Virus record (IMG/VR): IMGVR_UViG_3300017971_000586
Span: 1-33,223 of that record
DNA: 33,223 nucleotides
Source: a virus
Reading direction: 5' to 3' (one strand)
The notes under the pieces are model-generated. The model was not told where the DNA came from, did no database searches, and saw only the letters and a list, made by a program, of their open reading frames with translations. The translations under genes were made by a program, and so were the position numbers. Numbering within the stretch: the stretch's first letter is position 1; every line of letters starts with the position of its first letter. This document shows, piece by piece, positions 1 through 33,223 of the stretch.

Positions 1-479
1 GATTGGACATCGAAGGATGCGTTGCTGCTGTAGATGGTTGCTATTGCGTTGTCACACAACACGGCGCTGGCGTTGTCCCGCAACACGGCGCTGGCGTTGT
101 CACACAACACGGCGCGGGCGTTGCCACACAACTCGGCGCTGGCGTTCATTACGTACACGTGCCCGCCCGTTATGATGCGGTCGCCGCGCAACACAAGGCG
201 TTCCCGGCGCCATGATCGCAGGGCCGCCCGCGTCCGCGCCTCGTCACGTTCTCGATCCGCCCATGATGGCAGAATGTCCTGATCGTATCCGAATAGCCAT
301 TTGCGCGGTGGTGCTGACAGGTCTCCGTCGGGGGGCACGATCTCGACGCGCAACACATTCGGCCCCCTCGTGCCGTCTGGTGCGAGTTTGTGCTCATCAA
401 TAATGTCCTCGTGACTATCTGTGTGGGTAGACCAAAATTCTTTGTTCTTCGTCAGCACAAAACTTGCGGGTCTACACAT
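1..479 (-). CDS. Octapeptide-repeat protein, N-terminal part (cut by window start)
   Basis: The frame opens with ATG at 479 and runs off the window at base 1 without a stop. About 110 residues of charged, non-repetitive N-terminal domain (it includes FGYDQDILPSWAD and a helical stretch rich in Arg and Glu) lead into eight-residue repeats of the form (D/G)NA(S/R)AxLx, then a tail YSSNASFDVQ that is also found in the gene at 32908-33223. I read the two pieces as one gene split by opening a circular genome. Similar octapeptide repeats after a short N-terminal domain occur in proteins of unknown function in many gut and environmental phages, and a beta-solenoid fold is likely. The ATG overlaps the stop of the upstream gene by 8 bp and uses the GGAG of a recurring coupling cassette. 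Function unknown. Confidence 0.75.
   Translation of the reverse strand, partial: MCRPASFVLTKNKEFWSTHTDSHEDIIDEHKLAPDGTRGPNVLRVEIVPPDGDLSAPPRKWLFGYDQDILPSWADRERDEARTRAALRSWRRERLVLRGDRIITGGHVYVMNASAELCGNARAVLCDNASAVLRDNASAVLCDNAIATIYSSNASFDVQ
46..146 (-). repeat. 24-bp tandem repeats coding octapeptides (left copy)
   Basis: Units of 24 bp (first bases on the plus strand GCGTTGTCACACAAC, then ACGGCGCTG) are repeated about four times with small changes. Each codes one octapeptide of the gene at 1-479. Units differ mainly at the codons giving Cys, Arg or Trp before DN, and Ser or Arg after NA. The stretch 1-75 matches 33020-33094 exactly, and the copies then diverge. Confidence 0.9.
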
Positions 480-735
480 CGCTGTTCTCCGGTAGGCTGG
501 CGAGGGCGTCGTCGATGAGTGTCAAGGGCGTAACCTCTGGTTTCTCTGGCGCATTCAACCATTCATGTCCAGCATCGCTGCGTGCTATGATTGGCCGAAT
601 ACGCCCCAGCGCCTCCAGCGCATCCACCAGCGCGTCATGCCCTCGCTTCATCGTCATGGCTGCGCGGGTGTCGTACTGCTGGAGTTCCTCTGCCCAATGT
701 TCCATGTCTGCGAGTAGGTTAGTCGCTGCTGACAT
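472..735 (-). CDS. Small protein of unknown function, MSAAT family
   Basis: 87 residues. I chose ATG at 735 over an upstream in-frame ATG at 804 because TACAGGAGAACAGAG sits directly before it, inside the end of the upstream gene. It starts MSAATNLL, like the upstream gene (MSAATTLR), so the two share an N-terminal signature and may be diverged duplicates. The middle is helical (HWAEELQQYD, HDALVDALEALGR). The C-terminus LASLPENSDV is a variant of the LASLQEN tail of two other genes here. The stop overlaps the next gene by 8 bp, which points to translational coupling. No known domain recognised. Confidence 0.75.
   Translation of the reverse strand: MSAATNLLADMEHWAEELQQYDTRAAMTMKRGHDALVDALEALGRIRPIIARSDAGHEWLNAPEKPEVTPLTLIDDALASLPENSDV
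483..508 (-). repeat. Coupling cassette, copy 1
   Basis: A 26-bp repeat that ends one gene (codons for LASLPEN) and provides GGAG for the ATG at 479. It differs by one base from the copies at 739-764 and 32925-32950 in the core, reading CCGGAGAACA instead of ACAGGAGAACA. Confidence 0.8.
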
Positions 736-1105
736 CTCTGTTCTCCTGTAGGCTGGCGAGGGCGGTCGTAAGTGCGTCAAGGCCACAGGTGCATCCGTCG
801 CCACGCCATGAGTCGCAACTATCTGAGTGCGTGTACCGCGCCCTTGTCTCTGCCGCAGCCAAGCACTCCGCGAGGGCCTCCGCGTTGTTGACGAGATAGA
901 CGATTAGCTGGTAATCATCCGCTGCTTGGCCGCGCCCGGTGCCGTACAGGCTCCCGTCAACGGGCCCAGTAATCGGGGACCATTCCGACTGCGGGGTATG
1001 GCGGTCCCCCTTGACGATGGATATCTCTCCACCACCAGAAATGGTCATCCACGGCCCCGCCGTCGCCCGCTCGATCAGCCCGCGCAGGGTGGTGGCAGCG
1101 CTCAT
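719..1105 (-). CDS. Small Cys-containing protein of unknown function, MSAAT family
   Basis: 128 residues, starting with ATG at 1105 in an ATGA overlap with the upstream gene. The N-terminal half (ERATAGPWMTISGGGEISIVKGD, with AADDYQLIVYLVNNAEALAE after it) resembles small phage proteins of the EAGPW type, which have no assigned role. A Cys-rich segment SDSCDSWRGDGCTCGLDAL follows and could bind a metal. The last residues TALASLQENRDV are written by a recurring DNA cassette that also carries the ribosome binding site of the next gene, whose start lies 17 bp inside this one. Its place downstream of the replication genes suggests early expression. Confidence 0.8.
   Translation of the reverse strand: MSAATTLRGLIERATAGPWMTISGGGEISIVKGDRHTPQSEWSPITGPVDGSLYGTGRGQAADDYQLIVYLVNNAEALAECLAAAETRARYTHSDSCDSWRGDGCTCGLDALTTALASLQENRDVSSD
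739..764 (-). repeat. Coupling cassette, copy 2
   Basis: A 26-bp repeat that codes the LASLQEN tail of the gene at 719-1105 and at the same time supplies the Shine-Dalgarno CAGGAG seven or eight bases before the ATG at 735. It is nearly identical to 32925-32950. Confidence 0.85.
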
Positions 1106-1383
1106 TTCCCCCTCCCTTCGCGCAGTCGCCCATTCTCTTCCTCTAGCTCCTTGATTCTCTGCTTGAGCCGATATCGCTCGCGGTCTGCAAACATGAGATG
1201 CTGCATGGTGCCGTCGCGGTCGCTCTCAGCCTGTGCGAGATGCTCCTTCGTGCGACCAATGCACTCGCAGTCGCAGTCGGGACAATGAACCTCGCTGCAA
1301 TGTTGGCAGTGGATCTCGGCGTGGTAGTCCATGCGCTCGCCGCAGACAGAGCACCGGGCACCCTCATCGTATGGTGTCGTCAC
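1102..1383 (-). CDS. Zinc-ribbon plus coiled-coil small protein
   Basis: 93 residues, with a GTG start at 1383 preceded by GGGGGAG. The first half holds many cysteines in pairs: CSVCGERM, then CQHC, then CPDCDCEC. This is enough for one or two zinc sites of zinc-ribbon or RING-like type. The second half (ERYRLKQRIKELEEENGRLR) is a clear amphipathic helix with leucine spacing, so a dimerising coiled coil. It follows the helicase loader by 21 bp and overlaps the next gene by ATGA. It may act as a protein- or nucleic-acid-binding adaptor, but nothing in the sequence fixes the target. Confidence 0.8.
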   Translation of the reverse strand: MTTPYDEGARCSVCGERMDYHAEIHCQHCSEVHCPDCDCECIGRTKEHLAQAESDRDGTMQHLMFADRERYRLKQRIKELEEENGRLREGRGK

Positions 1384-1404
1384 TCGCTCCCCCTTTCATT
1401 TTTT

Positions 1405-1941
1405 TCACCCTCCCTGCGCTTTCACTCTTCTGTCCCGTTGCATTACAAGTACCAAACCACCAGCCAAGCGGCTGGCAATACGTGCGTCCAGCCTGCCAGA
1501 CACTTCGGACAGCGACAGGTTAGACGTGACCAGCGTAGGCCGCCGCCACTGCTCACGCTCAGTCAGCAGGTATATCAGTGACTGCTGGCCGAAGTCCGTC
1601 AGCTTCTCCGCGCCTAGATCGTCCAGCACGAACAGCCCCGGGAACCGCGCCGCCTGTTTCAGAGCCGGTACTGCGCCGCCCATGCCGTAGGCCCCAACCC
1701 AGGCGGCAACGTCCAGCAGGAACGCAGTCGAAAGCTCAAAGCGTGCCCCGTCGTGCTCGCGCTGGTACTCGCGCACCACGGCCCAGGCGCAGTGAGTTTT
1801 CCCGCTGCCGGGTCTGCCGGTGATCGTGACCAGCCCCTCGGGCTGCTCTAGCCACTGCCGCAGCACGTCCCGCGTTTTGGCCGCGAACTGGTCCAGCGTG
1901 GCCTCGCTGTAGAGTGTCGGCACGTCGCCCCGTCGTATCAC
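1405..1941 (-). CDS. DnaC-like helicase loader (AAA+ ATPase)
   Basis: 178 residues. Walker A GRPGSGKTH lies at about residues 42-50 and Walker B LFVLDDLGAEK at about 103-113. A sensor-like TLVTSNLS and an arginine-finger region RLDARIASRL follow, all in the order seen in DnaC/IstB-type loaders. These proteins open the host DnaB ring and place it on the phage origin. The protein is shorter than E. coli DnaC (about 245 residues) because the N-terminal helicase-binding region is small. It starts in an ATGA overlap with the replication initiator upstream, the usual initiator-loader pair, comparable to lambda O and P in layout. With no phage helicase, primase or polymerase visible, replication probably uses the host replisome. 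Confidence 0.9.
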   Translation of the reverse strand: MIRRGDVPTLYSEATLDQFAAKTRDVLRQWLEQPEGLVTITGRPGSGKTHCAWAVVREYQREHDGARFELSTAFLLDVAAWVGAYGMGGAVPALKQAARFPGLFVLDDLGAEKLTDFGQQSLIYLLTEREQWRRPTLVTSNLSLSEVSGRLDARIASRLAGGLVLVMQRDRRVKAQGG

Positions 1942-2750
1942 TCGTCCACCTGTATCCCGATCCCGTCGTACTTATCCGCTGGTTCCTGTAATGACTTCGG
2001 CTTGTCGCGCCGCTGCTGCGGCCTGTCCATCTGCCCGGTGAGCGTATCCCACTTCTCGCGCAGTTTGCGCGGGCTTCGGATATTCGGCCTCCAGAATGGC
2101 TCGTCATTGGCCCAGGCGAAAACCTCGCGGATCTGCTCCGCTGTGAACCCGTCGCGCTCCCGCATAAGTCGGATAACGTCGGCCCACGCCCGCACGTCTA
2201 CCCTGCGCAGCGGTCGGCTGGAAGTCCGGCGAAGCCGGTCGCGCATCCAGCGGGCAAGCTCCACGTCCTGCTCGGTTGGCCGCCCATTCGCGGGGGCGTC
2301 AGGTGCTTCCGCTTCCGCTTCCGCTTCCGCTTCCGCTTCCGTTCCCGCATCATTGCGGGACAGTTGGGGCCTATTTGGGGCCTGTTTGGGGCCTACTTGG
2401 GGCCTGTTTGGGGAAGCGTGCTCCTTCCACGTGCGAAGGCTTGAATGCACTTTTCCGCAGCCATAGATCAGAATTCGGCCGTTTTCGTCCTCGCCAATTA
2501 GCGGCGCGTCAGTGCATGAATCCCGAAGCTGTGCGAGCGCCTTCGCCACGCTGCGCGGATCTTTTCGGAGCACTCCGGCAACACTTCGCAAACTGTAGCG
2601 AGATGGTAGCCTATCTGTCCTGCATCTGACGGCCAAGCACCACAGCCCCAGGTAGACGTTCTGCGCGTATTCCGGCAGGTCTATTAGCCTCGGATCGTCA
2701 AGCCAGAAGTCTACCTCGACCTTGGCGTATAGCGGGTCGCCGCGAGCCAT
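1938..2750 (-). CDS. Phage replication initiator (winged-helix, DnaD-like C-terminus)
   Basis: 270 residues from ATG at 2750 (MARGDPLYAK). An in-frame GTG at 2813 would start inside a predicted leader hairpin, so I prefer 2750. The N-terminal third (DPRLIDLPEYAQNVYLGL, then RYSLRSVAGVLRKDPRSVAKAL) looks like the winged-helix domain of phage replisome organisers. The middle is a low-complexity linker of alternating Glu-Ala, preceded by a Pro/Gln-rich stretch coded by 11-bp iterons. The C-terminal part, ending FWRPNIRSPRKLREKWDTL, matches the helix-rich DnaD-type domain with its usual NI-sP-xKL-xxkWd signature. It likely binds the iterons and recruits the loader coded next. Known families suggest this role; binding is inferred. 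Confidence 0.85.
   Translation of the reverse strand: MARGDPLYAKVEVDFWLDDPRLIDLPEYAQNVYLGLWCLAVRCRTDRLPSRYSLRSVAGVLRKDPRSVAKALAQLRDSCTDAPLIGEDENGRILIYGCGKVHSSLRTWKEHASPNRPQVGPKQAPNRPQLSRNDAGTEAEAEAEAEAEAPDAPANGRPTEQDVELARWMRDRLRRTSSRPLRRVDVRAWADVIRLMRERDGFTAEQIREVFAWANDEPFWRPNIRSPRKLREKWDTLTGQMDRPQQRRDKPKSLQEPADKYDGIGIQVDE
2305..2340 (-). repeat. Hexanucleotide repeat coding (Glu-Ala)n linker
   Basis: Six perfect copies of GCTTCC (plus strand) code alternating Glu-Ala in the initiator linker. Length is a multiple of three, so copy-number change would keep the reading frame. It separates the winged-helix part from the C-terminal domain. Confidence 0.9.
2364..2413. repeat. 11-bp iterons, candidate replication origin
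   Basis: Four full copies and one partial copy of TTGGGGCCT plus two variable bases (AT, GT, AC, GT) follow each other with a strict 11-bp period, at 2364, 2375, 2386, 2397 and 2408. The period is not a multiple of three, so the protein repeats only every 33 bp; the regularity is at the DNA level. Eleven bases is about one helical turn, so a bound protein would sit on one face. Iterons inside the initiator gene recall lambda ori within gene O. Confidence 0.7.
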
Positions 2751-2768
2751 AGGCTTCGCCTCGAAAGC

Positions 2769-2832
2769 GACTCCCGGCCCGGGGCGGCGGCCTACGTGGT
2801 AGCGGGGGCGCACCGCTGGCCGGCCGGGAGTC
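2769..2832 (-). other. Long stem-loop in the leader of the replication initiator
   Basis: Perfect 11-bp inverted repeat: GACTCCCGGCC at 2769-2779 and GGCCGGGAGTC at 2822-2832, with a 42-base GC-rich loop. It lies between the promoter at 2874-2903 and the chosen start at 2750, so it would form in the 5' leader RNA. It has no T-tract, so it is not a standard terminator. Confidence 0.55.
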
Positions 2833-2873
2833 TTAGGTTTCCGCTTGTGGGTTTTCCACTACCACGATGCACT

Positions 2874-2903
2874 ACACTAACACGGCCGCCACGTTGCGGT
2901 CAA
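2874..2903 (-). promoter_or_regulatory. Candidate sigma70 promoter of the replication unit
   Basis: On the minus strand TTGACC (2898-2903) and TAGTGT (2874-2879) are 18 bases apart. The -35 is good and the -10 is weak (3 of 6). It lies just after the terminator of the recombination unit and before the initiator gene, where a promoter is needed. Confidence 0.45.
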
Positions 2904-2904
2904 T

Positions 2905-2934
2905 AAAAAAGCCCCGGAGAAATTCCGGGGCTTT
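2905..2934 (-). terminator. Rho-independent terminator of the recombination unit
   Basis: Reading the minus strand, GCCCCGGA (2931-2924), a five-base loop and TCCGGGGC (2918-2911) are followed by six T (2910-2905). AAA before the stem pairs with part of the T-tract, so it could also work in the other direction. It ends transcription coming from 2969. Confidence 0.9.
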
Positions 2935-2968
2935 CCCAGCGCGGTCGAGGGTGTCCGTGGACCCCGCG

Positions 2969-3229
2969 CTAGTCGGAAACGACCGTCCTCACCTTAACGG
3001 TTTCCTCGCGGATACTCACGGCGTTCACGCCCTGCGGCGCACGAATCGGAAAGTATCTTTTCCCTGCCTCGCCGTTCTTCTCCGCGAACTTCTCCCAGCC
3101 GGTCAGGCCGGGAAGCTGAAGCTGCGGCACGTATGCCTCGCGTTCGCTGCCCTCGGCTTTAACGACTTCGCACAAATACCAGCTTGACAGCGTGACGTTC
3201 CGCTTTTTCCCTTCCCCGTTCTCGCTCAT
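2969..3229 (-). CDS. Small protein of the recombination unit, unknown function
   Basis: 86 residues, starting in an ATGA overlap with the annealing protein upstream and ending 35 bp before the terminator stem. The N-terminus is charged (MSENGEGKKRN). The rest looks beta-rich (VTLSSWYLCEVVKAEG, KRYFPIRAPQGVNAVSIREETVKV). The tight coupling to a nuclease and an annealing protein suggests a partner in recombination or a single-strand DNA-binding role. I see no OB-fold signature clear enough to claim that. Real gene, function unknown. Confidence 0.75.
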   Translation of the reverse strand: MSENGEGKKRNVTLSSWYLCEVVKAEGSEREAYVPQLQLPGLTGWEKFAEKNGEAGKRYFPIRAPQGVNAVSIREETVKVRTVVSD

Positions 3230-4332
3230 GCTGCGTCCCCTTGTTCAAGGGCGGCCAGTAGCCGCCTGCCTTCTTCTTCCGTCAGGTCGTTCAGCGCCGT
3301 TCCGTCCGGCGCTATCATCTGCTCGGCCATTACGCCAAGTGCAAAGTGACTCGTCAGCGCGTGGTCCTCCAGCCAGCGGTTGACGGCGTTCATGGTTTCG
3401 ATACTGACCCGATCCCGGCCGGACGTGTCCGCGTGCTCGCCAGCGCCCGCGAACAGGTCGGGCGGGGATTCCTCCCCGCCCTGGTCTTTCTTTTTTCCTT
3501 TCTTCTGCTCGCGTGCAACCCTCGCGGGTGGGAACAGATCCGACTTCTTCGCGTCCCCTTCCTTCAAGCCGGAATATGCCAGCCGCAGGTCCGCCAGTTC
3601 CTCTGCCGAAAGGTCCGTCAGCTTGTGGCCTACGCGCCGCTCGATATCCTCGGCCGTGACGCCCACGCCTGCGAACGCCGCCAGCAGGTCGGTTTTCTGC
3701 TGGTCGAACGGCACGCCCTGCGGCCCCTTGCGCACCGTCTGCCGGATAGCTGCAATACAGCGCTCCTTCACGTCCCTGGGCAGCAAGGAAAAAATACACT
3801 CGCGCTGGAGTATCGCGCCGTAGCGCATCGTCAACTCGCGCAAGGTCCGATCATCGTCGGCGTTCTCGTACTTGACCGGACGCCAGCCGCCACTTTGACG
3901 GTAGATCATCTTGGCGAACTCGTCCTCACGGCTGACCATCGTATTGGACTGAAGATCCCAGGCAAAGGCCCGAATCTTCCGGTGCGTCGGCGTGTCCCCC
4001 ACAACCTGCACGCCTGTCCTGACGTTTCCCCATGCCTCGGCCATGATCCTGGCAAGGTGGACGTTCCCGCCTTCAACCTTCTGGCCGCCTCGCGGATAGG
4101 AGTACATGGCCCCCTCCGCGAACTTGTAGGACTGGCACCGCGCCAGCATGGCTGACAGACACTGGTCCTCGTTCCTTGGGAATCGGTGGGCAAGGATACA
4201 TTGAGCCTCGATTTCCCGCGCCGTTTCCATCTGAGCACGGGCCACGGACACGTCGTGTATCTCGCCGTCCTTGGTCACGTTGCCAATGGCGAACGTGTCC
4301 CCTTGCTTGGGCACAATCGCGCCTTCGCTCAC
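3226..4332 (-). CDS. Probable single-strand annealing recombinase
   Basis: 368 residues from GTG at 4332, which overlaps the nuclease stop as GTGA; a longer frame to 4455 would run back through the nuclease gene. The core (AHRFPRNEDQCLSAM, SYKFAEGAMYSYPRGG, then GGNVHLARIMAEAWGN, FAWDLQSNT and MRYGAILQRECIFSLLP) has the pattern of a widespread phage family found next to RecB/Cas4-type nucleases. From that context I read it as the annealing protein of a two-component recombination system like RecE/RecT or lambda Red. The C-terminal third is charged (KKSDLFPPARVAREQKKGKKKD) and probably flexible, then a short helical end. The fold assignment is family memory plus context, not proven by motifs. 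Confidence 0.65.
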   Translation of the reverse strand: MSEGAIVPKQGDTFAIGNVTKDGEIHDVSVARAQMETAREIEAQCILAHRFPRNEDQCLSAMLARCQSYKFAEGAMYSYPRGGQKVEGGNVHLARIMAEAWGNVRTGVQVVGDTPTHRKIRAFAWDLQSNTMVSREDEFAKMIYRQSGGWRPVKYENADDDRTLRELTMRYGAILQRECIFSLLPRDVKERCIAAIRQTVRKGPQGVPFDQQKTDLLAAFAGVGVTAEDIERRVGHKLTDLSAEELADLRLAYSGLKEGDAKKSDLFPPARVAREQKKGKKKDQGGEESPPDLFAGAGEHADTSGRDRVSIETMNAVNRWLEDHALTSHFALGVMAEQMIAPDGTALNDLTEEEGRRLLAALEQGDAA

Positions 4333-5582
4333 TGGTAGTCCCTCCGATCCAGAGTTTGCTTCCACGTATCGGCGGGCAGGTGATCGGACCAGCAGAGCGG
4401 GAAGAACTCGCACGGCCTGCCGAATTTGCCCTCGCACTGGCCCGGGCAGCCCCACTTCGGCCAGTCCCCGGCCTGCTCAAACCAGAGCAACAGCCGCACC
4501 GCACGAGCAAGCGCCTCATACACGGCGCGGAACGTCGGCGGGTTGTCAGCCGGTATCTCCCTCGCGTGCTTCGCCACTGTATCGCGCCCCATGTTCTTGG
4601 TCAGCGGATACAGCGCCAGCGCATTCACTGGCTGGTCCACGTGCAGGGCCGTCCAGACGTAGCGATAAAGCCCAAGCTGGAACCAGTAGCCCAGCCATCG
4701 CGCCCACTCGTCCGAAATCGGGCTTGCCGTGGTTTTCAGGTCAGCGATTTTCACGCCACGGTCCAGGCGAAGCACCAAGTCCAGGCGGCCAGAAGCGTGG
4801 AAGCCCTGGAACTCCTGGGCAACGTCGCCGCTGTCCGGGTCCACAAGCTCGCAGGAAAGCCGCGACTCACAGGCTACTACCTGCTCCACCGGATAGCGCC
4901 GCTCGTGCCAGACGCTGACGCCATTCCTGGCAATCGTCGGCAGCTTGCGCTGTTCCTCGCTGGTGACTGATACCTCCCGCGTGCTCGTGATCCACTCGCC
5001 TGTCGGCAGTCGTTCCTCGCGCTCTACGCGTTCGGTCTGCACGATCTGCTCCACGTCGGCCGCTGCCGCCTCGGCCAATGCCTCGCCTGCCGGTGCATCG
5101 TCGCGCAGGTACGGCTCAAAGGCCCGCGAGTGTACGACAGTGCCGAAAGGAAAATACACCGGCAGGCGTTTGACTCGCCAGCCTGCAAGGTAGAGCGCCG
5201 CCTTGCGCGGGCACTCCAGCACATTGTGCAGCCTGAACCCGGAGCCGCCCGTGTTGCTGACGTAGAACGGGCGCGGCAGCTTCAGCCCAGACAGGTCGCC
5301 AATGATATGGCGCTCCGGCTCCGTCCTGCTGCCCGTCAGCACGCCTGGACGGGCGAGCGTGACTGCCGCCACGTGCTCGGAGCCGTACAGGTCGGCCACG
5401 GAGCACCCCAGCAGGTCCGCAACCTCTGCGGGCCGCTCGCGGCCCCTGGGGCTGGCCCTGCCATTCTCCCACCTGACAACCGTCTGGCGTGTAACCCCAA
5501 GAGCACCGGCAAGCGCTCCCTGGGAAAACCCAGCGGCTTCCCTGGCCGCCCGCAAGCCGGGCAGCCCCAATTCCTTGTTCAT
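4329..5582 (-). CDS. XRE helix-turn-helix fused to Cas4/RecB-like Fe-S nuclease
   Basis: 417 residues; ATG at 5582 follows GGGGAGGAAACGCT. Residues 8-66 are a complete XRE DNA-binding domain (FSQGALAGALGVTRQTVVRWENG, with helices around 20-40). After a linker of about 40 residues comes a PD-(D/E)XK nuclease: a first cysteine in LECPRKAA (C124), His151 in FGTVVHSRAF, Asp268 in GRLDLV, the DLK of VKIADLKTT (D281, K283) and Q302-Y306 in FQLGLYRY. Four C-terminal cysteines (C379, C383, C391, C397) complete an iron-sulfur site as in Cas4 and AddB. It is probably the end-resecting exonuclease that works with the annealing protein coded next. The HTH domain may let it repress its own promoter, which carries a palindrome over the -10. 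Confidence 0.85.
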   Translation of the reverse strand: MNKELGLPGLRAAREAAGFSQGALAGALGVTRQTVVRWENGRASPRGRERPAEVADLLGCSVADLYGSEHVAAVTLARPGVLTGSRTEPERHIIGDLSGLKLPRPFYVSNTGGSGFRLHNVLECPRKAALYLAGWRVKRLPVYFPFGTVVHSRAFEPYLRDDAPAGEALAEAAAADVEQIVQTERVEREERLPTGEWITSTREVSVTSEEQRKLPTIARNGVSVWHERRYPVEQVVACESRLSCELVDPDSGDVAQEFQGFHASGRLDLVLRLDRGVKIADLKTTASPISDEWARWLGYWFQLGLYRYVWTALHVDQPVNALALYPLTKNMGRDTVAKHAREIPADNPPTFRAVYEALARAVRLLLWFEQAGDWPKWGCPGQCEGKFGRPCEFFPLCWSDHLPADTWKQTLDRRDYQ

Positions 5583-5608
5583 AGCGTTTCCTCCCCGGGT
5601 AGCCCCAA

Positions 5609-5628
5609 TGATACAACGTGTTACATCA
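5609..5628. promoter_or_regulatory. Candidate operator of the XRE-nuclease gene
   Basis: Minus-strand TGATGTAACACGTTGTATCA is an imperfect palindrome of the form TGATnnAACnnGTTnnATCA. It overlaps the -10 of the promoter at 5625-5653, so a bound protein would block transcription. The XRE domain coded directly downstream is the obvious candidate. Confidence 0.6.
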
Positions 5629-5653
5629 TAAGCGCCACGTGTACCATTGGCAA
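5625..5653 (-). promoter_or_regulatory. Sigma70 promoter of the recombination unit
   Basis: Minus strand TTGCCA (5648-5653) and TATGAT (5625-5630) are 17 bases apart, each matching consensus at 5 of 6 positions. The likely start of transcription is near 5618, about 35 bases before the ATG at 5582. Confidence 0.8.
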
Positions 5654-5672
5654 GTTACAATTCCGGCGCGTG

Positions 5673-5702
5673 GCCGAAACGGCGAGATTTTCTGATTTCG
5701 GC
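5673..5702 (-). other. Small inverted repeat after the late unit
   Basis: GCCGAAA and TTTCGGC (arms 5673-5679 and 5696-5702) flank 16 bases just after the last gene of the late unit. No T-tract follows on the minus strand, so at most it is a weak terminator. Confidence 0.3.
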
Positions 5703-5704
5703 GC

Positions 5705-6208
5705 TTAGTGCCCGCCGTTGGCTTGGTTGACTACCTGCTGCGCGGCAGCCACGGCCTCGGCCGCCTTCTGCACGGACCAGATCAGCAGGCCCAACAGCCC
5801 GGCGCCCCCGATCCCGCCGACCCACAAGGCCCCGCGAATCCACCACTTGCCAGCCGCGATATCCTTCGCCTGCCGCTGTAGCTCGGTATTCACCGGCCTG
5901 ACCGCCTCAGCCGCACGCTCTGCCGCCTGCTCGTCTGCCACGGCCACTTCCTCGGCTACCTCGTCAACCCTTCTATGGACCGCTGAGGCCCTGGCCTCGC
6001 ACTTGTCGTCCTGCGCCTCGATCAAGGCCCGCACGTCCTCACGCCACTTGGTGTCCCCACGGACCATCTCGGATATCTGGCGGGCATTCTCTCGGGTCAG
6101 GCGCTCCGTGCTCGCCAGCCTCGGGGAAATCCCCGACCCTTCTGAGCCGTCGCCACGGAGCGCCCCTTCGATGCTCTGCAACCGGGCGAGTATGTCCTGC
6201 TCGCTCAC
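5705..6208 (-). CDS. Coiled-coil protein with C-terminal membrane helix
   Basis: 167 residues from GTG at 6208 (GTGA overlap with the lipoprotein gene). The first two thirds are long helices with heptad-like spacing (ARLQSIEGALRGDG, REDVRALIEAQDDKCEARA, HRRVDEVAEEVAVADEQAA). One membrane segment follows at about residues 125-147 (WIRGALWVGGIGGAGLLGLLIW), then a short helical tail. Phage proteins of this build sit in lysis cassettes as holin or antiholin candidates, or as membrane-anchored accessory proteins. It is the last gene of the late unit and directly follows the spanin-like pair, which supports a lysis role. The exact role is open. Confidence 0.7.
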   Translation of the reverse strand: MSEQDILARLQSIEGALRGDGSEGSGISPRLASTERLTRENARQISEMVRGDTKWREDVRALIEAQDDKCEARASAVHRRVDEVAEEVAVADEQAAERAAEAVRPVNTELQRQAKDIAAGKWWIRGALWVGGIGGAGLLGLLIWSVQKAAEAVAAAQQVVNQANGGH

Positions 6209-6480
6209 TGGCCCCCCCCAGGTATCTCTGCCTCGCGCTCGCGCTTGCGCTTGGCCGCCATATATTCGGCGTACTGAAGCAGGTTCCCTGGACTCAGCAC
6301 GTACCAGCCTTCTATTTCGGACAACGGGTACGGCTGGCCGTCCCATACGGGCCGCCCCTGCTCGATCCGAAATACCCGGTCAGTCGCCGGAAGTACGACC
6401 GTCCTCGTCTGCCCGCAGCCCGCGCAGAATGCGAGCAATAGCGGCAGTGTCGCCAGTAGAAATAGCCTTCTCAATTCCAA
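6205..6480 (-). CDS. Rz1-like outer-membrane lipoprotein (o-spanin candidate)
   Basis: About 91 residues if translation starts at TTG 6480; the open frame extends to 6516 with other weak starts, so the start is uncertain. A basic start (LELRR), a hydrophobic segment FLLATLPLLLAF and the lipobox CAGC show a lipoprotein signal with the modified cysteine soon after. The mature part (TDRVFRIEQGRPVWDGQPYPLSEIEGWYV) ends in a basic, Lys/Arg-rich tail. The gene starts inside the preceding reading frame (6380-6610) in another phase, as Rz1 is embedded in Rz. It implies a host with an outer membrane. Known spanin pairs fuse the two membranes at lysis. Confidence 0.65.
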   Translation of the reverse strand: MELRRLFLLATLPLLLAFCAGCGQTRTVVLPATDRVFRIEQGRPVWDGQPYPLSEIEGWYVLSPGNLLQYAEYMAAKRKREREAEIPGGGQ

Positions 6481-6610
6481 CCCTTTCAACCTCGCTTGCC
6501 CTGCGCACCTGGGCAAGCTCCCTGAATCGCACCTGCTCGGGGGCGTACCTATGCTGGAGCCAGCTACAGACCAGCCGCAGCAGCAGCACGAACCACTCGC
6601 CTGGGGACAC
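6380..6610 (-). CDS. Small membrane protein, possible i-spanin partner
   Basis: 76 residues from GTG at 6610, directly after the stop of the holin-like gene. A hydrophobic N-terminal segment (WFVLLLRLVCSWLQ, residues 6-19) could act as a signal anchor, followed by a soluble helical part (FRELAQVRRASEVERVGIEKAI). The lipoprotein gene overlaps its second half in a different frame. That arrangement is typical for Rz/Rz1, but this protein is shorter than most i-spanins and the hydrophobic stretch is short, so I give this role only moderate weight. Confidence 0.6.
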   Translation of the reverse strand: MSPGEWFVLLLRLVCSWLQHRYAPEQVRFRELAQVRRASEVERVGIEKAISTGDTAAIARILRGLRADEDGRTSGD

Positions 6611-6612
6611 GT

Positions 6613-6822
6613 CTACTCGTCCGGCGTCGTGGTGCTGGTCTTGCCGCCGCTCGCGCCGTCAGCGATTCCCTGGCCGACCATGAACGCACCAAGAACGCCT
6701 ATAATCGTTTCCTTGTACGGGTCCAGGTCAAACCCCGTCAAGGCCGCCACGACCACGCCCACGAGGCCAACCACGGCCACGAGGAACTTCCGCCCGCCTA
6801 GCTTGCCGATCAATTCCCGCAT
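6613..6822 (-). CDS. Two-helix membrane protein, holin candidate
   Basis: 69 residues; ATG at 6822 follows GGGAGGGAGAA, so I reject the in-frame upstream start at 6858. Two hydrophobic segments are visible: FLVAVVGLVGVVVAALTGF (about residues 14-32) and ETIIGVLGAFMVGQGIADG (about 39-57). They are separated by a short charged turn, with a polar, Thr-rich C-terminus. This size and topology fit small phage holins, which form lesions in the inner membrane at lysis. It stands just before the spanin-like pair. Confidence 0.7.
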   Translation of the reverse strand: MRELIGKLGGRKFLVAVVGLVGVVVAALTGFDLDPYKETIIGVLGAFMVGQGIADGASGGKTSTTTPDE

Positions 6823-6832
6823 TTCTCCCTCC

Positions 6833-7084
6833 CTATTCAGGCTGCCACGTCTTTTCAAAGTCCGCCTTGCGCACCACTTGCTCAGTATCGTCGCCCTGCA
6901 CGTTTTTGGTTTTCACCACGTAGTCACCGGGCATTACGATCAGGCCGCCGACCAGCACAAAGCCCTCGACGTTGTTCGCCGCCATGAAGTCCTGAACGGA
7001 CTGCGGCAGCGAGGAAAAAAGCTGCTCCGCGTCCCGCGTTTCGGGAACCTTCCGCTTGTACTTCTGAAACGACAATTCCGGCAT
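6833..7084 (-). CDS. Small tail-region protein of unknown function
   Basis: 83 residues; ATG at 7084 is preceded by GGGAGGACGAT. It begins MPELSFQKYKRKVPETRDAE and has a beta-rich middle (GFVLVGGLIVMPGDYVVKTKN) and a charged end. It lies between the last fibre-like gene and the holin candidate, so it could be a small tail accessory or a lysis helper. Not recognised. Confidence 0.75.
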   Translation of the reverse strand: MPELSFQKYKRKVPETRDAEQLFSSLPQSVQDFMAANNVEGFVLVGGLIVMPGDYVVKTKNVQGDDTEQVVRKADFEKTWQPE

Positions 7085-7094
7085 ATCGTCCTCC

Positions 7095-7949
7095 CTAGAC
7101 TGCCCCGCAGCCTTCTATAAGTAGCTCGGCAAAGCCCGAAATGGTGTCAGTTACCAGTACGCCCAGGGAATCAAAAGTGACTTGATAGGTATGGGACGCC
7201 CCCGCGTTGAATGTCTCGGCAAACGTGCGAAAGATGTTCCAGCCGTAAAGGGTCTGCCCGCCTGCCAGCGTCACGCTCCTGTCCGTCGCGCCGTCGTGCT
7301 TAAAGCGCACGACCGCGTTAGCACCTGCGACGGCGGTCACGTCCAGCGTGCCAAGCATTCTAATGCGCATATTCTGGTATCGCGCCAGCGCTGGCGTCAC
7401 GGTTACGGCCGCAACCACTGTTTCCCCCATTGTGCCGTCAACTACAAGCGTCTGACGCGACTCACCGAAATAGGTATTCAGTTGTCGCGGGAGTACGTTC
7501 ACGTCCCTGACCGGGACGAGCTTTCGCCTGTCCTGCACGGACGTAATAGCACCAGCGACAGCGACGGCTGTCCCCAATAGCACGGACTGAGCGGGCGGCG
7601 TGCCGGTAGTGTTCGACTCGATATATACGGCGTTGGCGTTTCCACTGCCGTCCACCGTGATCTTAGAAAAAATGTAGTTTGTCTGGTTATCCACGCAGGC
7701 AATCGTAGTGGACGGCGTGGCGACTGAGCGGCCGTCCACGTAGAAGGTTCCGGCAGATACGGGGCAGGCCAGCGTGCCGGACGTGCTCAGTGCAAGCCCT
7801 GTCTGCACGTAGGCGTCGACCCACCCGTTTGCGTATGATGCATGATAGAACTCACTGCCCCGGGCACCACGCCCGGCCGTGGTTTCTATCGCGTTCTCGC
7901 TCGGGTAGACGTTGCTCGTGCCCGTTATGTCAGTTGTCGCCATTGTCAA
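7095..7949 (-). CDS. Tail tip or fibre protein
   Basis: 284 residues, starting in an ATGA overlap with the upstream fibre gene; MATTD two codons later is also possible. The N-terminal part (GSEFYHASYANGWVDAYVQTG) and the following segment with small beta-forming residues (FYVDGRSVATPSTTIACVDNQTNYIFSKITVDG) resemble phage tail-fibre or baseplate proteins that present a trimeric beta fold. The second half (QTLVVDGTMGETVVAAVTVTPAL onward) is another beta domain. Thr, Ala, Val and Gly dominate. It probably sits at the tail tip and may touch the host surface. Assignment rests on position and composition. Confidence 0.7.
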   Translation of the reverse strand: MTMATTDITGTSNVYPSENAIETTAGRGARGSEFYHASYANGWVDAYVQTGLALSTSGTLACPVSAGTFYVDGRSVATPSTTIACVDNQTNYIFSKITVDGSGNANAVYIESNTTGTPPAQSVLLGTAVAVAGAITSVQDRRKLVPVRDVNVLPRQLNTYFGESRQTLVVDGTMGETVVAAVTVTPALARYQNMRIRMLGTLDVTAVAGANAVVRFKHDGATDRSVTLAGGQTLYGWNIFRTFAETFNAGASHTYQVTFDSLGVLVTDTISGFAELLIEGCGAV

Positions 7950-8779
7950 CCCTCCGCTATATCATACTGCCAAGTCAGGGTAGCAGGCAAGGACACGGGT
8001 GGCAGCGTTGGCGACAGCAGCACCCGGCAAAACATGGCCCCGCCTGCTGGATCATTGAATATCCCAGCCTCGCGCAGTGTCGCAGCACCCCCGGCCCCAG
8101 CCGGGACGTAAAGCTGAAAGTCCATTCTCTTGTTTTGCCCCTGCCGCCTGGACACTTTCGCCCGGTACACTTCAGCGCCAAGCGCCGTATCATTCACGGT
8201 CGGGGCCGTGCCGTCAGTGCCGACCGCGATATGGGTTGGGGCCTTGCCGATATTTGCTAGAAGCTCGGCGGCTATCTGCAAGCCCTGCACAGTCGGGTTT
8301 GTACCTGAGCCACGGGTCAGCGTGATTTCCCAGGATACAGTCAGGGTCTGGTCCGCGTCCTTTGGAATTGTCGGGCTGACCAGCACCCGCGACAGCATCG
8401 ACCCGGCTCGCTCATAGGTGAACAGTCCGGCTTCGCCTATCGTGTTATTGTTGCCTTCGCTTTGGTCAAAGAATGCCTGGAATGTCACCTGACCCACGTC
8501 AAGGTCGGTCAGCGTGATTTCCTTCCGTGCTACCTCGTTTCCAAGCGTCGTATCCCCGGCAGCAGGCGCTGCCGTGTTTGTCCCGATTGCGACGTACGTC
8601 GGTCCCCAATTTCCCACGCCTATCAGGTCGCGCACCTGATTCAGCCCGGCGTCCACAACCTTGTTCTTGTGCGTCTGCTGCCGAAGTATCTCGCCAGTCC
8701 GGGCGTGCCTCAGCGTAAAAGTCGCCTCGCATCTTACGGCCCAGCGAACGGGCGGAAGCTCAAGCACGCGGCACGTCAT
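7946..8779 (-). CDS. Tail fibre-like protein with internal duplication
   Basis: 277 residues. I chose ATG at 8779 because it overlaps the previous stop as ATGA; the frame opens at 8833 inside the upstream gene. Two copies of one module are visible: PTYVAIGTNTAAPAAGDTTLG with NEVARKEI, then EAGLF, VLVSPTI and LTVSWEITL; and later PTHIAVGTDGTAPTVNDTAL with AEVYRAKV, then EAGIF, VLLSPTL and LTWQYDI. This tandem module is frequent in tail-fibre proteins of siphoviruses. It follows the baseplate hub and probably forms a short fibre or tail-tip component. Confidence 0.75.
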   Translation of the reverse strand: MTCRVLELPPVRWAVRCEATFTLRHARTGEILRQQTHKNKVVDAGLNQVRDLIGVGNWGPTYVAIGTNTAAPAAGDTTLGNEVARKEITLTDLDVGQVTFQAFFDQSEGNNNTIGEAGLFTYERAGSMLSRVLVSPTIPKDADQTLTVSWEITLTRGSGTNPTVQGLQIAAELLANIGKAPTHIAVGTDGTAPTVNDTALGAEVYRAKVSRRQGQNKRMDFQLYVPAGAGGAATLREAGIFNDPAGGAMFCRVLLSPTLPPVSLPATLTWQYDIAEG

Positions 8780-10284
8780 ACCGGCAAATTCCCCCAATAG
8801 GATTTGCCCCACCACGAGCCGCTCGCGTTCCACGGCCAGCCAGAGTACAGGTCAACAGCAGCGGCCTTCAGTGCTACAGCCTGGGAGTATGTTTCAGTGA
8901 ACTTGATTCCCTCGAAATGCTGCGATAGCTGGTCTATGACCTCGCCTTCCTGTAGCGTGAAATCCTGGCCTGCTGCGGCCAGCTTCCGAAACCACGACGC
9001 CCAGCCGCCAAGGTGCTCGCCTGAAGCGGCGATAACCTCATACCGGACGTGCAGGCCCTCAAGGTCGCGGGCCGTCACGGATTCAATCAAAAACTCCTTC
9101 GCGGACAGATCGTCGCCCCTGGTCGGCAGGTCAACCGTCAGGATTTGCCCAGCGCGTAGCCCAGCCTCGTCCGTCGAAAACCTAAGTTCAGTGGGAATAT
9201 CCCCGTACTTGCGGATCAGGGCCAGCGCCTTGTCCTCTGCGAAGTCCTCGGATTCGATGCTTCGATCAGTTTCTATCGCCTGATAGACGCCACTGCCGCC
9301 TTCAATGGAAGATCGCTCCGCAACCTTTGCCCCGTCTTGGCGAAGGGCCAGCGTTGGAAAAAGCCCAACGTAGGTGACGGCCAGAATGTCTGTAGATGCA
9401 ATGGCAGCGTCAGTGTCGCGCTGACTTATCGTCTTGTCCCTAGCCTCGTAGTACCACTGATATGCGGTCGGATCGTCAAGGTTTCTGATTCCGACCGTTT
9501 GGGCTGCTGGACCGCCGCCAGTGTTTAGAGTTATCACGGGCTTCGCGGCTGGACTTCCGGCCACGGGAAACGTCAACGGGAAAGACTGACGCGAGCCGTC
9601 GCCCTTGAATGATTCTTGACGGCTATTCGTTACGCCAAGGCCGCCGCGAATATACTGGACGTTCCGATACTTCTCGCCGCTTCGCTTTATGCTTAGTGAT
9701 AGGTAGTTATTCGACCCGTCCACAATCGAAAACGGTGCGTAGTACGTTGCCCGTTCAAAGAATTTCACGTCCTTGAACTCGTCCACGTACCACGAGAAAC
9801 CGCACAAGGTGGCAAGCTCACGGATACAGTCACTGGCTTTTCTGTAGCCGAATACGACCTTTCCAAGCGTAATTCCAGGCTGGACTCCCGTCGTGGTCAT
9901 GCCCTCGGCTGCGTTCACGTAGTCACGGACGAGCACAGTGACCATATCACCTGCGGGAACTCCGTCGAACTTGCGGGCAACTAGAAAGCGGTCCAAAATC
10001 GCGGCGTAGTCCTTGCAGCGCACCGTGTAGAACACACCCGCGCCTTTCACTGGCTCGTCCTCGTCCACGTTGTCAATCATGCCGCCGAAAATCCGTGTGC
10101 CGTTCAGCGTGACTATCACAGGCTCGCCCACGAGCGGGCGGTAATACGGCGTCGGGCCTTTCACGATTAGCTCGAAATCACAGGTAGCGCGTTCCTCCAG
10201 GCGACTCGCCCAGCGCCACGAATTCGCGCCCAGGTACGCGCTGCGGTCCACCCCGTCAATCGTAACGACCACGCCAGCGCTCAC
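8776..10284 (-). CDS. Baseplate or tail-tip hub protein
   Basis: 502 residues, GTG start in a GTGA overlap with the tape-measure gene. The opening (VVVTIDGVDRSAYLGANSWRW) and the segments VIVTLNGTRIFGGMIDNVDE and YTVRCKDYAAILDRFLVARKF match the first beta domains of gp27/gp44-like hub proteins. ECF-type text is absent and no lysozyme domain is inserted. The C-terminus is Trp-rich (SGWPWNASGSWWGKSYWGNLPV). The position directly after the tape measure is where the distal tail or hub gene is expected. Only three large genes serve the whole tail tip, a compact set. Confidence 0.75.
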   Translation of the reverse strand: MSAGVVVTIDGVDRSAYLGANSWRWASRLEERATCDFELIVKGPTPYYRPLVGEPVIVTLNGTRIFGGMIDNVDEDEPVKGAGVFYTVRCKDYAAILDRFLVARKFDGVPAGDMVTVLVRDYVNAAEGMTTTGVQPGITLGKVVFGYRKASDCIRELATLCGFSWYVDEFKDVKFFERATYYAPFSIVDGSNNYLSLSIKRSGEKYRNVQYIRGGLGVTNSRQESFKGDGSRQSFPLTFPVAGSPAAKPVITLNTGGGPAAQTVGIRNLDDPTAYQWYYEARDKTISQRDTDAAIASTDILAVTYVGLFPTLALRQDGAKVAERSSIEGGSGVYQAIETDRSIESEDFAEDKALALIRKYGDIPTELRFSTDEAGLRAGQILTVDLPTRGDDLSAKEFLIESVTARDLEGLHVRYEVIAASGEHLGGWASWFRKLAAAGQDFTLQEGEVIDQLSQHFEGIKFTETYSQAVALKAAAVDLYSGWPWNASGSWWGKSYWGNLPV

Positions 10285-13031
10285 GCCGTGTCCAGCCCCA
10301 GGTCAAAGTTCAACTCTGCGGGCATACCACGAACCACGCGCCGGGTCATTTCGCGGCCGTCCAGCCGCACTACCAGCGTCTGCGCCATGCCTGCGGCACC
10401 GGCAGGAAGCGGGCCATTCCCGCGCATCCTGTTCAGCGGCGTGACCATTTCGGGGCCTGCCTCACCGATCAGGGCCAGCGTCGGCCGGTCAACAATCGCG
10501 CCCTCCGCTCCGATCCCGATACCGCCACCAGCCGCAATCCCTCCGATACGCCCGGCCGCACCTGCCGCCAGTGTTATTGCCCGCATCGAAGATGCAACCT
10601 GCGGCGCTGTCAGGTTCACCGGAAACGGGGCCATACTCATGGCCGCCATCTGTCCGGTAAAGGTCTGCGTGGCATGGGCCGCCGTCGTGCCCGCTGTCTC
10701 GGCGTTGGCCGTCCTCGTGGCGAGCACGGCAGCCGCCACGCGCTGTATGCCGATCCTGATAAGGGCCGCGATGAAATTTCGGGCTATGTTCTGGCCCACC
10801 TGCCTTAGCTGGTCCTCTAGGTTTTCGCCGTCCACGATAACCCGGGCAAACGCCATGCTAACGCCGTCCGCGAACTGAGTGAACACTTGCCGATTCAACT
10901 CGCCCCATACGTTCAGCTTCTCGGCGCTGGTGTTTATCCAGGCGTCGAATCGTTCCTCCCAGGAGTCAAGCGCCACCTTGTTCCGCTCAAGGTCGCCGTT
11001 TGCTGCGTCAACGAATTCCTGAAAGGCCGTCCGCATACGTTCCAGCATTGCCTCGGCATTGCCTGCCGCGTCCGGGCTGACAAACACGAGATTTCTGGCA
11101 GCCGTCGATATCTCGCTCCAGATATCGGCCATTTCGGCCCTGAAATTTTCCATTACCGCTTGGCCGGTGTCCGTGTTCTCGACCATGCTGTTGAAGAACC
11201 TGCCAAGCGGATTGATTGCGTTCGTTGCTGACTCGCCAACTGTCTGGAAAAACCCAAGGATTCCGCCTGTCGCGGAGTCGGCCGAATCGGACGCGGCAAG
11301 AAACCCGTTGGCAATCTCGCCAGCCGTGCGGTTGAACGTGTCGGCCAGCGTATTCGACTGTTCGTCCGCGTTCTGCGTCAACTGCGCAACCTGCACGCCA
11401 AACTGCCCCACGCTTCCCGTGATAAGTTGCAGCATGGTTGACAGCACGTCGCCCATCTCGACGTTCAGCCAGTCCTTCGCCTCGTCGTGGACGAACTTCC
11501 AGACTTCGGAAACGCGGTTTGCAAAGCCAACGATCCCGCCGAAGGCAGTCTCTAGGATTCGGCCAAGAGCGGGGCCTAGCAGATCTCCCAGCTTGTCGTT
11601 CAGCCACTCCCTAGCGTCTTGGTATATGTCCTGCCAGTACGCCAGAATGTCCTCGACGGCGCGGCCGACCATATCCGACAGCGTGTCCCAATGGCGAACG
11701 ACCATTGTCGTGGCAAGGGCCAGCGCTGCCAGGGCCGCCACGCCAGCCAGAATCGGGGCAGCCATTGCCCCCATTTCGACAAGCACCACGGCGGCCTTGG
11801 CCTGGAGCGCAGCCAGCAGCGGCAACAGATAGCCTATGCCGCTGGTCATAAGACCAAGCCCAACCAGAACCGGCCCGATTGCAGCAGTGAGCGCACCGAA
11901 GGCAATCCCCACCAGAAGAATCTTGGGGTTTAGGTTTGCAATCACTCGAAAGCCGCTCGCCATTACATCGAACAGCCGGATAAGGTACGGCGCGAGTCGC
12001 TCGCCCACGCTAATGGCGGCAGAGTCGGCAGCCGAAATGAACCGCAGGAACCCGCCGCGTAGCCCGCGCATCTGCACGTCGGCCAAAGTCTGCGCAGTGC
12101 CGCCAGCTTCGCTAAGACTGTCCCGAAAATCGCCCAACGCCCTGGAACTGCCCAGCAGAGTCACAACCACGCGAGCGCCCTGGGTCGTGAAGATCCTGAA
12201 AACGTCCTCGACGCCAACGCCCTTTTCCTCAAACTCGCGCATAATGTCTATGAAAGAACGCAGTTGTCCGCTGCTGTCCGTGAACGAAATCCCAAGCCGC
12301 TCAAGCTCGGCCCGCGCCCGGTCAGTCGGCCGCAGCATATCGCGGATAGCAGCGGCAAACCCACGCCCGGCCATGCCTGCCTGAATGCCTGAGTTTCCTA
12401 GCTCGCCAAGCACGGCGGCCATTTCCTCGAACGAGATACCGGCAGCCGTGCCGATAGCGCCCGTGAACTTGAAGGCTTGTCCCAACTGCCGCACGTCGGT
12501 ATTCGCGTTGTTCGCAGCGAACGACAGCACGTCTGTTGCCCGGCCAAGTTCCTCCACCGGCAGCTTCAACCCGGCCAGCACGTTAGTCACAATGTCGGCG
12601 CTGCTGCCAAGGTCCAACTGAGCGGCAGCCGCAAGGTTCAGCGTGGACGGCAAGCCCTGGTATATCTGCGCCGTTTCAAGCCCAGCCCGGGCCATGAATG
12701 CCTGAGCCTGCGCCGCCTGGGTCGCGCTGAAAGCCGTGGTTTCGCCAAGCTGCCGCGCTATGCCAGTCAGGGCCTGAAAGTCCGCGCCCGTGGCGTTTGT
12801 CAACGCCTGCACGGTATTCATGCTGGACTCAAACTGGCCGAAGCGCACGGCCGCAGTCGTGCCCATAGCCACCAGCGGGGCCGTCACGCGCCGCGTCAGC
12901 GTGCCGCCCACCTGTTGCATCGTGCGCCCGGCGTTGCGAAGTGACTGCTGCGCCGTACCAAGCCCACGCTCAAACTCTGACAGGTCCAGCCCAAGGGCGG
13001 CCATCATTTCCGTGACGGTAATCTCAGCCAT
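10281..13031 (-). CDS. Tail tape measure protein
   Basis: 916 residues, the longest gene. The N-terminal third has the classical TP901-type tape-measure core (AGRTMQQVGGTLTRRVTAPL, FSATQAAQAQAFMARAGLE, then LGELGNSGIQAGMAGRGFAA). A hydrophobic middle (ILLVGIAFGALTAAIGPVLVG and later AAPILAGVAALAALALATT) may enter the host membrane during DNA ejection. The end carries the frequent motif IVDRPTLALIGEAGPEMVTPL. By the usual rule of about 1.5 angstrom per residue, the tail would be near 135-140 nm, an inference. It overlaps the tail chaperone by 8 bp and the hub by 4 bp. Confidence 0.93.
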   Translation of the reverse strand: MAEITVTEMMAALGLDLSEFERGLGTAQQSLRNAGRTMQQVGGTLTRRVTAPLVAMGTTAAVRFGQFESSMNTVQALTNATGADFQALTGIARQLGETTAFSATQAAQAQAFMARAGLETAQIYQGLPSTLNLAAAAQLDLGSSADIVTNVLAGLKLPVEELGRATDVLSFAANNANTDVRQLGQAFKFTGAIGTAAGISFEEMAAVLGELGNSGIQAGMAGRGFAAAIRDMLRPTDRARAELERLGISFTDSSGQLRSFIDIMREFEEKGVGVEDVFRIFTTQGARVVVTLLGSSRALGDFRDSLSEAGGTAQTLADVQMRGLRGGFLRFISAADSAAISVGERLAPYLIRLFDVMASGFRVIANLNPKILLVGIAFGALTAAIGPVLVGLGLMTSGIGYLLPLLAALQAKAAVVLVEMGAMAAPILAGVAALAALALATTMVVRHWDTLSDMVGRAVEDILAYWQDIYQDAREWLNDKLGDLLGPALGRILETAFGGIVGFANRVSEVWKFVHDEAKDWLNVEMGDVLSTMLQLITGSVGQFGVQVAQLTQNADEQSNTLADTFNRTAGEIANGFLAASDSADSATGGILGFFQTVGESATNAINPLGRFFNSMVENTDTGQAVMENFRAEMADIWSEISTAARNLVFVSPDAAGNAEAMLERMRTAFQEFVDAANGDLERNKVALDSWEERFDAWINTSAEKLNVWGELNRQVFTQFADGVSMAFARVIVDGENLEDQLRQVGQNIARNFIAALIRIGIQRVAAAVLATRTANAETAGTTAAHATQTFTGQMAAMSMAPFPVNLTAPQVASSMRAITLAAGAAGRIGGIAAGGGIGIGAEGAIVDRPTLALIGEAGPEMVTPLNRMRGNGPLPAGAAGMAQTLVVRLDGREMTRRVVRGMPAELNFDLGLDTA

Positions 13032-13919
13032 TTTCGCCCTCGGTGTTCACTGTCAAGTCTCGCGTCTGCTTCTGGTATGCCCTGTCCAGTTGCTTGACAC
13101 GCGCACGCTCGCCAGCCCTGCGCCGTGCCTTTTCGTGCATCTGCTCGCGCGCCGCCTTGCGCTCGGCAGGCGTCATATCGCGGTAGTCCTTTTCATCGTC
13201 CGCTTCGGTTTTGCGAATCGGCTTCAACAGCGCACGGCAGAACCTGGAGAATAGACTGGCCTGCTGGCCGCGCTTGTAGTGCGGCGCTGCAAGCTGGGCA
13301 GTCTGCCACGCCGTCACGGTCAACTCGCCGCGCTGCTGCTGGTTGAGGCCGCGTACCGCAAGGGTCCACTCTGCGACGGTCATACGGTAGAACTCCCAGG
13401 GCTTGTATCCAAGCTGGCCGCAAGCAACCGGAAGCTGCTCGTCTATCCACTCGGCAATCGGGCCAAACGGAAAGCCCTTCCGGTCGCCTTCGGCTACTCG
13501 TCGCCGTCGCCGTCCTCGTTTCCCTCGGCGCTCTCTTCCTCGGCGGCCGGCTCGTCCTCGTCCTGGTCCCTTGTCAGTTCCTCGGCGGCCTTCTTCACCA
13601 AGTCCTTCACAAAGGTATTTTCGCCAAGGGCCTGCCCGCAGACGGACAGCACTTCGCCCAGGTCGCCGCCTTGTGACAAGTGCTTTTCGATCAAGTCCCC
13701 GGCCTTGTCGGGACTCATGGTGCGCTCTTGCCAGCGCAGGCCAGCGTATAGCATTGCGCGAGCGCCACGGATACCAAGATCCACGCCGCTGGACAAGTCA
13801 CCAAGGAACTGGCCCAGCGTCTTGCCAAGCTCTCCCTCCAGGTATGTGACGGCGTTCATATCGAACCTGAGCAACTTCGGCTCGCCCGCAATCACAACCT
13901 TTTTCGTTCCGGCCAGCAT
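13024..13919 (-). CDS. Tail assembly chaperone, frameshift fusion (gpGT-like)
   Basis: A -1 slip at GGGAAAC (13524-13518) joins the first chaperone frame to a second frame ending at 13024, giving a product of about 298 residues. The second frame has no good start of its own: the ATG at 13383 lies after coding-looking residues (FPFGPIAEWIDEQLPVACGQ, then GYKPWEFYRMTVAEW) that can only be reached by the slip. This short and long chaperone pair is conserved in siphoviruses, where it binds the tape measure and the tail tube protein during assembly. The long form makes up a small share of the product. The C-terminal part ends with basic helices and overlaps the tape-measure start. Confidence 0.9.
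13494..13919 (-). CDS. Tail assembly chaperone, short form (gpG-like)
   Basis: 141 residues. ATG at 13919 (MLAGTKKVVIAG) is preferred over ATG at 13937 because GGGAGGACAGAA lies right before it. The fold pattern (MNAVTYLEGELGKTLGQFL, ARAMLYAGLRW, then LIEKHLSQGG) fits tail chaperones of the gpG type. The last 25 residues are very acidic (DEDEPAAEEESAEGNEDGDGDE). The acidic tail covers the slippery heptamer, so ribosomes that slip replace the final residues by an Arg-rich stretch. It sits between the tail tube gene and the tape measure, as usual. Confidence 0.88.
   Translation of the reverse strand: MLAGTKKVVIAGEPKLLRFDMNAVTYLEGELGKTLGQFLGDLSSGVDLGIRGARAMLYAGLRWQERTMSPDKAGDLIEKHLSQGGDLGEVLSVCGQALGENTFVKDLVKKAAEELTRDQDEDEPAAEEESAEGNEDGDGDE
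13518..13524 (-). other. -1 ribosomal frameshift site GGGAAAC
   Basis: Heptamer G-GGA-AAC in the zero frame (codons GAG GGA AAC of the short chaperone). It has the X-XXY-YYZ form and is one base from the lambda site GGGAAAG. A slip here opens the second chaperone frame, with the zero-frame stop 18 bases after the heptamer. Confidence 0.88.
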
Positions 13920-13965
13920 TTCTGTCCTCCCGCCCATCTCAGGGCGTTACGTCGTTAGTGCGGCG

Positions 13966-14379
13966 CTAGGACTGCACCGCGTCCGTCAGGGCACCCGTGC
14001 CCTGCATCTCGATTCCAACGGCCTGGGCGTCGTCGTTAGGCCCGCTGTGCCGCCAGTTCGTCATGCGGGCCTCGCCCGTGTACTCACGATTTCCCGTGCC
14101 CACCTGGGGCCGGAAAACCACGTCGAACTTCTCGCCGTCCAGAATGCGGTCAAGCAGTTCTTCCTGCCCGGAGTCGCCCTCGTAGTAGAGCACTTCGCCG
14201 GACGCCGTGAAGCGCCTGCGGCCCTTGATGTTCGACTCCCAGCCTACATCGTCGTGTGTCGTGGAGTCGATAGCGCTGTGCTCGATGTTCAGCTCCACGT
14301 CCCTGACTTCCGCGACGAGGGTCGTGCTTCCCGTGACGTACAGGAAGGCATCAAAACCAGGAATAGCGTTTTCACTCAT
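13966..14379 (-). CDS. Major tail tube protein
   Basis: 137 residues; ATG at 14379 follows AGGGAGAAAAGGACC. The sequence (FDAFLYVTGSTTLVAEVRDVEL, RRRFTASGEVLYYEGDSGQEE, FDVVFRPQVGTGNREYTGEA) is beta-rich and matches small TP901-1/phi13-type tail tube proteins in length and layout. It stands directly before the tail chaperone pair. The expected job is to polymerise around the tape measure as the central tail tube. The start of the protein resembles others that begin with NAIPGFDAFLYV, a common opening in this family. Confidence 0.82.
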   Translation of the reverse strand: MSENAIPGFDAFLYVTGSTTLVAEVRDVELNIEHSAIDSTTHDDVGWESNIKGRRRFTASGEVLYYEGDSGQEELLDRILDGEKFDVVFRPQVGTGNREYTGEARMTNWRHSGPNDDAQAVGIEMQGTGALTDAVQS

Positions 14380-14409
14380 GGTCCTTTTCTCCCTTCTGGT
14401 TTGGCCGCG

Positions 14410-14760
14410 CTACTTACGCCACTTCAGCGCGGCAATCTCGACGTTCGTCCCCTGCGAGTACGTTACCAGCACGTATCCCGCATTATCGCCGGTTTTCAGC
14501 CGGAAAATCGGCGGACGCGACGGCATGAAAATCACGTCGGTGTCGGATACGGAACTCGACGCAATGTCTCCCTCGCGCTCGTTGATATCCGCTGCGCTGT
14601 CCATCGTAATGACCGTGGCCGTGGCCCCGACCTTCACAATGATGGCGTCCACGTCGGCCGGAACCCTGTTCCCGTCCGTCGCGTCCACTGCCGCGTAGCT
14701 GATTTCGTCCCCACCGAACAGGCCGACTTCCTGAACGGTCACAAGTGTGCCAGCCGCCAT
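14410..14760 (-). CDS. Protein of unknown function between tail terminator and tube
   Basis: 116 residues; ATG at 14760 is preceded by GGAGGGAAAACGT, a strong site, so high expression is plausible. Beta-rich sequence with VDAIIVKVGATATVITMDSAA and a long polar loop, ending VTYSQGTNVEIAALKWRK. The position between tail terminator and tail tube genes suggests a virion protein, possibly a tube-associated or decoration protein. I do not recognise the family. Confidence 0.75.
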   Translation of the reverse strand: MAAGTLVTVQEVGLFGGDEISYAAVDATDGNRVPADVDAIIVKVGATATVITMDSAADINEREGDIASSSVSDTDVIFMPSRPPIFRLKTGDNAGYVLVTYSQGTNVEIAALKWRK

Positions 14761-14791
14761 ACGTTTTCCCTCCTATGCTCTGGCCTTTATG

Positions 14792-15232
14792 TTACGACGG
14801 GTCCGCCTGAAGTAGACGAACCCGAAAGTTCAAAGTGATCCGCCGCCGCTTTTCCTCTGCCTCGTTTTCCTCGATTGCCTGCCGCGTCGAATCATAGTAG
14901 CTTGTCGCTGTCTTGTAGCCGCTGACGGCGAAAGACTGATTCGCCAGCAGGCGCATAACGGACTTTGCTATCACCTGCGCTTGCCGAAAGCCCTGGCGGT
15001 CAGAGTAGATATCGACTGGAAAGACGATTTCCTCGCCGGGTCGGTTGTGCGTATGCCAAGGCGCTCCCGTCGCCTCGTCCCCAAGCTGCACGTAAGGATA
15101 GTCCGTGTTCTTCGGTATCTCGTCGCCTATGAGATTGACCAGCCCCGATAGCGTCACGTCGGCACGCAGCAGGGCCACAATGGCGGCTTGCACTTCAAAC
15201 AGGGCTTCTTCTGCGGCAAAAAGCGGACTCAC
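14792..15232 (-). CDS. Tail terminator / tail completion protein (DUF3168-like)
   Basis: 146 residues from GTG at 15232 (GTGA overlap with the gp10-like gene). The pattern starts with a helix (EVQAAIVALLRADVTLSGLV), then a short IPKNTDYPYVQLGDEAT, then the beta region EEIVFPVDIYSDRQG and the helix AQVIAKSVMRLLAN. This is the pattern of DUF3168/gpU-type terminators that cap the tail tube before joining to the head. Length and position after the gp10-like gene agree with the family. Confidence 0.82.
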   Translation of the reverse strand: MSPLFAAEEALFEVQAAIVALLRADVTLSGLVNLIGDEIPKNTDYPYVQLGDEATGAPWHTHNRPGEEIVFPVDIYSDRQGFRQAQVIAKSVMRLLANQSFAVSGYKTATSYYDSTRQAIEENEAEEKRRRITLNFRVRLLQADPS

Positions 15233-15651
15233 CTTTTCCGCGCCCCCTGCTCATACGCCCGGCGAAGCGACTCGATGAAATGCGGGCGCTCCTGCTCCGC
15301 CGCTGGCCGTAGAAACGGCCGCGCCTTGACTCCAGGGTGCGTCCCGGTCTTGATCCTGCGCCGGATTGCGGGCACGTAGCGGCCCGGGCTTGGCTTGGTG
15401 CCAAACTCCTGAAACACGCCGTAGAATGTCCGCGTTCCAACCTCCGCGCCCAGGCGGTCGATTCTGAAATCCGTCTGAATCGAGGAACGGAGGTTTCCCG
15501 TGTCCACGGGGCAGCGCTTGCGGGCCTCGCGCTGAATGTTCAGCGCCGACTCGGCAATGGCCCGCTGGCAGTTGCGCCTCACCTTGCCGCGCACCCGGTC
15601 AAGGTCGTGGACGGCCTGGGTTGTGTCCAGCTTGAATGTCAGCCTAGCCAC
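15229..15651 (-). CDS. HK97 gp10-like head-tail protein
   Basis: 140 residues from GTG at 15651, 8 bp inside the upstream gene; a longer frame to 15741 overlaps that gene and lacks a ribosome site. The family signature is clear: a helix rich in Arg/Ala (NCQRAIAESALNIQREARKR) followed by CPVDTGNLRSSIQTDFRI and a later YGVFQEFGTKPSPGRYVPA and ARPFLRPAAEQ. Members are called minor tail or neck proteins and lie between head closure and tail terminator genes, exactly as here. Confidence 0.88.
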   Translation of the reverse strand: MARLTFKLDTTQAVHDLDRVRGKVRRNCQRAIAESALNIQREARKRCPVDTGNLRSSIQTDFRIDRLGAEVGTRTFYGVFQEFGTKPSPGRYVPAIRRRIKTGTHPGVKARPFLRPAAEQERPHFIESLRRAYEQGARKR

Positions 15652-16009
15652 GGGCGCGAGTCTCCATTGCCTGAAGGTCAAAAAACTGGTGCTTGGCTTC
15701 ACGGTCCACCACGGAAATGACTTCAAACCAGCGGCCGTCAATCTTCAGTGACATTTCCATAAGATCGAGCGCAGCGAGCGTGTCCGTGTACCACGTGGTC
15801 AGTTCCCACACCACGATTCCCTTGGTCTGCCCGTCCTCAAAAACCTTCGTCCGCTGCTTCGGTTCGACGGCGGCGAAGATCGTGGCCTTCAGCACGTCTG
15901 CCGGATCATATCCGCCAGAGCCATCGTCAACCGTGCCCTGGCGGTCGCGGACCTCGACCTTTGTAGTCATGGCCCCTATATCCTCGCACTGGAAGCACGC
16001 CTTCGCCAT
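15644..16009 (-). CDS. Head-tail adaptor / head closure protein
   Basis: 121 residues starting MAKACFQCEDIGAMTTKVEV. The body (GYDPADVLKATIFAAVEPKQ, then TWYTDTLAALDLMEMSLKI and RWFEVISVVDREAKHQFFDL) is the typical beta-rich layout of SPP1 gp16-like head closure proteins, including the late residues that end in METRARG. It lies between the connector and the gp10-like protein. It would plug the portal channel and form the interface to the tail. The first twelve residues with two Cys are unusual for the family; a second ATG at residue 14 might be the start used. Confidence 0.82.
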   Translation of the reverse strand: MAKACFQCEDIGAMTTKVEVRDRQGTVDDGSGGYDPADVLKATIFAAVEPKQRTKVFEDGQTKGIVVWELTTWYTDTLAALDLMEMSLKIDGRWFEVISVVDREAKHQFFDLQAMETRARG

Positions 16010-16010
16010 G

Positions 16011-16706
16011 CTACAGCTTCTCCGTCGCGTACTGGTTCAGGATCAGGCCAACGGTCGGCAGGCGGTCAAAGATGATTTCCGTGGAATCCTTGCCGCACCA
16101 GTCGGTCGGACTAAGGTACATATCCGCAGCGATTCTGCGCACGGCCTCGCGCAGAGCCTGCGGCACGTCGCCATTGTCCGCCCCGTAGCCGGTGGAGAAA
16201 ACGAACTTGAAAGCGTCTGCCGCCCTAACGTCCGTGGGCCACGAGCACCCGGCGCGAAGTACGATCTTGGGCCGGTCGTTCTGTATCGAAACGATATAGT
16301 TCGTGTTTGCGAACTCGGTGGGCGTGTTATCCGGGTCGTAAGTCGTGACCGTCACCACGGCGGTACTCGGCGGATACGGCAAAAACACGCGGTCACGGTT
16401 TGGCGGCTCGTCAAGCCACAAGTCCAGGCCGTGCGTTTTCAGCTTCCGGTTTATCCAGTCCTGCACGATGGTTGTCGCGGCTTCCAGCAGCGCGTCCAGC
16501 GTATCGTCAAAGTCCGTGACGCTGGCCGGGATATGTAGCCGCGCCTTTACCTCGGCCTTGGTCGCTGGCGACAGCGTGTCCGGTTCCTCGCGTACGTACG
16601 CCTTGTGCGAGTTATCGTCAGCATTGGACCGGGAGTACGGCACAAGCGCGGCGTTGCCGCCTGACAGGCCGATACCGTCGCCGTACATTCCGCCGCTCAA
16701 ACTCAC
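16011..16706 (-). CDS. Head-tail connector (gp6-like)
   Basis: 231 residues. I set the start at GTG 16706 because GGAGG lies seven bases before it; the open frame begins at GTG 16736, but that codon sits in the stem of a terminator hairpin. A Gly-rich N-terminal leader of about 60 residues precedes the connector domain: LSPATKAEVKARLHIPASVT, a helix DTLDALLEAATTIVQDWINR, and the C-terminal part VPQALREAVRRIAADMYLSP. This is the gp6/phiE125 gp8-like adaptor that binds the portal ring. The leader, rich in Gly, Ser and Asn, is an addition to the usual domain. Confidence 0.85.
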   Translation of the reverse strand: MSLSGGMYGDGIGLSGGNAALVPYSRSNADDNSHKAYVREEPDTLSPATKAEVKARLHIPASVTDFDDTLDALLEAATTIVQDWINRKLKTHGLDLWLDEPPNRDRVFLPYPPSTAVVTVTTYDPDNTPTEFANTNYIVSIQNDRPKIVLRAGCSWPTDVRAADAFKFVFSTGYGADNGDVPQALREAVRRIAADMYLSPTDWCGKDSTEIIFDRLPTVGLILNQYATEKL

Positions 16707-16719
16707 GTCATTTCCTCCG

Positions 16720-16782
16720 AAAAACAAGCGGGCCACGCTCTACCCGGGAAGATAGCAGCGCTGGCTGGCGCGTGGCCCGCTT
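16720..16782 (-). terminator. Internal terminator or attenuator in the late unit
   Basis: A perfect 13-bp inverted repeat (AAGCGGGCCACGC, 16726-16738; GCGTGGCCCGCTT, 16770-16782) with a 31-base loop is followed on the minus strand by G and five T. The T-tract runs straight into the ribosome site of the connector gene. It would lower expression of connector and tail genes relative to the capsid genes. Confidence 0.7.
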
Positions 16783-16802
16783 GGTCATTGGTCAGCCCTC
16801 GC

Positions 16803-17243
16803 CTAGCCTTCGGGCTTCTGGTCCGACTTCGGCGTATCCAGCGGGTGCCCAAGCAGCGCCTGAGCGCCAATGTACGCGCCGCTTGACGTGTTCGTGGACA
16901 CAATCGACAGCCGGACGTAGCGCTTCGCGCCCCGGTAGCCGATTTTGCTGGTCTTGTCGTCGTCGGTATCGGCCGAAAACGACGCGCCCGCCTCGGTGCC
17001 CAGCAGGTCGGCGTCGGCCACGTTCGCCGCGTCCGACAAGTTGGACTCATCGCCGTGCTGGATCAGCACGGTATAGTCTCCGTCCGTCACGGTGCCGGTC
17101 TGCACGAGGAACTCCAGCGAGTCGAACACTTCGCCGCTCGCGCCCAGGTCGATGATTTCGCCTGCGGTCGTGGTGTCGCTGGCAATCTGCTGGATCTTCA
17201 GCGCCACCTTGTTATCGACCGCGTTGTGCATATCTCGCTTCAT
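16803..17243 (-). CDS. Probable capsid accessory or decoration protein
   Basis: 146 residues; ATG at 17243 follows AGGGAGAAGAAGCAG. The sequence (LEFLVQTGTVTDGDYTVLIQ, then ESNLSDAANVADADLLGTEA, and YVRLSIVSTNTSSGAYIGAQ) is beta-rich with a long acidic middle. Proteins with this pattern lie after the major capsid gene in many phages, including marine ones, with no proven function; capsid stabilisation or decoration is the usual guess. It is the last gene before the internal terminator, so it would be made at capsid level. Confidence 0.7.
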   Translation of the reverse strand: MKRDMHNAVDNKVALKIQQIASDTTTAGEIIDLGASGEVFDSLEFLVQTGTVTDGDYTVLIQHGDESNLSDAANVADADLLGTEAGASFSADTDDDKTSKIGYRGAKRYVRLSIVSTNTSSGAYIGAQALLGHPLDTPKSDQKPEG

Positions 17244-17273
17244 CTGCTTCTTCTCCCTTCTGCTCTGCTCGCC

Positions 17274-17792
17274 TTACGTGGCGAACGTGATAGCCCCGGA
17301 AACCTTCAGCGAGCCGTCAGGCAGCACGACCACGAGATACCACGTGTCCGCCCCGGACTCCGTGATATTCAGGTCGATATCACCATCTGCCTCGCTGCCA
17401 AGCCGGAACGACTTTCCGGCCGTGATCGGGTCTGCGATTCCGTCCGTGCCGATTGCCACGCCGCCGTCCGGCGCGGTCCCGGCGATACTATCGCCGTTCG
17501 CATCGTCGGACAGGTAGGCGTAGACGTTCGCACGGGCCGCCAAGTCCTCGCCGTCCGCGTCCTTCAACTGAATTGCCACGTTAATGACGTTTCCAGCCTC
17601 GGAGCCAACGACAAAGGAAGCGTCAGCGGCCTTTCCCGCCGTGGCTCCCAGGGAAGCGGTTACGTCGGTCCCGGCAACCTTCAGAGCGCCGCCAGATTCC
17701 ACGTCAATCTCGCCCCCGTCTGCCACGTCGCAGGAGCCGCCGACCACCCAGCGCTCGCCGCCCTGCTCCATGTAATTCTCGGTATTCGCCAT
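17274..17792 (-). CDS. Probable head decoration or head-fibre protein
   Basis: 172 residues; ATG at 17792 follows AAGGGAGAACGCGCAGC. The N-terminal part is a short beta-repeat region (WVVGGSCDVADGGEIDVESGG, then ALKVAGTDV), like the stacked turns of head-fibre proteins. The second part (VINVAIQLKDADGEDLAARAN, TWYLVVVLPDGSLKVSGAIT) is an immunoglobulin-like or barrel domain with the DGSLKVSGAITFA ending that recurs in such proteins. It directly follows the major capsid gene. A surface role on the capsid is the best reading. Confidence 0.7.
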   Translation of the reverse strand: MANTENYMEQGGERWVVGGSCDVADGGEIDVESGGALKVAGTDVTASLGATAGKAADASFVVGSEAGNVINVAIQLKDADGEDLAARANVYAYLSDDANGDSIAGTAPDGGVAIGTDGIADPITAGKSFRLGSEADGDIDLNITESGADTWYLVVVLPDGSLKVSGAITFAT

Positions 17793-17819
17793 GCTGCGCG
17801 TTCTCCCTTCCGTGGGCCT

Positions 17820-17837
17820 GGGGGGCTTGCGCCCCCC
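17820..17837 (-). other. GC hairpin with GCAA loop between capsid and decoration genes
   Basis: On the minus strand GGGGGGC-GCAA-GCCCCCC forms a perfect 7-bp stem with a GNRA-type tetraloop, 15 bases after the end of the capsid gene. No T-tract follows. It may protect the 3' end of a processed capsid mRNA or slow ribosome entry downstream. Confidence 0.5.
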
Positions 17838-17852
17838 CTCGCCCGTTGTTGC

Positions 17853-19025
17853 CTACGACTTGACCGTGAGCTTCTTCACAGCCTCGGCCCGGTACACACC
17901 GCCGCCAGTCCTGCGCTCAGTGTAGAACAGGACAAAGCCCTTCTCCGTCACCGCGTCACGGATCATAGTCATTCCAGACTTGTCGATGATCCAATAGGCG
18001 TTGCGGAAGTCACCAAAGAGCGCCACGGTGTTCCCGCCAGAGATAGCGGGCATATCCACGGCCTCGCGGATCGGGGAACCGTCGAACGTCGGGGGCGAGC
18101 CAGCCTGCAAACTCGGCTGCCACAGGTACTGCCCCTGGCCGTCCTTCAGCAAGCGAAGCGCCGTCTTTGTGCTGCGCTTGACGAGGAAAACGCCGTTGTT
18201 CGCGTAGAACTCGGGCAAGTCGCCCTTCAGGTTCAGAAAATCGTCCGCGACAATCGCGCCGCTGTTCGCGGTTTCGCGCTCGCCCACGTCCGGGTTAGTC
18301 AGCAGGCCCTCGGGCTGGCCCATGCCGGTGCCAGAAATGAACCCGGTGCCCTCGGTCTTGGCGAACTGCTCGGCCAGCGACTCGTTAATCCAGCCTTCCA
18401 CGTCGTACCCGGAGTCTGCCAGCATCTCAACAGTGACCTTCGGATTCGCGTACAGGCCGTGGGCGTCGATAAACTTCTCTGCCGTGGTGCCCGTGGTTGT
18501 CTCGCTGCGGCTCTGCCGCTCCGCAATCCAGCCGGTCTGAAAGGCCGTAGAGCCTTCCAGCGGAATCCGCAGCCTGCCGCCCTGCGTCAGCGTCGTGACG
18601 CGGGCCAGTTCGCGGACGGGCGAGCGCTCGACCAGCAGGCGCTCAATCTCCGGGGCGTTCTCGTCAATGACCAGCGCCCCGCCGTTCGCCAGATCGTCGG
18701 TGCTCAACAGCTTGGCCTCGTCCGGGCCAACCGCGCCGCGACGTGCCCACTTGTCAAACGCCTTGACCCAGGCCGCGTGACGTTCCTCGTGGTCCTGGTC
18801 GGCGGGTTCGACGCCCGGCCGGTTCTTGGAGGTTTCGAGCTTCTCGGCGCGTTCCTCCAGGGCGTTCAGGCGCTCGTCCACCTTGCCCAGCACTTCCTTG
18901 GTCTGGCCCAAGACTTCGCCCTGTTCCTTGCGTTCCTTCTCTGCCTTCTCGTTCAACTCGTGGAGCGTGGAGTAGCCCTTCTGGACCGCCTCGTGGATCT
19001 GCTCCAGGGTCATGGTATCGGCCAT
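17853..19025 (-). CDS. Major capsid protein (HK97 fold)
   Basis: 390 residues; ATG at 19025 follows GGAGGGAAGGAAA. The first 100 residues are a charged coiled-coil delta domain (QIHEAVQKGYSTLHELNEKA, LNALEERAEKLE) that acts as internal scaffold and is removed by the protease. The shell part begins near LLSTDDLANGGALVIDENAP and includes VRELARVTTLTQGGRLRIP, FIDAHGLYANPKVTVEML, FISGTGMGQPEGLLTNPDV and ALFGDFRNAYWIIDKSGM, which are typical HK97-fold stretches. It is preceded by the prohead protease gene, as in HK97. A strong ribosome site fits its need for several hundred copies per virion. Confidence 0.95.
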   Translation of the reverse strand: MADTMTLEQIHEAVQKGYSTLHELNEKAEKERKEQGEVLGQTKEVLGKVDERLNALEERAEKLETSKNRPGVEPADQDHEERHAAWVKAFDKWARRGAVGPDEAKLLSTDDLANGGALVIDENAPEIERLLVERSPVRELARVTTLTQGGRLRIPLEGSTAFQTGWIAERQSRSETTTGTTAEKFIDAHGLYANPKVTVEMLADSGYDVEGWINESLAEQFAKTEGTGFISGTGMGQPEGLLTNPDVGERETANSGAIVADDFLNLKGDLPEFYANNGVFLVKRSTKTALRLLKDGQGQYLWQPSLQAGSPPTFDGSPIREAVDMPAISGGNTVALFGDFRNAYWIIDKSGMTMIRDAVTEKGFVLFYTERRTGGGVYRAEAVKKLTVKS

Positions 19026-19040
19026 TTTCCTTCCCTCCGT

Positions 19041-20120
19041 TTAGTTGCCCGTTGCCGCCGTGTACTGTGCCACGGCGTCAAGGATTGCTTGCTTCTGGCG
19101 CTCGTCCGATTCGCCTGCACCGGGTGGCGCGGGCGGAAGCCAGTCAGAGAGGGCCGCGCCCGGGTCTGCCTGTCCTTCCTTCCCTTCCTGCGCCAGTGGT
19201 GCAAGGGCGTCAATCGCACTTTGCGCCATTGCCGGGTCAATTCGGACTCCCAGCGTAGCCCAACCGATAGCGGCAGCCACGGCGTTCGCGGCCTGCCGTT
19301 CCGCGTCCCACGGCGCGGTAAGGTCCATTTTCGAGTAGTAGCGCCCCAGGTGAGTCCTCACCTTGGCCGCGTCGGCCTCGGGGATATCCACGCCGCCGCG
19401 TGCTCCCTCAATCGCTGCCGCAGCCGCGAAGATAGCACGCGGGACAGCGGTCAGCCTGCCGTCCAGCACGTCGGCAATCGGCAGCTTGTAGGCCCCGAAG
19501 TTCTCGGCGTCCTCGGAGTCGTACCAGACAAACGCCTGCCGGTACTTCTCGCGCTTGGCCGCTGTATCCAGTCCGTCCTCGGCGTCCGCCCAGGCACGCA
19601 CTCGCCGCTCTGCCGTTCTGGCGCTCCACTCCCTGTCCCGGTCTGCCAGCGGCAAGTCCTGAAACGGGACCACGGCCTTGACCACGGTCACGGTCGCCCG
19701 ATCGTTTGCCGGGAAGGTCACTACGGAAACCTCCCACAACTTGATTTCAGACAGCACGCGCACCGTGCCCTCAAAGGCTTCCTTGATAGACTCGAAACCG
19801 ATTGACAGGCCCTTGATTGCCTTTTGCCGAAGCAGCTCCAGGGCCTCGCGGGCCTGCCCCACCTTCAGGTTAAGCTCGCCCCGGATCTTCAGCCCGCGCT
19901 TGTTATCGTCCACGACTTCCGCCACGCCAATGGGGGCCTTCCAGTCGTGCTGCCACAGCAGCGGAAACTTGCCGTCAGCGGACTTGACCGTTCGTGAGAA
20001 CGCCCCGGCCTCGATCCGGTCGCCGTAGCTATCCACGTTTCCGTACGTGGAAGCGTAGCCAGAGAATTCCCCGGTTTCCTCATTCAGTTCCTTGATTTCA
20101 AAGTTCAGGCTTTCGTTCAT
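19041..20120 (-). CDS. Prohead maturation protease (HK97 U35 type) with extension
   Basis: 359 residues, starting in an ATGA overlap. The first 165 residues are the protease: GEFSGYASTYGNVDSYGDRI, the catalytic His in LLWQHDWKAPIGV and the catalytic Ser in IKGLSIGFE, then ELWEVSVVTFPAN in the form KLWEVSVVTFPAND. A second region of about 190 residues (AWADAEDGLDTAAKREKYRQ, LPIADVLDGRLTAVPRAIFA, DAAKVRTHLGRYYSKM) is a domain also found attached to other phage proteases and resembling a Mu-type capsid accessory domain; its role is unclear. It cleaves scaffold and delta domains during head maturation. Confidence 0.92.
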   Translation of the reverse strand: MNESLNFEIKELNEETGEFSGYASTYGNVDSYGDRIEAGAFSRTVKSADGKFPLLWQHDWKAPIGVAEVVDDNKRGLKIRGELNLKVGQAREALELLRQKAIKGLSIGFESIKEAFEGTVRVLSEIKLWEVSVVTFPANDRATVTVVKAVVPFQDLPLADRDREWSARTAERRVRAWADAEDGLDTAAKREKYRQAFVWYDSEDAENFGAYKLPIADVLDGRLTAVPRAIFAAAAAIEGARGGVDIPEADAAKVRTHLGRYYSKMDLTAPWDAERQAANAVAAAIGWATLGVRIDPAMAQSAIDALAPLAQEGKEGQADPGAALSDWLPPAPPGAGESDERQKQAILDAVAQYTAATGN

Positions 20121-20884
20121 GGCGTGGCCCTTTCCGCGTCAAAAAGCTGAAGCGTCAACTCGCCGCTGAGAGTGTCCTCCCCCGCAGTGGAAGCGTCTAG
20201 CCTGATTTCGGTGAGCGGCGGCAGCAGGTTATTAAAAATGACTTCACTCCTGCCAGGGGTGAGGCCGGTTGGGAAGATTGCCGACTTGAACACTTCGCCC
20301 GGCTTTTTCCACTTGATAGCTGACGTGACGCCGGTCAGCGCCTGACCGCCAACGCCACCAGCCAGCACCACGCCGCACTTGGTGGCGGGCAGCTTGTAGC
20401 AGCATGAGGTGCTTTGACCAGCGCCCAGGTTAATGGCGAGCTTCTTTTTCGCTTGCGTCTGCGGCACGCCAGCGGTCACGGTATCGTCCTCGTAAACCCA
20501 AACCACGCCAGCGGCAGGAGTAGCACCGACCATTTCCACACGGTGAGCATAAAGCCACGTTTCAGTGGTGCCCACCTTGGTCTTGGTCTGTCCAGCAAGC
20601 GTCTGTTGCACCTGCTGAACGTCGCCGTTCGCGTCCAGGCCGGTCACGAGAATATCCACGGTGTCGCCGTTGTTGCTGGACGAGCAATACAAGGCGAACG
20701 CGCTGGCGGGCACGGTCAGGTTGCCTGAGAAGCCGCACTGAGCCGTCATTGCCGTTGGGCCAGAAGTCAACTCATATGACGAGAGAAAAGCATAGTCTGC
20801 GTCCTCTGCGCCCCACCTGGAAACGTGCGTAGAATACGGCAGCGCCCGCTGGTGAACCTCGTCAGTTACTGGTTGTGTCTCCAT
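20117..20884 (-). CDS. Virion-region protein, paralogue 1
   Basis: 255 residues, ATG at 20884. It shares the segment VYEDDTVTAGVPQT followed by AKKKL with the gene upstream, and both have a repeated layout: a beta region with GLDANGD and a LxGQTKTxV motif, then the VYEDDTVTAGVPQT block, then a Lys/Cys-rich strand (SCCYKLPATKCGVVLAGG). The blocks IYVYE-TVTAGVPQT are known to me from proteins of uncultured marine and freshwater phages with unknown function. The place between portal and protease genes suggests a head protein. It overlaps the protease start by 4 bp. Confidence 0.75.
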   Translation of the reverse strand: METQPVTDEVHQRALPYSTHVSRWGAEDADYAFLSSYELTSGPTAMTAQCGFSGNLTVPASAFALYCSSSNNGDTVDILVTGLDANGDVQQVQQTLAGQTKTKVGTTETWLYAHRVEMVGATPAAGVVWVYEDDTVTAGVPQTQAKKKLAINLGAGQSTSCCYKLPATKCGVVLAGGVGGQALTGVTSAIKWKKPGEVFKSAIFPTGLTPGRSEVIFNNLLPPLTEIRLDASTAGEDTLSGELTLQLFDAERATP

Positions 20885-20885
20885 G

Positions 20886-21656
20886 TTAGCCGTCCCTCAA
20901 AACAATGTGAATTGTGCCAGTCACGGAATCGACAGCGTTCAGTAGAAACTCAGGCAGAAACACGCCGCCAGCCTCGGCAACCAGCGGGATCGGGAACGGC
21001 GTGCCGCTGGTGTTGCCGATATTGGACGGCATATAGTACACGCGATACGGCGAAGTCTGGTTCTGCTTGACGGAAACACGGATAGCCGGAACCACGAAAT
21101 TGTTAGCGTCAATTTCGCAGGCGACAAGCAGCGCCCGCTTGCCGTTTGGCACTCGGAAAAACAACTGCGAGCTAACGCCGTCGCTGGCCAGCATGAACAG
21201 CTTTCGCTTCGCTGGCGTTTGTGGCACCCCGGCAGTAACCGTATCGTCCTCGTAAACGTATATGTTCCCGCCGTTCTGCGTGGTGCCAAGCAACCGCGCC
21301 GCGTTGGCAAAAAGCCACGTTGCGTCCGATCCGTCCGCGAGCTTTACCTCCGTTTTTGTCTGGCCCTGGAGCGTGACGTAGCCTAGCTGCCTGTCCCCGT
21401 TCGCGTCGATCCCGTCGATTTCCAGCGGCTTGTTATCCGTTCCGCTCTGGCTGGAAGCGTAGAGCTTCACGGCAGATCCGGCCACGGTCAGGTCGTGGTC
21501 CAGGCCCCAACAGTCGCGCCACGCGACGGCAGCCGTATGATTCACGAGAAAACTGGCCCGCCAGTAGTCGATTCCCGGCTCGCCGTCATAGGCAAGCGCC
21601 AACTCCCACGGAAGCGAGCGTGACCACACTTCGGGCGTATTCTGCTGAACCGCCAT
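20886..21656 (-). CDS. Virion-region protein, paralogue 2
   Basis: 256 residues, ATG at 21656. It carries the same blocks as the next gene: DGIDANGDRQLGYVTLQGQT, TWLFANAARLLGTTQNGGN and VYEDDTVTAGVPQTPAKRKL, then FFRVPNGKRALLVACEIDAN. DNA around 21208-21260 is clearly similar to 20449-20500, so the pair arose by tandem duplication. The N-terminal part (SRSLPWELALAYDGEPGIDY) differs from the sister gene. Likely a head or head-fibre component; function not known. Confidence 0.75.
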   Translation of the reverse strand: MAVQQNTPEVWSRSLPWELALAYDGEPGIDYWRASFLVNHTAAVAWRDCWGLDHDLTVAGSAVKLYASSQSGTDNKPLEIDGIDANGDRQLGYVTLQGQTKTEVKLADGSDATWLFANAARLLGTTQNGGNIYVYEDDTVTAGVPQTPAKRKLFMLASDGVSSQLFFRVPNGKRALLVACEIDANNFVVPAIRVSVKQNQTSPYRVYYMPSNIGNTSGTPFPIPLVAEAGGVFLPEFLLNAVDSVTGTIHIVLRDG

Positions 21657-21659
21657 TTC

Positions 21660-23807
21660 CTACCCTTCCACGTTGTAGCCTTCAGTGCAGCGGCACTGAA
21701 TGATATTCCCGGGACTGGCCCCCATGCTGGAGTCACCCGGGAACATAAGATTTTCGCCGCTAATCGTATACGGCTCGTCCAGCTTAACCACAGGCCGCAC
21801 CCGATGGTCGAATGGAGTATCCCGCGTCCTATCGTCAGGAGTTGGAATCCACTCCTTTTCGAGCGGCAGGCCCGTGGCCCTGGCCCCGGCCTGCGAGCCG
21901 AAATTGCTCGCGCCAATTGTCTCAGTCCTGGCAATAACCGTTGAGCGGTTGGGAATGATCTGGTCAAGGTATAGCTGGTCGATGCTGGACCTAATCTGCG
22001 GAATCGACTGGCCGTCAGTGATCCCCTGGTACACGGCGGACTGAATCTGGCCGCGAGTCGTTGACGTGATCTGCGAAACGTGCGTACCGACTACCTCGGT
22101 GCTGTAGTCCCCGATTGCCGACAGCCACACCTGCCGCGCATCGTCGTAAGCCTGCCGCGTTTCGATCTGCTTTGACCGCGCTTCCGACTCCAGACCACGG
22201 AACACGGCACCGGCCAGCAGGTCGCCCACCGGCAGATATACTTTGCCCGTAAGGGCCTGCACCCACTGCTCGGCCCCAGCCTCAATAGCGCCAGCCGCAC
22301 GTTCAACGATATCCTGGGCGCTCTGAGCGCCGCGAATCGCGGCCTTGACCGCCTGCCGCTCCCTGTCGAATTCCCCGGCCACGTGGCGGACGCTGGCCTT
22401 GACGAGCTTTTCCCGCCTCGCGTCCAACGTCTTTCGGTACAGTTCTTTCGCATCGTTGCCAGGAAGCGCGAGCGGCGTCAGCACGTCCTCGGCCGCCTGC
22501 TTGGTCACGGACGGAGGAAGCCCGGGGCGGTCATTCAGCACCCATAGCTCGCCCTTGCGGTTAATCGCCACCACGGCCTGAGCCTGCTGCTTGTCCTCGG
22601 AACCAGACCCAAGCGGAAACAGGTTCAGCGGCACAAGCACCACGTCCCCGCCCGGCCAGTCGTCATAGCCGGTCATGGCCCGCTTCTCGTTTATCGCCAG
22701 AAACGACGATTCCTCAGCACGCTTGAAAAGCGAATCCTGGTCCTCGCGCAGCGCCGGGATTGACGAACGCTCGGCCCGCAGTCGCAGCCGTTGCCCTGGC
22801 CGGGCGAACAGCGGTACAAGGTTCTGGTTCAGTTCACCTATCCACTGGTCAGCCTGCGGCAGAATGTTGTCCTCATATAATGCCTTCCTGGCTTCCTTGT
22901 GGTTGGCGAACTGCTTTGACTGCGGGTCGCCCAGCATCTCGGGCGGGACGTTGAACACGATCCCGACCTTTCGGGCGCTGAGGTTCTGGCCCGTGATCCA
23001 GTCCACGTCCTGCGGCGTCATGCCGTGCTCTATCCACTCAGCATCTCCCCAGGCAAGGAACGGCGTCCCGGCGTTGAGAAATGACTGCCAGTCCTGTCGC
23101 ATTTTCTCCTTCATTTTATCCACTTCGCGGTCGGGCGGTCGCTTGGCTTTGGACTTCCACGTGCCGCTCGGCCTCGCTCCGTTCCGCAGAAGTGAAGCAT
23201 TCCAGCGGAGCGCCTCGTTTAAGTAGTCCACGTCCAGAGCCGCCGCCGTTACGCGACTCATGCCGTACAACTGGTCAAACGGGTTCCACGTTTTCCAGTG
23301 AATCATTGCCTCGGGCGGGATCGTCTGAACGGCACCACGTACTCGGTACTCATAGCCAAGCACCGGCTCGCTCGCTGGCCCGGGAATGACCTTGACAGCA
23401 GACGGCGAAAGCGGCCATAGCTCTTTCGGCGGCCCATTGTCGGGGCCGACAATCGCCACGTAGCTATTTCCGGTTGTCTCCCGGTAGCCGAATACCGCCT
23501 CGGTGAAGTTCGCGCCGGATTGCAGTGGGTTGGGTTCGCGCAGCAGGTCAAGGACAGGATGCACGGCGATCTCGCGCACTTCCCCGCTGGCCTGCACTTC
23601 CTCCAGAATGATTTTGACCAAGCTCGCGCCCATGCCTATCAGGTTCACGGCCCGGAACACAAAGGCATTCCCGGCGTAGGCTTCTTTCACTATCTTCCGG
23701 TAGTTCTGCGGCTGGTTGGCGGCGTGCCCCTTGCGTTGCTCGAAAAGCAGCGACATTTCCGCCTTTTGGAACAGCCTCGCGGGGTTCAGCTTTGACAGGA
23801 TTCCCAT
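21660..23807 (-). CDS. Portal protein fused to MuF-like head morphogenesis domain
   Basis: 715 residues. Residues 1 to about 410 are an HK97-type portal (FVFRAVNLIGMGASLVKIIL, HPVLDLLREPNPLQSGANF, ETTGNSYVAIVGPDN, VDYLNEALRWNASLLRNGAR, LGDPQSKQFANHKEARKALY). After a helical linker, the C-terminal 250 residues are a MuF/SPP1 gp7-like domain (ARTETIGASNFGSQAGARATG, then WIPTPDDRTRDTPFDHRV, FPGDSSMGASPGNIIQCRC). In many phages these are two genes; here they are one frame, so each of the twelve portal subunits would carry a morphogenesis domain into the procapsid. It follows the large terminase by 8 bases. Confidence 0.92.
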   Translation of the reverse strand: MGILSKLNPARLFQKAEMSLLFEQRKGHAANQPQNYRKIVKEAYAGNAFVFRAVNLIGMGASLVKIILEEVQASGEVREIAVHPVLDLLREPNPLQSGANFTEAVFGYRETTGNSYVAIVGPDNGPPKELWPLSPSAVKVIPGPASEPVLGYEYRVRGAVQTIPPEAMIHWKTWNPFDQLYGMSRVTAAALDVDYLNEALRWNASLLRNGARPSGTWKSKAKRPPDREVDKMKEKMRQDWQSFLNAGTPFLAWGDAEWIEHGMTPQDVDWITGQNLSARKVGIVFNVPPEMLGDPQSKQFANHKEARKALYEDNILPQADQWIGELNQNLVPLFARPGQRLRLRAERSSIPALREDQDSLFKRAEESSFLAINEKRAMTGYDDWPGGDVVLVPLNLFPLGSGSEDKQQAQAVVAINRKGELWVLNDRPGLPPSVTKQAAEDVLTPLALPGNDAKELYRKTLDARREKLVKASVRHVAGEFDRERQAVKAAIRGAQSAQDIVERAAGAIEAGAEQWVQALTGKVYLPVGDLLAGAVFRGLESEARSKQIETRQAYDDARQVWLSAIGDYSTEVVGTHVSQITSTTRGQIQSAVYQGITDGQSIPQIRSSIDQLYLDQIIPNRSTVIARTETIGASNFGSQAGARATGLPLEKEWIPTPDDRTRDTPFDHRVRPVVKLDEPYTISGENLMFPGDSSMGASPGNIIQCRCTEGYNVEG

Positions 23808-23815
23808 TGTATCCC

Positions 23816-25357
23816 CTACCCGAACGCCATAGCGGGCACGTTCGCCTCAGTCTCGAAAAACGTAATGGCGTGCATTGTCTCGTCGGCTTGATCGTCGTGC
23901 TTGCTTGCCGGGAACTTGTCCATTTCGGTCAGGTAGTCATGGAGCCACGGCTGCACGGCTATTTCCATTTCGGCGCTCACCACGTCCTCTGACTCAGGCA
24001 GCCGGACGCGGCCAGCAGACACGACAGGGAGCACGCTGTGCGCGTGGGCTACCTTGTTCCGGTCGAACTTGATCGGCCGCACGATATCGCCCAGCACGTT
24101 GTCCCGCTGAAACTCCTGCACCAGTGAGATACCGGACGCCTTGTCCTCAATCACAAGCTCGGTAACTGGCAGGCCGTACTTGCCCAGCAGTAGGCCGTTC
24201 CAGTTCTTATAGAACTGCCGCACCGTCCGCTTCAGGTCGGGATACTCCAGCTTTTCGCGCAGGTGTCCGATCTTGTAGTACGCCCGGCCAAGCGCACCCC
24301 ATACCCCGAAGGCGGACCAGTCGGCGGCGGCCGTGTCCTTGTACGCCGTGTCGCCCGAAATGATGAACCTGTCAAACCGCTTGGGCAGCCGCTGGTAGAA
24401 TGACCAGTATTTCCGTTTGAAGATCGTTCCGCCTTCCGGCATTGGCTCTTGATCCAGTTGGGCCGGGGCTTGGTACGGTCCAAGTTCCTCCGTCAAGTCC
24501 GCCACCTGCTGCGCGTCGAACCGCTCGGGGCAGAGTAGCTCGCCCTGCTCAATCACGCGCTCGCTGCCGGTCAGCGGCTGCGGGATCGAATAGGTACGCT
24601 TGGCCTGCATCTGGAGCTTTACGTGCGTCCACTTGCCGCGCTTGTCGTTTTCCAGCGTGGCCGCGCACAGATCGTCCACGTGTACCCGCTGGCCCACAAT
24701 CACGAGATGGTCACTGGCCCGGTCGTTCAGTCGCGTGGAGAATGCGCCCTTGAACCAGTTTTTGCAGCGCTCGCGCTTGGCCTCGGAGAAGGCTTCCGTG
24801 ACTGAGTGTGGATCGTCCACAAGGCAGATATTGCCGCCTTCTCCGGTCGTGGCCGCCCCCACTGACGTGGCAATACGGTGCCCGCCCTGGTCGTTGTCGT
24901 ATCGGTGCTTCTCGTCCTGTCCCTGCCGCAACTGGAAGCGGCCCCCGTAGCCGATCTGAAAGAACTCGGAACGTATGACCATTCTGGAGCGGTCGCTGTC
25001 GCGGATTGCCAGCGGGTGCGCGTAGGATGCTGTCAGCCACGCCCTTTCCGGGTGCTCGATCCAGTCCCACACCGGCCAGAGCACGGCGCAGACAGTGGAC
25101 TTTGCGAGCCTCGGCGGCATATTCACCACGAGATTTTGCAACTCGCCAGCGGACACGGCTTGCAGGTACTCGCATAGGCAGTCCACGCCCCAGGTCCGCA
25201 CGTACTCGGCCGGGTCCACGACGTGCCAGAAGGCTTCCACGAAATCCGCGAACGACCGGGCGCACCGCTCATACCGGATAGCCGCGAGTAGGGCGTACCG
25301 TTGCTGGTCGCGCTCCCACTCTTCCAGGCGGTTGACGTACTCGGCGCGGTCGGGCAC
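23816..25357 (-). CDS. Terminase large subunit
   Basis: 513 residues, GTG at 25357. The ATPase part shows NMPPRLAKST (Walker A variant, residues 79-88) and ICLVDDPHS (Walker B, residues 177-185). The nuclease part shows the acidic FIISGDTAYKD and LVIEDKASG, typical of the RNase H-like domain with its metal-binding aspartates. It pumps DNA into the procapsid through the portal and cuts it at the end. The sequence alone does not tell whether packaging is headful or by cohesive ends. The gene starts directly after the stop of a small gene (25358). Confidence 0.95.
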   Translation of the reverse strand: MPDRAEYVNRLEEWERDQQRYALLAAIRYERCARSFADFVEAFWHVVDPAEYVRTWGVDCLCEYLQAVSAGELQNLVVNMPPRLAKSTVCAVLWPVWDWIEHPERAWLTASYAHPLAIRDSDRSRMVIRSEFFQIGYGGRFQLRQGQDEKHRYDNDQGGHRIATSVGAATTGEGGNICLVDDPHSVTEAFSEAKRERCKNWFKGAFSTRLNDRASDHLVIVGQRVHVDDLCAATLENDKRGKWTHVKLQMQAKRTYSIPQPLTGSERVIEQGELLCPERFDAQQVADLTEELGPYQAPAQLDQEPMPEGGTIFKRKYWSFYQRLPKRFDRFIISGDTAYKDTAAADWSAFGVWGALGRAYYKIGHLREKLEYPDLKRTVRQFYKNWNGLLLGKYGLPVTELVIEDKASGISLVQEFQRDNVLGDIVRPIKFDRNKVAHAHSVLPVVSAGRVRLPESEDVVSAEMEIAVQPWLHDYLTEMDKFPASKHDDQADETMHAITFFETEANVPAMAFG

Positions 25358-25663
25358 TTAGCCAGCCTCGGCCTCAAACTGTTCGGGGTCCATTACGTAG
25401 CGGTCCCCGCCGTCCCTGGGCGTCACGATAAGGCAGCCGGGCGTCAGCCTCAGCCCGTCGTGAGTCTCGACGGCCGGGGTCTGCGCGGGCAGTTCCTCGC
25501 CCCACTTGGTAACGACCACGTGGACGCCACGGTGAATCAGGTCACGGTCCTTTGCCTTGGCCCGCTTGTCCTCTGGTGCCGGTCCCTTGGCCTTGTTCGC
25601 CGGGGCCTTCTTCGCCTTCTTCTGCGCTCCCGCTCTGCCCTTTCCCACGCGAATCCCTCCCAT
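25358..25663 (-). CDS. Basic small protein between terminase genes
   Basis: 101 residues, ATG at 25663. The N-terminal 45 residues are very Lys-rich (GAQKKAKKAPANKAKGPAPE), so probably disordered and nucleic-acid binding. The rest (HRGVHVVVTKWGEELPAQTP, then LTPGCLIVTPRDGGDRYVM) is a small beta domain. It lies between the small and large terminase genes, which suggests a helper in packaging. Not recognised. Confidence 0.75.
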   Translation of the reverse strand: MGGIRVGKGRAGAQKKAKKAPANKAKGPAPEDKRAKAKDRDLIHRGVHVVVTKWGEELPAQTPAVETHDGLRLTPGCLIVTPRDGGDRYVMDPEQFEAEAG

Positions 25664-25664
25664 G

Positions 25665-26102
25665 CTAGTCCTCGTCCTTGGCCGCCATGTTTGCGATACG
25701 GTCCAACTCCGTCAGGTCAGAGTTAGACAGCGCGGACAGATCGAAGGCGGGCGGCTTGCCCTCGGTCGTAATCGTGTGCTGTATGGGCTTGCCGTCCACG
25801 CGGTCCAGAACCTCGCGGATCAAGGCTAAGTGGTGCTTGTTCAGCAGCGACAGGTCGCCTTCCTTCAGGTATCGGACTGTTTCGGCCACGATCTGACGGC
25901 CCAGGTAGTAGGCATACGTGACGCCGGGTTCCTCGCCGGGCACCTGCTCGCCCATCATGCGACGGGCGAAATAGGTCGGTGAGTGTCCGCGAGGCCCCTT
26001 TGGGCCGCCCTTTGGGTTTGGGCAATATCCGGGCTTCCAGCGGCCGTCAGCGTGGCGGTCCTTGTCGCCGTCGCCGTTGTTTCGGCCGTTTCCCCCTACC
26101 AC
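25665..26102 (-). CDS. Probable terminase small subunit (DUF5681-like)
   Basis: 145 residues from GTG at 26102. The N-terminal motif GRWKPGYCPNPKGGPKGPRG matches the GNPKGRPKG signature of DUF5681 proteins, which take the small-terminase place in many phages. A helical part follows (VTYAYYLGRQIVAETVRYLK, LLNKHHLALIREVLDRVDG) with the closing phrase KPIQHT, common in small terminases. It would bind phage DNA at the packaging start and hand it to the large subunit. First gene of the late unit, directly behind a promoter with three operators. No strong ribosome site precedes the GTG. Confidence 0.75.
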   Translation of the reverse strand: MVGGNGRNNGDGDKDRHADGRWKPGYCPNPKGGPKGPRGHSPTYFARRMMGEQVPGEEPGVTYAYYLGRQIVAETVRYLKEGDLSLLNKHHLALIREVLDRVDGKPIQHTITTEGKPPAFDLSALSNSDLTELDRIANMAAKDED

Positions 26103-26116
26103 GGCCTGCGTCTGCG

Positions 26117-26192
26117 TGTCAATATGACCAAGCTAGATCCCCTCGCTTTTGGTCATTGTGACACGCTCTGCGCGTGGTTGTCAAGCTGACAA
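26117..26192. promoter_or_regulatory. Three operators with core GTCA-N3-TGAC
   Basis: TTGTCA-AGC-TGACAA (26178-26192, perfect), GGTCA-TTG-TGACA (26151-26163) and TGTCA-ATA-TGACC (26117-26129) share the symmetric core GTCA-N3-TGAC. The first overlaps the -35, the second overlaps the -10 and the third lies downstream of the start. Centres are 28 and 34 bp apart. Confidence 0.75.
26155..26184 (-). promoter_or_regulatory. Sigma70 promoter of the late unit
   Basis: Minus strand TTGACA (26179-26184, perfect -35) and CACAAT (26155-26160, 4 of 6) with 18 bases between. It stands about 50 bases before the small terminase start. Operators cover both hexamers. Confidence 0.7.
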
Positions 26193-26283
26193 TGGCTAAA
26201 AATAGGATGGGGCCAGCGCCCAAGGGGGTGGGGCGCGGCCCCTGACGGCCGGGAAGGGGTGCCCCGGCTCGTGGTCAGAATAG

Positions 26284-26321
26284 CACAAAGAAGGCCCGGG
26301 AGCAACGGGCCGCCCGGGCCT
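26284..26321 (-). terminator. Probable terminator of the second early unit
   Basis: Arms AGGCCCGGG (26313-26321) and CCCGGGCCT (26292-26300, as read on the minus strand) are perfect inverted repeats with a 12-base loop, followed by TCTTTGTG. The T-tract is short, so the terminator may be leaky. Confidence 0.6.
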
Positions 26322-26411
26322 GCTTGTCGGCGTGCCGCTCACGGGCTACTTCATGGCTGCCCCCCTTCCTGCGTCTGGCCTGTCCCCACGTGCTCGCCCT
26401 CGTCAGGTCGC

Positions 26412-27116
26412 CTACGGCACCATATCAGGCATTTCCCACACCTGCACCCATAGCCTCTGCACAGCCCAGGCCCGCGCCCTTCGCTGACAGCCAGCGCCGG
26501 TCATAAACACGTCTACCCGGTCGTACTTGGTCAGGCGGTCCCTGGGCCACGCAAACACGCCTTCCGGCGTATACCCTGGCACCCGTACTGCGTACCTGTG
26601 CCAGCCGTATCGGTTTTGTTCCTCGTGGACCCAGGCGAGCCAATTCGGCACGGCAACAGTGTAGTGGTGCTCCTGCGGCAGAGTTTCCATTGGTGGATAT
26701 GGCCGCGCCGGGTCGTAATGCTTGCCCCGCCCCCTGGGGTGTTGGCCATTCCAGCACGGCACTCCCTTGGTGTCGGCGTAGTTTTTGGCTGCGTACAGGT
26801 CAAAACTCGGATCATCGTACCGGGTGTAGGCGGACACGTCGTAAAAGAACGAGCGGACAAGCACTGGCTTTGACGCTGCACGCTCTAGCGGCTGTTCCTC
26901 TGGAACCATTGCGGACTCGGAAAGCTCGGCCTGTCGGTAGTCCGGCACCGGCCGACCGTTTTCGACCACTTCGGCCGTCCATTCCGGCCGCGTGCTCGCC
27001 GCTGCGCGAAGCTCCACCTGCGAGCGCCAGCCGACAAGACACAGGTAGCTAGACAGCATGGCCGCGCACCACGTGAGCGCACGCTGGTTTTCGCGCAGGA
27101 ACTCCCAGGCGCTCAC
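26412..27116 (-). CDS. Membrane-anchored 3D/double-psi-barrel-like protein, cell-wall enzyme candidate
   Basis: 234 residues from GTG at 27116 (GTGA overlap). The N-terminus has a positively charged start, one membrane segment (LTWCAAMLSSYLCLVGW, residues 14-30), then a linker. From residue 88, FFYDVSAYTRYDD, HYTVAVPNWLAW, then YDRVDVFMTGAGC and LWVQVWEMP follow the order of strands in 3D-domain (MltA-like double-psi barrel) proteins, including an Asp in DVFM. Members cleave peptidoglycan as lytic transglycosylases. The membrane segment is rich in small and polar residues (Ala, Ser, Cys, Thr), as in signal-arrest-release endolysins. No other peptidoglycan hydrolase is visible here. Not all catalytic aspartates are obvious, so the activity is uncertain. 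Confidence 0.55.
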   Translation of the reverse strand: MSAWEFLRENQRALTWCAAMLSSYLCLVGWRSQVELRAAASTRPEWTAEVVENGRPVPDYRQAELSESAMVPEEQPLERAASKPVLVRSFFYDVSAYTRYDDPSFDLYAAKNYADTKGVPCWNGQHPRGRGKHYDPARPYPPMETLPQEHHYTVAVPNWLAWVHEEQNRYGWHRYAVRVPGYTPEGVFAWPRDRLTKYDRVDVFMTGAGCQRRARAWAVQRLWVQVWEMPDMVP

Positions 27117-27334
27117 TGCTGCGCCTGCTCGACTGCCAGCGTCAGGGCCGCTTCCATTTCCGGCACTAGGTGCTCTGGCACAAGGAACGACAAGCCGCCC
27201 ACGTCCAGCTTGCGGAAACCCGCCGCACGCCAAGCGCCTTCTTCCCAGCATTGCGGGCAGTAGTTGTAGACGTACTCCACCGCTATCACTGTGACCTTTT
27301 CGGCGTTATGGCGTGGGCAGGTTTCGCTATCCAT
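27113..27334 (-). CDS. Small Cys-containing protein, possible zinc binder
   Basis: 73 residues from ATG at 27334, which overlaps the previous stop by 8 bp. Cysteines occur as TCPRHN and NYCPQCWEEG, so a single zinc site made of CPxH and CPxC is possible. The C-terminal half is hydrophobic then helical (GLSFLVPEHLVPEMEAALTL). Unknown function; a real gene because of the coupling on both sides. Confidence 0.7.
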   Translation of the reverse strand: MDSETCPRHNAEKVTVIAVEYVYNYCPQCWEEGAWRAAGFRKLDVGGLSFLVPEHLVPEMEAALTLAVEQAQQ

Positions 27335-27605
27335 TTGTGACGGCCAGCACAATCAGGCGCGTTATTAGCCACGTGTAGGCCAGCACGGCCGCAGACCCCA
27401 GGGCCAAGTCCCTCAGCCTGTGCCTGCGCCTCGTGCCCTCCAGGCTGGCAAGGCGAAGCTCCAGGGTTTTCAGCTTGCGCTCCACGGCCAGCGAGCCGCC
27501 CAGGGCTTCGCTCGCCTTCCGGTGGGCGTCCAGTATCACGTCCTGCACGTTTGGCGGCACGTCGCGCTTGTCTCTGCGATTGCGCTTCGCTTGTTTTTCG
27601 CTCAC
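27327..27605 (-). CDS. Small tail-anchored membrane protein
   Basis: 92 residues from GTG at 27605. Basic N-terminus (KQAKRNRRDKRD), a helical middle with heptad leucines (ERKLKTLELRLASLEGTRR) and one C-terminal membrane helix (LALGSAAVLAYTWLITRLIVLAV). This is the layout of tail-anchored coiled-coil proteins. It starts in a GTGA overlap and lies two genes before the 3D-domain protein. It may be a small inner-membrane protein acting in early takeover or in lysis; the sequence cannot decide. Confidence 0.75.
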   Translation of the reverse strand: MSEKQAKRNRRDKRDVPPNVQDVILDAHRKASEALGGSLAVERKLKTLELRLASLEGTRRRHRLRDLALGSAAVLAYTWLITRLIVLAVTNG

Positions 27606-27985
27606 TGCTGCCCCCTTTGCTTCTCAGCGCACGGAACACAAAGCGGCTGCTGCTCGCCGGCCTCGGCCAGAACCTCCCGGCCGCAGTCGGTGCAACAGGC
27701 CGTGCGAGTCTCAATTCTCACGCCCGGCCAACGGCCGGTTTCGGTCCAGTAGGCGAAGGCTTCAACTTCCCGCCTCGCCCCGCCGCCGTTTGCTGGCGAA
27801 GCGTCGGAATCGTTGTAGGGATTCGCCGTGATCCAGGCAGCCGCAATCCTGGCCCTGGCGCGGATCATTTCGGCCCGGTGCTCCACGCCGCCCGTGCTCG
27901 ACAGGCGCTGCCTGCACGACCAGCAGCAGCGGTCATTCTCCTGGGCCTCGGCAAACGTCAACGAAATGCCGCTACCGTCGTTCAC
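27602..27985 (-). CDS. Cysteine-rich protein with two zinc-ribbon halves
   Basis: 127 residues from GTG at 27985, preceded by AGGAGGATATC, one of the best ribosome sites in this unit. Cys pairs are CCWSCRQRL near the N-terminus and CCTDCGREV with PLCVPCAEK near the C-terminus. The middle is helical with AAAWITANPYNDSDAS. The paired CxxC motifs suggest at least one zinc ribbon. Nothing fixes the target. It overlaps the upstream gene by 14 bp. Confidence 0.75.
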   Translation of the reverse strand: MNDGSGISLTFAEAQENDRCCWSCRQRLSSTGGVEHRAEMIRARARIAAAWITANPYNDSDASPANGGGARREVEAFAYWTETGRWPGVRIETRTACCTDCGREVLAEAGEQQPLCVPCAEKQRGQQ

Positions 27986-28196
27986 GATATCCTCCTATCC
28001 GTGGTTTCCAGTAGATCCCCGCAGGGCCGCAGGCGGAATACCGCCACGATGCTCTTTCCTCGTCGGCCCATTCCCGCTGTCGCACGCACCACGTTACGCC
28101 GTCGATTTCCTGTCCGTGTGCGCAGAAGGAGCAGCGCCGCTGAAGCGCCCTCGGCTCTCGGTGGAACAGACGCCGCAGATATCGGGCAATGCTCAC
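27972..28196 (-). CDS. Small protein with Cys motif, GPAG-x-YW type
   Basis: 74 residues from GTG at 28196 (GTGA overlap); an ATG at 28214 in the same frame would give 80 residues. It contains CSFCAHGQEIDGVTWCV and CGPAGIYWKPR. The pattern of four Cys with a closing GPAGxYW phrase is known from small phage proteins of unknown role. A zinc-binding fold is likely. Confidence 0.75.
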   Translation of the reverse strand: MSIARYLRRLFHREPRALQRRCSFCAHGQEIDGVTWCVRQREWADEERASWRYSACGPAGIYWKPRIGGYRERR

Positions 28197-28732
28197 CGGG
28201 CGAACCTTTCCCATTGCGGGTCACGGTGCAGGCGTCGGTACTGCTGAAGCCACAGCTTCCAAAAACGATGATACGTGGACCGACACGCCGCGTCCAGAGC
28301 CTCGTCCGTGACTTTGGCCCTGTGCAACTTCGGCGCTTGTTTCTCCACCGATACCACGTGATCGTAGACCAGCTTCAGCCCGGCCCAGGCCGGAACCTCG
28401 TCGGCCGCCAGCAGGCCCTTGGGCGCGACAAAGTAGAACTGGCCGGGGCCTCGATTGTCGCCACTGGCGAGTAACTCGTGCTTGTGCTCGCGCCTTGCGC
28501 GAAGCTCGTCGCCGCTGACCGTAAGCCACTCCCGGGCCTTCTGCCCGTCAGCCTCAAAGTCCCTGCGGCTGCGCTTAATCTCGTGCTCGACCGTGTAGCC
28601 GCTTGCCCGACAAAGCCACAAGTCCGACTCCCACCAGCCCGGGGGCGTGAAGTTGGGCACGATCAGGAACCGCCCGCGCTCTCGGCGTGCAAGAGACAGG
28701 TACAGCGCGTGCTGTATGTCCCGCTCAGTCAC
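28193..28732 (-). CDS. MmcB-like PD-(D/E)XK nuclease
   Basis: 179 residues from GTG at 28732, which overlaps the previous stop by 8 bp in the octamer GTGACTGA. The core ESDLWLCRASGYTVEHEIKR has the arrangement D-x(n)-ExK of the MmcB/PD-(D/E)XK family (D37 in ESDLW, E51 and K53 in EIK), followed by SRRDFEADGQK, a typical continuation. Later (GQFYFVAPKGLLAADEVPAW) is also common in these proteins. Cellular MmcB acts in DNA repair; phage copies are often near replication or early genes, with roles in repair or host DNA damage. The C-terminal end is basic and helical. Which of these applies is unknown. Confidence 0.75.
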   Translation of the reverse strand: MTERDIQHALYLSLARRERGRFLIVPNFTPPGWWESDLWLCRASGYTVEHEIKRSRRDFEADGQKAREWLTVSGDELRARREHKHELLASGDNRGPGQFYFVAPKGLLAADEVPAWAGLKLVYDHVVSVEKQAPKLHRAKVTDEALDAACRSTYHRFWKLWLQQYRRLHRDPQWERFAR

Positions 28733-28940
28733 GGCACGGGCACCTGCCGAATCCGTGCCGCACGTGGACAGCACCGCACTCCGGGCACTGCTCGGCCATA
28801 TCCCGCCCGTCGCAGTACCAGTCAATCAGGCGCTCCAGCACCTTGGTCCTGCTCGTGCTCTGCTCCTGCGCCTTGGCGGCCAGCGCCCGCGACCTTGAGG
28901 GCGTAGTGTAGAATCCGACATAGGCCCTTTCCTCAGTCAC
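28725..28940 (-). CDS. Ribbon-helix-helix domain plus zinc ribbon
   Basis: 71 residues from GTG at 28940. YVGFYTTPSRSRALAAKAQE and STSRTKVLERLIDWYC have the strand-helix-helix pattern of RHH (Arc/MetJ-type) DNA-binding domains, which bind short palindromes as dimers of dimers. The C-terminal part CPECGAVHVRHGFGRCPC is a zinc ribbon. RHH with a zinc ribbon in 71 residues is a compact fusion. It is a candidate to bind the palindromic operators before the late genes. It overlaps the next gene by GTGACTGA. Confidence 0.7.
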   Translation of the reverse strand: MTEERAYVGFYTTPSRSRALAAKAQEQSTSRTKVLERLIDWYCDGRDMAEQCPECGAVHVRHGFGRCPCRD

Positions 28941-29142
28941 GTTTTCGCCCCTTGGCCCTGCGGGCCTTCTTCAAGTTCTCTGCCTGCTGCCGGTGCCGCT
29001 CGTCCTTGCGCACGCAATCCAGGCAAACAAAGCGGCGGCCCCGGTACAGCATATCCACGGGCCGGTCGCCCACGTGTCCCATGCTGGTGCCGCAGCGCCC
29101 GCACTTGATGCTCGGCGCGTAGCCTGTCAGTAGCACGGCCAC
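28933..29142 (-). CDS. Small zinc-ribbon protein
   Basis: 69 residues from GTG at 29142. CGRCGTSMGH and CLDCVRKDE are four cysteines spaced for one zinc ion. The C-terminal third is very basic (ENLKKARRAKGRKRD), so nucleic-acid binding is likely. It ends in an 8-bp overlap with the RHH gene. Confidence 0.75.
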   Translation of the reverse strand: MAVLLTGYAPSIKCGRCGTSMGHVGDRPVDMLYRGRRFVCLDCVRKDERHRQQAENLKKARRAKGRKRD

Positions 29143-29144
29143 GA

Positions 29145-29426
29145 CTAGTCCCCACCCTTCGGCACGACTCGGAAGCCATGCTGTTCACCGTGCATTTCCA
29201 GCAGATCCGTCAGGCCGCCTTCCAGCGTGCCTAGCAACACGTCCACGTCAGGGGCACGCTCGTACTCGCTCCAGCCCTCCACGTCGCGCCACGCCTCACG
29301 CAGCTTTTCCAGCAAGTCGCGGGCAGACTCAAGCCGCCCAAGCTCCCGCGCAGTCATGGTAATCCTGTGCGCCTTGGAACTGACCCAGGCTGGCACTGGC
29401 GAACACTCGACCACGTGATATCGCAT
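29145..29426 (-). CDS. Small acidic helical protein of unknown function
   Basis: 93 residues from ATG at 29426 (TAATG overlap; an in-frame frame to 29504 lies in the upstream gene). The middle is helical and amphipathic (GRLESARDLLEKLREAWRDV), followed by an acidic segment and another helix (LLGTLEGGLTDLLEMHGEQ). It resembles no family I know. Confidence 0.75.
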   Translation of the reverse strand: MRYHVVECSPVPAWVSSKAHRITMTARELGRLESARDLLEKLREAWRDVEGWSEYERAPDVDVLLGTLEGGLTDLLEMHGEQHGFRVVPKGGD

Positions 29427-29713
29427 TACCAGCCCCTCGTCGCGCAGTGCCACGCCCTGTCCGCTACCTCGTCCAGCACCGCCTCGCCGTTCACGTCCCA
29501 CCATGCCCGGCCTTCTTCGCTGTCCAGGTCAATCTCCACTAGGTCACGCGGCGGTCTGTCGCCCTCGTACCGCTCCACCTTGGTCACTTCAAACTCGGGC
29601 GACTCTGGCGGGTTGCGGAACGTGCCGCTGACCCACTTGCCGCTGCCCTCGGCCTCTATCTCGTACTCGCGGCCGTCAGCGTCGATGTAGCCCACGGTAA
29701 TGGTCGTGCTCAT
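29426..29713 (-). CDS. Small beta-rich acidic protein of unknown function
   Basis: 95 residues from ATG at 29713 (ATGA overlap). It begins MSTTITVGYIDADGREYEIE and continues with a beta segment KWVSGTFRNPPESPEFEVTK and the acidic DLVEIDLDSEEGRAWW. Its opening resembles small phage proteins that are sometimes annotated as DUF. High acidic content would suit a DNA mimic, but the length and lack of pattern do not support that claim. Confidence 0.75.
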   Translation of the reverse strand: MSTTITVGYIDADGREYEIEAEGSGKWVSGTFRNPPESPEFEVTKVERYEGDRPPRDLVEIDLDSEEGRAWWDVNGEAVLDEVADRAWHCATRGW

Positions 29714-30045
29714 TGGCCGCCCTCCCCATCGAGCCGCGCCAGCAGGGCGCGGGCATTTATAATTGTCTCGTGCGTGTCCACAGCGTTTCTCGACAGCGTT
29801 CCTTCCTCTACGCAATACCATATTTCCCGCAGCAGGGCGCGGACGGCCTCGGCCAGTTCCGGGGCGGCCGCGAAAAGCCCGCCCGTCGCGTGCATCTCGT
29901 CCAGATTCTGCACGCCGTCCATCACCAGCGCCGGGTCAGCGTCAAGCCGGGCGACGGTTCCGCAGTGGTAGCCCCAAACACGACCGCCATACTCGCCGTC
30001 GCGCTCGTACTGGAGCGGGCCAGACGTATATTGCGGCTTCCTCAC
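29710..30045 (-). CDS. Small protein of unknown function
   Basis: 111 residues from ATG at 30045 (ATGA overlap). Sequence features: RVWGYHCGTVARLDADPALV, then NLDEMHATGGLFAAAPELAE, then AVRALLREIWYC and ETIINARALLARLDGEGG. The phrase LFAAAPELAEAVRALL is frequent in small phage proteins of unknown role, which have a conserved helix after a short beta part. Confident as a gene, not as a function. Confidence 0.78.
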   Translation of the reverse strand: MRKPQYTSGPLQYERDGEYGGRVWGYHCGTVARLDADPALVMDGVQNLDEMHATGGLFAAAPELAEAVRALLREIWYCVEEGTLSRNAVDTHETIINARALLARLDGEGGQ

Positions 30046-30437
30046 TGCTGCACCTTGGCCTTCCTGGCCGTCGCGGCGCGGTCGATCTTTGCGAGAACAG
30101 CGCCGATAGCCGCCCGCATATTATCGCAACCATACAGAAGGGCCTCGTAACGGCTCGTTTTGTCGTATCGAATCAGTTGCTCAACAGCGTCGGCCACGCT
30201 GTGCTTGATCCAACTATCGACAGCGCGGAGCGCGTCCTCCATCTGCTGAGTACCCGCGAGCTTCTCGGCGGTTTCCAGGCGGTCGTCGTGGTCATTGGAC
30301 AGGCGGTACACGGTAGCCGCGTGCCCGCCCAGGTCGTCCACCACGTGAACGGCTCCATTTCGCTCGACTACCCGCCAGCCCTCCCCGTTGTCCGTCGCCT
30401 CCCACGCCTCAGCACTGTATCCAGCCGATCTTTCCAT
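30042..30437 (-). CDS. First gene of the second early unit, unknown function
   Basis: 131 residues; ATG at 30437 follows GGGGAGGTAGGT, so I reject the longer frame to 30578 that crosses the promoter. It begins MERSAGYSAEAWEATDNGEG and has two beta strands (WRVVERNGAVHVVDD), a short LSNDHDDRLETAEKL and a helical C-terminal half (ALRAVDSWIKHSVADAVEQL, MRAAIGAVLAKIDRAATARK). It stands about 35 bases after the start of transcription. Confidence 0.78.
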   Translation of the reverse strand: MERSAGYSAEAWEATDNGEGWRVVERNGAVHVVDDLGGHAATVYRLSNDHDDRLETAEKLAGTQQMEDALRAVDSWIKHSVADAVEQLIRYDKTSRYEALLYGCDNMRAAIGAVLAKIDRAATARKAKVQQ

Positions 30438-30476
30438 ACCTACCTCCCCGGTGCCTGGACCTTCCAGGCTACGGAA

Positions 30477-30505
30477 AGTGTACGGAATGCCCGGCACAAG
30501 GTCAA
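30477..30505 (-). promoter_or_regulatory. Sigma70 promoter of the second early unit
   Basis: Minus strand TTGACC (30500-30505) and TACACT (30477-30482) are 17 bases apart. Directly upstream lies an A/T block (30510-30533, TTTTTAAAACTTTTTT on the plus strand then AAAAAT), which looks like an UP element for the RNA polymerase alpha subunit. Probably a strong early promoter. Confidence 0.72.
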
Positions 30506-30532
30506 TCTCGGTTTTTAAAACTTTTTTAAAAA

Positions 30533-30844
30533 TCAGACCGGCCACCACGGGGCGGCCAGACGGCCCGAAACGCTGCACCTGCGTTCCTGCCCCTTGTGTA
30601 CGTGCCCCTTGGCCGCCAGGGACGGCAGACGCCGCCCTGTCACGTAGCGGTCCATTCCGTGCCTGCGGGCCAATTCCAGGGCCGTCAGGCCCGGTGTGCG
30701 CCTCAGAGCGGCCAGACAGGCCGCCTCTTGCCCAGCCACCTGTCCAGAGGCCAGGGCCTCGGCTGCCGCCTGTTTGGACGCCTGGGCACCGTCACGCCGG
30801 GCGAGCGGCGGGTGCTGCCAGTCAATCTCTCGCTGGCCGGTCAC
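30533..30844 (-). CDS. Winged-helix DNA-binding protein
   Basis: 103 residues from GTG at 30844 (GTGA overlap). The N-terminal part (REIDWQHPPLARRDGAQASK) leads into GQEAACLAALRRTPGLTALE, LARRHGMDRYVTGRRLPSL and AAKGHVHKGQERRCSVSGRL. This is a helix-turn-helix with a wing, like many phage proteins of the form QRxxLxALxxxPGLTxxELA. It would bind DNA, perhaps as a regulator of early genes. It is the last gene before the strong promoter at 30477-30505, and may regulate it. Confidence 0.72.
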   Translation of the reverse strand: MTGQREIDWQHPPLARRDGAQASKQAAAEALASGQVAGQEAACLAALRRTPGLTALELARRHGMDRYVTGRRLPSLAAKGHVHKGQERRCSVSGRLAAPWWPV

Positions 30845-31110
30845 TGGTCCGACTCCCTGACCGTGGACCCGCACTCGCTGCACGTGGCAAAGAACTGGCC
30901 CGGCTCGCTGCTCGTGCGCTCGGTCCAGCAGTGTCCGCACGAGCTACACCGGACTGCCATAACGCTGCACGTCCCGCGCTTGCCGTCGCGCCTGTCCTTG
31001 CGCCGGGCCAAGGACAGCTCCAGCAGGCCGACCATGCCCAGCACCACGCCAAGGCCCAGGCCCAGCGCGAACTGCACCGCGCCTATCCACCGGAACCATT
31101 CAGCCAGCAT
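30841..31110 (-). CDS. Membrane protein with C-terminal zinc ribbon
   Basis: 89 residues from ATG at 31110 after a GGGGGGGG ribosome site. One long membrane segment (IGAVQFALGLGLGVVLGMVGLLELSL, residues about 9-34), a basic stretch (ARRKDRRDGKRG), then CSSCGHCWTE and CSECGSTV, a four-Cys zinc ribbon. The positive stretch after the membrane helix puts the ribbon in the cytoplasm. Role unknown, perhaps an early membrane-linked adaptor. Confidence 0.78.
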   Translation of the reverse strand: MLAEWFRWIGAVQFALGLGLGVVLGMVGLLELSLARRKDRRDGKRGTCSVMAVRCSSCGHCWTERTSSEPGQFFATCSECGSTVRESDQ

Positions 31111-31402
31111 CTCGCCCCCCCCTTGTACCGTCCAGAATCACGTCGCACCACGAGTCCAAAAGATCAGACACACCAGCCGGAACGTCTGCGCCTTCACCGA
31201 TCCGGGCGCAGGCCAGACGCAGCCTAACTTCCTCGCGCTTGGTCAGCATTGAGCCAGACGATATCAGCAGGTCATACGCCGCCTGGACCGTTTCTGCCCG
31301 TAGCTCTGCCTCGCTCGTGCGCTTCGCCAGCGCGGCGTTCTCTATTTCCAGGCTGTGAATCGCGTCCTTCTGCTGCTCGATCATTTGTAGCGCTGTCGGC
31401 AT
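31100..31402 (-). CDS. Small coiled-coil protein
   Basis: 100 residues from ATG at 31402, preceded by GGGGGGCGAG. The N-terminal half is a coiled coil (LQMIEQQKDAIHSLEIENAA, SEAELRAETVQAAYDLLISS). A basic-acidic C-terminal half follows (KREEVRLRLACARIGEGADV). It shares its first 131 bases with the frame at 31272-31571. Function not known. Confidence 0.72.
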   Translation of the reverse strand: MPTALQMIEQQKDAIHSLEIENAALAKRTSEAELRAETVQAAYDLLISSGSMLTKREEVRLRLACARIGEGADVPAGVSDLLDSWCDVILDGTRGGRDAG

Positions 31403-31571
31403 CTCGCCCCCCTGTCAAAGCTCGCGCAAGTTCCGCCGCTAGGTCGCGGGCGAATTCTCTGGCCGGGACGTGCGCCCAGCCTTCCGGCACGTGTGCCCGC
31501 TTGTAGCGGCAGTGTAGTCTCGTTTCCAGCAGTCGCCGCTCGATCATCTCCCGTATCTGGTCCTCAGTCAT
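31272..31571 (-). CDS. Small protein with long overlap into the next gene
   Basis: 99 residues from ATG at 31571 (overlap ATGACTGA with the previous gene; GGGGGG ten bases before). The first 55 residues look coding (MTEDQIREMIERRLLETRLH, EGWAHVPAREFARDLAAEL). The remaining 44 overlap the coiled-coil gene in another frame and are rich in Arg, Gly and Asp, which is typical of accidental GC-rich translation. Either the overlap is real or a frameshift has lengthened this frame. Confidence 0.6.
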   Translation of the reverse strand: MTEDQIREMIERRLLETRLHCRYKRAHVPEGWAHVPAREFARDLAAELARALTGGRDADSATNDRAAEGRDSQPGNRERRAGEAHERGRATGRNGPGGV

Positions 31572-31788
31572 TCTCGTTTCCCCCCAGCGCCCGCCGCGCA
31601 ATGTCCCCGCAGTACGTGTTGCCGGGGAGCTTTTCGATCTCCGCAAGCGCCTCGCGCAGCCGCTCATGGGCATCCCGCAGGGCCTTGATCCCGTCGGCGG
31701 CATTGCGAAGGAGGTTTCCGAGTAGTTCCCTGCCTTCCGTGTCGCAGTTAGCGGCACTCCCGCGCAACTGTTTCTCAACATCCATCAT
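31564..31788 (-). CDS. Small helical protein, unknown function
   Basis: 74 residues; ATG at 31788 or 31785 (MMDVEK). The start lies in the second coupling cassette (GGGGGGCGATGATG). Helical sequence: LLGNLLRNAADGIKALRDAH then ERLREALAEIEKLPGNTYCG. The later part with GNTYCGDIARRAL resembles small phage proteins of unknown role. It has overlaps on both sides. Confidence 0.72.
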   Translation of the reverse strand: MMDVEKQLRGSAANCDTEGRELLGNLLRNAADGIKALRDAHERLREALAEIEKLPGNTYCGDIARRALGGNEND

Positions 31789-31966
31789 CGCCCCCCTGCT
31801 CCTTCAAACGCCGCAACGCATTCCGGCTGACCGCTTCGCGTTGTCCGTTCTCGAACTCAACCAATGCCGTGTTCATGGGCCCGCGCACAATGACTCGACA
31901 GGTCCGGTCTTTGAGCGTAGCCCGCTTCTCGTTGTTGCCCCATGCGTAGCGGTAGCGTCTACTCAT
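31775..31966 (-). CDS. Small basic beta protein
   Basis: 63 residues from ATG at 31966; a longer frame to 32041 begins in the upstream gene. Sequence RYRYAWGNNEKRATLKDRTC, then VIVRGPMNTALVEFENGQRE is basic and beta-rich, with the final residues EQGGDDGC coded by the coupling cassette. The form (R-GxxNTALVEFxNGxxEaVSRNALR) is common in small phage proteins of unknown function with SH3-like barrel appearance. Confidence 0.78.
   Translation of the reverse strand: MSRRYRYAWGNNEKRATLKDRTCRVIVRGPMNTALVEFENGQREAVSRNALRRLKEQGGDDGC
31783..31802 (-). repeat. Second coupling cassette, copy 1
   Basis: GGAGCAGGGGGGCGATGATG on the minus strand ends the gene at 31775-31966 (EQGGDD) and carries the GGGGGG ribosome site and both ATGs of the next gene. 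The 20 bases are identical to 31964-31983. Confidence 0.85.
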
Positions 31967-32348
31967 CATCGCCCCCCTGCTCCGTGTCGTGGATGGCGGC
32001 GTATACCTTCGCTGCGTAACCAGCCAAGCAGTAGTCATCATGCCCGTTTTCCTCTAGTGCACCGCACTCCGGGCATCGCATTCCAGCTTCGGTAGGATCG
32101 ACGAAGCCGTTCGGGTACTGGTCGCATACTAGGCGATCCACCTCCAGCGCCGCCTTGACCACGCGGAGGAGGTGGTCCCCGAACTTCCTGTAAAGACGCG
32201 CCAAGTCAATGTCACCATCGCCATCGCACCCGTAGTATCCCTTTGGGTTCGACCGGCGCTTTCGAGCAGCTTCCAGTGCGGCCATGATGTCCGACATGAG
32301 CACGTCGCTCGCGGGCACGTAATCGTCAAGTATCTCATCCAGCGTCAT
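31959..32348 (-). CDS. Small protein with CPxCG zinc motif
   Basis: 129 residues from ATG at 32348, which lies 14 bp inside the previous gene. The first half is helical (ILDDYVPASDVLMSDIMAAL, RLYRKFGDHLLRVVKAALEV). The second half contains CPECGALEENGHDDYCLAGY, so a metal site with C-x2-C and a later H/C is likely. The end, EQGGDDE, is written by the coupling cassette that starts the next gene. Confidence 0.78.
   Translation of the reverse strand: MTLDEILDDYVPASDVLMSDIMAALEAARKRRSNPKGYYGCDGDGDIDLARLYRKFGDHLLRVVKAALEVDRLVCDQYPNGFVDPTEAGMRCPECGALEENGHDDYCLAGYAAKVYAAIHDTEQGGDDE
31964..31983 (-). repeat. Second coupling cassette, copy 2
   Basis: Same 20 bases as 31783-31802. It codes EQGGDD at the end of the gene at 31959-32348 and provides GGGGGG and ATG for the gene starting at 31966. 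Confidence 0.85.
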
Positions 32349-32634
32349 CCTGCGCCTCCTTGGCTTCGTTCCCCGTTCCGGTATTGGGAACGCTATCCTC
32401 CCTCATGCTGGCCTCGTCGTGGAAGGACGGGGTGGTGTTGGCGCTCGCGTCCTTAGCGGCAAGCGCGAATGCCTCTATGAGACACCTGCGAGACACCCCC
32501 TCGTTTCCTTTTCGCAATTCGGAGAGTGTTGCACTGACCACGATGTCGCGCTGTCGGTCAGTTGTCATGCGCCTGTCGGCACGGATTGCGCGTTCGATGT
32601 AGGGCCAGAGAAGATCAATCTTGTCCTTCTTCAT
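32335..32634 (-). CDS. Small helical protein, unknown function
   Basis: 99 residues from ATG at 32634 (ATGA overlap; GGAGGAGAC before it); the frame could extend to 32739 without support. MKKDKIDLLWPYIERAIRAD opens a helical part continuing with TDRQRDIVVSATLSELRKG and EGVSRRCLIEAFALAAKDAS. The last third is polar and acidic. No known domain recognised. Confidence 0.75.
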   Translation of the reverse strand: MKKDKIDLLWPYIERAIRADRRMTTDRQRDIVVSATLSELRKGNEGVSRRCLIEAFALAAKDASANTTPSFHDEASMREDSVPNTGTGNEAKEAQDDAG

Positions 32635-32921
32635 GTCTCCTCCCCTCCCCGCCCGGTGGTGTTCTGCTGTAGGGTGCTCATCAGTTCCTTGTAGCGCTCG
32701 ATGTACTGCCACGGGTCGTCGCCCCACATCAGTACGCATTCCTCGATCTCGTCGCCGTCCTCATCAGTCTCGACAACGGAGTGGTAGGCTTCGATTTCGT
32801 TAAGGCACAAGGACCGCCGCGCTGCGTTCTGGACGTTCGCCAAGATCGTGCTGGGTGTTCTCACTGCACTACCGATCCCGAAGATATCGCAAATCTGGTC
32901 GATCAGTTCAGTCGGGTCCAT
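32631..32921 (-). CDS. Small acidic protein, unknown function
   Basis: 96 residues from ATG at 32921, whose ribosome site lies inside the end of the octapeptide-repeat gene. Sequence: MDPTELIDQICDIFGIGSAV, then NEIEAYHSVVETDEDGDEIE and WGDDPWQYIERYKELMSTLQ. It is acidic in the middle. The coupling to the octapeptide gene suggests they are made together. No known domain recognised. Confidence 0.75.
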   Translation of the reverse strand: MDPTELIDQICDIFGIGSAVRTPSTILANVQNAARRSLCLNEIEAYHSVVETDEDGDEIEECVLMWGDDPWQYIERYKELMSTLQQNTTGRGGEET

Positions 32922-33223
32922 CGATGTTCTCCTGTAGGCTGGCGAGGGTGGTCTGCTGCGTTGCCATCGTTATCGCAACAACACAATCGCCGGTCCGGTC
33001 AAGTGCGACCGCTTGTTTGGATTGGACATCGAAGGATGCGTTGCTGCTGTAGATGGTTGCTATTGCGTTGTCACACAACACGGCGCTGGCGTTGCCCCGC
33101 AACGTGGCGCGGGCGTTGTCCCGCAACACGGCGCTGGCGTTGTCCCACAACTCGGCGCGGGCGTTGCCCCACAACACGGCGCTGGCGTTGTCACACAACA
33201 CGGCGCGGGCGTTGTCCCACAAC
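32908..33223 (-). CDS. Octapeptide-repeat protein, C-terminal part (cut by window end)
   Basis: The frame enters the window at 33223 without a start and ends at TGA 32908. It shows at least six octapeptides (LWDNARAV, LCDNASAV, LWGNARAE, LWDNASAV, LRDNARAT, LRGNASAV), then DNAIATIYSSNASFDVQ, a short beta tail DRTGDCVVAITMATQQTT and LASLQENIDGPD. It shares YSSNASFDVQ and the neighbouring DNA with the gene at 1-479, so the two pieces complete each other. The end is a coupling cassette for the gene at 32921. Repeat number here is larger than in the left copy. Likely an elongated beta-solenoid; role unknown. Confidence 0.78.
   Translation of the reverse strand, partial: LWDNARAVLCDNASAVLWGNARAELWDNASAVLRDNARATLRGNASAVLCDNAIATIYSSNASFDVQSKQAVALDRTGDCVVAITMATQQTTLASLQENIDGPD
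32925..32950 (-). repeat. Coupling cassette, copy 3
   Basis: A 26-bp repeat that codes the LASLQEN tail of the octapeptide gene and supplies CAGGAG for the ATG at 32921. Nearly identical to 739-764. Confidence 0.85.
33065..33223 (-). repeat. 24-bp tandem repeats coding octapeptides (right copy)
   Basis: More than six 24-bp units of the same family as 46-146, cut by the window end. Bases 33020-33094 equal bases 1-75. After that the unit order and the variable codons differ from the left copy. Confidence 0.9.

Follow-up and report, generated by a model that had tools for sequence, protein, structure and literature searches.

A predicted XRE-nuclease fusion at the head of a phage recombination operon and its possible autoregulation

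Why would the nuclease of a phage recombination module carry the helix-turn-helix (HTH) domain of a repressor? The question is raised by a locus in an uncultivated virus record of 33,223 bases (hereafter the window, meaning the whole stretch of DNA analysed), for which a preliminary description had proposed an XRE domain joined in one frame to a Cas4/RecB-type nuclease. The gene and its two domains are the following:

4329..5582, minus strand: fusion protein of XRE and PD-(D/E)XK (PDDEXK_1, Cas4/RecB-type) domains, 417 amino acids (Pfam)
5382..5555, minus strand: XRE/Cro-CI HTH domain, residues 10-67 (HTH_3, HTH_31 and phage repressor PHROGs 2328, 4, 8 and 3)
4431..5234, minus strand: PDDEXK_1 nuclease domain, residues 117-384 (Pfam and motif inspection)

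The gene, to which no strand had been assigned previously, is a single unbroken frame of 417 codons running on the minus strand from 5582 to 4329, and HTH_3, HTH_31 and PDDEXK_1 all score above their Pfam cut-offs within it, as had been proposed. A strong Shine-Dalgarno sequence, GGGGAGG, lies about 7 nt 5' of the ATG; no clear one precedes the internal GTG codons 62, 71, 81 and 121. The GC3 value stays high across the linker between XRE domain and nuclease (0.79/0.85/0.79), which argues that the junction is coding in the frame of the fusion. Judged by its sequence, the 417-residue frame is unlikely to hide two joined genes. The source is a single metagenomic contig, and the only overlapping public contig found, an 8.4-kb IMG/VR contig (L113, IMGVR_UViG_3300028840_005469), matched over terL and its flanks and not over the fusion gene. 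An assembly or sequencing artefact linking two genes is nevertheless hardly credible in view of the open frame, the one strong ribosome-binding site, the coding-type GC3 of the linker and the lack of any clear internal ribosome-binding site. Over the 3.5 kb compared around terL, the overlapping contig is 100% identical to the window.

Both domains score well above the Pfam cut-offs. HTH_3 matches residues 10-47 (E=2.6e-10, 40.6 bits against a cut-off of 23) and HTH_31 residues 10-64 (E=1.4e-9, 38.5 bits against a cut-off of 27), and phage repressors are the top PHROG matches of the domain. Its HTH sequence, FSQGALAGALGVTRQTVVRWENG, is canonical and no decay was seen in it. The match of PDDEXK_1 (PF12705) to residues 117-384 has an E value of 1.3e-13 and 51.9 bits, for a curated cut-off of 22. 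By inspection we found the motifs G147..H151..E155, G265-R-L-D268, D281-L-K283-T and Q302...Y306, so that the catalytic pattern H/E..D..DxK..QxxxY is present (H151/E155, D268, D281-L-K283, Q302/Y306). The four C-terminal cysteines noticed earlier are C379, C383, C391 and C397, the last two lying just past the end of the HMM match; together with the N-terminal C124 they make five candidate Fe-S cysteines. The Fe-S module of this nuclease family comprises four cysteines, a single N-terminal one and three C-terminal ones; the C-terminal spacing here, C-x3-C-x7-C-x5-C, is unusual. AlphaFold2, run on the single sequence of the fusion protein without homologues, gave a pLDDT of 36.

The genes that follow place the predicted nuclease in a functional context:

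3226..4332, minus strand: RecT-like single-strand annealing protein P0002 (phrog_3657, 1.8e-60), GTG start
2969..3229, minus strand: small ORF of 86 amino acids, no family match
1938..2813, minus strand: O-like replication initiator/DnaD-like protein (phrog_391, 9.3e-27; phrog_2514, 9.2e-26)
1405..1941, minus strand: DnaC-like helicase loader (phrog_50, 3.1e-20; IstB_IS21, 2e-7)

Downstream of the fusion gene the order is thus annealing protein, 86-residue ORF, O-like/DnaD-like gene and DnaC-like gene. The GTG start of the annealing protein gene overlaps the stop codon of the nuclease (GTGA). Ten phage homologues align with P0002 along some 230 residues, and its homologues in several mycobacteriophages are annotated as RecT-like ssDNA binding protein or putative RecT. 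This coupling to a RecT-like gene, with O-like and DnaC-like genes downstream, indicates that the fusion occupies the place of the exonuclease in a standard phage recombination module, and the earlier reading of the locus as a recombination operon is borne out. Modules that combine an exonuclease with an annealing protein and a replication loader are known with YqaJ and DUF3799 nucleases (PMC8093625). As in lambda Red, RecET and the pairs of YqaJ or DUF3799 with RecT, a PD-(D/E)XK nuclease gene is coupled here to an annealing protein and replication genes. Within 2305-2413 the O-like gene also contains a GCTTCC hexamer repeated seven times and a 22-bp repeat, TTGGGGCCTACTTGGGGCCTGT, in about 2.3 copies; by analogy with lambda O, these repeats, notably those at 2364-2413, are possibly origin iterons.

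Two elements were recognized in the 122-bp gap 5' of the fusion gene:

5625..5653, minus strand: sigma-70-like promoter TTGCCA-N17-TATGAT, 10/12 match
5609..5628, minus strand: imperfect palindrome TGATGTAACACGTTGTATCA as candidate operator, overlapping the -10 hexamer and the presumed start point

The promoter is located some 43 bp 5' of the ATG, and its hexamers are near consensus, as described before. In a scan of 2.9 kb it was the one promoter of 10/12 found, against 0.4 expected from shuffles, and it is the sole promoter of this quality found between 5.5 and 25 kb. The palindrome does overlap the -10, a sensible location for an operator, but it is imperfect, pairing at 7/10 positions as a 20-mer and 8/11 as a 22-mer (22 bp), and this lies within chance expectation: mononucleotide shuffling of the 122-bp gap yields an equally good 20-mer in 31% of cases, and palindromes equally good, all lengths considered, occur in 20.7% of dinucleotide shuffles of the gap and in 11.6% of those of the 70-bp promoter stretch. 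The candidate operator is present as a single copy in the window, with no further copy at up to three mismatches. Its pattern, with purine/pyrimidine variants, was found twice in IMG/VR, both times within unrelated coding sequence.

We propose that the predicted PD-(D/E)XK nuclease, with its candidate Fe-S cysteines, would resect DNA ends as the exonuclease partner of the RecT-like annealing protein whose gene comes next, a role suggested by its slot, its motifs and the translational coupling. The XRE domain most likely dimerises, as other such domains do. It may bind the promoter of its own operon across the -10 and, once the protein is sufficient, would then lower transcription of the nuclease, the annealing protein and the replication genes. 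Negative feedback of this kind would limit the amount of a DNA-degrading enzyme while the phage grows lytically, much as in I-TevI autorepression or in fusions of C protein and endonuclease. For this reading as a whole, a predicted exonuclease partner of the annealing protein whose XRE part is predicted to repress the operon, we see somewhat less than an even chance. Autoregulation by the fusion protein is plausible by analogy, and it draws on domain logic and precedent and not on the palindrome, since the pairing of the latter is within chance expectation. Thus, of the suggestion that the operon is controlled by its own nuclease, the part that stands is that the fusion leads the operon; self-control through a palindrome that 12-31% of shuffles equal is plausible only.

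The precedents come from other kinds of nucleases. CR.NsoJS138I is an XRE-type controller fused to a PD-(D/E)XK restriction enzyme, in which the regulator and nuclease functions are both kept (PMC3850674). Such fusions of C protein and restriction endonuclease resemble the protein studied here in combining an XRE-type regulator and a nuclease in one polypeptide, which likely controls its own promoter in those fusions and may do so here; however, CR.NsoJS138I is a Type II restriction enzyme paired with a methyltransferase, whereas our protein has an exonuclease-type domain and an annealing protein beside it. In I-TevI, a homing endonuclease of T4, the DNA-binding part represses the enzyme's own promoter (PMC2988022), but its nuclease is of the GIY-YIG type, it belongs to a homing element and its DNA-binding domain is unrelated. 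With phage Cas4-like pfam12705 nucleases our protein shares the Pfam family, the catalytic motifs, the cysteine cluster and a phage-borne, non-CRISPR setting; the N-terminal XRE domain sets our protein apart from them, and passages on fusions of these nucleases in PMC5704561 name helicases and no HTH domain. By analogy, the fusion would join the ideas of regulator-nuclease and of autorepression inside a recombination module. Should such regulation prove real, the phage would have a recombination exonuclease that adjusts its own dose; the idea of regulator-nuclease fusions, known from restriction and homing enzymes, would then apply to phage recombination modules as well, and would provide a simple self-limiting recombineering operon.

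The lifestyle of the phage bears on what an XRE protein could be doing. The first 146 bases of the contig are 93% identical to bases near its right end, and both ends lie within the same 24-bp tandem repeat (46-146 and 33065-33223); since the ends overlap through this repeat, the contig probably represents an almost closed genome with its break at the repeat. On the minus strand the repeat encodes an eight-residue repeat (DNARAVLW-like). Neither an integrase nor a second XRE protein was detected among the ORFs scanned with Pfam and PHROG (with the 25 commonest of 37 PHROG families listed; a small gene might have escaped notice). Apart from the fusion, a single DNA-binding regulator was seen among these ORFs:

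30536-30940: winged-helix/MarR_2 protein

All genes called in the window are on the minus strand. With integrase and second XRE protein both undetected in the scanned ORFs and the called genes on one strand, there is no sign of a temperate setting with an integrase and a divergent switch of the Cro type, the fusion does not look like a lysogeny repressor, and the lack of a detected integrase and second XRE protein suggests that the phage is probably lytic (virulent). The remark that no separate lysogeny repressor is visible holds at the level of HMM searches, but it is misleading for a nearly closed genome without a detectable integrase: no such repressor is expected, and its absence is no puzzle for the fusion to solve.

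Other roles for the XRE domain have to be weighed against autorepression. Joined in cis to the nuclease, the domain might be a targeting module that guides the exonuclease to phage DNA, at an origin or packaging site, or to a site on host DNA, where resection and annealing would start. The O-like gene, which belongs to this operon, contains possible origin repeats that would offer such a site; the only candidate XRE-type site noticed, however, lies on the promoter and has no other copy in the window at up to three mismatches, its recognition sequence being itself putative, and we regard targeting as rather unlikely. The domain could also be left over from the fusion of an XRE gene to a nuclease gene downstream of it, serving in dimerisation only or in nothing, with the nuclease an ordinary Cas4-like exonuclease. 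A distant relative (L018) does encode a separate XRE-like protein of 75 amino acids (2744-2971), on the same strand and two genes upstream of its pair of nuclease and annealing protein, and this small gene is a possible unfused counterpart; yet the HTH keeps its canonical sequence and strong scores here, and we consider a mere leftover unlikely. The domain might instead act on promoters elsewhere in the phage or in the host, and not on its own. This would fit the only XRE protein detected in a nearly closed genome with all called genes on the minus strand, but the candidate operator occurs just once in the window, which speaks against such a role, and we hold it to be very improbable. A variant of autorepression, in which the exonuclease of a virulent phage is the sole repressor of the recombination-replication operon and is titrated off its operator by DNA ends, so that the output of the operon follows how many free ends there are, seems to us improbable; the earlier proposal that recruitment of the enzyme to DNA ends relieves repression is unsupported by anything in our analysis.

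How unusual the fusion is was assessed in 90 neighbourhoods of the annealing-protein family (10 annotated phages and 80 IMG/VR contigs), whose 118 neighbouring ORFs were scanned singly with Pfam together with the protein from the window, several matches per protein being allowed. PD-(D/E)XK nucleases are the commonest neighbours, the 25 commonest of 53 families being listed (DUF3799, 40; PDDEXK_1, 27, that of the window included; YqaJ, 21). In the same scan HTH_3 was matched by our protein only, and no hidden HTH was found in 18 of the longest neighbouring ORFs (L020, L032, L076 and L085 among them). In contrast to these exonuclease-annealing modules, among whose scanned neighbours none carries HTH_3, the nuclease of the window has this domain in frame, and its sequence is far from all of theirs: hhalign against other nucleases of the slot aligned the DxK/QxxxY motif only and gave no convincing alignment. 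Two high-GC relatives (L016 and L032) have a Cas4-like nuclease without HTH immediately upstream of the annealing protein, with a cysteine spacing of C-x4-C-x5-C where our protein has C-x3-C-x7-C-x5-C. In distant relatives, then, an unfused nuclease holds the slot, by which the fusion is neither refuted nor proven.

Searches for close homologues, whether of the entire fusion or just of its nuclease, returned HTH matches only from INPHARED phages, plasmids and genome_contigs, and nothing from IMG/VR, which was queried with the full-length protein, with fragments covering the core or the motifs, and with an alignment; a search without positive control of 398 genomes of one phylum, reached via L002, was likewise negative. 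One match, MT837270 (29.6%, residues 14-155), was rejected as a homologue of the fusion, being a small HTH protein. By sequence the nuclease is an orphan in the collections searched. Searches of the open-access literature gave no example of a phage recombination operon with an XRE-Cas4 fusion; the architecture, seen once, appears unusual, whereas the slot it occupies is a known one. As a side observation, Dulem virus 31 (PP511318.1, L010) is a circular record of 35.8 kb encoding CI, an annealing protein, an exonuclease and a replisome organizer; its filing under Microviridae looks like a taxonomy error.
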